Origin: Allocatelliglobosispora scoriae | GTDB taxonomy: Bacteria; Actinomycetota; Actinomycetes; Mycobacteriales; Micromonosporaceae | Direction: 5' to 3' | NCBI RefSeq assembly: GCF_014204945.1 | Contig: NZ_JACHMN010000002.1 | Coordinates: 682,001 to 746,000, forward strand | Length of the DNA stretch: 64,000 nt | Shown: positions 1 to 64,000 of the stretch, in pieces | How the letters are laid out: each line of letters begins with the position of its first letter | Position numbering within the stretch: the first letter of the stretch is position 1 | The notes under the pieces: model-generated | Database searches by the model: none | What the model was told of the DNA's origin: nothing | What the model saw: only the letters and a program-made list of their open reading frames with translations | Position numbers and translations under genes: made by a program

Positions 1-300
1 GGACCGGCTCAGCCACACCCCGGCCACCCGGCGCCCGGCGTCGCGAGCGATCTCCGGCTCCCGACCCGCCACCGCCAGCCGATGCACCTCCGCCCACCGC
101 GCAACCCTCACACCAGGCTCACCACCAGCCAACCGTCCCGCCTCCCCACCGTTAGTGGCCGAGGCCGACACATCCACCAACCCCAACCCCTCCCGCGACA
201 GCCGCCAACACCCCACACCATGCAACCCCGACCCGAACAGGCAGCCCCACAAGCCCGGCATGAAACCCAAGATCCGAATAGGACGGAACCACCAAATCAT
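1..300 (-). CDS. Unrecognised partial ORF running off the left edge
   Basis: The minus strand is open from an ATG whose first base is 300 to the left edge (at least 100 residues); in-frame ATGs also exist at 357 and 363. The peptide starts MIWWFRPIRILG and ends in a charged amphipathic stretch (WAEVHRLAVAG, then EIARDAGRRVAGVW) that reads like real protein. Third-position GC is lower than in the neighbours, and runs of GGT, GTG and TTG codons are common. I do not recognise the family and the C-terminus is missing. Long open frames are frequent at this GC content, so a chance ORF or a decayed gene is quite possible. Confidence 0.3.
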   Translation of the reverse strand, partial: MIWWFRPIRILGFMPGLWGCLFGSGLHGVGCWRLSREGLGLVDVSASATNGGEAGRLAGGEPGVRVARWAEVHRLAVAGREPEIARDAGRRVAGVWLSRS

Positions 301-393
301 CCCGCAAACCCGAACACCACCACAGCCACCGACCAGACACCTGCAACATCCGCTCATCGGCATGAGCGAGCGGGGTCGTCACTGTCTGCGGCT

Positions 394-894
394 TCAGATG
401 TAGCCGATCGGGCAGTCATGGCGCAGTGAGTGCTCGGCTGCCTGCCGGTAGACCGCGACGTAGAAGGTGACCGGGTCGTCGATGCTGTTGCTCAGCGCGA
501 GTGCGCCGCGCGGCAGGTCGGCAGGCAGGCCGATCTCGGCGGCCATCGGCACGACCGCGTCCCGTAGCCGATGGGAGCTGAAGACCCGAGTGTGTTCGTC
601 GTCGTACGCGTTGCCTATCGGCAGCGTGATCAAGCCGTCGAACAGCACCGGGACGAACAGAGCAGCATCGAGCAGTTCCTCGGCCCCGTGCCGGGCACAC
701 AGCTCGGCGAAGCCGTCCATCACCGGCGCGATCTTCTCTTCGAAACTCTCCGCTGGCGGCACCTCGTGTGGTGGCCCTGGGTAAGGCCTTAGGCCACGCT
801 CGACGAGAGCGCGGTCCAGCAGCGAGCGGATGCCGGACGTGATCTCGTCCTGGGCCCAGCTGTCAGGCCCGATGTCGACCAGGTAGATACCCAC
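394..894 (-). CDS. Conserved-looking hypothetical protein, 166 aa
   Basis: A soluble 166-residue protein starting MGIYLVDIGPDSW, with no signal peptide or membrane segment. It is acidic, with an alternating helix/strand pattern and codon usage typical of the window. I see no catalytic motif. The mid-region DAALFVPVLFDGLITLPIG and the C-terminal DDPVTFYVAVYRQAAEHS look like a compact globular domain. It sits alone, upstream of an MFS exporter on the same strand and with about 80 bases between them, so co-transcription is possible. No function can be assigned from the sequence. Confidence 0.75.
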   Translation of the reverse strand: MGIYLVDIGPDSWAQDEITSGIRSLLDRALVERGLRPYPGPPHEVPPAESFEEKIAPVMDGFAELCARHGAEELLDAALFVPVLFDGLITLPIGNAYDDEHTRVFSSHRLRDAVVPMAAEIGLPADLPRGALALSNSIDDPVTFYVAVYRQAAEHSLRHDCPIGYI

Positions 895-974
895 GCGGAT
901 ACGCTACCGACCCGAAAAGATGAGCGATCATTCCCTTCTGGCAGTCGTGACTTCGGAGCTGACGGGTACGCCGG

Positions 975-2261
975 TCAGGCAGAGACAAGCGCATCGGCAG
1001 GGTGGCTGCCCGTTGCCGGACTCTTCCAGTCGGAGGCACTTCGCAGCGCCGCCTCGACGCGGCGGTTGCCGGTCATGGTCGCCGTGACGGCGGTCATGGC
1101 GAGGAGGAGGCCGGCCGCGGCGTAGAGCGGGGTGCGCACGTCGTACGTGGTGGCCAGCCAGCCGCCGAGGAAGGCGCCGAAGGGGGCGGCGCACATGGCG
1201 AGCATGCGCGAGGTGGAGGCGACCCGGCCCATCAGGTGGGGTGGGACGATCGCCTGCCGGAGCGAGGGGGCGAGCACCATCGTGGCGCCCATGCCTGCCC
1301 CGCAGACGGCGAGCGCGAGCCCGGCCGCGTACGGATTCGGGGCGGCGGCAAGCCCCAGAATGGCAAGCCCTTCGACCATGGCCGTGCTGGTCAGTGCAGT
1401 GCCGGTGCCGAGTCGTCGACCGAGGAAGGAGGCGATGCCCGCGCCGAGCAGTCCGCCCGTGGCCTCCGCCGTCAGGAGCAGACCGAAGCCGAGAGTGCCG
1501 ATGCCGAGACGGTCGTGCGCGAAGAGGGCGAGTACGGTCTCCACGGCGAGGAAGGCGACGTTGCCGACCGCCGGACGGAGCGCGAGCCCGAGCAGCAATC
1601 GATCACGGAAGACGTACGAGGCCCCTGCCTGTGCCTGCCGAAGCAGTGACTCGCGGGCCTGAGGTGCGGGGCGAGGTATGGCGGGCAGCGACCGGATGAG
1701 TACGGCGGAGAGCGCGAACGACACCGCGTCGGCGAGCAGCGGGACCGCCCGCCCGAGGACGAGCAGCGCACTGCCCGCCGGAGGCCCCGCGAAGCCGGAC
1801 ATCGCGGTCTGGGCTCCGCGCAGGCGGGTGTTCGCCCGTTCCAGGAACGCGGGATCGCGGCCGAGCAGCTCTGGCAGATAAGCCGTGGCGGCCGTGTCGA
1901 AGAAGAGGCCGCCGAGGCTGAGCAGGAAGGCGACGCCCGCGATCAGCGGAATGCTCAGCACATCGAGCGCTGCAGCGGCCGCGGGTATCACCAGGAGCAG
2001 CGCACGCGTGGTGTCGGCGATCCACATCGTGCGCCGGCGGTCCCAGCGGTCCACCAGCGCACCGCCCAGCACCCCGAAGAGCAGCCACGGCAGTGTCCCG
2101 GCGGCCACCACGACGGCGAGCGCCATCGGAGCTCGTGTCAACGTCAACGCGAGCAGCGGCAGGGCGGCGTGCATGACGCCGTCACCGAGCGAGGAGACCG
2201 TCTGTGCGGTCCACAGCCGTCCGAACCCGGTCGGCAGCTTCATGGTCAGGTCGAGGTGCAT
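975..2261 (-). CDS. MFS exporter (MFS_3/macrolide-tetracycline efflux type)
   Basis: A 428-residue protein with about 12 hydrophobic segments and the signature loop between TM2 and TM3 (GALVDRWDRRRTMWIAD), which is characteristic of the Major Facilitator Superfamily. The second half repeats the fold (FGLLLTAEATGGLLGAG, MGRVASTSRMLA). By family it is a proton-driven exporter in the cytoplasmic membrane, most like the MefA/MFS_3 group that expels drugs; the substrate is not readable. I chose the ATG at 2261 because the protein becomes family-like there; an ATG at 2243 is equally possible. An open extension to 2399 is probably not translated. Confidence 0.85.
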   Translation of the reverse strand: MHLDLTMKLPTGFGRLWTAQTVSSLGDGVMHAALPLLALTLTRAPMALAVVVAAGTLPWLLFGVLGGALVDRWDRRRTMWIADTTRALLLVIPAAAAALDVLSIPLIAGVAFLLSLGGLFFDTAATAYLPELLGRDPAFLERANTRLRGAQTAMSGFAGPPAGSALLVLGRAVPLLADAVSFALSAVLIRSLPAIPRPAPQARESLLRQAQAGASYVFRDRLLLGLALRPAVGNVAFLAVETVLALFAHDRLGIGTLGFGLLLTAEATGGLLGAGIASFLGRRLGTGTALTSTAMVEGLAILGLAAAPNPYAAGLALAVCGAGMGATMVLAPSLRQAIVPPHLMGRVASTSRMLAMCAAPFGAFLGGWLATTYDVRTPLYAAAGLLLAMTAVTATMTGNRRVEAALRSASDWKSPATGSHPADALVSA

Positions 2262-2357
2262 GACCTCACGCTGCCGAAGCTGCCGGACCTGATCAAGGTC
2301 GAATCTCCAACCGTGCCATAACACGGGGCTTATCAACGGGGGTAGATCGCCGCCATG

Positions 2358-2547
2358 AGGCGAATTCATCCTGGGCAGTCCGCAGCCGACCGGCTTCACC
2401 GGGCCGGTCGCCGAGGATTACCTGGACGCGGACGAATACATCACCGCGGCCGCGAGCAGCCTGCTGTGCCGGGCCGGAAAGGTGGTGCCGACCAGCATCA
2501 ACTTCAGATCCGCATCGACGCGGCTGCCGGGCAACCTGCCCCGATGA
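2358..2547 (+). pseudogene. Possible gene remnant (transglutaminase-like flavour)
   Basis: The 450-base gap between the MFS gene and the next gene holds no convincing intact gene. One plus-strand frame without a usable start reads protein-like (FTGPVAEDYLDADEYITAA) before degrading to a stop at 2545. The motif resembles the start of transglutaminase-like proteins, which often carry DYL.ADE.I followed by helices. The rest of the gap holds a small hairpin at 2311-2326 (CCGTG and CACGG arms). It may be a relic or chance. Confidence 0.25.
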
Positions 2548-2712
2548 CGACGGACTCGCTCGACATCAAGGTCGAACCGCAGCTCGTCCTCTCCTGCGGG
2601 CACTGAGCAGGCGAGACCGACCGGCGGCAGCGTCGGCGGCAGCGCGTACGCGGGCAAGGGCGTGAGTGGATGCCCGGGGGCGGCGGGAGGCTCGTCCTGG
2701 CGTTCGGCGATC

Positions 2713-3108
2713 ATGAACCTCATGGATGAGCAGCAGGCGCCGCAGTCGGCCGAGAGTGCGGCGAAGGTCATCACTCTCTGCGGCTCGACCAGGTTCGAGA
2801 CTGAGTTCGCGAAGGTCAACCAGCGGCTCACGATGGAGGGTTGCGTCGTGATCAGTCTCGGAATGTTCCGCCTCCCCGATCTGCCGGGCTACGACTGGAC
2901 AGCCGACAGCTCGGACCTGAAGGGGCGGCTCGGCAGGGTGCACTTCCAGAAAATTCGCATGGCGGACGAGGTGTACATCGTGGATCCGGGCGGCTACGTG
3001 GGTGAGTCGACCCGGCGGGAGATCGCCTACGCGGAGTCGCTCGGCAAGCCGGTCCGGTATCTGAGTCGCGAGCGCCCGGCTCGAACGGCAGACAGCCCCC
3101 AAGATTGA
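2713..3108 (+). CDS. Nucleoside 2-deoxyribosyltransferase-fold protein
   Basis: A 131-residue protein with an N-terminal strand and glycine loop ITLCGSTRFETEF, then KIRMADEVYIVDPGGYVGESTRREIAYA and a final GKPVRYL strand. This order (CGSxRF, xDxVYVVDxGGYxGxSTxxEIxYA, GKPVxYL) is that of small proteins with the nucleoside 2-deoxyribosyltransferase / DUF4406-like Rossmann fold. Such proteins bind nucleotides or nucleosides; whether this one cleaves a glycosidic bond cannot be told. The start is the ATG at 2713; the ATG at 2722 is an alternative, and the open extension back to 2662 looks non-coding. It is convergent with the TetR gene downstream. Confidence 0.75.
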   Translation: MNLMDEQQAPQSAESAAKVITLCGSTRFETEFAKVNQRLTMEGCVVISLGMFRLPDLPGYDWTADSSDLKGRLGRVHFQKIRMADEVYIVDPGGYVGESTRREIAYAESLGKPVRYLSRERPARTADSPQD

Positions 3109-3167
3109 GTCCCCCTGGCCGTCCACTCATCGACGCTAGCGCGCCGCGGTCGGTGTGGATGGCTGGT

Positions 3168-3737
3168 TCAGGGCGTCGGTCCGAGGCCGCGCATCAGGAT
3201 GTCGAGCAGGCGGTCTGCTCGGGCGGCGTGTTCGGGCGGGCGGGCCACGGTGAAGATGCCGATGAGGCTGGCGGCGACGTCCTCGGCGGTGACATCGGTG
3301 CGGATTTCGCCTGTCGCGCGGCCGGCGTTGAGGATTTCGTCGATGGCGGCGAGCAGTTCGGCCTGCGTGTGGGCGTGGGCGATGTCGCCGGATTCGATCA
3401 TCGCGAGCAGCGTGTCGAGCATGCCGTTCTTGGTCGCGATCCAGTCGCCGAACAGGTCCATCCAGCGTCGTAGCGCCGCGGGCGGGGAAAGCCGGACGAG
3501 GAGCTCGCGGGCGCCGGTGGTGAGCCGCGCGACCTGGTCGTGGTAGACCGCGTCGACGAGGGATTCACGGGTGGGGAAGTGCCGGTAGAGCGTGGCGATG
3601 CCGACCCCGGCTTCGCGTGCGATCGCACGCATGGAGGGTTCGGTATCGGCGGACACGAACACACGGGTCGCGACTTCGAGGAGTTGGTCGCGGTTGCGGG
3701 TCGCGTCCGCTCGCAGTCTGCGCGCGTCTGACTCCAC
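3168..3737 (-). CDS. TetR family transcriptional regulator
   Basis: A 189-residue protein with the TetR N-terminal DNA-binding domain: RDQLLEVATRVF, then the helix-turn-helix MRAIAREAGVGIATLYRHFPTRESLVDAVY (residues about 20-70). The C-terminal part is the usual all-helical ligand and dimer domain. It is divergent from an NADP-dependent quinone oxidoreductase with about 100 bases between them. This is the classic layout in which the regulator represses itself and the neighbouring enzyme and is released by a small-molecule inducer. The start is probably GTG at 3737; a TTG at 3740 is immediately upstream. Confidence 0.88.
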   Translation of the reverse strand: MESDARRLRADATRNRDQLLEVATRVFVSADTEPSMRAIAREAGVGIATLYRHFPTRESLVDAVYHDQVARLTTGARELLVRLSPPAALRRWMDLFGDWIATKNGMLDTLLAMIESGDIAHAHTQAELLAAIDEILNAGRATGEIRTDVTAEDVAASLIGIFTVARPPEHAARADRLLDILMRGLGPTP

Positions 3738-3836
3738 CAAAACGGATCACGCTCCGATTGTGCTACGTTGGCTCTTGGAAACGGAGCATAGTCCACTTCC
3801 GCTCCTTCCATCCACGGTCAGAGGGGACCGCACAGC
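3738..3836. promoter_or_regulatory. Divergent promoter region with candidate TetR operator
   Basis: Between the divergent TetR and oxidoreductase genes lie two nested inverted repeats. TGGAA (3776-3780) pairs with TTCCA (3806-3810), and GGAGC (3783-3787) pairs with GCTCC (3801-3805). The partial symmetry over about 35 bases is the expected size for a TetR dimer pair. GAGGGG at about 3821-3826 is a likely ribosome binding site for the ATG at 3837. Confidence 0.5.
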
Positions 3837-4796
3837 ATGCAAGAAGCCAGCGCCCACACCTCCGGGGTCATGAGCAGGGCGGTCCTGCTCGAGTCGTTCG
3901 GCGGCTCCGAGGTTCTCGATCTCCACGAGGTACCCACACCACAGGCAGGCCCGGGGCAGATCCGCGTGCGAGTCACCGCAGCCGGACTGAACCCGATGGA
4001 CTGGTTCATGACCTCCGACCCGGACACCGCCGGCCGCTTCGGCCTGAGCCTGCCGTCCGGATTCGGAACCGACTACGCCGGGATCGTCGACCAGGTCGGT
4101 GCCGGCGTGACCGGGTTCGCAGCCGGCGACCGGGTGTTCGGCGGAGCGCTCTCCCGCGCGGTCGCCGACTACGTGGTGATCGACGCGGCAGGGACCATCG
4201 CGGTGGGCGGCGACGCGCACCACACCCCTGACGGCGTCGACGACCGCACCGCCGCCGCGCTGACCATAGCCGGGTGCACGGCCGCCGCAGCCCTCGTCGT
4301 CGTCAACCCCGGCCCGGGCGACACCCTGCTCATCGGTGGTGCGGGCGGCGGAGTCGGCGTGTTCACCGTGCAGCTCGCCCGGCTCACCGGCGCGCGGGTG
4401 ATCGGAACCGGATCGGCGACCTCGGCCGACGCCCTGCGAGCCCTCGGCGCCGAGCCGGTCGTCTACGGGGACGGCCTGGCCGACCGGCTCCGAGCCCTGG
4501 CTCCCGGCGGCATCACCGCGGCGATCGACCTGTTCGGCACCGACACGGTGCGGGTGGCACGGGAACTCGGCGTGCCCGACGAGCGCATCACCACCATCGC
4601 CGCCCAGGTCGACGGGATCACCCCGGCGAACGGAGCCAACGCCGCCCCGGGCGCCATCGAGGAGATCGCGCACCTGGTCGCCGCAGGCCGGCTGCGCGTA
4701 CCCATCGCGGCGACCTTCCCCGTCGAGCAGATCCGCGCCGCAGTCGACCTCCAAGCCGGCCGCCACGTACACGGCAAGATCGTCATCGACCTGTAG
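3837..4796 (+). CDS. NADP-dependent quinone oxidoreductase (MDR superfamily)
   Basis: A 319-residue zinc-independent medium-chain dehydrogenase/reductase. The N-terminal catalytic domain has the family pattern (ESFGGSEVLDLHEVPTP, then AAGLNPMDW and GTDYAGIVDQVGAGV). The NADPH-binding Rossmann domain carries LLIGGAGGGVGVFTVQLA and a downstream GARVIGTGSA. Family members reduce quinones or alpha,beta-unsaturated carbonyls in the cytosol with NADPH. It is one of three such enzymes in this window and is paired with a divergent TetR regulator, so an inducible detoxification role is likely. The ATG at 3837 follows GAGGGG; an internal ATG at 3870 is also possible. Confidence 0.87.
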   Translation: MQEASAHTSGVMSRAVLLESFGGSEVLDLHEVPTPQAGPGQIRVRVTAAGLNPMDWFMTSDPDTAGRFGLSLPSGFGTDYAGIVDQVGAGVTGFAAGDRVFGGALSRAVADYVVIDAAGTIAVGGDAHHTPDGVDDRTAAALTIAGCTAAAALVVVNPGPGDTLLIGGAGGGVGVFTVQLARLTGARVIGTGSATSADALRALGAEPVVYGDGLADRLRALAPGGITAAIDLFGTDTVRVARELGVPDERITTIAAQVDGITPANGANAAPGAIEEIAHLVAAGRLRVPIAATFPVEQIRAAVDLQAGRHVHGKIVIDL

Positions 4797-4944
4797 CTCC
4801 CGCCCACCGAGACGCCAGGGATGTGGCGTTCCGGTGGCCCGGCGCCGACCTGTCCTTTCGGAAAGGTCGGGCTTCCCCTGCGGCATGAGTCTTCTCGCCA
4901 GGCCGCGACTTGTGCCGAGCCCATCGACGTTCAAGCATTTGCCT

Positions 4945-5775
4945 ATGAAAAAATGGGCAATCCTTTCAGCGGCGGCGGTCCTGGCCGGCGTAGCGATCCA
5001 GAGCCCGGCCGAAGCGGTTGCGGGCATCCAGTACGTGACGTCGGCGAGCGCGACCGACAGCTCGGCGGCGAAGACCGTGGTCCTCTACTGCCCGACCGGC
5101 ACCGTCTCGATCGGAGGCGGGGCGTACCTGACCGGAGCGACCGGGCAGGCCACGATCCGGCAGATCGCACCGACCACGGTCCTCGGCCGCAACGCCCTGG
5201 TCGTGATCGGCGCCGAGGACTCCGACGGCTACTCCGGCACATGGAACATCACCGCCACCAACGTGTGCATCCCGACCCCGGCCGGCTTCCGCTATGTCCG
5301 GGTCACCGTCAGCGACCCGTCGCTCGTCTGGGCCACCGCCGACTGCACGGGCCAGCGGGTCATCGGTAGCGGATACACCGTCTCCTCGACGGCCAAGGCG
5401 ATGGCCACCGGCATCGAGATCGACACCCGCAACCGCGCGTACCTGAGCGTCGAGCCCAGCAGCGTCCCCGGCGCCGTCACACCCATCACCGGTACGGTCA
5501 CCGCCGCCTGCGCCGACGCCCAGCTGCCCGGGACCGTGCAGACCTCGGCGAGTACGCCGCAGGACTCCTCCAACCCGCAGACCGTGACCGTCACCTGCCC
5601 GACCGGTACACAGATCGTCCACATCGGCGGCGACCTGTGGCGCGTACGCGGGCACTCGGTCATCGACGACTTCCGGATCATCCAGCCGAACATGATCACC
5701 GTGACCGGATACGAGGACGAGCTCGGCAACCCCGACATCTGGGCCACCGAGGCGTACGCCACCTGCGCCGCATAG
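4945..5775 (+). CDS. Sec-exported protein with two CPTG modules
   Basis: A 276-residue protein with a clear signal peptide (MKKWAILSAAAVLAGVAI, cleavage near AEA). The mature part is rich in Thr, Ser, Val and Ala and predicted to be beta-sheet. It contains a duplicated motif, LYCPTGTVSIGGGAYL near residue 45 and VTCPTGTQIVHIGGDLW near residue 215. Six cysteines are spaced so that they could form three disulfides. The ATG at 4945 is chosen because the signal peptide starts there; the frame is open further upstream but the extension is not export-like. I do not recognise the family. It is probably an extracellular structural or surface protein. Confidence 0.75.
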   Translation: MKKWAILSAAAVLAGVAIQSPAEAVAGIQYVTSASATDSSAAKTVVLYCPTGTVSIGGGAYLTGATGQATIRQIAPTTVLGRNALVVIGAEDSDGYSGTWNITATNVCIPTPAGFRYVRVTVSDPSLVWATADCTGQRVIGSGYTVSSTAKAMATGIEIDTRNRAYLSVEPSSVPGAVTPITGTVTAACADAQLPGTVQTSASTPQDSSNPQTVTVTCPTGTQIVHIGGDLWRVRGHSVIDDFRIIQPNMITVTGYEDELGNPDIWATEAYATCAA

Positions 5776-5791
5776 ACCACGACACCCTCGG

Positions 5792-5821
5792 TGCCGCCAG
5801 GCGCACGCAGCCCTGGCGGCA
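5792..5821 (+). terminator. Stem-loop terminator after the exported-protein gene
   Basis: Ten-base arms TGCCGCCAGG (5792-5801) and CCTGGCGGCA (5812-5821) enclose a 10-base loop, 17 bases after the stop codon. There is no U tract, as is common in actinobacteria. The remaining bases to 6007 show only a short unconvincing ORF. Confidence 0.6.
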
Positions 5822-6007
5822 TCAAGCCCGAGGTCGCCAGATGGTGGAGTTCGGCACGGTGTCGCGGGAGCCGAGCCCCGGCGGGATCGTCAACCGCCTC
5901 ATCGTCGCGGGCGGATGACGCACGGGCGGGCAGCTCGACCTTCGGGCAGCGTCCGACCGTCCCATCAGGCCATTGACGGGCATAATCACCGCTGGTGAAG
6001 TTGCCGG

Positions 6008-7159
6008 GTGCATACTCGACACCGCCGCAATCACCGATCCGTCGCCATCCGAGCCGCCAGCCTGGCCGGTGCCGCCCTCCTCCTGCTGCCGCTGGCAGCG
6101 TGCGTGAAGAAGGCCTCGACGGCCCAGCCGACGGCGACGCCGACCACCACCACCGATGTCAGCCCCGGCGACACCGGCCCCAGCCCGGTCCCGCGCTCCT
6201 CGATCTACGCCTTCGCGGGCACGAAGGCGTTCGGGGTCGGCGAGGCCGGCAAAGTGCTCTACCAGGCGACCTCCGGGACCTGGAGCGAGCCGCAGTGGAC
6301 GCAGAAGGGCCGCTACGCCGCCGCCGTCTCCCGGACCCTCAACGCCAAGGACGCCCGGCTGGCCGTCATCGACAGCCAGACCGGCAAGGTGATCAACATC
6401 CGCTGCGGCTGCGGCTCGGTGGCGCTCGTCGGCGACTCCATCGCCGTCTGGGCCGACGAGAAGGGGCAGCTCTTCCAGCTCGACATCACCAGCGCCGGCG
6501 TCGCCCGGAAGTTGAACGTCTCGCTGCCGCAGGGCACGCCCCGGCTCGCCGCCGCCGGGACCAACGACACGTTTCTGCTCATCGCGTCGGACGCACCCGA
6601 CGGCGACAACGGCAAAGGCGCTGCCTACTCGGTGAAGCTCGACGGGAGCAAGACGCTCGTCCGGGATCTACCGGAGGTGAGCACGCTGCAGTTCGCCGCG
6701 GCACGTGCCGGTGGTGGCGAGGGGGCGCGGTGGGCGTACCAGGTGATTGAATCTCAGGGCGATTGCGCGCACCCGGGGCCGATCCTGGTCGTGGACGACG
6801 CGGGAGCGGCGACCACACCCGACGTGACGGACCTCCTCGGCGGTAAGACCGCCGAGGAGGTCGACGTCGCTGTGCTCTCCGCCTGGTGGGAGCCGGACGG
6901 CAGGCTCTTCGCGGTGATGCAGAGCTGGATCTGCGACCCCTCGGGCGGCACCCCGGTGGTCAAGGCGAGCCTGTGGCGGCTCGACGGCGGGAAGTGGCTC
7001 GCGGTGGAGCAGCCGGCGCTGCGGCTCGAGCACGACCTCGCCGCGGACACGAAGATCGTCCTGACCGACGACGACAAGCTGACCCTGGAGACCTCCTCGG
7101 GCAGCACCCCGATCGCGGCCGACGTGCTCTCGGTGGTCCTGCCGCCCGTCGTGCCGTAG
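6008..7159 (+). CDS. Exported lipoprotein, beta-propeller-like
   Basis: A 383-residue protein starting at GTG 6008. It has a basic N-terminus, a hydrophobic stretch (AASLAGAALLLLPLAAC) and a lipobox LAAC, so it is predicted to be lipidated and anchored outside the membrane. A Thr/Pro-rich linker follows. The body carries repeated strand motifs of the kind seen in propeller folds (GKVLYQATSG, ARLAVIDSQTGKVINIRCG, SLWRLDGGKWLAVEQ). No catalytic residues stand out. The next gene, an APH-type kinase, begins 21 bases downstream and may be co-transcribed. Confidence 0.78.
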   Translation: MHTRHRRNHRSVAIRAASLAGAALLLLPLAACVKKASTAQPTATPTTTTDVSPGDTGPSPVPRSSIYAFAGTKAFGVGEAGKVLYQATSGTWSEPQWTQKGRYAAAVSRTLNAKDARLAVIDSQTGKVINIRCGCGSVALVGDSIAVWADEKGQLFQLDITSAGVARKLNVSLPQGTPRLAAAGTNDTFLLIASDAPDGDNGKGAAYSVKLDGSKTLVRDLPEVSTLQFAAARAGGGEGARWAYQVIESQGDCAHPGPILVVDDAGAATTPDVTDLLGGKTAEEVDVAVLSAWWEPDGRLFAVMQSWICDPSGGTPVVKASLWRLDGGKWLAVEQPALRLEHDLAADTKIVLTDDDKLTLETSSGSTPIAADVLSVVLPPVVP

Positions 7160-7180
7160 GCGGCTGTAGCGTCCTGCGAT

Positions 7181-7957
7181 ATGGCGGACCAGGAGTTCCT
7201 GCAGGATCAGCCGCATCGTGCGGTGGTGCGGGTCGGCGACACGGTACGCCGGCCCGCACTCCCCTGGACGCCGACGGTCCACGAGCTGCTGCGCCACCTG
7301 GAGTCGGTCGGCTTCGAGGCCGCGCCGAGGGCGCTGGGCATCGACGAGCAGGGCCGCGAGGTCCTGACCTATCTGGAGGGCGACTCCGGCGGCGACGGCT
7401 GGGACCGGGTCGCCGACGAGGCCGGGCTGGTCGCGATGGCCCGGCTGCTGCGCGACTACCACCAGGCCGTGGCGGGATTCCGGCCGACCGCCGAGGCCGG
7501 CTGGGCGACGCATCCCGGTCCCGTCGCCGCGGGTGAGCTGGTCTGCCACGGCGACTTCGGGCCGTGGAACCTCGTCTGGCACGGCACGCGGCCCGTCGGC
7601 ATCCTGGACTGGGACCTCGCCTGGCCCGCCGAACCGCTGCACGACGTCGCCTACGCCCTGGAGTACGTGACCCCGTTTCGCGACGATGCCGAATGCCTGC
7701 GCTGGCTGCGGTACCCGTCGCCGCCGGAGCGGCGCCGCCGGATGGAGCTGTTCGCCGACGCCTACGGACTGACCTCGATCGACGGCCTGGTCGACAAGGT
7801 GATCGAGCAGCAGGAGGTCGTGCTGGACCGGGCCCGCCGGCTCGCCGCGCAGGGCGTCCAGCCGCAGCTGTCGTGGCTGGCGAGCGGCGCTCTCGACGAG
7901 GTGGCGGCGCGGATCCGGTGGAGCCGTGACCACCGGCACCTGATCCAGGAGCCGTGA
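7181..7957 (+). CDS. Aminoglycoside phosphotransferase (APH) family kinase
   Basis: A 258-residue protein with the catalytic signature of the APH/choline kinase fold: VCHGDFGPWNLVW (Brenner motif HxDxxxxN, residues about 121-129), followed by GILDWDLAWPAEP with the metal-binding Asp. Substrates of this family range from aminoglycosides and macrolides to small metabolites, so a resistance role is only one option. The N-terminal nucleotide lobe is short (VVRVGDTVRRPA) compared with classical APH(3') enzymes. It lies in a tight plus-strand series with a GNAT acetyltransferase 25 bases downstream. Confidence 0.82.
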   Translation: MADQEFLQDQPHRAVVRVGDTVRRPALPWTPTVHELLRHLESVGFEAAPRALGIDEQGREVLTYLEGDSGGDGWDRVADEAGLVAMARLLRDYHQAVAGFRPTAEAGWATHPGPVAAGELVCHGDFGPWNLVWHGTRPVGILDWDLAWPAEPLHDVAYALEYVTPFRDDAECLRWLRYPSPPERRRRMELFADAYGLTSIDGLVDKVIEQQEVVLDRARRLAAQGVQPQLSWLASGALDEVAARIRWSRDHRHLIQEP

Positions 7958-7982
7958 CCGGCGGCGGGTTAGATTTCTCCTC

Positions 7983-8423
7983 GTGATGATCGAGGAACGG
8001 GCCGAGGACGACGCCGAGCTGACCGTGCTGCTGGACGCGGCCTTCGCGGAGCTGGTGCGCCGCTACGGGCTGGAGGGCCGCTCGCACGTCAAGGGCGGCG
8101 CCCGGTTCCTGGTGGCGGTCCTTGACGGTCGGGCCGTCGGCTGCGGCGCACTGCAGGCGACCGAGGATCCGCAGGTCGGAGAGCTCAAGCGGATGTACGT
8201 CCAGCCGGATGCCCGCGGCCAGGGGGTCGCCGCAGCGGTCCTGGCCGGGGTGGAGGCCCTCGGTCGGGAGCTCGGCTACCGGTCGATCCGGCTCGCGACC
8301 GGGCTGCGGCAGCCGGAGGCGATGGCGCTCTACGAGAAGCACGGGTACCGGCCGATGGAGCCCTACGGCAAGTACGTCCACCAGGAGCTCATCCGCTGCT
8401 ACGACAAGCAGCTCGACCGGTAG
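7983..8423 (+). CDS. GNAT family N-acetyltransferase
   Basis: A 146-residue single-domain acetyltransferase. Motif A, the acetyl-CoA pyrophosphate loop, is visible as LKRMYVQPDARGQGVAAAVLAGVE (R/QxxGxG/A pattern, residues about 70-93), followed by the motif B helix LYEKHGYRPMEPYG. GNAT enzymes move an acetyl group from acetyl-CoA to an amine on a small molecule or protein. The substrate is unknown. The start may be GTG 7983 or ATG 7986. It directly follows the APH-type kinase, so a joint small-molecule modifying role is possible but not shown. Confidence 0.85.
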   Translation: MMIEERAEDDAELTVLLDAAFAELVRRYGLEGRSHVKGGARFLVAVLDGRAVGCGALQATEDPQVGELKRMYVQPDARGQGVAAAVLAGVEALGRELGYRSIRLATGLRQPEAMALYEKHGYRPMEPYGKYVHQELIRCYDKQLDR

Positions 8424-8454
8424 CCTGGACAGACGCAGATCTTGGGAGTGCCGC

Positions 8455-9459
8455 ATGCCGTACAGCCTGGACAACCGTCTGGTGGTCGGCATCGCGTCGA
8501 GCGCCCTGTTCGACCTCGCCGCCGCAGACGACGTCTTCCGCAACCACGGCGAGCAGGCCTACCGGAAATACCAGGAGGACAAGCTCACCGAGCCGCTGGG
8601 CCCCGGGGTCGCCTTCCCCTTCATCAAGCGGCTGCTGTCCCTCAACGACCTCAGCGGCGGCGACGGCCCGCTGGTGGAGGTTGTGATCCTGTCCCGCAAC
8701 GACCCCGACACCGGGTTGCGGGTGATGAGATCCGTCGAACACCACAACCTCGCCATCACCAGGGCGATCTTCATGCAGGGCAAGTCGCCCTACAAGTTCA
8801 TGCCCGTGCTGCACATGGCGCTGTTCCTGTCCGCGAACCGGGCCGACGTCCATGAGGCGACGAGCCGGGGCCTGCCGGCCGGGCTGGTCCTGCCCTCCGA
8901 CTATGTCGACGACACCGACGACGCGGATCTGCGGATCGCCTTCGACTTCGACGGTGTCCTCGCCGACGACGCCTCCGAGCGGGTGATGCAGGCCGGTGGG
9001 CTGGAGGAGTTCCACGCGCACGAGCGCGCCAACACGGTGACCCCGCATTCGCCGGGGCCGCTGGCCGGGTTCCTGCGGGAGATCAACCGGATCCAGCGCC
9101 GCGAGGAGGACCGGCGGCTCGAGGATCCGACCTACCGGATCCGGCTCCACGTCGCCATCGTGACCGCACGCAGCGCGCCGTCACACGAGCGGCCGATATC
9201 CAGCCTGAAGGCGTGGGGCGTGACCGTGAACGACGTGTTCTTCCTCGGCGGCGTCGACAAGGGGCCCGTCATCGGGGTGCTGAGGCCGCACATCTTCTTC
9301 GACGACCAGCAGGCGAACCTGACCTCCACCTCGCCGATGGCGCCGAGCGTCCACATCCCCTACGGAGTGGTCAACCTGCCGTCAGGCGCGGGAGAGGCGG
9401 CGGGCGGCGAGCCAGCCCCGCACGCCGAGCACGCCGGCGGTCGTACCGATGACCAGTGA
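8455..9459 (+). CDS. Cytosolic-type 5'-nucleotidase
   Basis: A 334-residue protein matching the cytosolic 5'-nucleotidase family (5_nucleotid/NT5C1-like): YSLDNRLVVGIASSALFDLA at the start, EVVILSRNDPDTGLRVMRSVEHHNL in the middle, and LRIAFDFDGVLADD with the HAD-type Asp nucleophile. FFLGGVDKGPVIGVLRPHIFFDDQ comes near the end. Such enzymes dephosphorylate nucleoside 5'-monophosphates. The ATG at 8455 is chosen because the family motif begins at once. The last 78 bases overlap the 3' end of a minus-strand SCO4848-type gene, and the extra tail GEAAGGEPAPHAEHAGG is encoded in that overlap. Confidence 0.88.
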   Translation: MPYSLDNRLVVGIASSALFDLAAADDVFRNHGEQAYRKYQEDKLTEPLGPGVAFPFIKRLLSLNDLSGGDGPLVEVVILSRNDPDTGLRVMRSVEHHNLAITRAIFMQGKSPYKFMPVLHMALFLSANRADVHEATSRGLPAGLVLPSDYVDDTDDADLRIAFDFDGVLADDASERVMQAGGLEEFHAHERANTVTPHSPGPLAGFLREINRIQRREEDRRLEDPTYRIRLHVAIVTARSAPSHERPISSLKAWGVTVNDVFFLGGVDKGPVIGVLRPHIFFDDQQANLTSTSPMAPSVHIPYGVVNLPSGAGEAAGGEPAPHAEHAGGRTDDQ

Positions 9460-9636
9460 AGCTGCGATGAGCAGCGCGTGCACCCAGAGGAACGACGTCG
9501 CCGCGCCCTCGCCGGGGTGACCGGAGACCCAGGCGCGCGGGTCGTCCCAGATCGCCACGCCGAAGCGCGGCCAGATCACCCAGGTCCAGACACCCACACC
9601 TACCAGGAACAGCGACCACCCGCGCGTCAGCACCAT
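9382..9636 (-). CDS. SCO4848 family membrane protein
   Basis: An 84-residue protein with two hydrophobic segments (GWSLFLVGVGVWTWVIWP and FLWVHALLIAASLVIGTTAGVLGV) and a short loop between them. This matches the SCO4848 family of small actinobacterial membrane proteins, whose function is unknown. It is encoded antisense to the last 78 bases of the 5'-nucleotidase gene, so both reading frames constrain that stretch. Confidence 0.82.
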   Translation of the reverse strand: MVLTRGWSLFLVGVGVWTWVIWPRFGVAIWDDPRAWVSGHPGEGAATSFLWVHALLIAASLVIGTTAGVLGVRGWLAARRLSRA

Positions 9637-10072
9637 GATTGCGGAGTATGCCAGGGCCGCTATCTGCGCTGCCGCGCGGTCGCGGGATGATTAGGAAGTC
9701 GCGCTGCTATACCAGGTTGTGCAGGTCGCCAGCACGACGGGACCGCAGTCGGGACCGCCCGCGGTGCCCGCGAGCAGAACGGACCCTGACCGACAGGTCG
9801 AGGAGACAGCGGTCGTGTCTAACATCCAACGATCATTGGTGCCATTCGATCATTCACCTTCGGCCTGCTCGCCTTTCGGTGGGATCTCATCCGCCATACG
9901 TGTTCTATTACCCGGCCATAGCGCACCCGACAACCTGATTCACGTGCCGATTAATCCCACTTCTTGGCCCTGACCAGGGCCAGGCGTCTGTCCGTGGATA
10001 GGCGACAGGACGATACCCGCCAACTCATCGACGTTGATACGTTGCGGACTTGCCTGCCGATGAGGGGTGCTC
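9637..10072. other. Gene-free region upstream of the STAND gene
   Basis: These 436 bases are less GC-rich than the genes around them and contain no credible ORF. The one clear structure is an 18-base inverted repeat at 9965-9982 (arms TGGCCCTG and CAGGGCCA around AC), about 90 bases before the start of the STAND gene. It could be an operator or an RNA hairpin. A GAGGGG ribosome binding site lies at 10062-10067. Confidence 0.55.
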
Positions 10073-12628
10073 GTGTCCAGCAACCTTTCCAGCCTGACCT
10101 GCTACGCACTCATCCGTGCCATCGAGCATGATCTGAGAACGCTGCTGTCGACCTTCTGCGGAGAGCATCCCGTCGAGCAGGTGTTCGACGCGGCGATGCT
10201 CGCCAAAACAATCGAACGCAGGCTCAACGACCGGCGCAAGCAGACGGATCACACCAGCCTGACCGCGCTACTTCCCTATGTCGACTTCGGGGACGCGCTC
10301 GCGTTGATGAACAAGCTGCGCCCCTTCTTCCCGGAGGACACGCGGGAAGGGCTGGTGTCGCTGCGCAAAGCATTGGAAGGAGCTATTCCGGTACGCAATC
10401 GGGTAGCGCACTCGCGTCCCTTGGAATTGGGCGATCTCCCGAAAATAGTGGACCTGGCGGAGGAGCTGAGCGGAGTGGCCGGATTCCCCTGGCCGGAGCT
10501 CAACAGCACTCAGCGCCAACTTGCCGAAAACCCTGCCTTTGTCATTAGCCTGCGTCCCGACCTGCGCAAGGACAGGCAGAGCGCGGTGTCGCACAATCTC
10601 CCGGACGCCGATTTCGACGAAACAGGCCTATTAGGCCGGAGAGTCAACCGCGCCGAACTGCTCGATGAGCTGCTTCACGGTCCCTGGCCTGTAGTGTCGC
10701 TGCTCGGCGAGGGAGGGATCGGCAAGACCGCGCTGGCACTGCAGGTAGCCTATGACCTTGTTGATCACCCTGAATGCCCCTTCGAGATAGTGGTGTGGAC
10801 AACCGCGAAGTCAGAGGTACTGACAACATCGGAGATCAAGCGCATCCCGGGAGCGATTCAGGACTCCATGGGGGTCTTCGAACGGACGGCCACACAACTG
10901 GCCGGCCCCGCCGGAGCGGAAAACCCGATCGCCGAGGTACGGACCTATCTGTCGGAGTTCCGCACCCTGCTGATCCTCGACAATCTCGAAACGGTGATGG
11001 ACGAGCGGGTCCTCGACTTCATTGTCCGGGTACCGCGCGGCTCGAAGGTACTGATCACCAGTCGCTTCGGGGTGAAAGACCAGCGAGGGATCAACTTGGC
11101 GCCACTGGATGAGAAGGAGGCCACCCATCTGCTGCGCTCGCTGGCTCGCGCACGGAGGGTGTCGTCGCTGGCCAGCTTGACCGGTGAGGAAGCCTCCCAC
11201 TACGTGCAGCGCATGAACCGCCACCCTGGTTTCATCAAGTGGTTCGTCGCCGGAGTAGAGCTGGGCAGGGAGTCGCCCGAGCAGTTGCTGCGGAAGGAGG
11301 ATCTTGTTCTGGACTTCTGCATGCGCAACGTCTTCGACCAGCTCAGCGCAGATGCTCGGACGCTGCTCCAGTCCCTGCTGATCGCCACGGGCAGTCACAC
11401 GCGGGCCGAGCTTGCCTTCCTCAACGGATTTGACGCCGCACGTACTGAGACCGCCGCCTACGAACTACTACGAACGAACTTCGTCACCCAGATGGCGGCC
11501 GGTGTGCACCGCGACGCGTTAGCACTCAGCGACTTCGCGCGAAAATACATGCGGAAGAATCATCCGCCGACACTCGACCAGCAACGCCACATCTCCGCGC
11601 GCCAGCGCGAACTGATCAAGATCGGTGGCGAGCTGCAGTACGCACATAGCCGGAACCCGTACGCGCCGGACACCCTGGAGATCCGCGATCCCGGCGACTT
11701 CCACGCGGCCGGTCAGCTGCGCATCGCCTTAGACGATGCGGCGGCCGGACAGTTCAGCGACTCCATCGAACGCTGTATACAGGCACGGGCTCTGGCCCCC
11801 GGATATCCAGAGCCGCACCGGGTCATGGGTTACATCTTCGACCTCGCCAACAATCTCAGCGAGGCGCAGAACTCCTACCAGAATGCCGTCGAGATGTCGT
11901 CGACGAGTCCCTACGTGCGCTACTTCTACGGCAGATTCCTCGTAACCAACCAGCTCAACCCATACGAAGGGTTGCGGATGCTGCAGGAGGCGCACGAGCT
12001 GGATCCAGACAGTCTGCTGGTGGAGGTCGGAATCGCTCAGGCTCATCTCGAGCTGGAAGCCTATAACGAGGCAACCCAATTGGCGATGGATCTCCTCAAA
12101 CGACCGGACATCACATACAATGCAGAGTGGGATTGTATATGCGTGTTACTTGGTGCAGTCGAGGCCCTTGTCCGACGCGCCGAGAGCCCTGCATCTCACG
12201 ACTCTGCCGCCCGCATGATAGCCAGATTGGTCGAAGCGGTGGAGTTGGTGAATGTGGCAGTCCTTGATGCCTATGTCCTGGACATGTGCCTGTTCTTCGA
12301 ACACTGGGCACGCAGAACCGCGCGGAGCAACGTCTCATCGAGCGCAGCGCAGGCCTACGCTGCTGCAGCTTCACGGCTGCGGGAACGTCGACGCCAGGCA
12401 GACCCGAACCATATGGAACGTCTTGTCGGAACCATCAAGTCCAAGCCCCTCGACAAGACGTTCGGATTCATCGTCGCTGACAGCCAGGAGTACTTCCTGC
12501 ATGAGAAGGCGATGGACGATCCAAACCATTTCTACGAGATCGACATCAACTCGACTGTGGCCTTCTACCCGGGGCAGCACACCGCCGGCAACCGCCCGCC
12601 CGCTCGGAATGTGCGGTGGCTGCTCTGA
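10073..12628 (+). CDS. HEPN-like / STAND NTPase / TPR / cold-shock-like multidomain protein
   Basis: An 851-residue soluble protein with four parts. Residues 1-135 are helical and carry RNRVAH (108-113), which fits the Rx4-6H motif of HEPN RNases. A STAND/NB-ARC ATPase follows: Walker A GEGGIGKT (212-219), Walker B LLILDNLE with Asp303, sensor KVLITSRFG, and HPGFIKWFV in the GLPL position. TPR-like helices occupy roughly 540-690. Residues 784-851 resemble a cold-shock domain (GTIKSKPLDKTFGFI, then EYFLHEKAM, the RNP1 and RNP2 equivalents). STAND proteins are switches that oligomerise on sensing a ligand; HEPN domains commonly cut RNA. I infer an RNA-targeting abortive-infection or stress protein. 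GTG 10073 fits the GAGGGG spacing better than GTG 10067. Base composition is less GC-rich than the neighbours. Confidence 0.8.
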   Translation: MSSNLSSLTCYALIRAIEHDLRTLLSTFCGEHPVEQVFDAAMLAKTIERRLNDRRKQTDHTSLTALLPYVDFGDALALMNKLRPFFPEDTREGLVSLRKALEGAIPVRNRVAHSRPLELGDLPKIVDLAEELSGVAGFPWPELNSTQRQLAENPAFVISLRPDLRKDRQSAVSHNLPDADFDETGLLGRRVNRAELLDELLHGPWPVVSLLGEGGIGKTALALQVAYDLVDHPECPFEIVVWTTAKSEVLTTSEIKRIPGAIQDSMGVFERTATQLAGPAGAENPIAEVRTYLSEFRTLLILDNLETVMDERVLDFIVRVPRGSKVLITSRFGVKDQRGINLAPLDEKEATHLLRSLARARRVSSLASLTGEEASHYVQRMNRHPGFIKWFVAGVELGRESPEQLLRKEDLVLDFCMRNVFDQLSADARTLLQSLLIATGSHTRAELAFLNGFDAARTETAAYELLRTNFVTQMAAGVHRDALALSDFARKYMRKNHPPTLDQQRHISARQRELIKIGGELQYAHSRNPYAPDTLEIRDPGDFHAAGQLRIALDDAAAGQFSDSIERCIQARALAPGYPEPHRVMGYIFDLANNLSEAQNSYQNAVEMSSTSPYVRYFYGRFLVTNQLNPYEGLRMLQEAHELDPDSLLVEVGIAQAHLELEAYNEATQLAMDLLKRPDITYNAEWDCICVLLGAVEALVRRAESPASHDSAARMIARLVEAVELVNVAVLDAYVLDMCLFFEHWARRTARSNVSSSAAQAYAAAASRLRERRRQADPNHMERLVGTIKSKPLDKTFGFIVADSQEYFLHEKAMDDPNHFYEIDINSTVAFYPGQHTAGNRPPARNVRWLL

Positions 12629-12644
12629 ACCGCGCGTGCCGTAC

Positions 12645-13703
12645 TCAGGCGGGGTAGGCGCGGGTCTCCGTCGCCTTCACCGCAGCCCAGACCACCTGTC
12701 CCGGCATCAGGTTCAGGTGGGCTGCGGCATTCGGCGTGATGTCCGCCGCCGCGTCCACCGCCCCCGCCAACTGCACCCGCAGGTTGTCCCCGTGCCGCTG
12801 GATCCCGGTAATCGTCGCCGGCCACGTGTTGCGCGGGCTCCCCTCCGGCTGCCGGGGGTGCAGCGCCACCGCCGTCGGCGCGAACGCCACGAACACGTCC
12901 CCCTCCAGCGCCTCGGCGAGCGCCAGCGAGAAGCCTCCACTCAGGACGGCGGTGTGGCCGTGAGCCCGAGCGCGGTAGAGGTTCAGCCCGACCAGCCGGG
13001 CCACGTAGTCCGTCCGGGGCTGCGCGGTGATCGTCGCCGCGTCCCCCTCCTGCACGATCCGCCCGTCCTCGATGATGACGAGGCGGTCGGCGAGCACCAG
13101 CGCGTCCAACGGATCGTGGGTCACCAGCAGCGTCGCCCCCGGCTGCTCCCCCAGGTGCCGGTGCAGCTCGGCCCGGGTCTCCAGCCGCGTACGCGCGTCC
13201 AGCGCCGCCAGCGGCTCATCCAGCAGCAGCAGCACCGGATCGACGGCGAGTGCCCGGGCCAGCGCCACCCGCTGCGCCTGCCCACCGGAGAGCTGCCGGG
13301 GCTTGCGCCGGGCCTGCTCGATCAGCCCCACCCGTTCCAGCAGGGCGGCGGCGCGCAGCCGGGCAGCGGTCTTGCCCACGCCGTGGCGGCGTGGCCCGAA
13401 CGCCACATTGTCCAGCGCACTGAGGTGGGGGAACAGCAGGTAGTCCTGGAAGACGACCCCCACGGGCCGCCGATCGGCGGGCACGAAGACCCCGCGGGAG
13501 GGTTCGTCGAGAGTCTGACCGCCCAGCACCACCTGCCCGGCGTCAACGGGCAGCAGCCCGGCGAGGGCGCGCAGTGCCGTGGTCTTGCCCGCCCCGTTGG
13601 GCCCGAGCAGGGCGACGACCTCCCCCGCCCCGATCGTCAGGGCGATGTCGAGCCGGAAGGCACCGCGCTGCACGACGAGGTGGGAGTCGAGGACCGCGCT
13701 CAT
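12645..13703 (-). CDS. modC: Molybdate ABC transporter ATP-binding protein ModC
   Basis: A 352-residue ABC ATPase with Walker A GPNGAGKT, Q-loop VFQDYLLFPHLS, signature LSGGQAQRVALARAL, Walker B LLLLDEPLAALD and H-loop VTHDPLDAL. The C-terminal 100 residues are a TOBE/Mop-like domain (ITGIQRHGDNLRVQLAG, ITPNAAAHLNLMPGQVVWAAVKATET). This domain distinguishes ModC and related anion importers. It energises molybdate import with ModB and ModA. The start ATG at 13703 overlaps the modB stop codon by four bases (ATGA), so the two genes are translationally coupled. It is the last gene of the operon and ends 16 bases from the convergent STAND gene. Confidence 0.92.
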   Translation of the reverse strand: MSAVLDSHLVVQRGAFRLDIALTIGAGEVVALLGPNGAGKTTALRALAGLLPVDAGQVVLGGQTLDEPSRGVFVPADRRPVGVVFQDYLLFPHLSALDNVAFGPRRHGVGKTAARLRAAALLERVGLIEQARRKPRQLSGGQAQRVALARALAVDPVLLLLDEPLAALDARTRLETRAELHRHLGEQPGATLLVTHDPLDALVLADRLVIIEDGRIVQEGDAATITAQPRTDYVARLVGLNLYRARAHGHTAVLSGGFSLALAEALEGDVFVAFAPTAVALHPRQPEGSPRNTWPATITGIQRHGDNLRVQLAGAVDAAADITPNAAAHLNLMPGQVVWAAVKATETRAYPA

Positions 13704-14536
13704 GGGCTGCCGATCCACTTGTCGCGCAGGCTCGCCAGGATCGCCACCGAGACCGTCAGCAGGATCAGGCTGAGCACGATCGCCGACTCCAGGTCGGTCT
13801 CGAGCGCGAGGTAGACGGCGAGCGGCATCGTCTGCGTACGCCCGGGGAAGTTGCCCGCGAAGGTGATCGTCGCGCCGAACTCGCCCAGTGCCCGCGCCCA
13901 GCAGAGCACGGCACCGGCGGCGATGCCCGGGGCGACGAGCGGCAGCGTGACGTGCCGGAACGCCGCCCACCGGTTGGCGCCGAGGGTCGCCGCGGCCTCC
14001 TCGTAGCGGGAGTCCGCGCCGCGCAGCGCCCCCTCGACGGCGATGACGAGGAACGGCATCGCGACGAACGCCTCGGCGATGACGACCCCGGTCGTGGTGA
14101 AGGGCAGCGTGATGCCGAAGGTGCTGTCGAGCCAGGACCCGATGAGGCCGCGGCGGCCGAAGACGAGCAGCAGCGCGACGCCGCCGACGACGGGCGGCAG
14201 GACGAGCGGCACGGTGACCAGCGCCCGGACGACGCGACGCCCGCGGAACTCGACGCGGGCCAGCAGCCAGGCCAGCGGTACGCCGAGCAGCACGCACACG
14301 ACCGTCGCGAGGGTCGCGGTGACGAGGGACAGCCGCAGGGCGGTCAGGATGCCGGGTTCGGTGAGCCGCTGCGGCAGGGTGGCCCAGGGTGCCCGGATCA
14401 GCAGCCCGGCGAGCGGCAGCACCAGGAACGCCAGGCCCAGCCCGGCGGGCAGGAGCAGGCCGATCGGGATCCGTCCGCGCACACGCCGCCGGGGCAGCGG
14501 TGATGCTGCCTCGGCGGCGGTGCGGGTCTGGGTCAC
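13700..14536 (-). CDS. modB: Molybdate ABC transporter permease ModB
   Basis: A 278-residue permease with about five or six membrane helices. The EAA loop for contact with ModC reads EEAAATLGANRWAAFRHVTLPLVAPGI (residues about 185-210). Further family features are LVLPPVVGGVALLLVFGRRG and RALGEFGATITFAGNFPGRTQTMPLAVY, the latter being typical of ModB. It forms the membrane channel for molybdate. The start is GTG 14536, two bases after the modA stop; the coding frame is open further upstream, but that extension lies inside modA in another frame. Confidence 0.92.
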   Translation of the reverse strand: MTQTRTAAEAASPLPRRRVRGRIPIGLLLPAGLGLAFLVLPLAGLLIRAPWATLPQRLTEPGILTALRLSLVTATLATVVCVLLGVPLAWLLARVEFRGRRVVRALVTVPLVLPPVVGGVALLLVFGRRGLIGSWLDSTFGITLPFTTTGVVIAEAFVAMPFLVIAVEGALRGADSRYEEAAATLGANRWAAFRHVTLPLVAPGIAAGAVLCWARALGEFGATITFAGNFPGRTQTMPLAVYLALETDLESAIVLSLILLTVSVAILASLRDKWIGSP

Positions 14537-14538
14537 GG

Positions 14539-15327
14539 TTACGGCGCCAGGAATCCGGCCTTGCTCAGCACGGCCTTGCCCTTGTCGGACAGGACCCAGG
14601 CGAGGAAGGCCTGCGCCGCGGTCTTGTTGGGGGCGCCCTTGAGCACGATGATCGGGTAGTCGTTGAACGCCTTGGCCGACTCGGGGAACTCGATGCCCTG
14701 GATGTCGGCGGCGGCGGCGATCGTGTCGGTGCGGTAGACGAGCGCCGCGTCGACCTCGCCGAGCTTCACCTTGGCGAGTGCGGCCTTGACGTCCTGCTCC
14801 AGGGTGACCGGGGTGATCTTGAGCCCGGCCGCGTCGATCGCCTTCTTCGCGGCGGCACCGCACGGGACCTGCTCGGCGCAGAGCGCCACCTTCAGATCGG
14901 ACTTGGTGAGGTTCTCCAGCGTGTTGATGCCCTTCGGGTTGCCCTTGGGCACCGCGATGACGAGCTGGTTCTTGACGAAGACGACCGGGGTGCCCTCGCC
15001 GTCCCCGGCGTCGGTGACGGTCTTCATCGTGGCCGGGCTCGCGGCGGCGAACAGGTCGGCGGGGGCGCCCTGGGTGATCTGGGTGGCGAGCGCGGAGCTC
15101 CCGGCGAAGTTGAAGGTCACCTTCGCGCCCGGGTTGGCCGCCTCGAAGTCCTTGCCGATCTGGGTGAACGACTCGGTGAGCGATGCCGCGGCGAAGACGG
15201 TGACGCTGCCGGTCACCCCCGGCGACGTCGTCGGGGCCTTCGGCGTCTCGTCCGAGCAGGCACCCATCATCATCGCCGCGGCCGCCGTGACACCGGCGAC
15301 CGCCGTGCGCATCCACGAAACCCTCAC
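14539..15327 (-). CDS. modA: Molybdate-binding lipoprotein ModA
   Basis: A 262-residue substrate-binding protein with a signal peptide and lipobox (AAAAMMMGACSDE), so it is tethered to the outer membrane face. The mature part has the ModA hallmarks VTVFAAASLTESFTQIG, FNFAGSSALATQI, GAPADLFAAAS and DAALVYRTD. It captures molybdate or tungstate for ModBC. The GTG start at 15327 overlaps the TGA stop of the upstream ModE-like gene by four bases (GTGA), placing regulator and transporter in one transcript. Confidence 0.92.
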   Translation of the reverse strand: MRVSWMRTAVAGVTAAAAMMMGACSDETPKAPTTSPGVTGSVTVFAAASLTESFTQIGKDFEAANPGAKVTFNFAGSSALATQITQGAPADLFAAASPATMKTVTDAGDGEGTPVVFVKNQLVIAVPKGNPKGINTLENLTKSDLKVALCAEQVPCGAAAKKAIDAAGLKITPVTLEQDVKAALAKVKLGEVDAALVYRTDTIAAAADIQGIEFPESAKAFNDYPIIVLKGAPNKTAAQAFLAWVLSDKGKAVLSKAGFLAP

Positions 15328-15746
15328 GTGCTGCTCCTCCCCTTGCTGACAGCGGATGTCTGCGGCCTCTCGACGACCACCGTGGTCGACTTGATCACCG
15401 CGACCGCGACGGAACCGACCTGGAGGTCGAGATCGTCGGCGGCCTCCCTGCTCATCAACGACACGACCCGGAACGGGCCGGCCTGGATGTCGACCTGTGC
15501 CATCACCGTGTCGCGGATGATGGCGGTGACGATGCCCCGCATCCGGTTGCGCGCCGACGACTGCTCGGAGCCCTCCGGGTCGCCGCCCATGGTGCGGGCG
15601 AAGGCGGCGAGATCCTCCCCCGCGATGACCCGGTGCCCGTGCTCGTCACGGCCGGCCGGCAGCCGCCCGGCATCGACCCAGCGGCGCACGGTGTCCGAAC
15701 TGACCGCGAAGAGCTCGGCGGCTTCGCCGATGCGAAATGACGTCAC
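15324..15746 (-). CDS. ModE-like regulator (MerR-type HTH plus Mop/TOBE domain)
   Basis: A 140-residue two-domain protein. Residues 1-55 form a MerR/excisionase-type helix-turn-helix (FRIGEAAELFAVSSDTVRRWVDAGRLPAG). Residues 68-130 form a Mop/TOBE molybdate-binding domain (RNRMRGIVTAIIRDTVMAQVDIQAG, VVSLMSREAADDLDLQVGSVAVAVIKST). Classical E. coli ModE has a different, LysR-like HTH and two Mop units, so this is the compact type. By domain content and position it should sense cytosolic molybdate and control its own operon (regulator, modA, modB, modC) and perhaps the divergent methyltransferase and moeA genes. Confidence 0.88.
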   Translation of the reverse strand: MTSFRIGEAAELFAVSSDTVRRWVDAGRLPAGRDEHGHRVIAGEDLAAFARTMGGDPEGSEQSSARNRMRGIVTAIIRDTVMAQVDIQAGPFRVVSLMSREAADDLDLQVGSVAVAVIKSTTVVVERPQTSAVSKGRSST

Positions 15747-15792
15747 CCGGTCAGCCTATCGGTCGCAGATGCAAGGGTGTAACCCCATCAGG

Positions 15793-15816
15793 GCTATCGG
15801 TTACCCAAGCGATAGC
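15793..15816. promoter_or_regulatory. Candidate operator of the ModE-like regulator
   Basis: In the 80-base divergent spacer, GCTATCG (15793-15799) and CGATAGC (15810-15816) form perfect 7-base arms with a 10-base centre. A further half-site CTATCGG lies at about 15757-15763. The size and position suit a dimeric molybdate-responsive regulator acting on both directions. Confidence 0.5.
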
Positions 15817-15826
15817 GTCATCTTCC

Positions 15827-16792
15827 ATGCATCTGCATGATAGTGAGATGATGAGCGCGAGCGCCCGCTGGGACGAGGTCCTCTCCTGCCTGACCGAGGC
15901 GATCGGGCCCGGCCCGAGACGTGTCGTCATCGACGGCTATCAGCACGCGGACTGGTTCGCCGACCGGCTCTCGGCCGCCCTGCCACCCGGTGGTCACGAG
16001 ATCGCCGTCGCCGACGGGACGGGGCCTCCCGAGGGCGGCATCGTGGTCTGGCTGCGGACCCCGCCGCCGCAGCACGCGCCGCACGGGCACCACCGGCGCG
16101 ACGCGGCGATCGTGGTGGACCTGCACGACACGGGGTGGCCCGTCATCCGCCACATCGATCCGGCGCTCGCCCACCACGACTCGTGGTACCTCGCCGAGAC
16201 GAGGGCGTTCTTCGCCGCCCGGGCAGCGGTGTGGGACATCCGCTTCGGCGACGACCACCCCGCCTACGCACGGGCGGTGGCCGATCTCGGCGTACCGGCC
16301 GGGGGTGTGGTCGTCGACGTGGGGTGCGGGACCGGCCGCGCCCTGCCCGCGCTGCGCGGCGCCGCCGGACCGACCGGGACCGTCATCGGCCTGGACGTGA
16401 CCGCGGAGATGCTCGCCACCGCACGCGGGCAGGGCCGCGACCGCGACGCGCACCTGGTCCTCGGCGACGCGCGGCGGCTGCCGCTGCGCGCCGGGAGCGT
16501 CGACGCGGTCTTCGCCGCCGGGCTCATCACCCACCTGCCCGACGCCGCGGCCGGGCTCGCCGAGCTGGCGAGGGTGACCGCCGGCGGTGGACGGCTGGCG
16601 CTGTTCCACCCGTCCGGCCGCGCCGCCCTGGCCGCACGGCACGGCCGGGCACTCGAACCGGACGAACCGCTCGCCGAGCACCGGCTGCGCGACGCGCTCG
16701 AGCGCACCGGGTGGTCGCTGGAGACCTACGACGACCCGCCGGAGCGGTTCTTCGCGCTCGCCACCCGCCGCTCCTCACGACCGGCCGACTGA
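15827..16792 (+). CDS. SAM-dependent methyltransferase with a degenerate kinase-like N-terminus
   Basis: A 321-residue protein. Residues 160-315 form a class I SAM methyltransferase: VVVDVGCGTGRALPAL (motif I), VIGLDVTAEMLATAR (motif II), HLVLGDARRLPLRAGSVDAVFAAGLITHL and a C-terminal strand. Residues 1-140 look like a uridine-kinase-type P-loop domain that has lost its phosphate loop: where active kinases read IDG-GSGAGKT-xFADxLA, this has VVIDGYQHADWFADRLSAAL. It is divergent from the ModE-like gene and 75 bases upstream of moeA. The substrate is unknown. The ATG at 15827 is chosen over the longer frame because upstream sequence lies in the promoter; ATGs at 15848 and 15851 are alternatives. 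Confidence 0.8.
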   Translation: MHLHDSEMMSASARWDEVLSCLTEAIGPGPRRVVIDGYQHADWFADRLSAALPPGGHEIAVADGTGPPEGGIVVWLRTPPPQHAPHGHHRRDAAIVVDLHDTGWPVIRHIDPALAHHDSWYLAETRAFFAARAAVWDIRFGDDHPAYARAVADLGVPAGGVVVDVGCGTGRALPALRGAAGPTGTVIGLDVTAEMLATARGQGRDRDAHLVLGDARRLPLRAGSVDAVFAAGLITHLPDAAAGLAELARVTAGGGRLALFHPSGRAALAARHGRALEPDEPLAEHRLRDALERTGWSLETYDDPPERFFALATRRSSRPAD

Positions 16793-16867
16793 TCATGAGA
16801 GGACGATGTCCCCGGCCCGACACGGTGGCGTGTCGGCGGCGAAACCAACGCGGCCTGTGATGGGCTC

Positions 16868-18052
16868 ATGCCCATCGCCTTGACCAGCGCCTCCGTCCCC
16901 ATCGCACCCGCACGGCACGACCTGCCCTGGCGGCGGGCGCGCGAGCTCGCGGCCGCCGCCGCGGGCCCGCTCGCGGCGGAGCAGGTCACGCTCGGCGCGG
17001 CGATCGGCCGGGTGCTCGCCGTCGAGCTCCGCTCGGCCGTCACCCTCCCCGGCGGGGACACGGCGGCCATGGACGGGTACGCCGTAGCCGGTCCCCCGCC
17101 GTGGCAGGTCACCGGCCAGGTGCTCCCCGGGCAGCCCGCGACCTCCCCGCTGCTCCCCGGCACCGCATGGGAGATCGCCACCGGGGCACTCGTCCCGCCG
17201 GGCACCGAGTCCGTCGTCATGTACGAGTCCTGTGAGCGGATCGCCGGCCTCGTCACCGCGCCGCTGCGACCCAAACGCCACATCCGCACGGCAGGCGAGG
17301 ACCTGCGCCCCGGCGACCTGCTCGCCGAGCGCGGACGGCAGGTGACGGCGGCGCTGATCGGGCTCGCCGCCCACGCCGGGCTGGACACGATCGCGGTCCG
17401 CGCCCGCCCCCGCGTCCGGGTGCTGATCACCGGCGACGAGGTGGTCGGGCACGGGCTCCCCGCTCTCGGGCAGGTACGCGACGCGCTGGGCCCGTTGCTG
17501 ACCGCCCTCGTCGAGGATGCCGGTGCCACCGTGGCCGGAGTGCACCACCTCGCCGACGGCGCCGAGCAGCTGCGCCGGGCGCTGCTCGCCGAGGCCGACC
17601 TCGTGCTCGTCACCGGTTCGTCGTCCAAGGGCGCCAGCGACCACCTGCACGCCGTGCTCGACGGCCTCGGCGCGCAGCTGCTCGTGGACGGCGTCGCCTG
17701 CAAGCCGGGGCACCCGCAGATCCTGGCCCGCTTCGGCCCGCGCTGGGTCGCCGGCCTGCCGGGCAATCCCTACGCCGCGCTGATCGGCTGGCTGACGGTG
17801 GCGCAGCCGCTCCTCGCCGCGATGCTGGGCCGGGCACCGTCGCCGGCGCGGGTGCTGCCGGTGACCGGCAACGTGCAGGCGCTGGACGAAGCGGTGCGGC
17901 TCGTCCCGGTGCGGTGCCACGGCGACGGCGCGACGGTGGTGGCGGGTGCCCGACCGGCGAGCCTGCTCGCCGCCGCCGGTGCCGACGCCATCGCGGTCAT
18001 CGAGCCGCAGTGGAAGCCCGGCGGACCGGCCGAGCTGCTGCCGCTGGGCTGA
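16868..18052 (+). CDS. moeA: Molybdopterin molybdotransferase MoeA
   Basis: A 394-residue MoeA-type protein. Visible family features are DTAAMDGYAV (the AMDGYA motif, residues 60-70), IATGALVPPGTESVVMYE, IRTAGEDLRPGD, the MoCF-biosynthesis domain VRVLITGDEVVGHG with DLVLVTGSSSKGASDHL, and the diagnostic ARFGPRWVAGLPGNPYAALI. MoeA inserts molybdate into adenylylated molybdopterin to give the molybdenum cofactor in the cytosol. Its position next to modABC and a molybdate regulator makes the island functionally coherent: uptake followed by insertion. No molybdoenzyme is encoded in the window. Confidence 0.92.
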   Translation: MPIALTSASVPIAPARHDLPWRRARELAAAAAGPLAAEQVTLGAAIGRVLAVELRSAVTLPGGDTAAMDGYAVAGPPPWQVTGQVLPGQPATSPLLPGTAWEIATGALVPPGTESVVMYESCERIAGLVTAPLRPKRHIRTAGEDLRPGDLLAERGRQVTAALIGLAAHAGLDTIAVRARPRVRVLITGDEVVGHGLPALGQVRDALGPLLTALVEDAGATVAGVHHLADGAEQLRRALLAEADLVLVTGSSSKGASDHLHAVLDGLGAQLLVDGVACKPGHPQILARFGPRWVAGLPGNPYAALIGWLTVAQPLLAAMLGRAPSPARVLPVTGNVQALDEAVRLVPVRCHGDGATVVAGARPASLLAAAGADAIAVIEPQWKPGGPAELLPLG

Positions 18053-18058
18053 CGGCGA

Positions 18059-18463
18059 TCAGACCCGGTCGAGCACGACGACCGGGATCTCCCGATCGGT
18101 CTTCTTCTGGTAGTCGTCGTAGGCCGGCCACACCGACGCCATCTTCTGCCACATCGCGGGCTTCTCCTCCGGCGTCGCGACGCGGGCCCGGGCCGGGAAC
18201 TTCTCGCCCCAGATCTGCACCTCGACGTCGGGATTGGCCTGCAGGTTGCGGAACCACTCCGGCGGCGCGTCGGCACCGCCCTTGGACGCGACCACCAGGG
18301 TGGCGTCACCGTCGCTCTGGTAGATGAGCGGTGTGACGTAGTGCTTGCCGGACTTGCGGCCCGTCGTCGTCAGCAGCAGCGCCGGCACGCCGGGCCGCCA
18401 CTCGTGACCTTCCTGGCCGTCGGTCTCGATGTAACGACGCACATGTTCCTCGCCATAGAGCAT
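18059..18463 (-). CDS. Deazaflavin (F420)-dependent nitroreductase family protein
   Basis: A 134-residue protein of the Ddn/DUF385 split-barrel type: PALLLTTTGRKSGKHYVTPLIYQSDGDATLVVASKGGADAPPEWFRNL, then VEVQIWGEKFPARARVATPEE and YDDYQKKTDREIPVVVLDRV (each quoted part is separated by short gaps in the protein or read across conserved blocks). The GRKSG(K/R) and PxWF.NL blocks are the family signature for binding reduced F420. Members reduce nitro compounds, quinones or other hydrophobic substrates. The cofactor is an actinobacterial hallmark. It is convergent with moeA. Confidence 0.9.
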   Translation of the reverse strand: MLYGEEHVRRYIETDGQEGHEWRPGVPALLLTTTGRKSGKHYVTPLIYQSDGDATLVVASKGGADAPPEWFRNLQANPDVEVQIWGEKFPARARVATPEEKPAMWQKMASVWPAYDDYQKKTDREIPVVVLDRV

Positions 18464-18553
18464 GCAGTCAGTATTGCCTGCTCAGCGGCCGTTCGCGGAG
18501 CAAATCGGCCAGGCAGGCGTTTCACCTCGTCCAGGCCCGGGTATCGGACGCTC

Positions 18554-18796
18554 ATGAGTGAAACCGTGCAGACCCGGGGCGATGGCCACGATGAGATCCT
18601 CGCCCTCGACACCAACGGCGACGGCAAGCCCGACCTGTGGGCCATCGACACCGACGGGGACGGCAAGGCCGACCTCTTCCAGGCCGACACCAACGGCGAC
18701 GGCGAGATCAACCTCACCATGGTGGACCTGACCCAGGACGGCAAGATGGACATCATCGTCGACGGCGACGGTGGCATCCCGCTCGTCGAATCGTGA
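18554..18796 (+). CDS. Small acidic protein with repeated DxNGDGxxD calcium-binding-type loops
   Basis: An 80-residue protein built almost wholly of repeats. DTNGDGKPDLW, DTDGDGKADLF and DTNGDGEINLT follow each other at about 12-residue spacing, and a fourth weaker copy (DLTQDGKMDII) leads to DGDGG. This loop is the EF-hand/dockerin/VCBS-type calcium ligand. There is no signal peptide or membrane segment, so it may act in the cytosol or leave by an unknown route. Its role is unknown. It ends 8 bases before a very strong terminator. Confidence 0.75.
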   Translation: MSETVQTRGDGHDEILALDTNGDGKPDLWAIDTDGDGKADLFQADTNGDGEINLTMVDLTQDGKMDIIVDGDGGIPLVES

Positions 18797-18804
18797 CGCC
18801 ATCA

Positions 18805-18840
18805 CGCTGATCGGACGTTCTGCGGGACGTCCGATCAGCG
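18805..18840 (+). terminator. Strong stem-loop terminator
   Basis: Perfect 14-base arms CGCTGATCGGACGT (18805-18818) and ACGTCCGATCAGCG (18827-18840) enclose an 8-base loop directly after the small calcium-binding-type gene. A short T/C stretch follows. Confidence 0.8.
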
Positions 18841-18881
18841 GTTCTCCTGTCCGCACCCGGCGAGCGGCATAGCCTGCGAGC

Positions 18882-20012
18882 ATGATCCCAGCCGATCGCC
18901 TCGACACCCTGCACGAGCTCTACCGCGACCTGCACGAGCACCCCGAGCTCTCCTTCGCCGAGACGCGGACCGCCGCGATCGCGGCCCGCGAGCTGCACCG
19001 CATCGGCTTCGAGGTGACCGAGGGCGTCGGGCGGACCGGCGTCGTCGGGGTTCTGCGCAACGGCGCGGGCCCCACCGTCCTGCTGCGGGCCGACTTCGAC
19101 GCGCTGCCGGTCGCCGAACGCACCGGACTGCCCTACGCGAGCCGGGCCCGAGGCATCGATCCCGACGGCAACGACATACCGGTCATGCACGCCTGCGGGC
19201 ACGACGTCCACCTGACCTGCCTGCTCGGCGCCCTGGAGGTGCTGGCGTCGGACCGGGACACGTGGCGTGGCACGATCCTGGCGGTCTGCCAGCCGGCCGA
19301 GGAGCTCGGCGCCGGAGCGCAGGCGATGATCGACGACGGACTCTTCGAACGGTTCGGACGGCCCGACATCGTGCTCGGGCAGCACGTCGCCCCCGCGCCC
19401 GCCGGCATGCTCGGCATCCACCCCGGGCCGGCGTTCGCCGCCACCGACAGCCTGCGCGTCGTCCTGCATAGACGCGGCGGTCACGGCTCCCGCCCCGAGA
19501 CCACGGTGGACCCCGTGGTGATGGCCGCATACGCGGTCACCCGGCTGCAGACCGTCGTCTCCCGCGAGGTCGCCGGCGGCGAGACCGCCGTCGTCACCGT
19601 CGGCTCCCTCGTCAGCGGCACCAAGGACAACATCATCCCCGACGACGCCGTGCTGCAGATCAACGTCAGGACCTACACCCCGGCGGTACGCGACCGGGTG
19701 CTCACCGGCATCCGCCGCATCCTCGAGGCGGCGTTCGCCGACCACTTCGGTGCCGGTCGAATCCTGTCCCCGGGACCGGTCACCGGCAGCGAGGACTGCG
19801 GCCTCTTCGCGACCGCCGCCGGTGTGCCGTGCTGCTACTGGCTGTTCGGCGGCCTGGATCCCGCGCTCTTCGCCGACGGCATCGAGGCCGGAATGGCCCG
19901 GGCGCCCGCCAACCACTCACCGCTGTTCGCACCCGTCGTCGAACCGACGATCTCCGTTGGCGTGGAAGCGATGGTGATCGCCGCGCACACCTGGCTCGCC
20001 GACTTCCGCTAG
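18882..20012 (+). CDS. M20D family amidohydrolase (N-acyl amino acid hydrolase type)
   Basis: A 376-residue metallopeptidase. It has HEHPELSFAETRTA at the N-terminus, VLLRADFDALPV, the metal-binding HACGHDVHLTCLLG, the catalytic PAEELGAGAQAMID, and HRRGGHGSRPETTVDPVV in the dimerisation lid. The final metal ligand region is PANHSPLFAP. These mark the M20D group (hippurate hydrolase, N-acyl amino acid amidohydrolase, IAA-amino acid hydrolase). It is a cytosolic di-metal enzyme that cleaves N-acyl amino acids; the exact acyl group is not readable. The methyltransferase-ABC operon starts 10 bases downstream. Confidence 0.9.
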   Translation: MIPADRLDTLHELYRDLHEHPELSFAETRTAAIAARELHRIGFEVTEGVGRTGVVGVLRNGAGPTVLLRADFDALPVAERTGLPYASRARGIDPDGNDIPVMHACGHDVHLTCLLGALEVLASDRDTWRGTILAVCQPAEELGAGAQAMIDDGLFERFGRPDIVLGQHVAPAPAGMLGIHPGPAFAATDSLRVVLHRRGGHGSRPETTVDPVVMAAYAVTRLQTVVSREVAGGETAVVTVGSLVSGTKDNIIPDDAVLQINVRTYTPAVRDRVLTGIRRILEAAFADHFGAGRILSPGPVTGSEDCGLFATAAGVPCCYWLFGGLDPALFADGIEAGMARAPANHSPLFAPVVEPTISVGVEAMVIAAHTWLADFR

Positions 20013-20022
20013 GGTCCTGCGG

Positions 20023-20718
20023 GTGACTGAAGCGCCTTTCCTCAGCGACACCCGGGCGGCCTACGACATCCTCGCCGCCACCTGCGCCGACCTGTGGCGC
20101 CACGAGCTGGACGCACGGCCGGTGGACCGGAGCATGCTCACCGCCTTCGCCGAGCTCGTGCTCGCCGCGGATCTGGGGCCGGTCGCCGACATCGGCTGCG
20201 GACCGGGCCGGGTCACCGGTCACCTGCGGTCGCTGGGCCTGGTGAACGCCTTCGGCATCGACCTCTCGCCCGCGATGATCGAGATCGCCCGCCACGACCA
20301 CCCGGAGCTGCGCTTCGAGGTCGGCTCGATGCTCGACCTGGAGATCGCCGACGGCGCCCTCGGCGGGGTGCTGGGCTGGTATTCCCTGATCCACATCGTC
20401 CCCGAGCTCGTCCCGACGGCGCTCGCCGAGTTCGAGCGGGTGCTCGCACCCGGCGGCTACCTGCTGCTCGGCTTCCAGGTCGGCGCGGATGTGAGCGTGC
20501 GGACCGAGGCGTTCGGCCACGAGTTCCCACCGCTGCACTTCCACCGGCTCCTGCCCGACCGGCTCGCCGAGCAGCTCGGCGACGCCGGGTTCGTCGTCAG
20601 CGCCCGGCTGCAGCGCGAGCGCATCGGCGAGGACAAGACCGAGCAGGCCTTCATCCTGGCCCGCAAGCCGACCGCCCCGGAGCCGGAGCTCGCCGACGAG
20701 GCGGAGCAGGCCCGATGA
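20023..20718 (+). CDS. Class I SAM-dependent methyltransferase
   Basis: A 231-residue methyltransferase with motif I VADIGCGPGRVTGHL, motif II FGIDLSPAMIEIAR, the acidic FEVGSMLDLEIADGALGGVLGWYSLIH and VLAPGGYLLLGFQV. It fits the broad UbiE/methyltransf_11-25 group acting on small molecules. The start is GTG 20023. Its stop overlaps the ATG of the next ABC ATPase (ATGA at 20715-20718), so enzyme and exporter are translationally coupled. This suggests that it modifies, or protects against, the compound the exporter handles. Confidence 0.85.
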   Translation: MTEAPFLSDTRAAYDILAATCADLWRHELDARPVDRSMLTAFAELVLAADLGPVADIGCGPGRVTGHLRSLGLVNAFGIDLSPAMIEIARHDHPELRFEVGSMLDLEIADGALGGVLGWYSLIHIVPELVPTALAEFERVLAPGGYLLLGFQVGADVSVRTEAFGHEFPPLHFHRLLPDRLAEQLGDAGFVVSARLQRERIGEDKTEQAFILARKPTAPEPELADEAEQAR

Positions 20719-21656
20719 CCGACAACCTCATCGAGGCCGTCGGCCTCACCAAGACCTACGCCAAAGCCGGCAGCAGCGGTTTCACCGCCGTCGACGGGAT
20801 CGACCTCCAGGTCCGCCGCGGCGAGTCCTTCGGCGTCCTGGGCGCCAACGGCGCGGGCAAGTCCTCGGCGATGCGCATGATCGCGTGCGTCTCCCCCATC
20901 ACCGGCGGCACGCTGCGCATCCTCGGCCGCGACGCCGCCACCGACGGTGCGGAGATCCGGGCCAGGCTCGGTGTCGTGCCGCAGGACGACACCGTCGACA
21001 CCGACCTCACCGTCCGGGAGAACCTGCTCATCTACGGCCGCTACTTCGGGCTGCCGTGGAAGCTGCTGCGGGCGCGCAGCGACGAGCTGCTGGAGTTCGC
21101 CCGGCTCACCGAGAAGGCCGACGAGCCGGTCAGCGCGCTCTCCGGCGGCATGCGGCGACGGCTCACCATCGCCCGCGCCCTCATCAACGAGCCCGAGATC
21201 GTGCTGCTCGACGAACCCACCACCGGCCTGGACCCGCAGGCCCGGCACCTGCTGTGGGAGCGGTTGTTCCAGCTCAAGCAGGACGGCGTCACGCTGCTGC
21301 TCACGACGCACTACATGGACGAGGCCGAGCAGCTCTGCGACCGGCTCGTCGTCATGGACGCCGGGAAGATCGTCGCCGAGGGCACCCCGACCGAGCTGAT
21401 CGAGCGCTACACCACCCGCGAGGTGCTCGAACTGCGCTTTCCCGCCGCCGAACGCGAGGTCGCCGCGGAGAAGCTGCGCGGGCTCGCCGAGCGGATGGAC
21501 GTGCTCGCCGACCGGGTGCTGCTCTACACCGCCGGCGGCGAGCAGACGCTCGCCGCGGTGCACGGCCGCGACGTCACCCCGATCACCGCTCTCGTCCGCC
21601 GGGCCACCCTCGAGGACGTCTTCCTCACTCTCACCGGCCGCTCCCTCATCGACTAG
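20715..21656 (+). CDS. ABC exporter ATP-binding protein (DrrA/CcmA type)
   Basis: A 313-residue ATPase. It has Walker A GANGAGKSSAMRM, Q-loop VVPQDDTVDTDLTVREN, signature LSGGMRRRLTIARALI, Walker B IVLLDEPTTGLDPQA and H-loop TTHYMDEAEQL. A C-terminal extension of about 80 residues (EVLELRFPAAEREVAAEKL to TLEDVFLTLTGR) is typical of the DrrA/NodI drug and lipid exporter group. It powers the two permeases encoded immediately downstream. The export substrate cannot be read; lipooligosaccharide-like and antibiotic substrates are known in the family. Confidence 0.9.
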   Translation: MTDNLIEAVGLTKTYAKAGSSGFTAVDGIDLQVRRGESFGVLGANGAGKSSAMRMIACVSPITGGTLRILGRDAATDGAEIRARLGVVPQDDTVDTDLTVRENLLIYGRYFGLPWKLLRARSDELLEFARLTEKADEPVSALSGGMRRRLTIARALINEPEIVLLDEPTTGLDPQARHLLWERLFQLKQDGVTLLLTTHYMDEAEQLCDRLVVMDAGKIVAEGTPTELIERYTTREVLELRFPAAEREVAAEKLRGLAERMDVLADRVLLYTAGGEQTLAAVHGRDVTPITALVRRATLEDVFLTLTGRSLID

Positions 21657-21663
21657 GAACCTC

Positions 21664-22449
21664 ATGTCCACGGGCACCCCCCTGTCCGCCCCGGCACTGC
21701 GCGAGCTGCGCTACTGGCTCTTCCGCTATCGCCGCACCTGGCGCGGCACGATCGTCATCAACGTCGTCAACCCGCTGCTCTTCCTCACCGCGATCGGCAT
21801 CGGGCTCGGCCGGCTCATCACCGGCGGCGACGCCCTTCCCGGCTACTCCTACCTGGAGTTCGTGGTGCCGGGGCTGCTGGTGGCGGCGGCGATGCAGACC
21901 ACCTACATCGAAGCGGCCGGGCCGGTCTTCCAGTCGGTGCGGGGACGCAAGAACTACCTCGCCGCAGCGGCCACGCCGATGAGCCCCTCGGACATCCTCT
22001 ACGGGCACCTGCTCTACATCGTCATCAGGGTCGCGACGACCGCGCTGGCCTTCGGTGCGGTCGCCGCGGCCATGGGCGCCCTGCCGGTGGGGCGAGGCGT
22101 GCTGGTGGTGCTCTCCGGCGTACTCGTCGGCGCTGCCTTCGCGACCACCGTCGCGGCCCTGGCCGTGACGGTGAAGCGGGCCTCCACCATGCAGGCGATC
22201 TTCCGCTTCGTCATCATGTCGATGTACATGCTCTCCGGCACGTTCTTCCCGCTGGACGACCTCACGCCCGCGCTGCGCTGGCTCGCCCAGCTCACGCCAC
22301 TGTGGCACGGGGTGGAGCTGGCCCGGGGCTTCGCGCTCGGCACCGCGACCGCCGGCGGCGTCGCGGTCCACACCGCCTACCTGCTGGTGATGGCGCTGGT
22401 CGGGCTGCTGATCGCCCGCCGCACCTTCCGCAAGAACCTCTATGTCTAG
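21664..22449 (+). CDS. ABC-2 type permease (NodJ/DrrB-like)
   Basis: A 261-residue protein with six hydrophobic segments and the ABC-2 signature near the end (MYMLSGTFFPLDDLTPALRWLAQLTPLWHGVELARG). The N-terminus RELRYWLFRYRRTWRGTIVINVVNPLLFL is characteristic of the NodJ-like permeases. It begins 7 bases after the ATPase gene. With the next gene it would form a heterodimeric membrane domain. Confidence 0.88.
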   Translation: MSTGTPLSAPALRELRYWLFRYRRTWRGTIVINVVNPLLFLTAIGIGLGRLITGGDALPGYSYLEFVVPGLLVAAAMQTTYIEAAGPVFQSVRGRKNYLAAAATPMSPSDILYGHLLYIVIRVATTALAFGAVAAAMGALPVGRGVLVVLSGVLVGAAFATTVAALAVTVKRASTMQAIFRFVIMSMYMLSGTFFPLDDLTPALRWLAQLTPLWHGVELARGFALGTATAGGVAVHTAYLLVMALVGLLIARRTFRKNLYV

Positions 22450-22467
22450 TCCGGCGAGGAGCCGACG

Positions 22468-23274
22468 ATGAGTGTCCTGACCGCCACCCCGGCGACCACG
22501 CCGCGACTGCGGGGCGGCCGTGCCCGCACGATGGTCGAGCGCAACCTGATGATCTACCGCCACACCTGGATCGTCCTGGTGGCAGAGATCTTCGAGCCGC
22601 TGCTCTACCTCGTCGCCTTCGGTGTGGGCATCGGCATGCTCGTCGGCGACGTGCCGGGGCTGCACGACGCGACCATCACCTATCCGCAGTTCGTCGCACC
22701 GGCCCTGCTGGCGACCGCCGCGATGAACGGTGCGATGAACGAGACCACCTTCAACATGTACAGCAAGCTCACCACCGACCACACCTACGAGTCGATCCTC
22801 ACCACGCCGATGACGGTGCGGTCGGTGGCGCTCGGCGAGATCTGCTGGGCGCTGCTGCGTGGGTTCGGGGTCTCCGGCGCCTTCCTCGGCGTCGTCGCGG
22901 CGTTCGGGCTGGTCCACTCGCCGTGGGCGCTGCTCGCGCTGCCCGGTGCGCTGCTCATCGGCTTCGCCTTCGCCGCGATCGGGCTGCTGACCGTGACGTT
23001 CCTGCGGTCCTACCACGACTTCCAGCTCATCCAGCTGGTGATGCTGCCGATGTTCCTCTTCGCGACGACGTTCTACCCGCTGGGCGTCTATCCCCGGCCG
23101 ATCCAGATCATCGTCGAGTTCCTGCCGCTCTACCACGCCATCGAGCTGGTGCGGGACCCGTTCCTCGGCGCACCGAGCACCGACATGCTGATCGCCGCCG
23201 CCTATCTGGCGGTCCTCGGTGTCGCCGCGCTGCTGCTGGCGATCCGCCGCCTCGGCAGCACGCTGCGCCGGTAG
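22468..23274 (+). CDS. ABC-2 type permease (second subunit)
   Basis: A 268-residue permease with six hydrophobic segments. It is related to the previous one: MVERNLMIYRHTWIVLVAEIFEPLLYLVAF at the start, and MFLFATTFYPLGVYPRPIQIIVEFLPLYHAIELVRDPF near the end. It completes the exporter. The pair probably arose by duplication. The gene closes the operon at a bidirectional hairpin. Confidence 0.88.
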   Translation: MSVLTATPATTPRLRGGRARTMVERNLMIYRHTWIVLVAEIFEPLLYLVAFGVGIGMLVGDVPGLHDATITYPQFVAPALLATAAMNGAMNETTFNMYSKLTTDHTYESILTTPMTVRSVALGEICWALLRGFGVSGAFLGVVAAFGLVHSPWALLALPGALLIGFAFAAIGLLTVTFLRSYHDFQLIQLVMLPMFLFATTFYPLGVYPRPIQIIVEFLPLYHAIELVRDPFLGAPSTDMLIAAAYLAVLGVAALLLAIRRLGSTLRR

Positions 23275-23280
23275 CCGTTG

Positions 23281-23303
23281 CACCAACTCTTCAAGAGCTG
23301 GTG
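23281..23303. terminator. Bidirectional hairpin between convergent genes
   Basis: CACCAACTCT (23281-23290) and AGAGCTGGTG (23294-23303) pair with one G-U position, around TCA. The SDR stop codon on the minus strand forms the loop. It belongs to a family of three related palindromes in this window (see also 27068-27084 and 47531-47549). Confidence 0.6.
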
Positions 23304-24148
23304 CTGTCCGTGGATGGAAGGCCGACCGCGGCGAGGCTCGCCTCCCACAGGCGGGCGGCGCGGTCGGGGTCGGTGGAGCGGGGCGTCGCGGGGAAGGGCG
23401 AGCGGTAGGCGAAGTAGCCGCCCGACATGAGCCCCTCCTCGCCGTCGGCGAGCCAGACCAGGGTGTCCGCGCCACCGGCCGTCGAGCGGATCAGACCCGG
23501 GATCACCCGCGCGATGGTGAACAGCACGCTGGTCCGGCCGAAGCGCGACTGCACCAGGCCGGGGAAGAAGCTGGTCGCGGCGATGCCGTCGCCGCCCCAC
23601 CTGCGGGCCGCCTCGACGGTGAACAGGATGTTCGCCTGCTTGCTGGCACCGTAGGCCAGCCACCGGCTGCGAAACCGCAGCGGGCTCGCGCCGGGCCGGT
23701 CCACGTCGAGCCAGCCCCAGGCCTCCGCGAGCGAGGCCGTCGTGATCACCCTGGCCGGCGCGCCGGCCCTGAGCAGGTCGAGCACCAGGTGCGTCAGCAG
23801 GAATCCGGCCAGGTGGTTCACCTGCATCGTCAGATCGAGACCATCGGCGGTACGCCGGGTGAGCGGCACCAGCGCACCGGCGTTGTTGGCCAGCACGTCG
23901 ATGCGGTCGAGGTCGGCGTTGAGGCGTTCTCCGAGCGCCCGCACCTCGTCGAGGACCGCGAAGTCGGCCCGGTAGCTGCGCGGCGTCCGCCCGCCGGCCT
24001 CCCGGACCCGCTCGACGGCCTTCGCCAGCCGCTGCGGGTGTCGGCCGATGAGCACCACCTCGTCGCCCTGCGCGGCGAACCGGCGTGCGGCGGCGAGCCC
24101 GATGCCGGAGCTGCCCCCGGTGATGACGATCGTTCTCGGGCTGGTCAC
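23291..24148 (-). CDS. Short-chain dehydrogenase/reductase
   Basis: A 285-residue SDR with the cofactor motif VITGGSSGIGLAAARRFA (TGxxxGIG), the NNAG motif VLANNAGALVPL, a catalytic Ser region (ITTASLAEAWGW) and the active-site YGASKQANILF (YxxxK). The size and C-terminus resemble the retinol-dehydrogenase/WW-oxidoreductase-like NADP-binding subgroup. It oxidises or reduces a small alcohol or carbonyl; the substrate is unknown. It is convergent with the exporter operon and followed on the same strand upstream by an unrelated membrane gene. Confidence 0.88.
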   Translation of the reverse strand: MTSPRTIVITGGSSGIGLAAARRFAAQGDEVVLIGRHPQRLAKAVERVREAGGRTPRSYRADFAVLDEVRALGERLNADLDRIDVLANNAGALVPLTRRTADGLDLTMQVNHLAGFLLTHLVLDLLRAGAPARVITTASLAEAWGWLDVDRPGASPLRFRSRWLAYGASKQANILFTVEAARRWGGDGIAATSFFPGLVQSRFGRTSVLFTIARVIPGLIRSTAGGADTLVWLADGEEGLMSGGYFAYRSPFPATPRSTDPDRAARLWEASLAAVGLPSTDSTSS

Positions 24149-24156
24149 ACCGCATC

Positions 24157-24768
24157 CTATGCCCCGGCGGGCTCCACGGCGCCGGGACGGAAGCGGCGGG
24201 CCAGCCCACCGAGCCCGATCAGGGCCAGCCCCAGCAGGAAGAAGAGCACCGCGAAGACGAGCGAGCTGATGGTGACCCCGAGGTAGCCCAGCTCACCGGC
24301 GTCGAGGAACGGGTAGGGGTACTTGTGCACGACGGCGCCTCGGATGAGCGCGAAGGCGAGATAGGCGAGCGGGTAGGCGAGCCAGCTTCCGGCGTACCAC
24401 CAGGGGGTCTTGTCTCTGTTGAGGAGCAGCCAGTCGACGGCCGCGAGCAATGGTGTGAGCGTGTGGAGCAGGAAGTTGTGCACCGTGTGCGCGCCCGGGT
24501 CGACGGTGAAGAACGGGCTCCCCGGGTTCGTCAGCACCAGGTGGTAGACGGTGCCGGTGATGACGATGTAGAGGGTGGCCGCGCCGCGGATCGAGACCGG
24601 CACCCGGCCGAGCGCGGCGAGGGCGAAGACGACCGCGACCAGCGCGTTGCTCTGCACCGTGAAGTAGATCAGCGACGCCGGATCGCCGCCGGTGTGGATC
24701 AGCAGGAGCACGATCCCGGCGAGGGCGGACAGGGCGGTGAGCCCTCGAAACGAGGCGGCGGCACGCAT
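24157..24768 (-). CDS. Pr6Pr family membrane protein
   Basis: A 203-residue integral membrane protein with six hydrophobic segments. Signature pieces are YFTVQSNALVAVVFALAAL, TGTVYHLVLTNPG, HNFLLHTLTPLLAAVDWLLL and WLAYPLAYLAFALIRGAVVHKYPYPFLD. These match the Pr6Pr family, whose role is not established. The ATG at 24768 is used because the frame further upstream is not membrane-like. A 14-base interrupted palindrome (CTACCG and CGGTAG, 24779-24792) sits directly upstream and may be its operator. Confidence 0.85.
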   Translation of the reverse strand: MRAAASFRGLTALSALAGIVLLLIHTGGDPASLIYFTVQSNALVAVVFALAALGRVPVSIRGAATLYIVITGTVYHLVLTNPGSPFFTVDPGAHTVHNFLLHTLTPLLAAVDWLLLNRDKTPWWYAGSWLAYPLAYLAFALIRGAVVHKYPYPFLDAGELGYLGVTISSLVFAVLFFLLGLALIGLGGLARRFRPGAVEPAGA

Positions 24769-24879
24769 GCGCGGCAATCTACCGACCGGTAGCACCGGCG
24801 ACAATAGGCGACCGAGGAACGCCCGTCCCCGACCGTCGTTGATCACTGGAAGTCGAATGGGAATCAACGGGGTGAAGTG

Positions 24880-26961
24880 ATGGCACGACGGGCGAGAACG
24901 CTGTTGCACGCGCTGGCGGCGCTGACGATCGCGGTCTCGGCGGGCCTGGTGCTGGAGTCGCCGGCCTGGGCGGCGGCGTTCCCGATCGACGAGCCCTTCA
25001 GCGGTGCCACGACCAATAACCCCGACTGGGTCTTCACCGACAAGGCACGCCTCACCGACGAGGGCGACGGCTGGCTGCACCTCACCGGCACCGGCACGTT
25101 CGAGGCGGGCACCGCGGTCCTCAACGACGCCTTCTCCACCGAACTCGGTGTCAACGTGGAGTTCGAGTACGCCACCTGGGGCGGCATCGACCTCGGCGGG
25201 CACCGCGCCGACGGCTTCTCGTTCTTCCTCATGGACGGCACCTTCCCGCCCTCGATCGGGCAGTCCGGCGGCGGCCTCGGCTACACCGGCATCCAGGGCG
25301 GATACGTCGGTGTCGGCTTCGACGAGTTCGGCAACTTCTCCGGCGGCCTCGGCGGACCCGGCCAGCAGCCCGACACGATCGCGATCCGCGGCTCCTACGC
25401 CGCCAGCCCCAACTGGGCGTGGCTGACGAACGCGCCGGGGCCCAACGGCAGCGTCGAGACCGGCGACCGGGCCGGGTTCCGCAAGGTACGCATCACGATC
25501 ACGCCCAACGCACCCGGCCAGACGATGCTGTCGATCTTCTCCGACAGCGGTCCCGGCACGGCCATGGTGCCGGTGATCAGCGACTACAACGTGGCGACCG
25601 CGCCGGGCCAGCCCGTGCTGCCGGACACCTTCAAGCTCGGCTTCAGCGGCTCCACCGGCGGCGGCACCAACAACCACGAGATCCGCAACCTCGTCGTCAC
25701 CGTCCCGACCGACCTCTCCGTCACCAAGACGGGGACCGCCACCGTCGACCCCCGCGGCCAGGTCACCTACACCGTGATCGCGCGCAACGACTACATGAAC
25801 CCGGTCTCCGGCGCCGTCATCACCGACACCGTCCCGGCCGGGCTCACCGACGTCACCTGGACGTGCAGCGGCGGCGCGGGCGCCTCGTGCGGGCAGCCAT
25901 CGGGCACGGGCAACGACATCAGCGTCACCGCGGCGATGGAGTCCAACACCGGGGTCACCCTCACCATCACCGGCACCGCGGCCGACGCGGCGGCGGGCAC
26001 GACCATCACCAACACGGCGGTCGTCACGGCACCGGCCGACCGGACGGACCTCGACCCGACCAACAACACCGCGAGCACGGACACCGCGGTCAACCAGTTC
26101 ATGGACCTCGTCGTCGAGAAGAAGCTGACGAGCGCGTCACCGCTCGTCTTCGGGCAGGACGCGACCTATGACATCACGGTCACCAACAACGGCCCCGCCG
26201 CCGCTTCCGGAGTTGTCCTGACGGACACGATCCCGGCCGCGTTCGACCCGGCGACCGTCACCGCACCCGGCTGCACCGTCTCGGGCACCACACTGACCTG
26301 CGCACTCGGCAACCTGCCAGCGGGTGCCACGCGGGTCGTCCACCTCACCGCGACCGTCGGCGGCGACGCGACCGCCTGTGCGGAGCGCGACGTCACGCAG
26401 AGCGCGTCGGCGTCCGGGACCAACGCCGACCGGACCCCCGACGACGCCAGCGACACCGTCACCACCCCCTGCGAGGTACCGGTGTCGCTCGCCGTGACGA
26501 AGACCGGCGCGGCGTCCGTGACCGCCGGCGGATCTCTCGTCTACACCGTGACGGTGACCAACACCGGCAGCTTCGCGGCACCGGCGACGGCGATCACCGA
26601 CACGGTGCCGGGCTCGCTGATCGATGTGGTCTGGACCTGCCCGGCCTGCACACCCGCGAGCGGGAGCGGCAACGCGATCAGCACGACGGCCGCAGTTCCG
26701 GCGGGCGGCTCGACGGTTCTCACCATCACCGGGACGCCGACGCAGCCCGGGTCCGTGACCAACACCGCCTCGGTGACGCCCTGCGCGCGGTGTGCCGCCC
26801 AAGGGGTCGGGCCGCTCTCCGCCAGCGTCACCACCGAGGTCGGCGGGGAGCCGATCCCGATCACGGGTGTGCCGGTGGGCACCATCGCGCTCAGCGGCGC
26901 GGGACTGCTCATCGCGGGCACCGCCACCGTCCTGATCACCCGCCGCCGCCGCTCCAGCTGA
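24880..26961 (+). CDS. Cell-wall lectin-like protein with DUF11 repeats and a sortase-type C-terminus
   Basis: A 693-residue exported protein. A signal peptide (LLHALAALTIAVSAGLVLESPAWA) is followed by an L-type (legume) lectin-like domain at about 30-265 (NVEFEYATWGG, ADGFSFFLMDG, GGYVGVGFDEFGN, HEIRNLVV). Three DUF11 beta-sandwich repeats follow (starting DLSVTKTG, DLVVEKKL and SLAVTKTG, each with a TDTVP or TDTIP motif). The C-terminus reads IPITG, then a hydrophobic segment and RRRR, an LPxTG-like sorting signal. It is therefore likely to be fixed to peptidoglycan by a sortase and to bind sugars. The ATG at 24880 follows GGGGTGA; a GTG lies directly before it. Confidence 0.85.
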   Translation: MARRARTLLHALAALTIAVSAGLVLESPAWAAAFPIDEPFSGATTNNPDWVFTDKARLTDEGDGWLHLTGTGTFEAGTAVLNDAFSTELGVNVEFEYATWGGIDLGGHRADGFSFFLMDGTFPPSIGQSGGGLGYTGIQGGYVGVGFDEFGNFSGGLGGPGQQPDTIAIRGSYAASPNWAWLTNAPGPNGSVETGDRAGFRKVRITITPNAPGQTMLSIFSDSGPGTAMVPVISDYNVATAPGQPVLPDTFKLGFSGSTGGGTNNHEIRNLVVTVPTDLSVTKTGTATVDPRGQVTYTVIARNDYMNPVSGAVITDTVPAGLTDVTWTCSGGAGASCGQPSGTGNDISVTAAMESNTGVTLTITGTAADAAAGTTITNTAVVTAPADRTDLDPTNNTASTDTAVNQFMDLVVEKKLTSASPLVFGQDATYDITVTNNGPAAASGVVLTDTIPAAFDPATVTAPGCTVSGTTLTCALGNLPAGATRVVHLTATVGGDATACAERDVTQSASASGTNADRTPDDASDTVTTPCEVPVSLAVTKTGAASVTAGGSLVYTVTVTNTGSFAAPATAITDTVPGSLIDVVWTCPACTPASGSGNAISTTAAVPAGGSTVLTITGTPTQPGSVTNTASVTPCARCAAQGVGPLSASVTTEVGGEPIPITGVPVGTIALSGAGLLIAGTATVLITRRRRSS

Positions 26962-27067
26962 TCCTCCGGTCCGATCCGCTACCGCGCCACCCGCCCCGCG
27001 CCGCGCCGCCCGGCCCGCGCCGCCCGCTGGCACCGCAGTGGCGCGGCGCCGCATGCCAAGATCGCCG

Positions 27068-27084
27068 CAACTCTTGAAGAGTTG
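27068..27084. repeat. Short dispersed palindrome, copy 2 of 3
   Basis: CAACTCTT and AAGAGTTG flank a single G. The flank CGCCG before it also precedes the copy at 47531. It lies between a plus-strand gene end and the repeat cluster and could act as a small terminator. Confidence 0.55.
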
Positions 27085-27179
27085 GTCCTAAGGGGCGACG
27101 GGTGTGGCGGGGTTCAGGGCTCGACGACGAGGGAGCTGGGTGCGGCTCGGAGTGGTTGGCCCGCCCCCGCTTCTTCCCT

Positions 27180-27257
27180 GGTGATCACGTCCAATTAGGG
27201 GAAAGCGACGTGATCACCGCCCATGATCACGTCTGGTTCGGGGAAGGTGACGTGACC
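27180..27257. repeat. Two tandem hairpin units with TGATCAC ends
   Basis: Unit 1 (27180-27218) has perfect 12-base arms GGTGATCACGTC and GACGTGATCACC around 15 bases. Unit 2 (27225-27257) has arms GATCACGTC and GACGTGACC with one mismatch. The loops share a GGGGAA core, so the units are diverged tandem copies. REP-like elements have this build. Confidence 0.7.
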
Positions 27258-27280
27258 GCCGAGCGCCGCGCGCTGCGCCT

Positions 27281-27457
27281 TCACTGATCACACCGTTTCC
27301 CGAAAGAAGGTGCGATCAAGGGCCTTGATCGCACCTTCTTTCGGGAAACGGTGTGATCAACCGCCGTCGCGGTCGGACTGTCCAGGATCTCCAACCGCTC
27401 GCGGAAGGCGGCGAGCGCCGGTTCGTCGTGGACGGCCTGGTCGACTGGGGTCCGTCG
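27281..27457 (-). pseudogene. C-terminal gene remnant reading into the 75-bp palindrome
   Basis: One minus-strand frame is open for 58 codons without a start. It reads convincingly as protein at first (VDQAVHDEPALAAFRERLEIL), then enters the palindrome at DHTVSRKK and stops at 27281-27283. It looks like the tail of a lost gene truncated or extended by the palindromic element. The family is not recognisable. Confidence 0.4.
27285..27359. repeat. 75-base perfect palindrome
   Basis: Two perfect 37-base arms (27285-27321 and 27323-27359) surround one G at 27322. The ends are TGATCACACCG, the inner part GCGATCAAGG. No mismatch is present. As RNA or single-stranded DNA it would fold into one long hairpin with almost no loop. 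Confidence 0.9.
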
Positions 27458-27491
27458 TCAGCGACGAACCCGGCCGTACGAGCCGGTCGGC

Positions 27492-27582
27492 CCCTGAACT
27501 TAATGCTGGATCGACGGCGTGTCGGAAACGATCCTGACGGTGGTGACGGATTTCGCGGCGTGTCCAGCATTAAAATTCAGGG
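27492..27582. repeat. MITE-like element with terminal inverted repeats
   Basis: The left end CCCTGAACTTAATGCTGGA (27492-27510) is inverted at the right end (27563-27582) with one substitution and one extra base. The core is 52 bases and has no ORF. Size and build resemble a miniature inverted-repeat element; no target-site duplication is obvious. Confidence 0.6.
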
Positions 27583-27677
27583 CAGGCCGGGCCCGAGGTT
27601 TGCCACGCCCGCCCCGGCGGGCATGCTTCCATCACTGGCCGCGACAGACGCGGGCAGCCGGTGTGCGAGGAGAAGCC

Positions 27678-28010
27678 ATGTCACGCGAGGCCTGGATCGC
27701 GGTCGCCATCGTCGTGGCGATCATCGCAGCCGTCACCATCTTCGGCGCGGTGAAGCTGGCGCGGCGGCTGTGGAAGACGAAAAAGACCCTCAACGAGCTG
27801 GGCGCGGGCGGCAACTGGGTGTTCTGGGGAGCGATGGCCTACACGATCTTCCCGATCGACATCCTGCCGGACCCGATCTACCTGGACGACATGGGGGTTC
27901 TCGGCGCCGCGCTCATCTACCTCACCCGCCTGGTCCAGAAGAAACGCGCGGCCGGCGCGTTTCCGCACGCCCGCACCGAGACGCGCCAGGTCGAGCAGCG
28001 CCGACGCTGA
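27678..28010 (+). CDS. DUF1232 (YkvA-like) membrane protein
   Basis: A 110-residue protein with an N-terminal membrane segment (AWIAVAIVVAIIAAVTIFGAV) and the DUF1232 core TIFPIDILPDPIYLDDMGVLGAALIYLTRLV. The family signature is (D/P)xIPDxxPxxGxxDD followed by a helix. Function is unknown; members are often linked to membrane or cell-envelope stress. GAGGAG at about 27667-27672 is a good ribosome binding site for the ATG at 27678. Confidence 0.82.
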   Translation: MSREAWIAVAIVVAIIAAVTIFGAVKLARRLWKTKKTLNELGAGGNWVFWGAMAYTIFPIDILPDPIYLDDMGVLGAALIYLTRLVQKKRAAGAFPHARTETRQVEQRRR

Positions 28011-28060
28011 CCTACGCCGCGCAGGGCCCGACCGGGATGGTCGAGCCCTGCGCGTCCGAA

Positions 28061-28939
28061 TCAGGAGAGCGTGATCCGTGCGGTTCCGCCGGTGGTGTTG
28101 CTGATGAAGCCGAACATCCACCGCTGGCACGAGCCGATGGTCGGGTTGTTGGAGCAGCCCGGTGCGGTGTGGTCCACCCCGACGATCTGGATGCGGTGGT
28201 TCGACACGCTCGGGGAGTAGGTGAACGGTGAGCCCACCACCGGGCAGCTGCCGCCGACACCGCTCCACTGCGAGTTGACCACACCGAGGTTGACCCAGGA
28301 GCCGCCCGCGTCCATGTCGTTGACCCACATGTTCAGCGGCCGGTAGTCACGGTGGCAGTTGTAGGCGATGACCGTCTTCACCCCGGTCGCCCCCGATCCC
28401 GGCGGGGTGACCACGGCGTCGCCGAGCCAGATCAGGTTGACGCCCCAGAACCGGCTGCCGTAGACGACGTAGTCATTGCGGGTCCGGTTGTACAGGGCCT
28501 GGCCGGTGGCGGTGGTGATCAGGTTCCACTCGTAGACGGGGGTCGACGACCAGCCGAGGTCGATGCCCCACTCCTGCGGACTCCAGCGCAGGTAGCCGCC
28601 GCCAGGCACCTTGATCGCCACGTTGGTGGTGTCGGTGATCGAGCCGTTGGTCGGCAGCCCCTGGCCGTAGACCTCCCACTTGGAGTTGGGCCAGTCGGTC
28701 CAGTTGAGGTTGATGCCGTAGTCGCGGACGGCGTACCGCAGCGCCTTGAGTCCGTTGCTCTGGTTGCGCATCGGGCCGTAGCCGGCGCTCCAGGTGGGCA
28801 GGCCCTCCCAGTCGACGGCGGCGACGGGCGGGGCAGCCTGCACGGAAGGCGGCGGAGCGGCGGTGGCGGGTGAGCCACTCGCCACCGTGGTGAAGACGAC
28901 CGCTGCGGCCAGCGCCAGCAGGGATAGCTTCCTGGACAT
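28061..28939 (-). CDS. Exported protein with repeated WGI(N/D)LxW motifs
   Basis: A 292-residue protein with a signal peptide (KLSLLALAAAVVFTTVASGSPATA). The mature part has three similar units about 45-50 residues apart: RDYGINLNWTDW, QEWGIDLGWSST and RFWGVNLIWLGD. Each follows a short strand with Tyr or Trp. A cysteine-containing C-terminal half follows (VIAYNCHRDYRPLNMWVND, GGSCPVVGSPF, GCSNNPTIGSC). Aromatic repeats of this kind suggest sugar or cell-wall binding, but the family is not one I recognise. GGAGG lies 6 bases before the ATG at 28939, which supports this start. Confidence 0.78.
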   Translation of the reverse strand: MSRKLSLLALAAAVVFTTVASGSPATAAPPPSVQAAPPVAAVDWEGLPTWSAGYGPMRNQSNGLKALRYAVRDYGINLNWTDWPNSKWEVYGQGLPTNGSITDTTNVAIKVPGGGYLRWSPQEWGIDLGWSSTPVYEWNLITTATGQALYNRTRNDYVVYGSRFWGVNLIWLGDAVVTPPGSGATGVKTVIAYNCHRDYRPLNMWVNDMDAGGSWVNLGVVNSQWSGVGGSCPVVGSPFTYSPSVSNHRIQIVGVDHTAPGCSNNPTIGSCQRWMFGFISNTTGGTARITLS

Positions 28940-29025
28940 GTATTCCTCCGGAATCGAGGTGTCGATGGACACCCCAAGGGCGTTCCGGACCGTGCCATGC
29001 CGTTCCATCCCGTTCCGGCCTGCGG

Positions 29026-30351
29026 TCAGTAGGCCGCTCCCACCTCGGACGGGATGGTCCGGGCGACCCCCGCGAGCAACTCCAGGCTGCGCCGCAGGGC
29101 GACCGGATCGGGTGAGGAGAGCGAGAGCCGCACGGCCTCCGGCGCCGGCGCTACGGCGAAGTCCGAGGCGGGGCTGATCACGATGCCGAGCCGGGCCGCG
29201 GCCGAGGTGAAGGCGTCCGAGGTCCACTTCCCGGGCAGCCGCCACCAGACGTGGTAGGCGCGCGGGTCCGACTGCAGATCGAACTCGGCGAGGACCTCAC
29301 CGGCGATCGCGTGGCGGAAGACGGCGTCTCGCTGCTTGAGCCGGATGATCCGCTCGGCGGTGCCGTCGGCGAGGACGGTGACCGCGCAGGCGAGGGCGAG
29401 TCCGGGTGCCGTCCAGGTCCAGGAGCGGATCGCGGCGGCGAGCGGCTCGGTGAGGCGGGCCGGGCCGTGGACGAAGCCCAGGTTGAGGCCCGCCCCGACC
29501 CGCTTGGAGAGGCTGTCGACGCCGATCGTCTGCTGCGGGGCGTACGCGGCGAGCGGCAGCGCCTCGTCGTCGAGGAAGGAGTTGATCCCGTCCTCGATCG
29601 CGACGAGTCCGAGGTCGGCGAGGCAGGCGCCGAGCTCGGCGCGCCGCTGAGCCGGCATGGTGGTGCCGAGCGGGTTGTGCAGGGTGGGCTGGACGTAGAC
29701 GGCGGCGAGGGGTGTGTGCCGGTGCGTCTCGGCCAGCGCCGACGGGCTCAGCCCGTGCTCGTCCATCTCGATCGGCACGAGGGTCACCCCGTGTCTGGCC
29801 GCGATCGACTTGACCACCGGATAGGTCAGCTCCTCCACGCCGAGACGCTGGCCGGGCCGGGCGAGGGTGACGAGGGCCGCCGCGATGGACTGCCGTCCGC
29901 TGCCGGTGAACAGCATCCGGTCGGCCTCGGGCTGCCAGCCGCCCCGGCCGAGGAACCCGGCACCGACGGCGCGGGCCTCGGCTGTCGCGTACACGGGCAC
30001 CGGGTTGAGAACCGCGGTCAGCGCGGAGGGCTCCAGAACGCGGGCGATCGAGCGGGCGAGCATCGGCACCTGCTCGGCCAAAACGGGGAAGTTGGCCTCC
30101 AGGTCGATCATCGCGGGTCCGTGCTCGACGGTCGGCGGCCCGGCCTCGCCGAGGACGAAGGTGCCCCGGCCGATCTCGCCTGCGGTCAGGCCGCGCCGGG
30201 TGAGCTCCTGGTAGACCCGGGCGGCGGTGGAGACGGCCATCCCGCGGCGGCGGGCGAACTCCCGCTGCGGCAGCAGGCGCTCACCGGGGCGCAGCCTGCC
30301 GGACCGGATGTCGGCCTCGACGTCATCGGCGACGAGTCGGAAGTCGTCCAT
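29026..30351 (-). CDS. MocR-type GntR/aminotransferase regulator
   Basis: A 441-residue fusion. Residues 1-70 are a GntR winged helix (VEADIRSGRLRPGERLLPQREFARRRGMAVSTAARVYQEL, of which the last part is the recognition helix). The rest is a fold-type I aminotransferase domain with GSGRQSIAAAL, YVQPTLHNPLGTTMP and the PLP lysine in DSLSKRVGAGLNLG. MocR proteins use PLP as an effector to control vitamin B6 synthesis, GABA or taurine use, and similar pathways. No obvious target enzyme is adjacent. The ATG at 30351 starts the GntR domain. The 260 bases upstream, shared with the divergent TPR gene, are relatively AT-rich and should hold both promoters. Confidence 0.88.
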   Translation of the reverse strand: MDDFRLVADDVEADIRSGRLRPGERLLPQREFARRRGMAVSTAARVYQELTRRGLTAGEIGRGTFVLGEAGPPTVEHGPAMIDLEANFPVLAEQVPMLARSIARVLEPSALTAVLNPVPVYATAEARAVGAGFLGRGGWQPEADRMLFTGSGRQSIAAALVTLARPGQRLGVEELTYPVVKSIAARHGVTLVPIEMDEHGLSPSALAETHRHTPLAAVYVQPTLHNPLGTTMPAQRRAELGACLADLGLVAIEDGINSFLDDEALPLAAYAPQQTIGVDSLSKRVGAGLNLGFVHGPARLTEPLAAAIRSWTWTAPGLALACAVTVLADGTAERIIRLKQRDAVFRHAIAGEVLAEFDLQSDPRAYHVWWRLPGKWTSDAFTSAAARLGIVISPASDFAVAPAPEAVRLSLSSPDPVALRRSLELLAGVARTIPSEVGAAY

Positions 30352-30611
30352 CAGGTGGCCTTTCGCCCGGGGTCGCAAGTGCTCGCCGCATCGTGCGCCG
30401 CGCCCCACGCTCCTGTCAATTGATCCGAGGTAGTGAATAATTGCACCGATCATTTTCGGAGTGGCGTCCATCACATCCGGCAGTGCACACGAGTGACCTG
30501 GGCCCGCGTGACCGTCAGATTTCCGCACCATGGCAACCATTGACTCCGCTCTCTCCCCCGGTGCAATACTCCGGTCAATAGCTGAGCTAGCTCGGTGCAT
30601 TGGGGGATGAG

Positions 30612-32549
30612 ATGGGTCCGACACCATGGCGGGAATCGGTGCGGCTGGAGCCCGGCGGACTCCTGCGCGGCGGCACCCAGGCACTGTGGACGGACGGCGA
30701 CCTCGCCCTGAGCCGGGACCACTTCGACGCCGCCTACCGCGCCGCCGAGGCGACGGGCGACGGCGAGGCGCTCGCGCTCGCCGCCGCCGGCCTCGGCGGG
30801 CTCTGGGTACACGAGCACCGCGGCGTCCAGGTCGCCACCCTCACCCGCGACCGGCTCCGCCGGGCCGTCGCCGCGACCGAACCCGCCTCACCGCTCGGCA
30901 TCCGGCTGCGCGCCCGGCTCGCCGCCGAGCACGAGTACAGCATCGGCGAGCACGCGGCGACCCTCGCGCTCGTCGACGAGGCCCGCCGCTGCGGCGACCA
31001 GATCGCGATCTTCGACACGGCGAGCCTCGCCTTCCACTGCGCACTCGGACCTGGCCTCGGCGAGCTGCGCCGCTCGCTCAGCGACGAGATCATCAGCGCC
31101 GCCATCGCCAACGGGTGCCGCAGCGACCTGCTGATGGGGCTGCTGTGGCGGGTCGTCGGTCTCCTGCTCGACGGCGACGCACTGGCCGACCGTGCCCTCA
31201 CCGAACTGCGTGCGGAGCTCGCCGACCGGGACCACCTCGCGGTCGCCTTCGTGGTCCAGGCGATCGAGGTGATGCTCCGCATCCGAGCGGGCCGGTTCGC
31301 CGAGGCGCGGAGCCTCGCCGCCGACTGCGCCGACCTCGGCAGATCGGCCGGCGACGTCGACGCCCTCGGCTGGCACGGCGCCCAGCTCGTCGCGATCGCC
31401 TGGTTCGAGGGGCGCCTCACCGACCTGCTGCCGATGCTGCGGGAGCTCGCCGCCTCGCCGACGTTGAGCGCCAGCGACTACTCCTATGTGGCCGCGCTCG
31501 CCGTCGCCTGCGCGCAGGCGGGCCAGCGGCGGGAGGCGATGTCCGCGCTGGCGAAGCTGCACGGGCCGGGCCTGGCCACACTGCCCCGCTCCAGCAGCTG
31601 GCTCGTCATGATCTACGGGCTGATCGAGGCGGCCGCCCTGCTCGCCGACGGTGAGCTCGCGACGGAGGCCTACAACCTGCTCCTCCCCCACGCCGACCAG
31701 CCGATGCTGGCGAGCATGGGCGTCGCCTGCTTCGGATCGGCCCAGCACGCGCTGGGGGTCGCCTCGCTCGCGGCCGGGGAGACCGATCGGGCCGTCACGC
31801 ACCTGCGGGCCGCCGTCCGCGACAACCTCAAGCTCGGCCACTTCCCCGCCGCGGCGATGTCCCGGGCCCGCCTGGCGCAGGCGCTGCGGCAGCGGTCCGG
31901 CGCGGACGACCGCGCCGAGGCCGACCGGCAGCTCGGCATCGCCACCAGCGACGCCGCCGAGCTGGGCGTCGCGCTCCCCGCGGCTCCCGCTCCGCCGCCC
32001 GCTCGCGGCGTCCGCCGCCGCCAGCCCGTCGCCTGCCGCCGTCGGGGCCGCGACTGGGAATTCAGCCTCGGTCACCGGGTCGCGGTCGTCGACGACAGCG
32101 TGGGTACGCGATACCTGGCCGCCCTCGTCGCCAACCCCGGCTACGAGATCGCCGCAGTGGAGCTCGCCGTCGGCCCGGACCCGGCGTCGAGCATCGCTGC
32201 GGCCACCACCACCGGCCAGCCGGTGCTGGACGAGGCGGCGAAGCGCTCCTACCGCCGACGCCTCACCGAGCTCACCGACGAGGTCGAGGAGGCGGAGGCC
32301 CGCCACGACCCCGCCCGGGCCGAACGGGCCAGGTCCGAGCGGCAGTGGCTCATCGACGAGCTGGCGGCACGGACGGGGCTGGGCGGCCGGGACAGGACCT
32401 TCGCGGGCAACACCGAGCGGGCCAGGATCTCGGTCGGCAAGGCGATCCGCCGGGCCCTGGCGCATATCGCCACCGCCGACCCGGTGATCGGCGAGGAGCT
32501 GCGAACCGCGGTACGCACCGGCGTGCGCTGCTGCTACCAGCCGCTCTGA
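30612..32549 (+). CDS. TPR-rich cytosolic protein with a regulator-like C-terminal domain
   Basis: A 645-residue, almost wholly helical protein. Residues 20-455 are TPR-like helical pairs rich in Ala, Leu and Arg (DHFDAAYRAAEATGDGEALALAAAGL, RAGRFAEARSLAADCADLGR). The last 100 residues form a separate domain: RRLTELTDEVEEAEARHD, a helix with ERARISVGKAIRRALAHIA and the ending RTGVRCCYQP. That ending recurs at the C-terminus of actinobacterial TPR/AAA regulators, so a signalling or transcriptional role is plausible. No ATPase or nuclease motif is visible. The ATG at 30612 lies 6 bases after GGGGGA, better than TTG 30600. Confidence 0.7.
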   Translation: MGPTPWRESVRLEPGGLLRGGTQALWTDGDLALSRDHFDAAYRAAEATGDGEALALAAAGLGGLWVHEHRGVQVATLTRDRLRRAVAATEPASPLGIRLRARLAAEHEYSIGEHAATLALVDEARRCGDQIAIFDTASLAFHCALGPGLGELRRSLSDEIISAAIANGCRSDLLMGLLWRVVGLLLDGDALADRALTELRAELADRDHLAVAFVVQAIEVMLRIRAGRFAEARSLAADCADLGRSAGDVDALGWHGAQLVAIAWFEGRLTDLLPMLRELAASPTLSASDYSYVAALAVACAQAGQRREAMSALAKLHGPGLATLPRSSSWLVMIYGLIEAAALLADGELATEAYNLLLPHADQPMLASMGVACFGSAQHALGVASLAAGETDRAVTHLRAAVRDNLKLGHFPAAAMSRARLAQALRQRSGADDRAEADRQLGIATSDAAELGVALPAAPAPPPARGVRRRQPVACRRRGRDWEFSLGHRVAVVDDSVGTRYLAALVANPGYEIAAVELAVGPDPASSIAAATTTGQPVLDEAAKRSYRRRLTELTDEVEEAEARHDPARAERARSERQWLIDELAARTGLGGRDRTFAGNTERARISVGKAIRRALAHIATADPVIGEELRTAVRTGVRCCYQPL

Positions 32550-32643
32550 CTCGCAGGATCCTCTCAGGGAAGACGGAGTTTGCCGCGAGGGCAAGCAGGG
32601 CAAGACCTTTCGCACACCGCAGATCGCTTTCGAAGGAGCCATC

Positions 32644-33012
32644 ATGACGATCACCCTGGACCGGCCGCTGAGCACCGACATCGGCGAGATGCTGCACGAC
32701 CGGCACCGTGAGGCGGTCGAGCAGCACGCCGCCCAGATCCGCGAGATCGAGGCGAGCCGCCGCAGCGTCCAGGACGTCGGCGACGTGGTGGACCTGGGCA
32801 GCCGGGCTGCGGAGACGAGCGAGACCGACATGGTGGCCGAGGCCCTGCACCAACAGGTGCTGCGGTTGGAGGCGGCGATCGCCCGCCACGAGGCCGGCGG
32901 CTTCGGCGTCTGTGCGAGCTGCGACGGGGAGATCCCGGCCGGGCGGCTGGAGATCATGCCATGGGCGACCCACTGCGTCCCCTGTGGCCAGTCGGCGGAC
33001 CGCCGCCGTTAG
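32644..33012 (+). CDS. TraR/DksA-type zinc finger protein
   Basis: A 122-residue protein. A coiled N-terminal half with acidic helices ([34 protein letters not shown]) leads to a C4 zinc finger [30 protein letters not shown]. This is the DksA/TraR fold, which enters the secondary channel of RNA polymerase and tunes stringent-response promoters. Its stop codon overlaps the stop of the convergent membrane-protein gene (TTAG at 33009-33012). Confidence 0.88.
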
Positions 33013-34298
33013 GCGGCTCGGTCCTTGCGGTAGATCCGGTAGTGCAGGATCAGGAACGGCAGGCCGAAGACCCGGAAGGCGTGCTCCGCGCGCAGCGTGC
33101 CGCCTTCGGCGTAGACGTCGAGGCGCTCGGCGAAACCGGGGATCACCAGTGCCGTGAGCCGCCGGGACTTCTCGTCCACGTAGGTCAGATAGTGTCCCGG
33201 CTGGTCGAGGTCGCTCTCGCTGGTGAGGATCAGGCCGCCACCGGGACGGGGCTGCGGCGTGAGCGTCGCGGTGAAGCTCGACTGCGGCAGCGGGAAGCCG
33301 ACGCTGACATAGCCCCGCCCGTCGCGGCGGTAGGTGGTGTAGATCCCGACGTAGATCGGCTCGTCGGTGTCGGCGAAGGACCGGATCCAGCCCCGGACGC
33401 CGACCGCACCGGCGGCGTCGCTGATCGTGTCGATGCGGCTGCGGATGCCGCGCTGCGCCTCGCGCTGGTTCATCGGCACGCTCGCCTGGCCGAGGCGCCG
33501 GGCGACGAGGTTGCGGTAGAGCAGGTAGCCGGGACGGACCCAGGTCCGCCACTCGGGCACGATGTCGAGTTTGAAACGGGTCGTGTGCTCGTAGAACTCG
33601 CGGACCAGCGGGTCCACGGTGCCGGGATCGAGCTCCGGTCCGGCGAGGTCGTCGAGCGAGGCGACGATCCCCACATCGGGCGCGTCATGCCGGTAGCGCC
33701 CGCCGAGCGACTCGGCCAACTCCTTCACATAGCCCGTGCCGACATAGGAGCCGCTCGCCGCGAGCGGCACGACGAAGGGCAGGTCGTCGGCGTCGACCTC
33801 CTCGGCGAGCAGGCGCACCTGCGGCGACCGGAACACCAGCGCCGCGACGCTCCGCCCGACGACCACCGTGGTGCAGGCGACGATCGCCGCCGGGATGCCC
33901 GACCAGACCGCGCCGAGCGTCCAGCCGACCGCCGCGCCGAGCACCGGCCCGAGGATCACCTTCTGCGGGCGGATGCCGAGCAGCCCGACGACCGTGCCGA
34001 AGACGAGGCCGACGACGACCGGCGACGCGCCCGTGAGCCCGAGCAGCCAGCCGGCCGGGGCGGCGAGGGTGCCGCTCATGACGATGCGCGACCACAGCGC
34101 CGGGATCTCCCCGGGGCGCTGCCGCGCCCGGGCGAGCACCGTCGCGGCGGTGACGACGGCGGCGCCGCAGACCGCACCGACCACGACGGCGAGCGCGCCC
34201 CAACGGCCGGCCAGCGCGGCACCGGCGACCGCGCCGCAGATCAGGGGCAGGCCGAGCGAGTCTCGGCGGGGCTGGCGCGGGGTTGGCTCGGCGGTCAC
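33009..34298 (-). CDS. Membrane protein with a large C-terminal cytosolic domain, unknown
   Basis: A 429-residue protein. Residues 12-165 hold about five hydrophobic segments ([60 protein letters not shown]). The C-terminal 250 residues are soluble, with an ester- or lipid-handling look but no motif I can name ([47 protein letters not shown]). The start is GTG 34298. It lies downstream, on the same strand, of the SulP-carbonic anhydrase gene but is separated from it by a terminator. Confidence 0.72.
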
Positions 34299-34326
34299 GA
34301 GCCGAAATCTACCCGGACGGTACGAC

Positions 34327-34363
34327 GGGTGGGTGCCGCCATCGCAGCCGGCGGCACCCACCC
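34327..34363 (-). terminator. Terminator of the SulP-carbonic anhydrase gene
   Basis: Perfect 14-base arms GGGTGGGTGCCGCC (34327-34340) and GGCGGCACCCACCC (34350-34363) around a 9-base loop, 10 bases past the stop codon on the minus strand. Confidence 0.75.
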
Positions 34364-34372
34364 GCAGGTTAC

Positions 34373-36550
34373 CTAGCCGGGCCGCGGTTGGCCCGCCTCC
34401 GATGGCGTCACCGGCTGGAAAGCTCCGGTCGCCGGGTCGAGCATGTGCACCTCGCTGGTGTCGAGGTCGAAGTACATCCCGACGAGGTGCAGGCTGCCCT
34501 GTCCCTCCCTGCGCGCCACCACGGGATGCGTACGCAGGTTGTCCAGCTGCTGGATCACGTTGTGCTGCGCGGACGTCTTCGTGCACGTGGTGCCCGTGTT
34601 CGCCCGGCCCGGACGGCGGATGTGGTCCAGCCACCGGTGCAGGGTGATCGTGTGCGCACCGCCCCCGTGCGCGGCGGCGACCGCACCGCAGTGCGAGTGG
34701 CCGCAGATGGTGATCGTGGTGACCTCCAGTACTCCGAGCGCGTAGTCCAGCGCCGCCTGCATGGACGGGTCGGCTGCCGGGCGCCCGTGGCGGGCGACGA
34801 CGTTGCCGATGTTGCGCACGGTGAACAGGTCACCGGGCACGGTGGAGGTGAACAGGTTCGGCACGAGCCGGGAGTCGGCACAGGTGACGAAGAGGTGCCC
34901 GGGTTTCTGCCCGGCGTCGGCGAGGTCGGCCAGCATCGGCGCCACGTGGTCCCGGGTATGCCGGTGGAACGACTGTGCGCCACGTTTGAGCTGCTCACGC
35001 GTACCGAGGAAGGGTATTCGGCGGACGCCCCAGGGCACCGGCTGGCTGACGGACTCGGGCATCTCGCGCCCATGGATCGCGTCGTGGTACCAGCTGTGGT
35101 GGATCTCGTGGATCTCCACGGTGCCACCGGTGCGCTCATGGGCGAGCTGCCAGTCGTGCAGCGCCGACGCCGCCGCGTGATCCATGTAGAGGTTGCTCAG
35201 GTCTATCTGGACCGTCGCCTGGTCGGGAATGCGCCGCAGCGTGCGGGTGAGCGTCGGCACAGCGAGGAAGGTCAGCAGGCCGCTGACCGTGACCTGCTCC
35301 TGCTCGGCGTGCGATTCGACCGTGATGCGGATGCGGGTGACCCGCCACAGGGCGAGCAGGATGGCCCCGGCGATGCCGATGGCGACCCCCTCCAGGAGCC
35401 CGAGCACGACGACCCCCGCGGCCGTCGCGACGTAGATGGCCGTCTCGCGATGCTTGCGGACCTGCCGGGCGTGCGCGATGTCGATCATGCGGATGCCGGT
35501 GTAGACGAGCAGCGCCGCCAGCGCCGGCAGCGGGATCAGCTCCATCACCGGGCTCGCCACGCTGACCAGCACCAGGATCCAGCAGCCGTGGAAGATCGTC
35601 GACCAGTGCGTACGCGCACCGGCGGCGACGTTCGTCGTCGACCGCACGATCACCCCGGCGACCGGCAGGCCGCCGGCGAGGCCGGAGACGATGTTGGCCG
35701 TGCCCTGCCCGACGAGCTCCCGGTGCAGGTTGGCCCGGGGACCGGAGTGCGACCGGTCGACGGCGACCGCGCACATCAGCGTCTCCACGCTGGCGATCAG
35801 CGCGATGCTGAGCGCCGCGAGCCCGGCACCGATCACGTCTCCGGGCAGCTCCGGCAGGCCGAAGGAGAACAGCGAGCCGGACAGGCTCACGTAGCGCACG
35901 TCCCAGTCCACTGCGACCGTGACGAGGGTCGCCAGGCACACCGCGACGAGCGGCGCGGGCAGGACGGTCCCCACCCTGGGCACCCGGCGCCAGAAGCACA
36001 GCACGGCGAGAGTGAGCACCCCGACGTAGAAGGCGTGGCTGTGGTGCTCCAGCACCTTCGCGGGCAGCTCGCGGATGTTGTCGAGCGCCGAGGCCTGCGG
36101 CGCGCCGCCGAGCAGGACGTGCAGCTGGGCGAGCACGATCACGACGCCGACACCGGCGAGCATGCCGTGCACGACGGCGGGCGAGACCATCATCGCCACC
36201 GGTGCCACTCGAGCGATGCCGAGCACCACCTGCATGACACCGGCGACGGCGACGATCACGCAGGTCGCCCGCCAGCCGAAGGTGGCGATGGTCGTCGCGA
36301 CGATCACGGTCAGCCCGGCGGCGGGGCCGCTGACTTGGACGGCCGACCCGCCGAGCGCACCGGCGACGATCCCGCCGACGACGGCGGCGATCAGGCCGGC
36401 GGCCGGCGGCGCGCCCGAGGCGAGCGCGATGCCGAGCGAGAGCGGCACCGCGACGAGGACGACGACGAGCGAGGCCGGCAGGTCGGACCGCCACACGGGG
36501 CCCGGACGGGGGTTCATGGCGGCTCGGAGCCGCTTCAGGTTTGCGTACAC
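34373..36550 (-). CDS. SulP transporter fused to beta-carbonic anhydrase
   Basis: A 725-residue fusion. Residues 20-400 are a SulP-type transporter with about ten membrane segments ([56 protein letters not shown]). A short STAS-like region follows. Residues about 535-700 are a beta-carbonic anhydrase with the zinc and active-site set CADSR (Cys557, Asp559, Arg561) and CGHSHCG (His618, Cys621). The natural reading is a bicarbonate (or sulfate) carrier physically coupled to CO2/bicarbonate interconversion at the inner membrane face. Such fusions are known in actinobacteria and proteobacteria. The start is GTG 36550; ATG 36517 is possible. Confidence 0.9.
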
Positions 36551-36608
36551 CCCTGTTCTAACGATCTCTCCCTGGAAAATCGCTGGCAGAGATCGCGCAG
36601 TTGAAGTC

Positions 36609-37871
36609 TCACGTTTGGACGGCCGGGATCTGCAGGTCGCCCAGCGGCTTCGCCCGCTCGATCCGGTGGTAGAGCAGGACCGCGCCGACCATCACGACGG
36701 GGATCGTGACCAGCCGCAGCGGCGTGAACGGGACGGCGAGGATCAGGATCGAGGTGATGCCGTAACCGGTGACGAAGGACCGGTTGCGCCAGGCGTAGCG
36801 CAGGTGGTCGCGGAACCGGCGGACGCCCCGGTGGTGCAGCGGGATCGCGAGCACGACCAGCCCGAGCAGGAAGCCGTTGAGCAGCAGCACCAGCGCCGGT
36901 GCGATCGCCACGTTGATCGCCGGGATCAGCACGAACGGCAGCGCCAGCAGCCAGCCGAAGGTGGCGAGCAGGGTGACCCGGGATCGTCTGCAGCAGGGTG
37001 AAGCCGGTCGCCCGAAGCCAGCCCGGCCGGTGCTCCGGCACGTGGCCGAGCCGCCGGTCCAGCCGCCGCACCAGCAGCAGGTAGAACGGCGCGCCGAGCA
37101 CGATCGAGGCGGGCAGCGAGATGAATCCGATCACCACGTCGGCGACCCGGTGCATCCCGAACTCCAGCCCGAAGTGCAGTCCGCTGTGGATGAAGCCCGG
37201 CCAGCCCGAGGTGAACCCGACGATCCACTCGGTGATCAGGTCGGTGATCGCCATCGCGCCGGCCTCCACGCCCGCGAGCAGCAGCGCGACGAGGACCGCG
37301 GGGATCGCCACGATCACCCACAGGACCGGGCTGCGCAGGAACCGGAACGCGGCGAGGAAGAAGTAGCCGATGCCGGTCATGAAGGCGACGAACCCGTGCA
37401 GCGTGCTCTTCGCGGCCCGGGTCGCCTGCCGGGCGGCGCCCTGCGCCACGCTCAGCGTCGCGTCCCCGGCGCCTCGGACCACCGTCGCCGATCGCGCCGC
37501 CGTCGCCCGGGCCGCAGCCGACGACTGCTCAGCCGCCGACCGGCCCAGCACCGTGGCCTGCTCGGAGGCGACGCGGGCCACCACGCTCGCCTGCTCGGCC
37601 GCGACCTTCGCCGTCTCGGCCGTGCGGCTCGCCGCCGACCGGGCCGCCCTCGCCGCCGTCTCTGCGAGCCGCTGCGCCTCGGGCGAGAGCTCCACCCGCT
37701 CGGCGACGCCGTCGCGCAACCGCACCGCGGCCGAGGTCACCCGGCGCAGCCGGGAGGGCGTGGCCGGGAGGGCGTGGCCTGGTCGGGCACAAGTTCCATC
37801 GACGGGTACGCCGCATCAGGCACCTGCGGCGGCGACGGTTCCTCGATCTCCTCGGTGGTCACGCCTGCCAT
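36609..37871 (-). pseudogene. EI24/CysZ-like membrane protein gene with two frameshifts
   Basis: Three frames must be joined to give one protein. It starts at 37871 (MAGVTTEEIEEPSPPQVPDA) and runs to a perfect 14-base tandem duplication of CGGGAGGGCGTGGC (37751-37778), which shifts frame. It continues in a second frame through an Ala-rich coiled region and the EI24 membrane domain (GFVAFMTGIGYFFLAAFRFL). Near 36977-36982 (CCCGGG) one extra base breaks the frame again. The third frame carries the rest (TLLATFGWLLALPFVLIPAIN to the stop at 36609). EI24/CysZ proteins are membrane proteins linked to sulfate uptake. Either the gene is decaying or these are sequence errors; the middle frame alone begins at GTG 37740. 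Confidence 0.75.
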
Positions 37872-37948
37872 CCTGGACCGCCCACCGATGCCCAGACATC
37901 ACCTATTCGGACATCCACTATGCACCGGCGACGAACCTCGCAAGCCGG

Positions 37949-39466
37949 TCAGTAGGGCGAGACGAGCAGTTGGTCCACGGGCGCGAAAGAGTCGGTCAGC
38001 ACTCGGGCACGGCCGATGAACGCGTCGAGCTCCGCACCGCTGATGACGATGACCGGCTCGGGCAGCGCGGCGAGCCGTTCGGCGATGCGGGCCAGCGGCA
38101 GCGGGTCCGGCCCGGCGACGATGAGGAAGTTCGCGCCGTCGTCCCCGGCGAGCGCCCGGGGCGGTGCGATCAGGGCGACGTGCGGGAAGACCGCGGCGAC
38201 GGTCGCCGTCTCGGCCCGGATGAAGCGCAGCGGCGGGTAGTCGATGACGTTCTGGACGTAGATCCCGCCCGGCCGGACCACCCGGCGGACCTCGGCGGCC
38301 ATCTCCCTGGTGGCGAGGTGCCACGGCACGGCGAGGTCGCCGAACGCGTCACCGACGACGAGGTCGGCCGAGGCGTCGGCCCGGTCGGCGATGAGCATCC
38401 GGGCGTCGCCGACGACCGGTCGCAGCCCGGGCCCGGGGCGCAGACCGAGCGACCTCTCGGCGAGCTCGACGAGGCGGCCGTCGATCTCGAACACGACGCT
38501 GTCGCTGCCCGGCCGGGTCGCGGCGAGGTAGGCGGGCACGGTGAACCCGCCGCCGCCCAGGTGCAGCGCGTCGATCGCCTCCCCCGGCGGCGCGGCCAGG
38601 TCGGCGACCGCGCCGATCCACTGGGTGTAGGCGAACTCCAGGTGCCGGGGATCGTCGAGGTCCACGTAGGAGTGCTGGGCGGAGTTCAGGTAGAGCACCC
38701 GCCCGCCGGCCCGCTCCGGATCGACCTCGACCGCGGCGCAGCTGTAGGCGGTCTCCACATCGCACGGGGTCGGCGCGACGGCGGAGAGCCCGGCGCCGGC
38801 GATGCCGATCACGGCGAGCGTCGCCTTGGCCCGCTGCGACAGGGGCAGGCCGGGCCGGGCCCGATCGCGGTGCAGGTAGCTTCCGACGGCGAGCCCGACC
38901 ACGCCGAGCGACACCGCCAGACTCACCATGATCACGTTGCTCGGCAGGGCCGCGACCAGCACGAATCCGGTGACGAGGGTGGCGGTGACCGCGCCGAGCG
39001 TACCGATGCTGGACAGGCGGCCGACCACCTGGCCGGTGCGGTTCAGGTCGGCGAGCTGGAGCTTGACGACGATCGGCGGCACCGCGGAGAGCAGCAGCGC
39101 GGGGATGAAGACCGTGATCGCGGTGACGAGCAGGATCGCCGGTACCGCACCGCCGCGCAACGCCTCCCCGGCGTAGCGCACCAGCGGCAGCGTGAGACCG
39201 GTGGCGATGCCCGCGAGGACCAGCGCCGGCGCGATCAGCGTGCGGGGATCGCGCTGGTCGGCGAACCAGCCGCCGAGCCACGCGCCGTAGGCGATCGCGC
39301 CCAGCGACACCGCGATCACCGAGCTGGTGACCTGGAGCGAGACGCCGACATAGGGTCCGACCATGCGCAACGCGACGGTCTCCAGCACGAGCACCGCCCC
39401 GCTGGCGAAGAAGACGAGGAAGGCGGCGAGCCTGCCGGGCAGCGGGCGGCGTGATGAGTCGCTCAT
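37949..39466 (-). CDS. Fused membrane/spermidine-synthase-like protein
   Basis: A 505-residue protein. Residues 10-215 contain about six membrane segments with an MFS-like arrangement (LAAFLVFFASGAVLVLETVALRMVGPYVG). Residues 230-500 are a spermidine-synthase-type Rossmann domain (YLNSAQHSYVDLDDP, LHLGGGGFTVPAYL, VVFEIDGRLVELAERSLGL, VVGDARMLIADR, DLVVGDAFGDLAVPWHL). The GGGGF loop and the acidic residue after VFEIDG are in the right place for SAM or dcSAM binding. Such fusions are common in actinobacteria and of unsettled substrate. ATG 39466 is chosen because the hydrophobic part begins directly after it. Confidence 0.85.
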   Translation of the reverse strand: MSDSSRRPLPGRLAAFLVFFASGAVLVLETVALRMVGPYVGVSLQVTSSVIAVSLGAIAYGAWLGGWFADQRDPRTLIAPALVLAGIATGLTLPLVRYAGEALRGGAVPAILLVTAITVFIPALLLSAVPPIVVKLQLADLNRTGQVVGRLSSIGTLGAVTATLVTGFVLVAALPSNVIMVSLAVSLGVVGLAVGSYLHRDRARPGLPLSQRAKATLAVIGIAGAGLSAVAPTPCDVETAYSCAAVEVDPERAGGRVLYLNSAQHSYVDLDDPRHLEFAYTQWIGAVADLAAPPGEAIDALHLGGGGFTVPAYLAATRPGSDSVVFEIDGRLVELAERSLGLRPGPGLRPVVGDARMLIADRADASADLVVGDAFGDLAVPWHLATREMAAEVRRVVRPGGIYVQNVIDYPPLRFIRAETATVAAVFPHVALIAPPRALAGDDGANFLIVAGPDPLPLARIAERLAALPEPVIVISGAELDAFIGRARVLTDSFAPVDQLLVSPY

Positions 39467-39498
39467 CGCCGCGATGCTACGCGGAAGCCCGCCGCGCC

Positions 39499-39527
39499 GA
39501 TGGCGGCCGACCCGGTCAGCCGCCATC
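39499..39527 (-). terminator. Stem-loop after the small exported-protein gene
   Basis: GATGGCGGC (39499-39507) and GCCGCCATC (39519-39527) form 9-base arms around 11 bases, just past the stop of the minus-strand gene ending at 39551. Confidence 0.55.
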
Positions 39528-39550
39528 ATGTCGTGCCGAGGTTTACACGA

Positions 39551-39943
39551 TCAGCACTGGTCGGAGTTCGACGTGCCACTCTCGATGGTGTAGAGCGAGG
39601 AGATCCAGCCCTGCTGGGAGGTGCCGCTGCGCCGACCGAACCACCAGACGTTGGAGCCCTGCTGCCCGTTGCTCACGTAGGAGCCGTAGGTGTAGCACCA
39701 GAGGTAGAGGTAGTAGCCGCTGCTCTGGTTCCAGGTGCCCAGCGAGGTGCAGGTGTTGTGGTCCGGGCCCGTCCGGTAGTTGATGCCGGTGCCGATGAGC
39801 GAGGCCGTGCCGCTGCTCTTGTTGGAGTAGGCGGTCTCACCGGTGCAGTTGCGCAGGGCCGCGTGGGCCGGTGCGGCGGTCACGGTGACGGTGCCTGCGG
39901 CGATGGCCGCGGCGGTGGCCAATAAAGCGAGATATTTACGCAT
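39551..39943 (-). CDS. Small exported protein, SH3-like
   Basis: A 130-residue protein with a signal peptide (KYLALLATAAAIAAGTVTVTAAPAHA). The mature part has four cysteines and a pattern NYRTGPDHNTCTSLGT, YYLYLWCYTYG, NVWWFGRRSGTSQQGWISSLY. The last block resembles the end of bacterial SH3 domains (W..V......GWV...Y). Bacterial SH3 domains often bind cell wall; the role here is not known. The ATG at 39943 begins the signal peptide. Confidence 0.75.
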   Translation of the reverse strand: MRKYLALLATAAAIAAGTVTVTAAPAHAALRNCTGETAYSNKSSGTASLIGTGINYRTGPDHNTCTSLGTWNQSSGYYLYLWCYTYGSYVSNGQQGSNVWWFGRRSGTSQQGWISSLYTIESGTSNSDQC

Positions 39944-40042
39944 GTGGGCAGTCAATCACCGGGCCGCCGCGACCAGCGTCCATCTCACGGTGGAACCTTC
40001 ACATATGGGTAAACCTGCGGCGTAGCCGTAACGGTGCCATGG

Positions 40043-40082
40043 GGTCCGGCGCCGTCAGCTCGTAGGCTGACGACGCCGGACC
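40043..40082 (-). terminator. Terminator of the first GH92 gene
   Basis: A 17-base stem with one mismatch (GGTCCGGCGCCGTCAGC at 40043-40059 against 40066-40082) and a 6-base loop, 24 bases after the stop codon. Confidence 0.7.
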
Positions 40083-40105
40083 TCAACGCCCCTTCACAGG
40101 CGGTC

Positions 40106-43100
40106 TCAGCCGAAGACCCGCAGCTCGTAGATACGAGCCGCCGCATCGGTCGTCTGGGTCGGCGTGTTGATCGTCAGCCGCACGTAGCGGCCGGAGACGG
40201 CGACGGTGTGGCTGGTGTTGGCCGCGGTGTTGGCGGTGACGCTCGCCGCCGGCGACCAGGTGGTCCCGTCGTTGGAGACCTCGATGGTGTAGGCCCTGGT
40301 GTTGTAGGCGGCCTGCTCACCGCCCGCTTCCGCGTGCGCGACCTCGAAGCGGACGATGTTGCGCGTCGAGCCGAGGTCGACCCGCAGCCAGGCACCGGCG
40401 GCACCGGAGCAGAACTTGTCCGAGTTGCCGCCGCTGACGCTGCCGTTGACCGCCTTCTCCGGCCCCTCCGTCGTGCCGCAGGGGGCGCTGCTGGTGGTGG
40501 GCTGGTTGAGGGCGAGGTTGGACGGTGCCGTGCCGGATCCGTAGACCTCGAACTCGTAGATGCGGGTGGCGGTGTCGGTGGTCTGGGTGGCGGTGGTGGT
40601 GTTGAGGCGGACGTACCGGGCACCCGTCGTGGCGATGCTGTGCGCCGTGGCGCCGACCTCGTTGTTCGTCACGGTCACCGGGGTGGTCCAGGTGCTCCCG
40701 TCGGTGGAGAGCTGGATGTTGAAGGCCCTGGTGTTGAAGGTCGCGCCCTCGTTGCCCGACCCGGCGTGCTTCACCACGAAGCGGTTGACCTGCTGCGTGG
40801 AGCCGAGGTCCACCTGCAGCCAGCCCGGTGCGGCGAGCGAGCAGAACTTGTCGGGGTTGCCGCCGGCGACGCTGCCGTTGACCGCCTTCGCCGGGCCCTC
40901 GTCGGCGGCGCACGCCGCCGAGCCGGTGGCCGGCTTGTTCAGCGCCAGGTTGACCGGTGCCGCGGGCGGGGTGGTGTGGTTGGACGACGGCGGGGTGTCG
41001 CCCGCACCGGTCCCCCAGGACCCGGCGGTGCCGGTCACGGTGTAGTTCAGGGTGGCGCCCTTGGCGATCTCCGCCTGCGACAGCCAGGTCTTGGTGAACC
41101 CGGTGCCGTTCAGCGTCGCGGTGCCGATGTAGCGGTTGGCGTCGCTCACTCCCGGCGCGGCGATGTTGAGCGTGCCGCCCTGCTGGGTGCCGTAGGCGCC
41201 GATCGTGACCTTCGCGGTCGGGAACTGCGGTGTGGTGACGCCGTAGAAGTTGGCGCCGTTCATCAGCGGGTAGAGGCCCAGCGACGAGAAGACGTACCAG
41301 GCCGACATCGTCCCGAGGTCGTCGTTGCCCGTGACGCCGTTGGGCCCGTTGGTGAACAGGGTGTACGCCGCCCGCAGCACCGTCGCCGTCTTGGCGGGCT
41401 GCCCGGTCCACAGGTACGTGTAGGGCGCCAGCAGGTCCGGCTCGTTGTTCGGGTTGTAGGTGGTGAAGCTGTAGTAGTCGTATGCGCCGTTGACCCACTT
41501 GTCCCGGGCGGTGCCCGACGGGTTGGTCAGCAGGTCGCTGTAGGCGAAGAACTGGTCCAGCCGGGTGTTCGCCGCCGCCTTGCCCCCGAGCAGGCTCACC
41601 AGCCCGTCCGGGTCCTGCGGCACGAGCCACTGGTACTGGTAGGCCCCGGCCTCGTGGAACTTGTGCCCGCCGTCGGTCGGCGCGTAGGGGGCGGCCCAGG
41701 TGCCGTTGGCGTTGCGGGGCCGGAAGAACCCGATCGACGGGTCGAAGATGTTGCGGTAGTTCTGCCCGCGCGCGTTGAGCAGGTCCGCGTCGGCGGTGTA
41801 GCCCAGCGCCCGCGCCATGATCGCCAGTGCCGAGTCGGCCGCCGCGTACTCCAGGGTCGCCGACGCCGGGTACTGGCAGTCGTTGTCGAACGACGCGGTC
41901 GGGGTGCAGGTCACCCCGGTCGGGAGGTAGCCGATCGTCGTGTAGTACGGGTTGCCGTTGCGGGCGTTGAGACCGGTGGCGGCGGGCGGCGTACCCAGCG
42001 CGTTCTTGCGCAGCGCGGTGTAGAACTGCTGCTCGTAGCCGTTGAGCAGCCCGCGGGCCCACAGGTCGACCAGGAACGGGGTGACCGGGTCGCCGGTCAT
42101 CGTGTTGGTCTCGGTGTTCATCATCGACCAGCGGGGTAGCCAGCCGAGCTCCCGGTCGACGGCGAGCAGCGACAACGCCGAGTCCCGGGCCACCTGGGGC
42201 TCCAGCAGCGCGACGAGCTGGTTCTGCGCTCGATAGGTGTCCCAGAGTGAGAAGGTCTGGTAGGGCGTGTAGCCCGACGCCGTCCGGACCACGTTGTCGA
42301 AGCCCCGGTAGGAGCCGTCCACGTCGCCGGCGAGGTTGGGGTGCAGCAGCGAGTGGTAGAGCGAGGTGTAGAAGGCGACCTGGCGGTCGGCGGTGCCGCC
42401 GTCGACCTCGGCCTTGTGCAGCTTCGCGTTCCAGGTGTCGCGGGCGGCGTTGCGGACGGTGTCGAAGTTGAACCCCGCCGCGCTCGTCTCGGACGTGAGG
42501 TTGTTGCGCGCCCCGGCGAGCCCGGTGTAGGAAAGGCCCAGCTTCACGGTGACGACGCGGTCGGTGCTGGTGTCGAATCGTACCCAGCCGCCGGTCGCGC
42601 CGGTGCCGCTCGACGTCCGGCTGCCGCCGGTGAAGGTGCCCCCGGACCAGGTGCCGAAGGAGGCGAACGCGCGGCTGAACTTCGCCGAGAAGTAGACGGT
42701 GTGCGCGGGCGAGGTGTTGCAGAAGCCGCTGGAGGTCACCGACCCTTCGACGGTGTCGCTGTTGACGATGGAGATCGACGAGGAGACGGCATTGCCGTTG
42801 TCGCCCTTGACCTCGGCGGTGTTGAACAGGATGTTCGCCTGGGTGCTGGCCGGGAAGGTGTGGCGCTGCCAACCGGTCCGCAGGGTCGCGGTCAGCTCGG
42901 TGGTGACGCCGTTGGGCATCGCGACCCGGTAGAACCCGGCGCTCGCCTGCTCCTGCGCGTGGTTGAGCGCCTGGCCGTAGGAGTTGGGGTCGCTGGAGTT
43001 GACCGCGCCGATCGTCGGCATCAGCGGGATGTCGGTGCCGGAGGCGCAGCCGACCCCGGAGAGGTGGGTCTGGGAGAAGCCCCAGATCTTCGGCCGGTCG

Positions 43101-43327
43101 TAGTTGTAGCCGGTGCCGTGACCGGTGTCGGGGCTGACCTGCACCATGCCGAAGGGCAGGGCCGCGCCCGGGAAGGTGTTGCCTTCCTTCTGGGTGCCGA
43201 TCAGAGGGTTGACCAATGTGGTCAGGTCGGCCGGGACGGCGGCCTGGGCGGGTGATCCGGGTACGCCGACGACCACCATGGACGCGGTGACGGCGAAACC
43301 CAGCACCACCCGCAATGACCTGGACAT
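40106..43327 (-). CDS. GH92 alpha-mannosidase with two F5/8 C (CBM32-like) modules
   Basis: A 1073-residue exported enzyme. A signal peptide (VVLGFAVTASMVVVGVPGSPAQA) precedes a GH92 catalytic region at about 35-760: VNPLIGTQKEGNTFPGAALPFGMVQVSPDT, THLSGVGC, FYTSLYHSLLHPNL, FSLWDTYRAQNQL, GNDDLGTMSAWYVFSSLGLYP. Two discoidin-like modules follow, each starting NLALN(K/Q)P and ending YEFEVYG or YELRVFG. GH92 enzymes are calcium-dependent exo-alpha-mannosidases (mostly alpha-1,2) acting on mannan or high-mannose glycans outside the cell. ATG 43327 is preceded by GGGAG at good spacing, so a GTG at 43339 is less likely. Confidence 0.93.
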   Translation of the reverse strand: MSRSLRVVLGFAVTASMVVVGVPGSPAQAAVPADLTTLVNPLIGTQKEGNTFPGAALPFGMVQVSPDTGHGTGYNYDRPKIWGFSQTHLSGVGCASGTDIPLMPTIGAVNSSDPNSYGQALNHAQEQASAGFYRVAMPNGVTTELTATLRTGWQRHTFPASTQANILFNTAEVKGDNGNAVSSSISIVNSDTVEGSVTSSGFCNTSPAHTVYFSAKFSRAFASFGTWSGGTFTGGSRTSSGTGATGGWVRFDTSTDRVVTVKLGLSYTGLAGARNNLTSETSAAGFNFDTVRNAARDTWNAKLHKAEVDGGTADRQVAFYTSLYHSLLHPNLAGDVDGSYRGFDNVVRTASGYTPYQTFSLWDTYRAQNQLVALLEPQVARDSALSLLAVDRELGWLPRWSMMNTETNTMTGDPVTPFLVDLWARGLLNGYEQQFYTALRKNALGTPPAATGLNARNGNPYYTTIGYLPTGVTCTPTASFDNDCQYPASATLEYAAADSALAIMARALGYTADADLLNARGQNYRNIFDPSIGFFRPRNANGTWAAPYAPTDGGHKFHEAGAYQYQWLVPQDPDGLVSLLGGKAAANTRLDQFFAYSDLLTNPSGTARDKWVNGAYDYYSFTTYNPNNEPDLLAPYTYLWTGQPAKTATVLRAAYTLFTNGPNGVTGNDDLGTMSAWYVFSSLGLYPLMNGANFYGVTTPQFPTAKVTIGAYGTQQGGTLNIAAPGVSDANRYIGTATLNGTGFTKTWLSQAEIAKGATLNYTVTGTAGSWGTGAGDTPPSSNHTTPPAAPVNLALNKPATGSAACAADEGPAKAVNGSVAGGNPDKFCSLAAPGWLQVDLGSTQQVNRFVVKHAGSGNEGATFNTRAFNIQLSTDGSTWTTPVTVTNNEVGATAHSIATTGARYVRLNTTTATQTTDTATRIYEFEVYGSGTAPSNLALNQPTTSSAPCGTTEGPEKAVNGSVSGGNSDKFCSGAAGAWLRVDLGSTRNIVRFEVAHAEAGGEQAAYNTRAYTIEVSNDGTTWSPAASVTANTAANTSHTVAVSGRYVRLTINTPTQTTDAAARIYELRVFG

Positions 43328-43359
43328 TCGTGCTCCCACGGCAACTCCTTCGCTCAGAA

Positions 43360-43371
43360 GACAACGTTGTC
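43360..43371. promoter_or_regulatory. LacI-type operator upstream of the first GH92 gene
   Basis: A perfect 12-base palindrome GACAACGTTGTC lies 33 bases before the start codon. The AACGTT core with a central CG is typical of LacI-family operators in actinobacterial sugar genes. No LacI regulator is encoded in the window. Confidence 0.6.
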
Positions 43372-43434
43372 ATGTTTCGCTGAAGTTTCGAGTCCATCGA
43401 TGCACTTGTCAAGTCCAGTCCCGCGGTAGCCCCT

Positions 43435-43559
43435 GTCACGTTTTGCAGCAAGCGCTGGCACGAGGAGTGAAGGAGCGCAGCGACTGAGCCCCGCAGGACG
43501 TGCCAGAAACGCCGTGGCCTCGCTTCGCGATTTGGCCACGCTTTGCTGCAAAACGTGAC
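43435..43559. repeat. Branched inverted-repeat element between the GH92 genes
   Basis: Perfect 17-base terminal arms (GTCACGTTTTGCAGCAA at 43435-43451, inverted at 43543-43559) enclose two internal hairpins: CTGGCAC/GTGCCAG (43455-43461 with 43500-43506) and CGTGGCC/GGCCACG (43513-43519 with 43534-43540). Folded, it gives a three-way junction of 125 bases. There is no ORF. It could be a mobile miniature element or a structured RNA. Confidence 0.75.
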
Positions 43560-43567
43560 GGCAGACG

Positions 43568-43607
43568 TGACGCCGGGCGCTCCCATCAGCGAGAGCGCCC
43601 GGCGTCA
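43568..43607 (-). terminator. Terminator of the second GH92 gene
   Basis: Perfect 15-base arms TGACGCCGGGCGCTC (43568-43582) and GAGCGCCCGGCGTCA (43593-43607) around 10 bases, 11 bases after the stop codon on the minus strand. Confidence 0.8.
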
Positions 43608-43618
43608 GAGGGTGCGCG

Positions 43619-46444
43619 TCAGGCGTACACCTCGACCTCGTAGATCCGAGCGGCACCACCGGTGCCCTGCTCGGCGGTGATCACGTTGAGCCGCACGTAG
43701 CGCGTGCTCGCCGTGAGCGTGTGCGTCGTGACGCTCGCGGTGTTGCCGCGGGCCTGGACCACCGTGGTCCAGTTCGTCCCGTCGGTGGAGACCTGCAGGT
43801 CGAAGTCGCGGGTGTTCCAGCTCGTCGACTCACCGCCCGCACCGGCGTGCCGGACGGTGACCGTCTTGATCGCCGTCGTGGCGCCGAGGTCGACCCGCCA
43901 CCACTTGCTCGCGCCGGTGGAGCACCACTTGTCGCTGGTGCCGCCGTTGACCGTGCCGTTGACCGCCTTCGCCGACGACTCGTTGGTGTTGCAGTTGGAG
44001 TCCGAGGTCGTCGGCTTGTTGAGCGCGAGGTTCGTGGCGGCGGGCGCGCCGTTGAACGACGGCGGCGCGTCGGCTGCCGCCGAGCCCCAGCCGGTGTTCG
44101 CCGTCGTGCCGAGCGTGAAGTCGACGGTGCCGCCGCCGGTGACGAAGGACTCCGGCAGCCAGGCCTTGGTGCTGGTGGCGCCGTTGACCTTCAGGCTCTG
44201 CACATAGGGCGAGTTCGTCGCCGCGCCGACGCCGTTGATGGTGAGGTTCTGGCCGCTGGACCGGTGGACCACCGCCGAGGTGAACAGCGGGCTGCCCAGC
44301 AGCAGCTCGGCCCGGCCCGGGGTGAGCGGGTAGACACCGAGCGCCGCCCAGACGTACCAGGCCGACATGGCGCCCAGGTCGTCCTGGCCGGGGATGCCGC
44401 CGGTCCCCGAGTTCCACAGCGTGTTGACGACCTGCCGGACCGTCTGCTGCGTCTTGTACGGCTGCCCGGCGAAGTTGTAGAGCCACGGCACGCCGATCGA
44501 CGGTTCGTTGGCGAGGTCGGACTTCGTGCCGCCCCCGCCGGACAGGGACCAGGAGCCGTCGGAGTTGTGGAAGAACGAGTCCAACCGGCTCACCGCCGAC
44601 GCGTTGCCGCCCATCGCGTCGAAGAGCCCGCGCGCGTTGAACGGGATCATCCACGTGTACTGCGCGGAGCTGCCCTCGGCGAAGCCGCTGTCGCCGGCCG
44701 GGTCACCGGCGGGCCAGGAGCCGTCGGAGTTGCGGTCCTGGATGTAGAGGCGGGTCGGGTGGAAAACGTTGCGCCAATTCTGCGCCCGCTGCAGGAACGT
44801 GCTCGCCGCACCGGTGTTGCCCAGGCGCTGCGCGAGCTGCGACAGGGCGAAGTCGGCCGACACGTCCTCCAGGGTCTCCCCCGCACCGCCCCAGGCGTTG
44901 CCGTTGGTCGGCACATACCCCTTCGACAGGTACTGATCGAGAGAGGGGCGTTCGCCGACGACCATCACGTTCCAGCCGTTGCGGCTCAGGTCGTCGGCGG
45001 TGACCGTCGTCGCGGCATTGAGCATCGAGGTCAGCGCCGCCGAGGAGTTGAAAGCGGTGCCGCCGAATGCGTAGATGCTCGGCAGCGCGGCGTGGGCCGG
45101 GTCGCCGGTCATCACGTGGGTGCCGCCCTGGTTGTGTGTCCAGCGGTCCCAGACGCCGTTGTTCTGGTTGGCCTGGTTGAGCAGCGACTGCGCGATGTCC
45201 GACCCGATGTCCGGACGCAGCAGCGTGACGAGCTGCAGCTGGCTGCGGTAGACGTCCCAGCCGGAGAAGTTGGCGTACTGCGCGGACTGGCCCGACGAGA
45301 CCTGGTGCACCGCCTGGTCCATGCCCGTGTACTGCCCGTTGACGTCGCTGAAGACGTTGGGGTGCAGCAGCGAGTGGTAGAGCGCGGTGTAGAAGGTGGT
45401 GTTCTGCGCCGCGGTGCCGCCGCTGATCTCGATCCGGTTCAGCGCCGCGTTCCAGGCGTCCTTGGCCCGGGTACGCATCGTGTCGAAGCTCGTTCCCGCC
45501 GGGTTCTCGGAGGTCAGGTTGGCCTGGGCGTTGGCCGCGCTGACATAGGAGATGCCGACCCGGGCGGTGACGGTCGTGCCGCCGCTGGTGTCGAAGGTGA
45601 CGTACCCGCCCGACCCCTGGCCGCGGACCGGCCAGCCGTCGGTGCCGTAGGTCGTGCCGCCGCTCGACGAGGTGCTGCCGCCGGTGACCGTACCGTTCTT
45701 CCAGGTGCCGGTGCTCGTGAACGCCTTGTCGAAGACCGCGTGGAAGTAGAGCGTGTAGTAGCTGCGGCGGCCGATCTGGTTGATGTAGCCGCAGAAGTTG
45801 CCGCTCGTCACCGAGCCGCTGATGGTGCGGTTGGCCGCGTCGATCGTGGTCGTCGCCGCGCTGCTGCCGACCTCCGAGTTGGAGGTGCGCACCAGCATCG
45901 TCGCCGCCTGGCCGGTCGGGTAGGTGAACCGGCCCGAGCCCGTCCGGGTCGAGGCGGTGAGCTCGACGTTGACCCCGGAGGCGAGGCCGACGCGGTAGTA
46001 GCCCGCCGTTGCGGTCTCGTTGGCGTGGGAGAAGTTGCTGGCGTAGGTCGCGTCCGTCGTGTCCGAGGTCGGCGAGGAGGTGACGGTGCCGGGGATCGGC
46101 AGGAAGGGCACGTCGCCGGAGGCGCCGGCGCAGCCCGTACCCGACAGGTGGGTGAGGCTGAAGCCTCTGATCCTGGCCGCGTCATAGGCGTAACCACCCG
46201 GCTCGGGCGTGCGGGCCTGGTCCCCGCGGGTGTTCTCCGGGCTCCACGCGACCATGCCGAAGGGGGCGACGGCACCCGGGAAGGTCTCGCCGCTGTTGCT
46301 GGAGCCGATCAGGGTGTTGACGGTCGAGGCGGGGTCCGGCACGGCCGCGGCGGCCGGGTCGGCCGCGACGAGCCCGGTCGTGAGGACGAGCAGGAGGCCG
46401 AGGGCGGCGGGCAGGCCGCGGGCCGATGGTCGGGACATGGGCAT
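43619..46444 (-). CDS. GH92 alpha-mannosidase with one F5/8 C (CBM32-like) module
   Basis: A 941-residue exported enzyme, paralogous to its neighbour. Signal peptide (LPAALGLLLVLTTGLVAADPAAA); GH92 region at about 35-790 with VNTLIGSSNSGETFPGAVAPFGMVAWSPEN, LTHLSGTGCAG, FYTALYHSLLHPNVF, FSGWDVYRSQLQL and GQDDLGAMSAWYVWAALGVYPLTPG; then one C-terminal discoidin-like module (NLALNKPTTSDS to YEVEVYA). The pair probably acts on different linkages of the same mannan. It is divergent from a helix-turn-helix regulator. ATG 46444 is used; ATG 46438 is also possible. Confidence 0.93.
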   Translation of the reverse strand: MPMSRPSARGLPAALGLLLVLTTGLVAADPAAAAVPDPASTVNTLIGSSNSGETFPGAVAPFGMVAWSPENTRGDQARTPEPGGYAYDAARIRGFSLTHLSGTGCAGASGDVPFLPIPGTVTSSPTSDTTDATYASNFSHANETATAGYYRVGLASGVNVELTASTRTGSGRFTYPTGQAATMLVRTSNSEVGSSAATTTIDAANRTISGSVTSGNFCGYINQIGRRSYYTLYFHAVFDKAFTSTGTWKNGTVTGGSTSSSGGTTYGTDGWPVRGQGSGGYVTFDTSGGTTVTARVGISYVSAANAQANLTSENPAGTSFDTMRTRAKDAWNAALNRIEISGGTAAQNTTFYTALYHSLLHPNVFSDVNGQYTGMDQAVHQVSSGQSAQYANFSGWDVYRSQLQLVTLLRPDIGSDIAQSLLNQANQNNGVWDRWTHNQGGTHVMTGDPAHAALPSIYAFGGTAFNSSAALTSMLNAATTVTADDLSRNGWNVMVVGERPSLDQYLSKGYVPTNGNAWGGAGETLEDVSADFALSQLAQRLGNTGAASTFLQRAQNWRNVFHPTRLYIQDRNSDGSWPAGDPAGDSGFAEGSSAQYTWMIPFNARGLFDAMGGNASAVSRLDSFFHNSDGSWSLSGGGGTKSDLANEPSIGVPWLYNFAGQPYKTQQTVRQVVNTLWNSGTGGIPGQDDLGAMSAWYVWAALGVYPLTPGRAELLLGSPLFTSAVVHRSSGQNLTINGVGAATNSPYVQSLKVNGATSTKAWLPESFVTGGGTVDFTLGTTANTGWGSAAADAPPSFNGAPAATNLALNKPTTSDSNCNTNESSAKAVNGTVNGGTSDKWCSTGASKWWRVDLGATTAIKTVTVRHAGAGGESTSWNTRDFDLQVSTDGTNWTTVVQARGNTASVTTHTLTASTRYVRLNVITAEQGTGGAARIYEVEVYA

Positions 46445-46482
46445 TCACCAACTTCGTGTGATGGGAGTGGCATCGCGCCCGA

Positions 46483-46511
46483 CGCTATTTACGCTATTTA
46501 CCGGTGTAAAT
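46483..46511. promoter_or_regulatory. Candidate operator between GH92 and the HTH regulator
   Basis: Two direct copies of CGCTATTTAC (46483-46492 and 46492-46501) run into an interrupted palindrome ATTTAC-CGGT-GTAAAT (46496-46511). It is the AT-rich centre of the divergent spacer, the natural site for control of both genes. Confidence 0.5.
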
Positions 46512-46579
46512 GATTGAAATTTCGATCGGCGCCCTATCCCTTGCCTAGGAGTAGGATGCGCCGCGCGAGGAGGCGCACC

Positions 46580-47485
46580 ATGGCCCACCCACTGAGCTCC
46601 GATTCCGATGCCGAGTTCACCGTCACCCTCGGCCTCGGCCCCTTTCACGACGCGCTGCGCGAGGCGATCAGGCGACGCGGCCTGCCGCTGGACCGCCTGC
46701 GGGACCGGCTCGCCCGCCGCGGCATCCAGGTCGCCCTCTCCAGCCTCAGCGGCTGGCAGAACGGACGCAGCGTGCCGACCGGCAGCCGGTCGGTCCGCGC
46801 CGTCGCCGCGCTGGAGGAGATCCTCGCGCTCCCCCAGGCGTCGCTCAGCACGCTGCTCGCGACCCCGCCCTCCGCACTGGACGAGCACCGCGGACCGCTC
46901 GGCGAGCTCCTCGACAGCGTCCCCGGCTCCCGCAGCCGCGACCTCGACGTGCTCAGCCACGACCAGACGCTGATGATCGGCGCGTCCCGGCACTCCGAGG
47001 GGCTGCGGTCGCGCTCGATCGTGCGGGCCCGCCGCGACGGCGTCGACCGCTACGTCGCGCGCTCCTTCGGCGAGCCCGGCCAGCGGCCCGACGAGATGAG
47101 CCTGCCCCGGGCGCTGCGCAACTGCCGGCTCGGCCGCTTCCAGCAGCACCCCACCCACCCCGTCATGATCTTCGAGCTGCTCTTCACCCAGGTGCTCACG
47201 GCCGGTGCGACCTGGGTCTTCGAGTGGGAGACGGTCGCGGCGTCGGACGCCGAGTGCACGGACTTCGCCTACGCCTTCCGCAACCGGGTCGACGTCTGCG
47301 TCCTGGAGGTGCGCTTCGACCCGGCCGCCCTGCCCGCGGCGCCGCACGCCTATACCCGGCCCGGCCTCTACGGCGACCGCACGCGCGGTGGCGGGCTCGC
47401 GCTCAGCGACTACCACGCGCTGCACCTGTGCGTCTCGGACCAGGACTCCGGCGTCGCCGGCATCGGCTGGGAGTGGCCCCCCTAA
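46580..47485 (+). CDS. XRE-like HTH regulator with a C-terminal sensor domain
   Basis: A 301-residue protein. Residues 15-85 resemble the helix-turn-helix of an actinobacterial XRE-like group (LREAIRRRGLPLDRLRDRLARRG, then ALSSLSGWQNGRSVPTGSRSVRAVAALEEIL). The C-terminal 200 residues form a beta-rich domain (DRYVARSFGEPGQRPDEM, FELLFTQVLTAGATWVFEWETVA, NRVDVCVLEVRFDPAALP) with no family name known to me. Being divergent from the GH92 gene, it is the best candidate to control mannan use. GAGGAGG before ATG 46580 supports this start over the longer frame. Confidence 0.72.
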   Translation: MAHPLSSDSDAEFTVTLGLGPFHDALREAIRRRGLPLDRLRDRLARRGIQVALSSLSGWQNGRSVPTGSRSVRAVAALEEILALPQASLSTLLATPPSALDEHRGPLGELLDSVPGSRSRDLDVLSHDQTLMIGASRHSEGLRSRSIVRARRDGVDRYVARSFGEPGQRPDEMSLPRALRNCRLGRFQQHPTHPVMIFELLFTQVLTAGATWVFEWETVAASDAECTDFAYAFRNRVDVCVLEVRFDPAALPAAPHAYTRPGLYGDRTRGGGLALSDYHALHLCVSDQDSGVAGIGWEWPP

Positions 47486-47530
47486 ACCCCCAAACAATCC
47501 GGGGGTACGCCGACCGCCACCCAGCTCGCC

Positions 47531-47549
47531 GCAACGCTTCACGAGTTGC
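47531..47549. repeat. Short dispersed palindrome, copy 3 of 3
   Basis: GCAAC (47531-47535) and GTTGC (47545-47549) with a partly paired CTT centre. It shares the CGCCGCAAC start and the GAGTTG end with the copy at 27068 and lies between two plus-strand genes. Confidence 0.4.
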
Positions 47550-47578
47550 TCCCACGGCGTTGCGGGTAGCCTGCCCAG

Positions 47579-48169
47579 GTGATCCTTTCGCTGCCTCCGG
47601 GCGAGTTCGGCGCCTACCTCTTCGACTGCGACGGCACCATCGCCGACTCGATGCCGCTGCACCACGTCGCCTGGACGCAGGCCCTGGGTGAGTGGGGCTG
47701 CGAGTTCCCCGAGGAGCTCTTCTACGCCTGGGGCGGCCGGACGGTCGCTGACATCATCGCCGACCTCAACGACCGGCAGGGGCTCACGATGCCGGTGGAG
47801 GCCGTCGCGCAGCGCCGGGAGGAGCTCTTCGTCCAGCTCCTGCCGCAGATCAACGCCGTACCGGGGGTGCTGGAGCAGATCGAGGACGCCCACGGGCGGA
47901 TCCCCATCGCCGTCGTCTCCGGCAGCACCCGCGAATCCGTGACCGCCTCGCTCACCGCACTCGGGCTGCTGGACCGGTTCGACGTGCTGGTCTGTGCCGG
48001 GGAGTACGCCAGGCCCAAACCCGACCCAGCGGGCTTCCTCCTCGCGGCGCAGCTCCTCGGTGTCGCGCCGCAGTCGTGCCTGGTCTTCGAGGACACAGCG
48101 CTGGGCGTCCAGGCCGCGACGGCGGCGGGCATGGCGTCCGTGCTGATCCCGCCGCCCTGGGACCGCTGA
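47579..48169 (+). CDS. HAD hydrolase, beta-phosphoglucomutase-like
   Basis: A 196-residue HAD phosphatase. Motif I is YLFDCDGTIADSMPLHHVAW (nucleophile Asp and acid/base Asp), motif II VVSGSTRESV, motif III Lys in ARPKPDPAGF, motif IV FEDTALGVQAATAAGM. The short helical cap after motif I and the overall pattern fit the beta-phosphoglucomutase / fructose-1-phosphatase (YqaB) group. It acts on a small sugar phosphate in the cytosol. Its position after the mannosidase-regulator block may link it to sugar use. The start is GTG 47579. Confidence 0.87.
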   Translation: MILSLPPGEFGAYLFDCDGTIADSMPLHHVAWTQALGEWGCEFPEELFYAWGGRTVADIIADLNDRQGLTMPVEAVAQRREELFVQLLPQINAVPGVLEQIEDAHGRIPIAVVSGSTRESVTASLTALGLLDRFDVLVCAGEYARPKPDPAGFLLAAQLLGVAPQSCLVFEDTALGVQAATAAGMASVLIPPPWDR

Positions 48170-48180
48170 AGCTAATCGCG

Positions 48181-49653
48181 TCAGCCGCGGGTCTCGGTCA
48201 GAACCCGGTCCATCAGGGCGACGAACTCGGCGGGCTTCTCGAACATCGAGCGGTGCCCCGCGTCCGGGAAGATCACCCGTTCCTTGTACGGGGCCTGGAG
48301 AGCGTCGAACCACGGCTGCATGAGCGCGAGCCGACCAGGCACGTCGTGCGCACCGTCGACGAAGTAGGACGGCACGTCCAGCCTGGTGACCATGGTCCGC
48401 AGGTCGATGTCGCGCTCCCGGGGGTAGAGCACGCCGAAGGTGTCGAGGAAGCCGCTGAAGACGTGCACCTTGTCCAGGAGCGAGTGCTCGGGTACCTCGA
48501 AGTTCTCGGCCTGCCCGCTGCCGGTGTCGATCGCTCCCGGGTAGGCGAAGGCTCCGCCCTCGTTGAGCAGCATCGGGGCGTACGAGTGGATGTCGCGGTA
48601 GGGCGGTGGTCCCAGTGCCGTGAGCTGGTCGGCGAGCGCAGTGTCGCCCTTGGCGCGCGCCCAGGCGAGCGTGTCGGCGTACTGGGACCTGTCGCTCGCG
48701 GTCAGGTCGACGGCCTGCGCGGCGCTGACGTAGGCGTGGAAGAGCTCGGGGTGGCGCTGGACGGCGAAGACGCCGGGCAGGGTGCTGCCCGACTGCGCGA
48801 GCAGGTAGATCTTGTCCTTGCCGAAGCGTTTCCGCAGGTAGTCGGTGAGCGTGAGGATGCTGGCCGTCTCGTCGTCGAGCGTCAGGGTGCCGGTCGGGTC
48901 GAGGCCGCCGTAGGATTTCCCGCCGCCGCGCCGGTCGGCCGTGGCCACGACGAAGTGCTGCTCCAGCCCGGACAGGTGCAGCCGCATCGCACCGAGCTCC
49001 GAGCCGCCCGGCGGACCGGCCATGAAGAGCAGCACCGGCGCGTCGGGGTGGACCCCGCGGATCATCAGGCCCAGCTTGCCGACCATGGTCAGCTCCGCGA
49101 TGCCGCCGGGGATCGCGGCGGTCCCCGCCGGGACAGCGACCCCGACCGCGACCAGTGCGGTCGCGGCGGCGAGCACTCCGACCGTGCCCCGGCCGAGGTA
49201 GCGCCGTAACCTGCGGCCCCGGACGGGCTCTCCCCGGCGCGCCAGACCCGCGCCGTAGGCTGCGCCGACCAGCAGCGGGAGCAGGGCGAGCAGCCCGTGG
49301 ACGCCGCGACCGACGAGCAGCGCGAGGATGCCGAGCGGGTCGAGGTGCGGGAAGTCGACGGTCGGACCGGCATAGCCGACGCGGACCAGCTCGACCGCCG
49401 CGGCGAAGGCCACTGGAGCCAGCAGCATGGACCAGCGGGACCTGGTGAGCCGGCCGGCGCCGAGGCCCACGACGAGGCTGACGCCGATCGAGGCGAGCGC
49501 CTGTGCGGCGGTCACCGGCCCCCGCGGCGTCCATAGCCCGGCGATGACGCCCCAGACGACGGGGATCAGCAGTCCCCCGATGCGCAGGGTGGAGGCGCGT
49601 GGTGCCGATTCCCGGTGGTCCGGTTCCTGGTGGTCCGCTTCCCGCAGCGACAT
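48181..49653 (-). CDS. Membrane-anchored alpha/beta hydrolase
   Basis: A 490-residue protein. The first 170 residues contain four or five hydrophobic segments (LLIPVVWGVIAGLW, GVSLVVGLGAG, LLAPVAFAAAVELV, GLLALLPLLVGAAYGAG). An alpha/beta hydrolase domain follows: LLFMAGPPGGSELGAMRLHL (oxyanion region), DRRGGGKSYGG, the nucleophile elbow LLAQSGSTLPGVFAV, an Asp region (YFVDGAHDVPGRL) and the final GHRSMFEKPAEF with the catalytic His. The DRRGxGxS and PGG blocks suggest a prolyl-aminopeptidase-like subgroup. The catalytic side could face either way. It is convergent with the HAD gene. Confidence 0.82.
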   Translation of the reverse strand: MSLREADHQEPDHRESAPRASTLRIGGLLIPVVWGVIAGLWTPRGPVTAAQALASIGVSLVVGLGAGRLTRSRWSMLLAPVAFAAAVELVRVGYAGPTVDFPHLDPLGILALLVGRGVHGLLALLPLLVGAAYGAGLARRGEPVRGRRLRRYLGRGTVGVLAAATALVAVGVAVPAGTAAIPGGIAELTMVGKLGLMIRGVHPDAPVLLFMAGPPGGSELGAMRLHLSGLEQHFVVATADRRGGGKSYGGLDPTGTLTLDDETASILTLTDYLRKRFGKDKIYLLAQSGSTLPGVFAVQRHPELFHAYVSAAQAVDLTASDRSQYADTLAWARAKGDTALADQLTALGPPPYRDIHSYAPMLLNEGGAFAYPGAIDTGSGQAENFEVPEHSLLDKVHVFSGFLDTFGVLYPRERDIDLRTMVTRLDVPSYFVDGAHDVPGRLALMQPWFDALQAPYKERVIFPDAGHRSMFEKPAEFVALMDRVLTETRG

Positions 49654-49733
49654 CGCGCAAGTCTATCGATACGACACCGGGCCGGGTCGGCACCGCACGC
49701 AGGCGGCGCACGACCCGGCACAGTGGACTGTCG

Positions 49734-49865
49734 CTATCCCCTGGAGCGCCCGTGGGCAGCGGGCAGGGCGCACGGGGCCGGGGTTTCGTCGTAGGCGTTG
49801 GTGCCGGACACGACGAGCGTCGCGGCGGCGATCAGGGCAAGCAGAAGGCGTCGATGGGTACGCAT
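49734..49865 (-). CDS. Tiny exported peptide, 43 aa
   Basis: A short ORF encodes a basic start (MRTHRRLLLALIAAATLVVSG) followed by a 20-residue tail with one Cys and several Pro and Ala (NAYDETPAPCALPAAHG). It looks like a signal peptide plus a very small mature part. A 15-base palindrome (ATCCCTT and AAGGGAT, 49871-49885) lies directly before its start and GAAGGGA could be its ribosome binding site. It may be a real secreted micropeptide or a decayed secreted gene. Confidence 0.45.
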   Translation of the reverse strand: MRTHRRLLLALIAAATLVVSGTNAYDETPAPCALPAAHGRSRG

Positions 49866-49978
49866 GGCCGATCCCTTCAAGGGATAGAGGATGCAACTGG
49901 AGAGTGGCGACTCCCTGGCCCCGAAACGTCGCGACGGACGGGATGCGGCTGGCCTGGCCTTCAGGGGGACGCCGTTCC

Positions 49979-50044
49979 TTAATGTCAGCTTGACATTAAT
50001 AAGCTAAGCCCCCACGCACTTTAATGTCAAGCTGACATTAAAGT
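49979..50044. promoter_or_regulatory. Paired NrtR-type operators
   Basis: Two perfect palindromes carry identical 9-base arms TTAATGTCA and TGACATTAA: site 1 at 49979-49999 with centre GCT, site 2 at 50021-50041 with centre AGC. Site 2 extends to 12-base arms (50018-50044). Their centres are 42 bases apart, four helical turns. TATGCT (50044-50049) just before the GTG start could be a -10 box of a near-leaderless transcript. Confidence 0.8.
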
Positions 50045-50055
50045 ATGCTGGCACC

Positions 50056-50754
50056 GTGACCGACCGAGAGCATCTCTACCTGCGACTGACCGTCGATCTC
50101 GTGATCCTGACGGTGCGCGCGAACGACCTGCACGTCCTGCTGATCGAGCGCGACAACGAGCCGTTCCGCTTCCGCCCCGCACTACCAGGCGGGTTCCTGC
50201 GCGGCGGCGAGGACCTGCGCCAGGCCGCCGAACGCGAACTCGCCGAGGAGACCGGTCTACAGGGGACATCGCTGCATCTGGAGCAGCTGGCCGTCTACGA
50301 CTCGCCGGACCGTGACCCGCGCGGACCGATCTTCAGCGTCGCCTACCTGGCCCTCGCACCCGACCTGCCCATCCCCACGGCGGGGTCGGACGCCCGCCAG
50401 GCGCAGTGGGCGCGGGTCGACGACGTCGCTGGAGAGCTCGCCTTCGACCATGACCGGATCCTCGCCGACGCGGTGGAGCGCGCCCGGACCCGGCTGGAGT
50501 TCACGACGCTGGCGACGGCCTTCTGCGGACCCTGCTTCACCATCGGCGACCTGCGCAACGTCTACGAGGTGGTCTGGGGCACGGAGTTGGACCCCCGCAA
50601 TTTCAGCCGGAAGGTCCTCAGCACCGAGGGCTTCATCGAGCCGACGGGCGGCAAGCGGGTGCAGGAGGTCGGGCGGCCGGCGGCGCTCTACCACCGCGGG
50701 CCCGCGCTCACCCTGCACCCGCCGATCCTGCGCACGACCGCCGGCACGGAGTAG
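50056..50754 (+). CDS. NrtR-family Nudix transcriptional regulator
   Basis: A 232-residue protein. An N-terminal Nudix domain (VDLVILTVRANDLHVLLIERD, then the box GGFLRGGEDLRQAAERELAEETGL) is joined to a C-terminal winged helix (FTIGDLRNVYEVVWGTELDPRNFSRKVL, EPTGGKRVQEVGRPAALY). This is the NrtR architecture, a repressor of NAD metabolism that is released by ADP-ribose or related ligands. Unlike many NrtR proteins, the Nudix box REx2EE is intact, so hydrolase activity may remain. Two palindromic operators precede the GTG start, indicating autoregulation. No NAD-pathway gene is adjacent. Confidence 0.88.
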   Translation: MTDREHLYLRLTVDLVILTVRANDLHVLLIERDNEPFRFRPALPGGFLRGGEDLRQAAERELAEETGLQGTSLHLEQLAVYDSPDRDPRGPIFSVAYLALAPDLPIPTAGSDARQAQWARVDDVAGELAFDHDRILADAVERARTRLEFTTLATAFCGPCFTIGDLRNVYEVVWGTELDPRNFSRKVLSTEGFIEPTGGKRVQEVGRPAALYHRGPALTLHPPILRTTAGTE

Positions 50755-50847
50755 CCGACGGCGCCCGACATCGAGCAGTCCGTCAGTCCCTTGAGGCCGC
50801 ACCCGCTGCCGCCGCAGGACTCGGTCGATCGACAAGGGCGAAACGAC

Positions 50848-51057
50848 ATGAACGAGCTCGTCAATGCCGTCACCGGTGTGGTCTGCAACCTGGTGATCAT
50901 CATCGCCGTCCTGGGGGTGGGACCGTTCCTGCTGAAGGTCTTCCTGCCGTCCATCGGCGAACCGCTGTGGCGCGCGTACCTGCAGGCGGTGGTGTGGGCA
51001 CTGAAGGCGCCGTTCCGCCTCGTGGCCTACCTCGTCCGGCTGGCGCGCAAGGGCTAG
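50848..51057 (+). CDS. Small membrane protein, 69 aa
   Basis: A 69-residue protein with one clear hydrophobic segment (VVCNLVIIIAVLGVGPFLLKVFL) and an amphipathic C-terminal half (AYLQAVVWALKAPFRLVAYLVRLARKG). The ATG at 50848 is preceded by AAGGGCG. Function unknown. It follows the NrtR gene by 93 bases and may be regulated with it. Confidence 0.65.
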   Translation: MNELVNAVTGVVCNLVIIIAVLGVGPFLLKVFLPSIGEPLWRAYLQAVVWALKAPFRLVAYLVRLARKG

Positions 51058-51069
51058 GAGGCATGCTAT

Positions 51070-51097
51070 TTGAACACGTTCAACTCTGCGGTAGGGT
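51070..51097 (+). promoter_or_regulatory. Promoter with an overlapping operator-like palindrome
   Basis: TTGAAC (51070-51075) and TAGGGT (51092-51097) are spaced 16 bases apart, a fair sigma-70 type promoter. TTGAAC also forms an interrupted palindrome with GTTCAA (51078-51083). GAGGAG precedes the ATG at 51128. Confidence 0.5.
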
Positions 51098-51127
51098 GAG
51101 CTCAACCCCGACCCCGAGGAGAGCACC

Positions 51128-51496
51128 ATGCGCGGCATCAGCTGGTTCGTCGCATGGTGCCTGGTGGGTACGGCGTACGCGCTGGCGGCGGCCGGTGCGC
51201 TCACCATCGGGATCTTCGTCCTGCCGGTGGCGATCGCCGCGACTGTCGCCCTGGCACTGGTCCGCCGCTCGTGGATCGGGCTGCCCGGGCTGATCGCCGG
51301 GCCGGCCGTGCTGCTGGGGTACCTCGCCTACCTCAACCGCGGCGGTCCCGGCGACGTCTGCGTGTCCGACGCGGTCAGCCGGTCCTGCACCGAGCAGTAC
51401 AGCCCGTGGCCGTTCGCGGTCATCGGCTCGGCCCTCGCGATCGGTTCGCTCGCCCTTTTCGCCCTGGTCGGCCGGAAGCCTCGCGACGCGCGGTGA
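51128..51496 (+). CDS. Small four-helix membrane protein
   Basis: A 122-residue protein with four hydrophobic stretches (ISWFVAWCLVGTAYALAAAGALTIGIFVLPVAIAATVALALV, LPGLIAGPAVLLGYLAYL, WPFAVIGSALAIGSLALFALVG). A short external loop carries two cysteines (GDVCVSDAVSRSCTEQ). No family is recognised. GAGGAG at 51116-51121 supports the ATG at 51128. Confidence 0.72.
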   Translation: MRGISWFVAWCLVGTAYALAAAGALTIGIFVLPVAIAATVALALVRRSWIGLPGLIAGPAVLLGYLAYLNRGGPGDVCVSDAVSRSCTEQYSPWPFAVIGSALAIGSLALFALVGRKPRDAR

Positions 51497-51549
51497 CTCC
51501 CGCGCCGTTCGGCCGCCCGCCAGACGCTTCATCACCTACCGTGCCAGGT

Positions 51550-51900
51550 ATGGCAACAGTCCTGGACGACTATCTCGACAGCCTCGACGAGCCCGCGCGG
51601 GCCGCATTCGAGCACGTCCGCAGGCTCGCTACCGCCTTGGCTCCCGACGCCGAGCAGGGTGTCAGCTACGGCATGGCGGCGCTGCGGTACCGGGGCAAGC
51701 CGCTGCTGGGGTTCCGGGCGGCCAAGGAGCACCTGAGCATCTTCCCGTTCAGCCCGGCCGCCATCGACGCGGTGCGTGAGCGGCTGACCGGTTACGAACT
51801 GTCCAAGGGCACGGTGCGGTTCACCGCCGCCACACCGCTGCCCGACGACGTCGTACTCGACATCGTCCGCCACCGCATGGGCGAGATCACCGCGCCCTGA
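51550..51900 (+). CDS. DUF1801 (YdhG-like) protein
   Basis: A 116-residue protein with the DUF1801 pattern: LDDYLDSLDEPARAAFEHVRRLATALAPDAEQGVSYGMAALRYRGKPLLGFRAAKEHLSIFPFSP, read in overlapping blocks, and ending with KGTVRFTAATPLPDDVVLDIVR. The (I/V)SYGMPA-like strand and KxHLSxFP block are diagnostic. Members have been compared to frataxin-like iron chaperones, but the function is not settled. The ATG at 51550 begins the domain; the open upstream frame runs through the preceding membrane-protein gene. Confidence 0.85.
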   Translation: MATVLDDYLDSLDEPARAAFEHVRRLATALAPDAEQGVSYGMAALRYRGKPLLGFRAAKEHLSIFPFSPAAIDAVRERLTGYELSKGTVRFTAATPLPDDVVLDIVRHRMGEITAP

Positions 51901-51985
51901 CAGCGGACCGGGAGGCCACGGCCAGGTCGCCGGTTCCGTGCCGCATCGGATCGACAGGCGTGCGCGGGTCCGGCAGGATCACGGC

Positions 51986-52894
51986 ATGAGCGCGAAACAG
52001 CGGCTGCTCGCCGCGCTGGTCCTGCCGCTGCTCGCGGCGTGCGGATCGGCATCCGGACCGGCGGCGCCGACAGTCGCTCCGGGCTCTACCGTCACCGTCG
52101 ACCTCGACGGCCGACCGTTCCAGCTGCATGTGCCGCGCGCATACGACCCGACGACCAGGCTCCCGCTGGTGGTGCTCCTGCACGGCTACGAGTCCAGCGC
52201 CGCCCTGCACGAGGAGTATTTCAAGCTGGCGGGCGAGTCCGAGCGCCGCGGGTTCCTCTACGCCATGCCCGACGGGACCACCGACCGCAGCGGAAAGAGG
52301 TTCTGGAACGCGACCGCGGCCTGCTGCGACTTCTATGGCACCGGGGTCGACGACTCGGCGTACCTGAGCCGGCTGCTCGACACCATCGCAGCGTCGTACT
52401 CCGTCGATAGCAGGCGCGTCTACCTGATCGGCCACTCCAACGGCGGCTTCATGGCCTACCGGATGGCCTGCGAGCACGCGAAGCAGATCACCGCGATCGC
52501 CTCTCTCGCCGGGATGGCCACCGACGATCCCGGGCAGTGCCGGCCGGAACGGCCCGTGAGCATCCTGCACATCCACGGCACGGCAGATCAAACGATCAAA
52601 TACGGCGGCGGTACGAACGTGGGCGATCCCTACCCCTCCGTGGACACCACGGTCTCGGGGTGGCGCCGCCGCGACGGCTGCGATGACCGCCCCGAAACCT
52701 CAGCCGCCCCGCTCGACCTGGACTCCGACCGGCCCGGCCCGGAGACCGCCGTGACGGTCTACGCCGCGGGCTGCCGTGACGGCACCCGGGTGGCGGTGTG
52801 GTCGATCGAGGACGGCGGGCACATGCCGAGGCTCACCGCGTCCTTCACACCCGCTGTCCTGGACTTCCTGCTCGCCCAGGTGTCCCCGGCATAG
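51986..52894 (+). CDS. PHB-depolymerase/feruloyl-esterase-like lipoprotein
   Basis: A 302-residue exported esterase. It has a lipoprotein signal peptide (LLAALVLPLLAACGSA). The polyhydroxybutyrate-depolymerase/LpqC-like domain follows: RPFQLHVPRAYDPTTRLPLVVLLHGYESSAA, GTTDRSGKRFWNATAACCDF, the nucleophile elbow LIGHSNGGFMAYRMACE, ILHIHGTADQTIKYGGG (Asp region) and a C-terminal His in IEDGGHMPRL. It hydrolyses extracellular esters at the cell surface. The last 50 bases overlap the convergent oxidoreductase gene. Confidence 0.87.
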   Translation: MSAKQRLLAALVLPLLAACGSASGPAAPTVAPGSTVTVDLDGRPFQLHVPRAYDPTTRLPLVVLLHGYESSAALHEEYFKLAGESERRGFLYAMPDGTTDRSGKRFWNATAACCDFYGTGVDDSAYLSRLLDTIAASYSVDSRRVYLIGHSNGGFMAYRMACEHAKQITAIASLAGMATDDPGQCRPERPVSILHIHGTADQTIKYGGGTNVGDPYPSVDTTVSGWRRRDGCDDRPETSAAPLDLDSDRPGPETAVTVYAAGCRDGTRVAVWSIEDGGHMPRLTASFTPAVLDFLLAQVSPA

Positions 52895-53798
52895 CCGAGT
52901 CCATCAGCAGCACGAGCTTCCCCCGCACATGACCGTCCTCGCCGACGCGGTGCGCCTGCGCCACCTCGGCGAGCGGGAAGGTCTGCGCCACCGGAAGCGC
53001 GAAGCGCCCGGCCTCGACCAGCTCACCGATCTCGCCGAGCGCGTAGACGGCGCGGCCGGCGTCGCCGCTGCTGAAACGCACTCCGTGCTCGTGGGCGCCG
53101 ACGAAGTCGGCGATCGTCACGACATGCTCCCGGCTGCCCGCGAGCCCGATCAGTTCGGGCAGAACGCCGCTGCCGGCGACGTCGAGAGCGGCGTCGACGC
53201 CGTCGGGAGCAAGCGCTCGGACCCGCTCGACGAGGCCCTCGCCGTAGGCGACGGGCTCGGCCCCCAGGGAGCGCAGATAGTCATGGTTGGCGGGGCCGGC
53301 GGTCCCGATCACCCGCGCGCCGCGCGCCACGGCGAGCTGGACGGCGGCACTCCCGACGCTCCCGGATGCCCCGTTGATGAGCACAGTTCCACCGCCGGCG
53401 ACGCCGAGCTGGTCGAGCGCGCGTGTCGCCGTCTCGACGGCGGCCGGCAATGCGGCGGCACCGGCGAAATCGAGCGACGGCGGGATCGGCGCGTAGAAGG
53501 ACAGCACCGCGAGCTCCGCCTGGGCCGCGCCCTCGGCGGAGAGGCCGAACACCCGCTCACCGACGGACGTGTCCGTGACTCCGGCGCCCAGTTCGTCGAC
53601 GACGCCCGCGGCCTCGTAGCCCAGGGTCTGCGGGAGTCCGCTGTCCATCAGGCCCCTGCGCTTCTTCCAGTCGCTCGGGTTGACCCCGGCGGCGTGCACC
53701 GCGATCCGCACCTGTCCGGGGCCGGGGTGCGGATCGGGGAGATCCACGATCTCCAGGACCTCCGGGCCGCCGAACCGGCGGAAGAGTGCTGCCCTCAT
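52845..53798 (-). CDS. NADP-dependent quinone oxidoreductase (MDR superfamily)
   Basis: A 317-residue zinc-free MDR enzyme, the second of three in the window. MRAALFRRFGGPEVLEIVDLPDPHPGPGQV and HAAGVNPSDWKKRRG mark the substrate domain. GYEAAGVVDELGAGVTD and VLINGASGSVGSAAVQLAVARGARVIGTAG mark the NADPH domain. It reduces quinones or enones in the cytosol. Unlike the other two, it has no adjacent regulator. Its 3' end overlaps the esterase gene by 50 bases. Confidence 0.87.
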   Translation of the reverse strand: MRAALFRRFGGPEVLEIVDLPDPHPGPGQVRIAVHAAGVNPSDWKKRRGLMDSGLPQTLGYEAAGVVDELGAGVTDTSVGERVFGLSAEGAAQAELAVLSFYAPIPPSLDFAGAAALPAAVETATRALDQLGVAGGGTVLINGASGSVGSAAVQLAVARGARVIGTAGPANHDYLRSLGAEPVAYGEGLVERVRALAPDGVDAALDVAGSGVLPELIGLAGSREHVVTIADFVGAHEHGVRFSSGDAGRAVYALGEIGELVEAGRFALPVAQTFPLAEVAQAHRVGEDGHVRGKLVLLMDSAMPGTPGRAGSPGQRV

Positions 53799-53842
53799 CG
53801 TCTGCTCCGATCTGAGCCGCGGGCCTGATGCCTTCCCCGCCT

Positions 53843-53884
53843 GGTCATGGGCTTGGATCAGCGTACGGTCCCAAGCCCATGACC
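53843..53884 (-). terminator. Terminator of the repeat-containing exported protein gene
   Basis: Perfect 14-base arms GGTCATGGGCTTGG (53843-53856) and CCAAGCCCATGACC (53871-53884) around 14 bases, 15 bases past the stop codon on the minus strand. Confidence 0.75.
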
Positions 53885-53899
53885 TGCTCGTTTTCCGTC

Positions 53900-55231
53900 T
53901 CAGTTGAAGCGGGCGAAGGGCTGTTCCGCGACAAGGCCCGTAACGGCTGCGGCACCGACGAACACGCCGATCACGTCGACGAGCACATCCGTCTCACCGG
54001 CGTCGTTGTAGATCCAGTACCTGCCGACGGTGCCGCCGTAGGTGCCGAGCGGCGTGACGGCGGCGTTGGCGACGGTCTGGCCGGCGGCGGGATTGAGGTT
54101 GGAGGCGATCGACGTGTCCCCACCCTGCCAGACCTTCAGGTAAGTGCTCCTCGTCGGAGCCACCGCGGTCACGTTCACCGCGATCGCCGCCGTGGTTTCG
54201 TCGGCCCAGAACGAGAAGTAGTAGGCATCCTTGGGAGTGAACGTGGGCCAGCCGCCGAGGCCGGTGCGGGTGTCGACGACGCGAGCCGGTTCCCGGGGTA
54301 CGAACCGCGAGCCCTGGAGCGACCCCGTGAGCCTCGTGTAGACGCCGACGACGTCGACGATGACGTGCGTCGCGCCCGAGGATCCGTTGTAGACGTAGAA
54401 CAGCGGGTGCTCGGGGCACCCGATGCCGTTGCAGAATCCGGTCGGGACGATCGCGAAGTTCGGCACCACCGCGCCCGGCTTGAAGTTGAGCGTGGAGGTG
54501 GTCGGCGTACCGACGCCGTTGTCGTCCCATGCTCCCGTGGCCAGGTAGCCGTTCTTCTCCGGTGACACCGCGGTCACCGTCACGGCGTACGACGTGATGT
54601 TGAAGTTGTTCGCGCCGAACTCCACGCCGAGCACGACCGCACGCCCCGCAGCCAGCTTCGAGCCGGTCCGGCTGTCCAGCAAGCGGATCGGGGCGGTCAG
54701 CGGGACGAAGGACGACGCCGAGTAGGACGGTGTGCCGGTGGCGCTGAGGTAGTACCCCACGACGTCCGCGATGACCTCGACGGTTCCGGCGGCGTTGAAG
54801 ATCACCACGTGCCCGTCGGTGCCGACGGTGACCGTCACCGAGTTGGCACCGGTCCAGCCCGCGGCGAAGTTGACGGACGACGAGTTCGGCCGGGTCGTCC
54901 CGCTGGGGTAGACGGTGAGGTATCCGCTCACCGAGGGCGCGGTGACCGTCACGTTGAGGACGACGGTGGAGACGCCCGAGGCGGGCACCCCGCCCTGGCC
55001 CAGGACCTGGAGCTGAAGGGTGCCGGCGGGGCCGATCGGCGCATCGGGGGCGCCGAGACCCGAGCGGGTGTCGAGAATCCGGGTCGGCTGCACCGACTGG
55101 TAGGCGCCCGCGGCGTCGATGTGCACCGGCAGCGCGGCGCCCAGCGGGCTGCCGGCTGCGCTCGCCGGGCCGACGAGGGCAGCGGCGGTGAGGGTGATGG
55201 CGCAGAAAAGAGCGGTGTGGATGGTACGCAC
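53900..55231 (-). CDS. Exported protein with three LDTRxGxG beta modules
   Basis: A 443-residue protein with a signal peptide (IHTALFCAITLTAAALVGPASA). It is made of three repeats of about 130 residues. Each opens with an arginine-rich strand (QPTRILDTRSGLG, APIRLLDSRTGSK, EPARVVDTRTGLG) and ends in a valine-rich strand (VEVIADVVGYYL, HVIVDVVGVYT, DVLVDVIGVFV). This module is widespread as the tail of actinobacterial extracellular enzymes and probably aids surface attachment; here it stands alone. GGAGGAG before the GTG at 55231 supports the start. Confidence 0.82.
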   Translation of the reverse strand: MRTIHTALFCAITLTAAALVGPASAAGSPLGAALPVHIDAAGAYQSVQPTRILDTRSGLGAPDAPIGPAGTLQLQVLGQGGVPASGVSTVVLNVTVTAPSVSGYLTVYPSGTTRPNSSSVNFAAGWTGANSVTVTVGTDGHVVIFNAAGTVEVIADVVGYYLSATGTPSYSASSFVPLTAPIRLLDSRTGSKLAAGRAVVLGVEFGANNFNITSYAVTVTAVSPEKNGYLATGAWDDNGVGTPTTSTLNFKPGAVVPNFAIVPTGFCNGIGCPEHPLFYVYNGSSGATHVIVDVVGVYTRLTGSLQGSRFVPREPARVVDTRTGLGGWPTFTPKDAYYFSFWADETTAAIAVNVTAVAPTRSTYLKVWQGGDTSIASNLNPAAGQTVANAAVTPLGTYGGTVGRYWIYNDAGETDVLVDVIGVFVGAAAVTGLVAEQPFARFN

Positions 55232-55383
55232 GAACTCCTCCAATCGCGTGGGCGGATGTGCGAGACGATCCACCGTAGGAGGCGCGCGCAGCGCATATCA
55301 AGATGTGCCGATGCCTCAGACCCGAACGGGCGACAACGGCGACCGTCCAGTCACGCCACCTGAAGAACCGTCCCGGCGGGTTC

Positions 55384-55824
55384 TCAGCCCAGCTCCTCGG
55401 CGAGCCCGAGGATGATCCCGCTCGGCCCGCGCAGGTAGCAGAGCAGGAAGCTGTCCTCGTAGCGCGTCACCTCGCCGACGAGTTCGGCGCCGTGCGGCCG
55501 GAGCCGGGCCAGGGTGTCCTCGATGTCGTCGACGGTGAACATCACGCGGTGCAGGCCCAGCGTGTTCGGCGGGCTGATCTCCGGCTCGGCGACGATCGCC
55601 TTCGGGGAGTGGTAGGTCACCAGCTCGAGCCGACCCGCAGCGCCCGGGATCCGCATCATCGCGACCTCGCTTCGCAGGTCGGCGAGCCCGACGACCTTGC
55701 CCGCCCAACTTCCCTCGATCGGCGCCCTGCCCTCCAGCTCCATGCCGAGCTCGGTGAAGAAGGCGACGGCGGCGTCGAGGTCGTCGACGACGATGCCGAC
55801 GTTGTCCATGCGCTGAATCGTCAT
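55384..55824 (-). CDS. VOC/glyoxalase family protein
   Basis: A 146-residue protein with two beta-alpha-beta-beta-beta units: MDNVGIVVDDLDAAVAFFTELGMELEG, RLELVTYHSP, then LHRVMFTVDDIEDTLARLRPHGAELVGEV and LCYLRGPSGIILGLAEELG. This is the vicinal-oxygen-chelate fold; members include glyoxalases, dioxygenases and resistance proteins. Candidate metal ligands are present (His and Glu positions), but the reaction is not readable. It lies 23 bases from the HxlR gene on the same strand, so it may be part of that regulator's unit. Confidence 0.87.
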   Translation of the reverse strand: MTIQRMDNVGIVVDDLDAAVAFFTELGMELEGRAPIEGSWAGKVVGLADLRSEVAMMRIPGAAGRLELVTYHSPKAIVAEPEISPPNTLGLHRVMFTVDDIEDTLARLRPHGAELVGEVTRYEDSFLLCYLRGPSGIILGLAEELG

Positions 55825-55847
55825 GCCCCCGAGACTATGGGGCGGCG

Positions 55848-56222
55848 TCAGCAGGCGCTCGGCACCGCCTCGATGTCATCGAGGTGCTCCTCGGCCCAGG
55901 TGCGCAGGGCCGCGAGCGGAGCGACCAGGGTCTCGCCGAGTTCGGTCAGCGAATACTCCACGTGGGGCGGCACCGCCGGATAGACCGTGCGGTTGATCAG
56001 GTGGTTGCTCTCGAGGCGCTTGAGGGTTGCGGTCAGGACCTTGGGGGTCACGCCCTGCAACCGCTTCTGGATGACGCCGAACCGCTGCGGCCCGTCCTCG
56101 ATCGCGCCGATCACCAGCGTCGACCACTTGTTGGCGATGAGGTCGAGGATGTCGCGGCAGGGGCACAGGCGACCGTAGACGTCGTGGTCGTCATGGACTG
56201 CTGTGCGGCACGTGATTGTCAT
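55848..56222 (-). CDS. HxlR family transcriptional regulator
   Basis: A 124-residue winged-helix regulator: CPCRDILDLIANKWSTLVIGAIEDGPQRFGVIQKRLQGVTPKVLTATLKRLESNHLINRTVYPAVPPHVEYSLTELG in continuous conserved blocks. HxlR proteins often sense reactive electrophiles or oxidants through a conserved N-terminal Cys; here LCPCRD supplies two. It is divergent from a quinone oxidoreductase, a typical target. Two palindromic sites lie between them. Confidence 0.9.
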   Translation of the reverse strand: MTITCRTAVHDDHDVYGRLCPCRDILDLIANKWSTLVIGAIEDGPQRFGVIQKRLQGVTPKVLTATLKRLESNHLINRTVYPAVPPHVEYSLTELGETLVAPLAALRTWAEEHLDDIEAVPSAC

Positions 56223-56244
56223 AGCGGACCTCCCAAGCTTGATA

Positions 56245-56296
56245 CTATCCGTAGGATAGCAATATCCCTTGACGGTAACTATGTCCCCGGGGATAG
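56245..56296. promoter_or_regulatory. Two candidate HxlR operators
   Basis: Site 1 (56245-56259) is a perfect palindrome CTATCC-GTA-GGATAG. Site 2 (56279-56296) is similar, with CTAT-G-TCCCC against GGGGATAG. Both lie in the divergent spacer, 34 bases centre-to-centre approximately, and share the CTATCC/GGATAG half-site. Confidence 0.65.
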
Positions 56297-56298
56297 CG

Positions 56299-56332
56299 TC
56301 GCTTCGTCGGCACGGCCGTGCCGACGAAGCGA
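56299..56332 (+). promoter_or_regulatory. 34-base loop-less perfect palindrome in the leader
   Basis: Two 17-base arms meet without a spacer (TCGCTTCGTCGGCACGG at 56299-56315 and its inverse at 56316-56332). It sits between the operators and the oxidoreductase start. In RNA it would form a strong hairpin; in DNA it could be a third binding site. Confidence 0.75.
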
Positions 56333-56338
56333 GAGGAT

Positions 56339-56374
56339 ATGACCATGACCAAGCTTGCCGGGGGTGCCCGATGA
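56339..56374 (+). CDS. Possible leader peptide upstream of the oxidoreductase
   Basis: ATG 56339 or 56345 opens an 11- or 9-residue ORF (MTMTKLAGGAR) whose TGA overlaps the ATG of the oxidoreductase (ATGA at 56371-56374). GAGAGGA precedes it. Translation of the leader would couple to the main gene. It may equally be chance. Confidence 0.3.
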   Translation: MTMTKLAGGAR

Positions 56375-57339
56375 GCACGATGCAGGCAGTCGTCGCAGTC
56401 GGCGGCGACCTCGTCGACGCCACCGTCGACGTTCCGCAACCGGGTCCGCACGACCTCCTGGTCGAGGTGCGGGCGGTGTCGGTGAACCCCGTCGACACCA
56501 AGGTCCGCGCGGGTGGCGGCACCGACCGGATCCTCGGTTTCGACGCCGCCGGCATCGTGGTGTCGACCGGCAGCGAAGCCACCCGCTTCCGCGTCGGCGA
56601 TGAGGTCTACTACGCCGGGGACATCACCCGGCCGGGATCCAACGCGCAGTTCCAGGCGGTGGACGAGCGCATCGTCGGGCGCAAACCGGCCGCCCTGACC
56701 TTCGCCGAGGCTGCCGCCATGCCGCTGACCACGATCACGGCGTGGGAGTCGCTGTTCGACCACCTTCGCGCCGCGAAGGACACGACCGGCTCGCTGGTCG
56801 TCGTCGGCGCGGCAGGCGGCGTCGGCTCGATCCTGGTTCAGCTCGCCCGCGCGCTGACCGGGCTGCGGGTCATCGGAACCGCGTCGCGGCTCGCGTCGGC
56901 CGACTGGGTACGCGCGATGGGCGCGCACGACGTCGTCGATCACCGCGAACTGGCGACCGCGGCCGGACGGCTCGTCCCGGACGGCGTGGACTACCTGTTC
57001 ACGTCCTACTCCAAGGACCAGATCGGCGTCTACGCCGACATCATGCGGCCGTTCGGGCAGATCGTCGCCATCGACGACGCGCGGCAGGACCTCTACCCGC
57101 TGAAGTCGAAGAGCATCACCTGGCACTGGGAGTTCATGTTCGCCCGGTCCATGCACCACGCGGCCGACCTGGACCAGCAGGGCCGGCTGCTCGACGCGGC
57201 CGCCGAGCTGCTCGACACCGCGACGCTGCGGCACACCATGACGACCGCCATCGGCGACTTCAGCGCGGCCGGCATACATCGGGCACACCAGCTGGTCGAC
57301 GGCGGCCAGGCCGTGGGCAAGGTCGTCGTCCACCGCTGA
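56371..57339 (+). CDS. Zinc-independent MDR oxidoreductase (quinone oxidoreductase-like)
   Basis: A 322-residue MDR enzyme, the third of its kind in this window: AVSVNPVDTKVRAGGG, LGFDAAGIVVSTGSEATRFRVGDEVYYAG, AAAMPLTTITAWESLFDHL and the NADPH loop VVVGAAGGVGSILVQLARA. The C-terminal KSITWHWEFMFARSMHHAADL block matches the zinc-binding alcohol dehydrogenase/ZADH subfamily of quinone oxidoreductases. It is divergent from HxlR and so probably induced by electrophiles or oxidants, with reduction of the toxic carbonyl or quinone. GGGGG precedes the ATG, which overlaps the possible leader peptide. Confidence 0.88.
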   Translation: MSTMQAVVAVGGDLVDATVDVPQPGPHDLLVEVRAVSVNPVDTKVRAGGGTDRILGFDAAGIVVSTGSEATRFRVGDEVYYAGDITRPGSNAQFQAVDERIVGRKPAALTFAEAAAMPLTTITAWESLFDHLRAAKDTTGSLVVVGAAGGVGSILVQLARALTGLRVIGTASRLASADWVRAMGAHDVVDHRELATAAGRLVPDGVDYLFTSYSKDQIGVYADIMRPFGQIVAIDDARQDLYPLKSKSITWHWEFMFARSMHHAADLDQQGRLLDAAAELLDTATLRHTMTTAIGDFSAAGIHRAHQLVDGGQAVGKVVVHR

Positions 57340-57389
57340 TCTCCGCACGGCCGGCCGAGGCAGCACGGACCGCGCACTACGCTGAGATC

Positions 57390-57821
57390 ATGGATGACTT
57401 CGACGAACAGCGCTTCGCGGGGACGTGGTTCGTGGTGGCGTCCACGTTCCCGCTGTGGCTCAAGGGCAAGCGCCACTCGCCGCGCTTCCAGTACGGCGTG
57501 CTGGCACCGGGCCGACTCAGCGACCGTGTCATGTATCGCCGCGACGGCCGCGAGCAGGTCCTCGACGGCGTCGACACCCGGCTCCCCGGCGCGACGCCCG
57601 CGTTCCGCTGGCGGGGCACCGGTCTCCTGCGCCTGGTCAAGAGCGATTGGCAGGTCACCCACCGGGACCCGCAGTACCGGTGGGCGGTGATCGGCTTCAC
57701 CCGGTCGCTGCTGACACCGGCCGGCGTCGACATCATCGCGCGCACGCCCGGCATTCCCGCCGGGATCCCGGCCGACGTGCTCGCCCAGCCCGGCCTCACC
57801 GCGATCCCCCATGCGCAGTAA
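57390..57821 (+). CDS. Lipocalin-like cytosolic protein
   Basis: A 143-residue protein starting with the lipocalin-type block FAGTWFVVASTFPLWLKGKRH (compare G.W..V). Beta strands and YRWAVIGFTRSLLTPAGVDIIARTPGIP follow. No signal peptide or lipobox is present, unlike bacterial lipocalins such as Blc. It may bind a hydrophobic ligand. It follows the oxidoreductase by 50 bases and could share its transcript and its inducer. Confidence 0.7.
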   Translation: MDDFDEQRFAGTWFVVASTFPLWLKGKRHSPRFQYGVLAPGRLSDRVMYRRDGREQVLDGVDTRLPGATPAFRWRGTGLLRLVKSDWQVTHRDPQYRWAVIGFTRSLLTPAGVDIIARTPGIPAGIPADVLAQPGLTAIPHAQ

Positions 57822-57868
57822 CTCCAACAGATGTCGATCTATCAATCTAATGTGGTAGGGTCGTCGGC

Positions 57869-58207
57869 ATGCGTATCAGGATTCTGGCCGTGGCGACAGC
57901 CGCCGCCCTCGGTGTGAGCACACTGCTGGCCGGTCCGGCTGCCGCCCAGGGGAACGCGCCGGACTGCATCTCGGGCCAGTGGTCGTACGTGTGCGACGCC
58001 GACAGCACCGGTCCGACGACCTGGACGGTGGCCGAGGTCGGCAAACCGGTGCAGACCTTCGTCTCGGGCTCCGCCATCGGCGGAAGCTGCCGCTACATGC
58101 TGAAGATCAGCTACAGCTACGTGGAGTGGGACGGGTCCACGGTGAACAGCGCGGTGGCCACCGTCTACTGCCGCAGCGGCATGTGGCCGGCACCCACCGA
58201 GCGCTGA
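57869..58207 (+). CDS. Small exported protein, 112 aa
   Basis: A 112-residue protein with a signal peptide (RILAVATAAALGVSTLLAGPAAA). The mature part has four cysteines (PDCISGQWSYVCD, GGSCRYML, TVYCRSG), allowing two disulfides, and strand-like segments. I do not recognise the family. A short relatively AT-rich stretch just upstream (57830-57860) may be its promoter. Confidence 0.72.
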   Translation: MRIRILAVATAAALGVSTLLAGPAAAQGNAPDCISGQWSYVCDADSTGPTTWTVAEVGKPVQTFVSGSAIGGSCRYMLKISYSYVEWDGSTVNSAVATVYCRSGMWPAPTER

Positions 58208-58262
58208 ACGAGGCTGTACCACCGGCAGGCCGACGGTCAGACTCCCGAGCTCCTGGTTCCGC

Positions 58263-59201
58263 TCAGGATTGGGTGACTTGATAGGAGACTTGGTCGGAGA
58301 TGATGCGGGTGTCAGTCGGCAGCCGATCAGTGAACCCGTCCCGTCCCAACGCCTCCTGAAGCACTGCGGACCCTTGGGCGCCGGCCTCCACGACCACCAG
58401 CTGCCAGGCGCCTCGGCTGCCGAGACTCGTCGTCACGGTGTCGCTGGCGGAGACAGACTGCTTGGGGTGGAACTCACCGTCGGTGACGGCGCACAGCCAA
58501 TAGATGCGTCCTGGTGGCGGCGGAAGGCTGCCGGTGATCGTGACCACCACATTGGGACTGCCGGCAGTTTCGCCAGGCCCGGCCTCGACCGATGCGATAC
58601 GCAGCGGGCTGCCGACGAGCCGGGCGACATCGATCTGAGTGGAGGCTCTGCGGCACGCCTCCTGCCCGGTACCCGCTCCGGACGCCACAGCAAGCGCGGT
58701 CATAGGAGACGACGACTTCAGGCTCGCTGGTACGACCCACGGCAGCGAGAATTTTCCGCCGCCGTCTGCCCTCGCGGTTCCCGCGGTAGCCACCGCTGCT
58801 GCTGCCGGATCGGACGAGGCGTACAGGTCTATCGCCACGGCGCTGTTCGGGGGGAACCCGTCGCCCTGGAACACCAGGCGGTCCGGCGCTGCGGCAGCGA
58901 ACACCGCGAGCGTGGGGGCGGACCCGTTCGCGCACACCGGGTCGACGGCGCTCCTGGTCGCTGCCGGGCTTGCGGTCGGCGCGGCTGTTCGGCCGCCCGA
59001 GCCGTCGCGGAACGGGATCACATCATTGGCCAACTGCAGGGTGGCGACGAGCAGTGCTGCACCGCCGAGGATGGTCGCCGCCTTGGCGCCGGTATCGAGC
59101 CTGCGCCACAGGCCGCGCATACCGCCCGCGCCGGACGCGGACCGAGCTCGGCTCGGCTCGGGTTCCGTCGGCTGAAGCCCGCCCTCTGTGCCAATACCCA
59201 T
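58263..59201 (-). CDS. Single-pass membrane protein with a large external domain
   Basis: A 312-residue protein. A cytosolic start rich in Gly, Arg and Pro (TEPEPSRARSASGAGG) is followed by one membrane segment (AATILGGAALLVATLQLANDV) near residues 45-65. The outer part has an Ala/Thr linker and two beta-sandwich-like regions (LAVFAAAAPDRLVFQGDGFPPNSAVAIDLYA and VVVTITGSLPPPPGRIYWLCAVTDGEFHP). The first resembles an IPT/Ig-like fold. No function is evident. GAAGGA precedes ATG 59201. Confidence 0.7.
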   Translation of the reverse strand: MGIGTEGGLQPTEPEPSRARSASGAGGMRGLWRRLDTGAKAATILGGAALLVATLQLANDVIPFRDGSGGRTAAPTASPAATRSAVDPVCANGSAPTLAVFAAAAPDRLVFQGDGFPPNSAVAIDLYASSDPAAAAVATAGTARADGGGKFSLPWVVPASLKSSSPMTALAVASGAGTGQEACRRASTQIDVARLVGSPLRIASVEAGPGETAGSPNVVVTITGSLPPPPGRIYWLCAVTDGEFHPKQSVSASDTVTTSLGSRGAWQLVVVEAGAQGSAVLQEALGRDGFTDRLPTDTRIISDQVSYQVTQS

Positions 59202-59300
59202 CGGCCCATCCTTCACAGCGATGGATCTGCAGACTTGCATCAACGCCATCCACGATATCCATGACACGCACCAGCGCTGCGGGTAACCACCCTCCCCCGT

Positions 59301-59607
59301 CTATACGATCTTCGTATCCACCGGCCGCAACGCCGAAGGGCTGCGCTCGAACCGGACCTCTGCGGACCCGCCCTGGTCCGACGCGCCACCCCGTTGACGG
59401 ACCTCGCCCACGGCTCCGTCCCGGGCTGCGGTGAGCGCCCGCACCGGCCCGATGACGCCGAGGTCCCTGGTGAGCGGCGCCCCACCGGCACCCGATGTGC
59501 CTGGTGAGCCGGACCGGCTCGGCGGCGACCAGGTCCCCGGCGAAGACGAACATCCGGTCCCGGGTACCGTCGCCGGCGCTGATGTCGCCTGAGCTGGTGC
59601 AGCTCAC
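59301..59607 (-). pseudogene. Frameshifted remnant of a beta-propeller-like protein C-terminus
   Basis: Two adjoining minus-strand frames read as one protein tail. The first gives DGTRDRMFVFAGDLVAAEPVR. After about 59495 the reading moves to the other frame, giving PLTRDLGVIGPVRALTAARDG and EVRFERSPSALRPVDTKIV before TAG at 59301. The phrases DLGVIGPVRALTAARDG and the short strands are typical of propeller repeats. No start codon or upstream body is present, so it is a decayed fragment. Nothing else fills 59202-59666. Confidence 0.45.
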
Positions 59608-59666
59608 GCTCCGGTAACACGCTGCGTGATGGAGTGGGCGGCAGTGACCGGCAGCGAGCGAGGACG

Positions 59667-60779
59667 ATGATGACGCAGGTGGATGCGGCGGAGACCGGGC
59701 AGAGCGGCGGCGCGGAGACCCGCTCCGACGGCGGGCGCCCGGGCACCCGCGGGCAGGTCGGAGCCGGGACCCGGCGCACGGGGATCCGCGAGGCGATCCG
59801 CGCCGTCTCCCGGCCTGGCCTGCGGAAACGCGGCCTGGTGCTCACGGCCCTGGCGCTGCTGCTGGGCCTGCTCATGGCGCTGCACGCGAAGATCCCGAAC
59901 GAGAGCGGCAACCTCGGCAGCCTGGTGGAGAGTTTCCTGCCGTGGTTCGGCCTGTTCGTCCCGGCGCTGCTCGTCGGGGCGCTGTGGCGCCGCTCCGCCG
60001 CTGCGGTGGCCGCACTGCTGCTACCTGTCATGGTATGGCTGAACCTCTTCGGCGGGCTGCTCATCGACAAGTCCCACCCGGGCGGCGACCTCACCGTGGC
60101 CGAGCACAACGTCGGCGCCGACAATCCCGACCCGGCCGGCACCGCCCGCGCCCTAGCCGCTTCCGGGGCGGACGTGCTGGCCCTGGTGGAGCTGACCGAG
60201 CAGGACCGAGGCGTCTACGAGGAGGGGCTGGCCAAGGCGTACCCGCACCACACGGTGCAGGGGACGGTCGGGCTGTGGAGCCGGCTGCCGCTGTCGGACA
60301 CGCAGCCGGTCGACCTCGAGCTGGACGCCGGGCCGTTGGCGGCCACCATCCCGGCCGACGTCAAGTTGGCCTACAACAGGGGGCTGCGCGCCACCGTGGC
60401 CACGGACCGGGGTCCGCTCGCGGTGTACGTGGCCCACCTGGGGTCCGCCCGGGTGACTCCGCGAGGCTTCTCGACCAGGCAGCGGGACCGGGGCGCGCAG
60501 GTGCTCGGCGAGGCCGTCGCGGCGGAGCGCAACGAGCGGGTGGTGCTGCTCGGCGACCTGAACGGCACCACGGACGACCGCGCGTTCGCCGGCCTCACCG
60601 CGCGGCTGCGCTCGGCCCAGGACGCGGCCGGGGACGGTTTCGGCTTCAGCTGGCCGGCGGCGTTTCCGGTGGTGCGGATCGACCAGATCCTGGTCAGAGG
60701 CGTGGAGCCGAAGAGCTCATGGGTGCTGCCGGCGACCAGCAGCGACCACCTGCCGGTCGCGGCCGCCATCAGCTGGTGA
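59667..60779 (+). CDS. Endonuclease/exonuclease/phosphatase (EEP) family membrane protein
   Basis: A 370-residue protein. Residues 50-140 hold three hydrophobic segments (GLVLTALALLLGLLMAL, SFLPWFGLFVPALLVGAL, AAVAALLLPVMVWLNLFGGLL). An EEP catalytic domain follows with TVAEHNVGADNPD (metal Asn), ADVLALVELTEQD (metal Glu), VYVAHLGS, VVLLGDLNGTTDD (GDxN) and the C-terminal SSDHLPV with the catalytic Asp-His. EEP enzymes cleave phosphodiesters in nucleic acids, lipids or inositol phosphates. The membrane anchor places the active site outside. ATG 59667 follows GAGGA. Confidence 0.85.
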   Translation: MMTQVDAAETGQSGGAETRSDGGRPGTRGQVGAGTRRTGIREAIRAVSRPGLRKRGLVLTALALLLGLLMALHAKIPNESGNLGSLVESFLPWFGLFVPALLVGALWRRSAAAVAALLLPVMVWLNLFGGLLIDKSHPGGDLTVAEHNVGADNPDPAGTARALAASGADVLALVELTEQDRGVYEEGLAKAYPHHTVQGTVGLWSRLPLSDTQPVDLELDAGPLAATIPADVKLAYNRGLRATVATDRGPLAVYVAHLGSARVTPRGFSTRQRDRGAQVLGEAVAAERNERVVLLGDLNGTTDDRAFAGLTARLRSAQDAAGDGFGFSWPAAFPVVRIDQILVRGVEPKSSWVLPATSSDHLPVAAAISW

Positions 60780-60791
60780 CCTCCGCGGACC

Positions 60792-62021
60792 TCAGAAGTA
60801 GGTCCGTAGCAGGTCGGTGACGGTGTAGTCCTCGGCGACGACCGGGATCACCCGCCACTTGTCGAAGGCCGTGCAGGGGTGGGAGATGCCGAAGCAGATC
60901 AGGTCGCCGGGGCTCACTCGGGCCTCAGGCGGCACCTCGACGTACGCGTGGTGGTCGTTGAGCTTGGCGACGCGCCAGCCGCGCAGCTCGTGGGTGACGC
61001 CGTCGGCGGTGCGGTGGCGCAAGGGCACCGGCATGCCCTCGTCGATCGGCGCGTCGCGCTTGCCCAGACCCGCGATCACCAGGCCCGGTTCGGGGGTGGA
61101 GCCGACCTGTGCCCAGATCTCCAGCGCCGGGCTCAGCGAGCCCTCCTCGGGCACCCGCAGAAACGGCGTGCGGTCGTGATAGAAACCGTGGTCGTGGCTG
61201 AGGTAGGCGCCGCTGCGCAGGACGGTCCGGACCTCGTGCCCGGGAAGCCAGTCGCCGCCGAGCGCCTCGGCCACCACGTCGAAGTAGGTGCTGCCGCCCG
61301 CGCTCACGATGACGTGCGGCGGCAGCAGCCCGCGCCGCGAGAGCTCCACCACCGACTCGCGCAGGGCGGTGAGGTAGGCGGCGGCCGCTCCCGGCCCGGG
61401 CAATCCGCCCTCGTAGCCCGCGACGCCGACCAGCTCGACCCGCGGCGCCGCGTCGGCCGCCGCGGCGACCTCGGCCAGCTGGTCGACCGTCCGGCAGCCG
61501 GCCCGGCCGCCGGCGAAGCCCCACTCCGCGAAGACCTGCATCGACCGGCCGCCGGGCACCTGCTCCATCGCGCGGGCGATGGCCTGCACTCCGGCCACGC
61601 TGTCCACGAAGCACAGGAAATCGAAACCCCGCGCGATCTCGCCGCCGATCCAGCGCAGCGCGGTCGAGTCGAGCAGCTCGTTGGCCAACAACACGCGGGG
61701 TAGGCCGAACGAGCGGCACGCCAGCACCTGGTTGGCCGTGGCCACCGTGATCGCCCACGCGCCCGCCTCCAGCTGCGCCTGGAACAGCGACGGCGACATG
61801 GTCGTCTTGCCGTGCGGGGCGAAGTCGAAGCCGTGCCGGCGGCAGAAGCCCGCAAGCGCCGCGAGGTTGTGCTCCACCGCGGTAGCCCTGAGCACCATCA
61901 CCGGCCAGGTGAACGCCCCGTCGAAGAGGCCGGTCCGGCCGGCGGCGAACTCCGCGAACGGCACCCCCGCACCGGGCTGCCAGGCTCCCTTGGTCCGCCA
62001 GTCCAGCCTGTCCTCGGTCAC
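60792..62021 (-). CDS. DSD1-type PLP enzyme (D-serine dehydratase / D-threonine aldolase-like)
   Basis: A 409-residue protein of the fold-type III (alanine racemase-like) group. The PLP lysine sits in FAPHGKTTMSP. Further features are VLLANELLDSTALRWIG, VFAEWGFAGGRAGCRT, VGVAGYEGGLPG, VIVSAGGSTYFDV, VRTVLRSGAYLSHDHGFYH and a zinc-binding-like C-terminus (DHHAYVEVPPEARVSPGDLICFGISHPCTAFDKW). The HxC pattern ISHPC with an upstream His is that of DSD1/D-threonine aldolase metal sites. It likely removes ammonia from, or cleaves, D-amino acids. It is divergent from an amidohydrolase and RidA. GGGAGAAG supports GTG 62021. Confidence 0.86.
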   Translation of the reverse strand: MTEDRLDWRTKGAWQPGAGVPFAEFAAGRTGLFDGAFTWPVMVLRATAVEHNLAALAGFCRRHGFDFAPHGKTTMSPSLFQAQLEAGAWAITVATANQVLACRSFGLPRVLLANELLDSTALRWIGGEIARGFDFLCFVDSVAGVQAIARAMEQVPGGRSMQVFAEWGFAGGRAGCRTVDQLAEVAAAADAAPRVELVGVAGYEGGLPGPGAAAAYLTALRESVVELSRRGLLPPHVIVSAGGSTYFDVVAEALGGDWLPGHEVRTVLRSGAYLSHDHGFYHDRTPFLRVPEEGSLSPALEIWAQVGSTPEPGLVIAGLGKRDAPIDEGMPVPLRHRTADGVTHELRGWRVAKLNDHHAYVEVPPEARVSPGDLICFGISHPCTAFDKWRVIPVVAEDYTVTDLLRTYF

Positions 62022-62115
62022 GTCTTCTCCCAGCCGGTTCGGAAAGCGGGTCTGGCCTGACCGCACCTTATCGGGCGGTACCATTACGAGCCACCGCGCC
62101 GAGGTCGGAGTTCGC

Positions 62116-63360
62116 ATGAAACCGTGGGACCTGCTGCTGGCCGGGGGTCGCGTGGTCGACCCCGGCGGCGGGCACATCGGCCGATTCGACGTCGCCGTCC
62201 GCGACGGCCGGGTCGCCGCCGTCGCAGCGGGACTCGCCCGCGACGACGCTCACGAGGTGGTGGACGCCGCGGGCCGGTTGGTGACCGCGGGCCTGGTCGA
62301 TCTGCACACCCACGTGTATCCGGGCGTCACCTACTGGGGCATCGACCCCGACCCCGTCGCCTGGCACAGCGGGGTGACGACGTGGGTCGACGCCGGGTCG
62401 GCCGGGGCCTACTCGTTCCCCGCCTTCGACGCGGCGGCCGCACGCATGCGGGTGCGCGTGCCGGCGCTGTTGAACATCTCGGCGGTCGGTCTGATCGCGC
62501 CGGTCGGCGAGTCGCGCGACCTGGCCCACTGCGACGTCGGTCTGGCCGTGGCGACCGTGCTGGCACACCGCGACCGGCTCCGCGGCATCAAGGTGCGGAT
62601 GGACCGGCACAACATCGGCGCGCACGGTCTGGAGCCGCTGCGCAGAGCGGTGGCGGCGGCCGAGGAGTGCGGGCTGCCGGTGATGGTCCACATCGGAGCG
62701 GCTCCGCCGACCGTGGGCGACATGCTGCCGCTGCTGCGGCCGGGCGACATCATCACGCACTGCGCCAGCGGCATCGCCGGGTTCACGGCGGACACCGGGC
62801 GCGCGCACGACGCCGGCGTCCTGTTCGACATCGGGCACGGCTCCGGCGGCTTCGCCTTCGACGTGCTCGAAGCGCAGCTCGACGCGGGCCTGCCACCGCA
62901 CACCGTCTCCACCGACCTGCACGCCCGATCGGTGCACGGACCCGCTTTCGATCTGCCCACCACGATGGCGAAGCTGCTCGCGGTGGGGCTCCCGCTCGAG
63001 CAGGTGATCGCCGCCGCCACGATCGGACCGGCCCGCGCCCTCGGCCTCACCGCCGGGACCCTCGCCGTCGGCGTGCCCGCCGACATCGCGGTCTTCACCG
63101 TCGACGAGGACGGCTGCGAGGTGGCCGACGTGCACGGCCAGCGACGGCACTCCCCGCTGCGGCTGATCAACGAGGCTACCTACGTGGGCGGGAGGGTCCT
63201 CACCCCGCAAGCGCCGCCGCCCCCGGCACCGTGGGTGCCGCTCACCGGACCCCAGAACGACGCGCTGCGCCGGCGCCAGCAGGCGGTACGGGCGCTGCTC
63301 GGCACACCGCTGGTCGGCCCGGACGGGCTGGCCGAACAGTTCCCACGACACGGAGGTTGA
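62116..63360 (+). CDS. Amidohydrolase/deacetylase (D-aminoacylase or EF0837-like)
   Basis: A 414-residue metal-dependent hydrolase of the amidohydrolase superfamily: LLLAGGRVVDPGGGHIGRFDVAVRDGRVAAV, DLHTHVYPG (HxH metal site), a lysine in GIKVRMD, VMVHIGAAPP, DIITHCASG, and the final catalytic Asp in STDLHARS. It ends with GVPADIAVFTVDEDG. The subgroup (dihydroorotase-like deacetylases, EF0837/Atu3266) removes N-acetyl or similar groups from amino-acid derivatives. Next to a DSD1 enzyme and RidA it probably frees the D-amino acid substrate. The RidA gene starts 5 bases after its stop. Confidence 0.85.
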   Translation: MKPWDLLLAGGRVVDPGGGHIGRFDVAVRDGRVAAVAAGLARDDAHEVVDAAGRLVTAGLVDLHTHVYPGVTYWGIDPDPVAWHSGVTTWVDAGSAGAYSFPAFDAAAARMRVRVPALLNISAVGLIAPVGESRDLAHCDVGLAVATVLAHRDRLRGIKVRMDRHNIGAHGLEPLRRAVAAAEECGLPVMVHIGAAPPTVGDMLPLLRPGDIITHCASGIAGFTADTGRAHDAGVLFDIGHGSGGFAFDVLEAQLDAGLPPHTVSTDLHARSVHGPAFDLPTTMAKLLAVGLPLEQVIAAATIGPARALGLTAGTLAVGVPADIAVFTVDEDGCEVADVHGQRRHSPLRLINEATYVGGRVLTPQAPPPPAPWVPLTGPQNDALRRRQQAVRALLGTPLVGPDGLAEQFPRHGG

Positions 63361-63365
63361 CCGCC

Positions 63366-63746
63366 ATGCCCAAGAAAGTGATCTTCGCTGCGGACGCCGC
63401 CCCGCCGGGAGGCCCGTACTCGCACGCCGTCGTCGCGGGCGACCACGTCTACCTGTCCGGCGCCTGCCCCGTGCTGGCGGACGGCACCTGGGTCAAGGGC
63501 CCGTTCGCCGACCAGGCGCGGGCCGCCTTCACCAACCTGGCGCGGGTCGCGGCGGCGGCGGGGGCCGACCTGAGCCAGGCCGTTAAGGTCGGTGTGTACC
63601 TTCGCGACTTCGCCGACTTCCCGGCGATGAACGAGATCTACGTCGAGTTCTTCGGTACCGAGAACCTCCCGGTGCGCACCACGATCCCGGTGGCGCTGGA
63701 CGGCTTCGACATCGAGATCGACGCGATCCTCTACACCGGGGCCTGA
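63366..63746 (+). CDS. RidA family enamine/imine deaminase
   Basis: A 126-residue RidA/YjgF protein: PGGPYSHAVVAGDHVYLSGACPV, DQARAAFTNLARVAAAAGADLSQAVKVGVYLRDFADFPAMNEIYVEFF, and the C-terminal VRTTIPVALDGFDIEIDAILY. The conserved active-site Arg sits in PVRTTIPV, and Glu in DIEIDAI. RidA hydrolyses reactive 2-aminoacrylate-type enamines made by PLP dehydratases. That chemistry fits the DSD1 neighbour. Confidence 0.9.
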   Translation: MPKKVIFAADAAPPGGPYSHAVVAGDHVYLSGACPVLADGTWVKGPFADQARAAFTNLARVAAAAGADLSQAVKVGVYLRDFADFPAMNEIYVEFFGTENLPVRTTIPVALDGFDIEIDAILYTGA

Positions 63747-63761
63747 CGGTTCCGCTTCGAG

Positions 63762-63792
63762 CGCCGCCGGCGGTCCGACAACCGCGGCGGCG
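63762..63792. terminator. Imperfect stem-loop between RidA and the convergent gene
   Basis: A GC-rich stem (CGCCGCCGGCGGT against ACCGCGGCGGCG) with a short loop CCGACA lies in the 57-base gap between two converging genes and may end both transcripts. Confidence 0.5.
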
Positions 63793-63803
63793 TTTCGGCG
63801 TAC

Positions 63804-64000
63804 TCAGGAGGGATTGTCGACCCGCCGCGCCTGCGGCGCGGGAGCCTCGATCCGGCGCTGCGCCGGACCCGAGACGGCCTGGTCGGTGATCTCGTTGAGG
63901 ACCGTCTGCACCCGGTCGATGCCGGGGACCGAGCGCAGGACCGACTGGCCCCGCTCGCTGGCGGACTCGATGGTCATCGTGCCGCAGCCGAACATGCGGT
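63804..64000 (-). CDS. C-terminus of a bacterial PH-domain protein (partial)
   Basis: The frame runs in from the right edge. The visible 65 residues read RMFGCGTMTIESASERGQSVL, SVPGIDRVQTVLNEITDQ and then an Ala/Arg/Pro tail. The GxxTxTI(E/Q)SA.E.G...L..VP....V......I block is the last strand and helix of the bPH_2 (YdbS/YdbT-like) PH domain. The rest, usually with membrane segments, lies outside the window. A start at an internal ATG (63995) is unlikely. Confidence 0.7.
   Translation of the reverse strand, partial: RMFGCGTMTIESASERGQSVLRSVPGIDRVQTVLNEITDQAVSGPAQRRIEAPAPQARRVDNPS

Follow-up and report, generated by a model that had tools for sequence, protein, structure and literature searches.

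A family of doublet palindromes linked to genes of AbiEi-DUF559 nucleases in an actinobacterial family

The palindrome at 27285-27359 is one copy of a dispersed repeat family in which two short units are joined into one long hairpin, and several types of this family flank genes of a protein with an AbiEi-like N-terminus and a DUF559/Vsr-like C-terminus. These palindromes are probably REPIN-like, non-autonomous repeats that are serviced by a nuclease other than RAYT. To our knowledge, REPINs with their RAYT transposases are the sole short bacterial palindromic repeats whose spread and persistence have been linked to a dedicated enzyme. A link between palindromes and a DUF559, Vsr or AbiEi nuclease was not found reported in the open-access library searched. 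The window analysed here is the 64-kb stretch G000:C2:682001-746000 of a 9.15-Mb genome (G000).

Structure of the palindrome and its surroundings

The sequence-only reading had described a 75-base perfect palindrome with a one-base centre. The 37-nt arms (27285-27321 and 27323-27359) are indeed 100% complementary around a single G, a 37+1+37 arrangement with 0 mismatches, but this wording conceals two 32-nt units in opposite orientation, each with GATC at its start and end, separated by the 9-nt spacer AAGGGCCTT. The palindrome is real as a unit; its build as a fixed doublet, usually 33+9+33 and here 32+9+32, had been overlooked. The one-base deletion in the window copy is mirrored in both arms. 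The TGATCA end motif does recur upstream, at 27182, 27211 and 27224, and these copies form a second module, of type A, which had also been overlooked. The features of this region are the following.

27285..27359, no strand assigned: B-type palindromic module (R1 model match of 81 bits at 27284-27360) with a unit at 27286-27317, a spacer at 27318-27326, an inverted unit at 27327-27358 and T/A flanks
27183..27257, no strand assigned: A-type module (R1 model match of 60 bits at 27181-27259) with a unit at 27183-27215, a 9-nt spacer and a unit at 27225-27257 in direct orientation
27060..27091, plus strand: GATCGCCGCAACTCTTGAAGAGTTGGTCCTAA, one E-type unit that lacks an inverted partner (half module)
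24904..26961, plus strand: upstream gene with repeat domains (own ORF caller and ORF list)
27678..28010, plus strand: downstream gene for a small protein (own ORF caller and ORF list)

The 33-nt units of the A module start exactly 42 nt apart, and the module lies about 28 nt upstream of the palindrome. The upstream gene stops 222 nt short of the A module and the downstream gene begins 319 nt past the palindrome. Directly downstream of the palindrome, at 27483-27590, an inverted repeat of CCTGAACTTAATGCTGGA and TCCAGCATTAAAATTCAGGG encloses a 52-nt loop. Elsewhere in the window a D-type palindrome remnant was found at 43515-43560 (GTGGCC..GGCCACGCTTTGCTGCAAAACGTGACGG; type D flanks the L264 nuclease gene described below), together with a lone E-type core, CAACTCTTCAAGAGCTGG, at 23284-23300 close to the ends of two genes and an inverted repeat of TTAATGTCAGCTTGACATTAA at 49961-50059 (24/30 paired), which may represent another palindrome family.

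In a strict scan of the 64 kb, the palindrome was by far the top hairpin (30/30), and the sole other one at threshold reached 24/30. Its fold energy is -67.9 kcal/mol. The window contains 27 copies of the heptamer GTGATCA, where 5.4 would be expected. Chance cannot account for 37 perfect pairs within 64 kb. A fold-back artefact of the assembly is a very unlikely source, because about 75 other sites have the same architecture with different sequences and unique flanks, 10 aligned inverted modules have perfect 33-nt arms of differing sequence, and species from related genera have copies of their own.

The repeat family in the genome and in relatives

Type A modules read GATCACGTC..TTCGGGGAA..GACGTGATC and type B modules GATCACACC..TTCCCCGAA..GGTGTGATC. 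Units of both types are 33 nt long and share the core TTC-N-GGGAA; almost every recovered pair is spaced at 42 nt. Type C is built as 32+9+32 with a TTTCCCGGAAA core, and types D and E (CAACTCTTGAAGAGTTG) are likewise repeated. A covariance model was constructed on 53 modules and matched 150 of the 150 scored G000 candidates with E values of at most 4e-9. They correspond to about 76 distinct A/B modules, which is a lower bound. The sequence-only reading had advised a search for further copies, which proved positive with at least 76 A/B modules in this genome. A 464-kb sample, consisting of the window and 20 evenly chosen 20-kb pieces, held 6 A/B modules, about 10 C modules and 31 units of the abundant E type; extrapolated to the genome, this gives about 120 A/B and about 200 C copies. 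Like REPINs, the G000 modules consist of two inverted units, form a hairpin and keep a conserved length. In about one third of the modules the two cores are in direct orientation, and at L217 three units stand in tandem at one site. At L226 (13124-13736), four C-type modules lie within 600 bp, some of them on a tandem repeat of 173 bp (98% identity). Contig C1 carries about 3 A/B modules on 1.35 Mb, which is below the prediction from the other contigs.

A search of Rfam returned no family at gathering score, the sole match being a tRNA in L027; weak matches to miRNA families were dismissed as generic hairpins. An exact scan of genome contigs for the A stem gave 35 isolated matches, none with the TTC-N-GGGAA core, so type A in its exact form is not widespread. 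The covariance model matched 16 of 121 genomes of the family; they belong to 7 of 44 genera, among them that of the window. G072 and G001 contain many 33+9+33 modules whose stems differ in sequence, and the proposed check in relatives was therefore positive for palindromes of the same geometry but different sequence. When the window element was used as a blastn query, one weak match was obtained in relatives; the diverged relatives were reached by the covariance model only.

Conservation of the long hairpin

When the modules were scored for the long-hairpin structure, 86% of the cells paired, two-sided changes were observed in 23 of 35 pairs and the covariation score was 0.319, compared with 0.147 for shuffled alignments. 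Doubly changed pairs in the unit hairpins were no more numerous than in shuffles. Since pooling of types A and B can inflate covariation counts, the variable positions of each type were examined separately as well. The inner arms across the two units paired above the shuffled level (0.76 vs 0.57 for A and 0.90 vs 0.57 for inverted B), and within-unit pairing at the variable positions of each type was not above shuffles. Because the covariation sits in the long hairpin, a hairpin at the level of the unit was rejected as the conserved structure. These results support maintenance of the long hairpin rather than of the single unit.

The arms of inverted B modules are 94% identical within a module and 83% between modules, and 46 deviations from the consensus are common to both arms, with 31 confined to one. 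Both observations support the earlier suggestion of a recent origin or active maintenance. With 18 G.T pairs and 25 A.C pairs there was no G.T excess, and the asymmetry that would mark selection on an RNA was not seen.

Genomic position, in-frame inserts and polymorphic sites

Genes were called with our own codon-based ORF caller, so the gene ends given here are approximate. Spaces between convergent genes hold 35 of the 56 intergenic sites, compared with 33% of the sampled intergenic bases (p=5e-6), and spaces between divergent genes hold 2/56. The modules of G072 and G001 are likewise mostly convergent. Two of 58 sites are intragenic. In fbiC an A and a B module are inserted in frame in a linker, and in ureF one A module is inserted in the same manner. 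The lengths concerned (33, 42 and 75 nt) are all divisible by three. At the fbiC and ureF linkers, 29 and 12 relatives, respectively, have a shorter, unrelated sequence. The inserts are missing there, which answers the earlier call for empty sites.

When three sister species were compared over 120 kb, four palindromes were found in G015 only, and one intergenic region carried different palindrome types in different sister species. At the polymorphic sites we observed neither a clean target-site duplication nor a sharp insertion boundary; the boundaries were fuzzy and extra flanking sequence accompanied the insertions. A further palindrome type of genus g16, ATTGACGCTGGCCTATC(T/C)AGA, occurs in G015 (L320-L325 joined) at 45431, 55180, 71405 and 95675.

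Nuclease genes flanked by palindromes

The gene of one protein family sits between two modules at L209 and also beside the only module of G118. This link between palindrome types and a nuclease gene had been overlooked in the sequence-only reading. The N-terminus of the protein matches the PADLOC AbiEi profile and the C-terminus matches DUF559 and MTES_1575, both in 9 of 9 members. Vsr and PDB 3r3p (E=0.034 for the latter) are distant matches of the C-terminal domain; the 3r3p entry is annotated as a mobile intron protein, and we take it to be I-Bth0305I. Conserved E and D residues in the motifs SPxE, DLAW and EYDG form the putative catalytic site. G000 encodes seven homologues. The nuclease gene L262 (G000:C2:4210145) has B modules on both sides, L263 (C2:2944885), 54% identical to the first homologue, is flanked by C modules, and L264 (C2:2774907) has type D on both sides. 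Types A and E yielded no cognate nuclease in G000. A palindrome resembling type E adjoins the nuclease gene in L291.

The linkage was then scored at 37 homologue loci from 16 genomes. At the strict threshold, a palindrome was present at 20/37 nuclease loci and at 1/45 control loci. At the lax threshold, palindromes on both sides were found at 12 nuclease loci, compared with 0/45 controls and 0/400 random anchors. Three of the twelve (L275, L276 and L278) were discounted because one hairpin was tRNA-arm-like or a coding GC-rich palindrome, which left nine, and L263 adds one two-sided locus by the R1 model. The single hairpin at L285 was of the tRNA kind, too. A flanking palindrome was absent at 11/37 homologues at the lax threshold, one of which is L263 with its C modules recognised by the R1 model. 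The 37 loci are not independent, as many share neighbours and collapse into syntenic groups; the two-sided loci represent about 8 such groups. Syntenic nuclease loci often carry unrelated palindromes (L262, L274, L284), and in the pair L286/L291 the flanking proteins are 97-98% identical, the nucleases 57% identical and the palindromes different. The palindrome often lies about 270-330 nt upstream of the nuclease core match and at many loci is also found past the stop codon. A type-specific palindrome adjoining a dedicated enzyme gene, as known for REPINs and RAYTs, is found here with a different enzyme. At one conserved locus in g16, the homologues L276, L277, L278, L285 and L288 have lost the EYDG motif; the neighbours and some palindromes are kept.

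Gain, loss and copy number in genus g16

At the nnrD-tsaE locus of g16 (the names are our reading of the proteins), the nuclease is present in 8 of 11 species, and palindromes of the GCAGTTTCGGGGAAA type were found there in 7 of the 8 nuclease-bearing species by the scan used. In two species a gap of 80-97 bp contains neither nuclease nor palindromes, gene and palindromes being absent together, and one species has a 775-bp gap without the nuclease. Genomes with the nnrD-tsaE nuclease contain 36-351 copies of the 19-mer core, and those without it 10, 17 and 76. The copy number is higher with the nuclease (one-sided p=0.024, n=8 vs 3, phylogeny not corrected).

Proposed mechanism and alternative explanations

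We propose that the palindrome is a REPIN-like, non-autonomous element, a doublet of short units that folds into a single long hairpin with a stem of about 33 bp and a loop of 9 nt. Such hairpins are dispersed in hundreds of copies, chiefly to the intergenic stretches where genes end. Palindrome types are tied to single-copy genes that encode an AbiEi-like DNA-binding domain fused to a DUF559/Vsr-like endonuclease, with palindromes of the matching type beside each such gene. By analogy to RAYT and REPIN, the nuclease may recognise the hairpin and cut DNA, whereby palindromes would be copied to new sites in trans; the linkage and the binding of inverted repeats by AbiEi proteins suggest such recognition and copying, and hence a mobilisation of the palindromes by the nuclease. 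The match between the arms would be preserved by repeated copying or by correction templated on the hairpin. Several observations count against this reading: the polymorphic sites lack a clean target-site duplication and a sharp boundary, 11 of the 37 homologues have no flanking palindrome at the lax threshold, genomes that lack the nnrD-tsaE nuclease nevertheless contain 10-76 copies of the 19-mer core, types A and E lack a cognate nuclease in G000, the loci are not independent, and the copy-number comparison has three genomes on one side.

Four other explanations were weighed. The palindromes might be operators for the AbiEi domain: the nuclease or a related regulator would bind them, thereby regulating the nuclease gene and possibly many further genes, and another route, not the nuclease, would have spread them. 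AbiEi proteins bind to inverted repeats in the promoters of their own genes (PMC7319586), the palindrome often lies about 270-330 nt upstream of the nuclease core match, and both the core and the 42-nt phase, which equals four turns of the helix, suit double-stranded binding sites. However, palindromes also follow the stop codon at many nuclease loci, the dispersed copies lie at gene ends and avoid the divergent promoter regions, and the arm covariation covers the whole hairpin, which makes this explanation unlikely. Somewhat less likely still, the palindromes would be bidirectional intrinsic terminators or stabilisers of mRNA 3' ends without a U-tract, selected as RNA hairpins, and the nuclease link would be incidental or result from the position at gene ends. 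In-frame copies inside fbiC and ureF, gene-specific palindromes on both sides of nuclease genes, G.T pairs (18) that do not exceed A.C pairs (25) and sites that are polymorphic among sister species in otherwise conserved flanks all speak against it, although the strong convergent bias, the very stable fold of -67.9 kcal/mol and the compensatory changes would be expected of such elements. Termination may be a side effect of the palindromes.

We consider it very improbable that these palindromes are REPINs of the classical kind, with a RAYT (Y1/HUH) transposase as their mover. The anatomy is close, with extragenic inverted doublets of fixed length, hairpins and compensatory changes (PMC3116915; PMC8049555), but Y1_Tnp (PF01797) was absent from G000 when it was detected in 5 of 14 control genomes, and the GTAG tag is lacking. 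We give hardly any weight to the idea that template switching during replication turned imperfect palindromes into perfect ones, with the copies being passive. It would fit the shared deviations, the one-base deletion mirrored in the arms of the window copy and the 173-bp tandem duplication in L226; it accounts for the identity of the arms but not for dispersal, the geometry common to several genera or the nuclease linkage.

We therefore favour REPIN-like repeats serviced by a non-RAYT nuclease. Whether they amount to a new prokaryotic class of palindrome dispersal is, in our judgement, evenly balanced. In such a class, an AbiEi-Vsr/DUF559 nuclease, vertically kept at fixed loci, would copy its own flanking 73-75-bp palindromes in trans across the genome. 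It would parallel REPIN/RAYT but use an unrelated enzyme, and would be widespread in this actinobacterial family, with several nuclease-palindrome pairs in one genome. If this is true, a second, unrelated enzyme family with cognate hairpins would be an independent case of the REPIN lifestyle, some DUF559 proteins of unknown function would gain a role, and a candidate type of partner would be at hand for orphan repeats, among them the CGTC-REPs and the Rickettsia palindromic elements (RPEs). Direct tests are possible because each nuclease adjoins its presumptive substrate.

Comparison with known systems

REPINs are inverted REP doublets that form a hairpin, with fixed spacing, compensatory changes and hundreds of extragenic copies; type-specific copies adjoin the single-copy, mostly vertically inherited RAYT gene, and REPINs are more numerous in genomes with the RAYT (PMC8049555; PMC3116915). 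The palindromes described here resemble them in these structural traits, including hundreds of extragenic copies, and in having type-specific copies beside a single-copy, mostly vertically inherited enzyme gene and more copies where the enzyme is present. They differ in their TTC...GAA-like core and GATC ends (types A, B and C), where the units begin and end in GATC and have no GTAG tag at the unit end, and in the linked enzyme, an AbiEi-DUF559/Vsr-like nuclease; the search of G000 for Y1_Tnp gave 0 matches.

CGTC-tagged REPs and RPEs are palindromic repeats without a dedicated transposase, some of which lie in frame in protein genes (PMC3733652). In-frame insertion in fbiC and ureF is a likeness to RPEs, confined to 2/58 sites. 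As described, both differ from the present repeats in length and sequence, and a nuclease gene is linked here. The CGTC motif occurs in type A only, inside the stem on both sides, in contrast to the CGTC-REPs.

With homing endonucleases of the Vsr type (EDxHD), such as I-Bth0305I, the nuclease shares the distant C-terminal match to PDB 3r3p, but here there is no intron, the gene is flanked by palindromes and the N-terminus is AbiEi-like. AbiEi relatives of the nuclease bind inverted repeats (PMC7319586). The nuclease resembles the AbiEi antitoxins of type IV toxin-antitoxin systems by the AbiEi profile in the N-terminal region of 9 of 9 members, and differs from them in that this region is fused to a nuclease domain.

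Follow-up and report, generated by a model that had tools for sequence, protein, structure and literature searches.

The locus and its composition

The window, meaning the whole 64,000-nt stretch of DNA analysed here, contains a 125-nt element (43435-43559) located between two GH92 genes, both of which are on the minus strand and carry Glyco_hydro_92 and 92N domains. The features of the locus, named after the two repeat families (A and B) into which the element was resolved, are as follows.

40106-43339, minus strand: GH92 gene 1, with F5/8 type C domains (domain matches)
43435-43451, no strand assigned: left outer arm of the family A palindrome, 17 nt, shared without change by most of the 22 other copies of A
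43452-43512, plus strand: inserted family B unit with its edges, 61 nt, 81-91% identical to B copies, whose tandem period elsewhere is mostly 60-63 nt
43455-43506, plus strand: 52-nt core of B, scored at 74 bits by model R1; its inverted arms are CTGGCACG/CGTGCCAG
43475-43481, plus strand: GCGCAGC, the GCGNAGC mini-hairpin of B; N varies and its neighbours are nearly fixed in 33 B units
43513-43559, no strand assigned: remainder of family A, 47 nt, comprising the rest of the left arm, the TCGC/GCGA triloop apex, a 3-nt bulge and the whole right arm, 98% identical to C2:3174510-3174556
43568-43607, no strand assigned: 15-bp hairpin, which likely terminates transcription of GH92 gene 2 (gene end at 43619)
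43619-46444, minus strand: GH92 gene 2 (domain matches)

An earlier note on this DNA had described the element as a predicted three-way junction, with perfect 17-base terminal repeats enclosing two hairpins between paralogous GH92 genes and next to a distinct terminator, and had proposed a structured RNA or a miniature mobile element. The anatomical part of this description was confirmed. The arms at 43435-43451 and 43543-43559 are complementary at 17 of 17 positions and enclose two hairpins, and the adjoining 15-bp hairpin is separate from the element, 8 nt away. The three-way junction was predicted on both strands, with stabilities well beyond those of shuffled sequence (as RNA on the plus strand, -67.8 kcal/mol, z -6.18; as DNA on the minus strand, -44.6, z -6.82; 0/200 shuffles equal in each case). 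A comparison of positions 43300-43700 with Rfam yielded four matches only, all far under the gathering scores. Separately, a perfect 12-nt palindrome, GACAACGTTGTC, was observed at 43360-43371 upstream of the GH92 gene, with an identical string upstream of the orthologue at locus L052; we take this palindrome to resemble a LacI-type operator.

When the 125-nt sequence was used to query its own genome (9.15 Mb, four contigs), one of the 80 listed matches, the window itself, spanned positions 1-125 of the query, and the other listed matches covered parts of its left or right half only; the best 40 of 235 candidates were scored, so that the match numbers are lower bounds. Copies of A without B and copies of B without A are both present in the genome. 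In the window, the first 17 nt and the last 47 nt of A flank one B unit, giving a net gain of 59 nt over the 66-nt A; two bases of A ('AG') were replaced or lost at the insertion, and the edges of B do not restore A exactly. The B unit lies on the plus strand, opposite to both GH92 genes. The 125-nt element is thus one small spreading repeat (B) that landed inside another, dispersed hairpin repeat (A), and not one designed RNA; its three-way junction arose by chance, through nesting. The junction is apparent because A, split by B, has arms that enclose both the B hairpin and its own apex: the 'two hairpins' are the hairpin of B and the apex of A, and the 'terminal repeats' are the outer arms of A.

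The perfect ends and the very stable fold on both strands would also be expected of one functional RNA with a three-way junction, or of one miniature transposon. However, there is one full-length copy only among the matches listed, whereas both halves were found independently at many places, making such a single element highly improbable. The earlier suggestion of a structured and repeated or mobile element therefore stands for the components A and B but not for the 125-nt whole, of which one copy is known. Likewise, compensatory changes were found within A and within B, but covariation of the three-way junction was not seen because no second junction was found. The account that we favour, with a probability of roughly 0.9, is that a mobile B unit of ~60 nt inserted once into a resident A palindrome, A being a dispersed gene-end hairpin and B a spreading unit that sits at gene junctions or in frame within genes. 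According to this nesting account, B would have entered the left arm of the 66-nt palindrome and split it.

Among the 24 relatives' loci examined, no gene-2 orthologue was found beside the gene-1 homologue; two of these loci, L064 and L065, have a distant GH92 gene (28-31% identity, opposite orientation). The host was the sole genome of its genus in the comparison set. Since synteny of the GH92 pair is not kept in relatives, it is the split of A and the other copies, rather than a local empty site, that support the order 'A first, then B'. What looked like a novel RNA proved to be two nested repeat families, a caution that nesting can produce strongly folding sequences with perfect repeats at their ends.

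Family A at gene ends

Reading of the 22 other copies defined family A as a 66-nt near-perfect palindrome with a 26-bp stem, TCGC/GCGA, a triloop and a 3-nt bulge. According to a home-made ORF caller, all 22 copies were outside called ORFs, 18 had a called stop codon no more than 50 nt away (the remaining four did not) and 11 were between convergent genes. In shuffle tests that, like those for B below, ignore kinship among copies, the stem had four pairs changed on both sides (shuffled mean 0.9; 1/500 shuffles as high) and seven doubly changed cells (0/500 shuffles). Control stems slid by -2 and -3 gave four and two double-change pairs, respectively, with only 37-44% paired cells compared with 95.6% for the real stem.

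By DNA query, A was detected in one of 150 genomes of the host's bacterial family, its own genome. With the structure model R2, looser matches appeared in 33 of the 299 other genomes, most of them from genus g4; the best score there was 65 bits, versus 98 in the window's genome. Seven of the nine A-like loci that were read have the apical AAAG(A/C)GTGGCC in common and differ in their outer arms; in the other two, the palindrome finder chose something else. The palindromes of genus g4 (L148-L155), which combine this apex with other outer arms and reach up to 33 pairs (L154), may be part of a broader group of long hairpins. An exact 20-mer of A also occurred in three Oscillospiraceae MAGs and in no actinobacteria, in a search from which records of the window's own genome were possibly excluded; this was taken as chance, as ~0.5 match was expected in 257 Gb over both strands.

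Its position at gene ends suggests that A is most likely a transcript-end hairpin that has spread by copying. As dispersed intergenic palindromes near gene ends, the copies of A also resemble REP, BIME and REPIN elements. Instead of a terminator hairpin that was copied, A could be an element of the REP/BIME type, mobilised by a Y1 transposase of the REP-associated kind. However, A is a single near-perfect hairpin, and its length of 66 nt lies above the 20-40 bp that PMC3733652 states for REPs. Furthermore, the Y1_Tnp domain (PF01797; TnpA-REP) had 0 matches in this genome, whereas a control search was positive in 5 of 14 genomes, and a Y1 transposase was thus rejected as the mover in this genome. 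A REP-type origin therefore appears unlikely, and the copied transcript-end hairpin is retained for A.

Family B in genes, at gene junctions and as a hairpin

Family B has a 52-nt core that repeats mostly every 60-63 nt in arrays. The unit set of this genome comprised 33 units, 25 of them distinct, from 13 loci and the window; four of the 17 B loci fetched (L038, L040, L042 and L047) had no core match and are absent from the unit tables. Besides the A palindrome, copies in this genome lie inside ORFs, and their RTGA heads have been lost. In the frame table, which excludes L032, L035 and L036, all seven intragenic places carry B in the same strand and frame, reading ALARGVxERS or a near form. 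B forms a 21-residue in-frame insert in a GH3 gene and a 19-residue insert in a second gene, each absent in 11 of 11 orthologues. In an AXE1 esterase, B forms an array of three units that is absent in all seven readable orthologues of the 11 fetched (four were unreadable). These empty orthologous sites show the insertion of B into genes. The empty sites of L033 and L037 were inspected for duplication of the target, and none was clearly visible. B spreads as small units that commonly stand head to tail in arrays; in this genome, a derived subfamily is also present within genes, in a single fixed frame, and each unit adds 19-21 residues.

Two further observations concern individual loci. Five-unit arrays of near-identical copies, with periods of 61 and 63 nt, occur at L036 and L035 and are candidate variable-number typing loci. 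At L043, two B units are apparently in frame within a SARP-like regulator domain, which was recognised by eye.

Many copies of B are in tandem arrays, and neither a transposase nor a target duplication was identified, which would favour B as an immobile motif, coding or spacer, that was inherited vertically and expanded by slippage, its genic copies being ordinary indels. This explanation is difficult to reconcile with the occurrence of single, closely similar units both within an A palindrome and in genes that are unrelated to one another, with the shared orientation and frame of the genic units, and with the empty sites in 11 of 11 orthologues for each of two genes. We consider it quite improbable and interpret B as a mobile unit.

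Of 150 genomes from 44 genera of the host's bacterial family, the DNA query detected B in 25 (11 genera) and the covariance model R1 in 63 (20 genera); at most 6 to 40 places were scored per genome, and copy counts are lower bounds. The relatives' set consisted of 17 loci with a clear core (L085-L101), L102-L108 being without a core match at the cut-off. At 14 of these 17 loci, RTGA stands at the head of the unit and the upstream open frame runs into it, and at 13 the unit starts at the stop codon of the upstream gene according to the ORF caller; the TGA head is missing at L085, L088 and L099. A mini-ORF of exactly 22 codons ending in a second RTGA was found at 11 of the 17 loci; it stays open at L086 and L092 and stops after eight codons at L089. 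The gene downstream of B is co-oriented in all 17 cases. At these gene junctions, the start and stop of the mini-ORF overlap the neighbouring stop and start (RTGA). The mini-ORF thereby recreates the RTGA overlap, so that translation of the downstream gene would stay coupled. B is a member of a widespread family whose very small elements enter bacterial genes and leave them unbroken. Several genomes contain shortened B-like matches, 43-48 nt long and likewise in tandem (G035, G022, G052, G106 and others), which suggests a deleted B subfamily in other genera.

The sense strand of B folds into a GNA-loop hairpin with G.A pairs and with covarying pairs beside them. Its centre is GCGNAGC, in which N was A in 9, C in 8, G in 6 and T in 10 of the 33 units, with nearly fixed neighbours. 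In alignment A1, which holds 34 of 44 distinct units, 92.4% of cells were paired versus 85.6% in shuffled alignments, and 14 cells were doubly changed versus 5.4 (0/500 for both; 34 rows). A slide of +1 gave 15 doubly changed cells against 14 for the real structure, yet only 55.5% of cells were paired. Across the 25 distinct units, pair 17-29 was C-G in 14, G-C in 9 and G-G in 2 (i.e., C-G or G-C in 23), and pair 16-30 was G-C in 5, C-G in 5, A-U in 2, G-U in 4 and G-G in 9. When one unit per place was used, pair 17-29 had a p value of 0.003, and pair 16-30 had p values of 0.12 counting wobble and 0.019 for Watson-Crick pairs only. Positions 18-28, 19-27, 14-32 and 15-31 were G.A or A.G almost without exception, which we take to fit tandem sheared pairs; CGAG motifs form sheared tandem G.A pairing. 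The N of GCGNAGC is a synonymous site in the genic frame of B. Coding alone fails to explain its freedom, because seven other four-fold third positions of this frame never vary among the 25 distinct units, and coding constraint was excluded as the reason. The GNA-capped hairpin, kept under covariation, would be a recognition or protection element for movement or mRNA function.

Relation to known elements

Literature searches, with subscription journals mostly outside their scope, returned no paper containing sequence strings of B and listed no such element for this bacterial family. As described in the available portion of one source (PMC4686876), GNA loops with at least two G-C pairs are extraordinarily stable DNA mini-hairpins, and the d(GCGNAGC) mini-hairpins, in which N is any base, correspond to the GCGNAGC centre of B. 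Those mini-hairpins are, however, short DNA oligonucleotides, whereas B is a genomic repeat.

MIRUs are characterised in PMC12548453 as apparently mobile elements whose insertion sites are start codons and whose internal ORF is coupled, with a spacing of -4 nt, to the gene that follows. B of relatives is comparable in layout: it lies at junctions of co-oriented genes and has an internal 22-codon ORF with a 4-nt overlap. The unit begins at the upstream stop in relatives but not in the window's own copy, and the internal ORF overlaps the next start by 4 nt at 11 of the 17 relative loci. Unlike MIRUs, B in the present genome is also located inside ORFs and an A palindrome, where the RTGA heads are lost.

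For Rickettsia palindromic elements (RPEs), the accessible text of PMC10969869 gives a length of about 150 bp and 44 integrations in R. conorii. Like these elements in layout, B is a small palindromic repeat in frame in protein-coding genes; it was in frame in unrelated genes at each of the seven genic places, with empty sites at three genes. In contrast to RPEs, B measures ~60 nt, carries a hairpin with a GNA cap, occurs in genomes of high GC content and takes a MIRU-like form in relatives.

In kind, B resembles MIRUs and RPEs and appears to be a new family of such elements. We tentatively go further, at somewhat less than even odds, and propose B as a mobile element of high-GC bacteria, family-wide in its distribution and so far undescribed, that may move via a folded strand capped by GCGNAGC with tandem G.A pairs. 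Its frame and RTGA ends might be tuned to sit between or inside genes without stopping translation, with lineages differing between MIRU-like junctions and RPE-like genic sites. B makes testable how enzyme-less tiny elements spread in dense genomes yet preserve translation, and whether the GNA mini-hairpin is the signal. With its clear empty sites, B spans MIRU-like insertion at junctions and RPE-like insertion within genes, and, if the proposal is true, it links two element types that have so far been treated apart.
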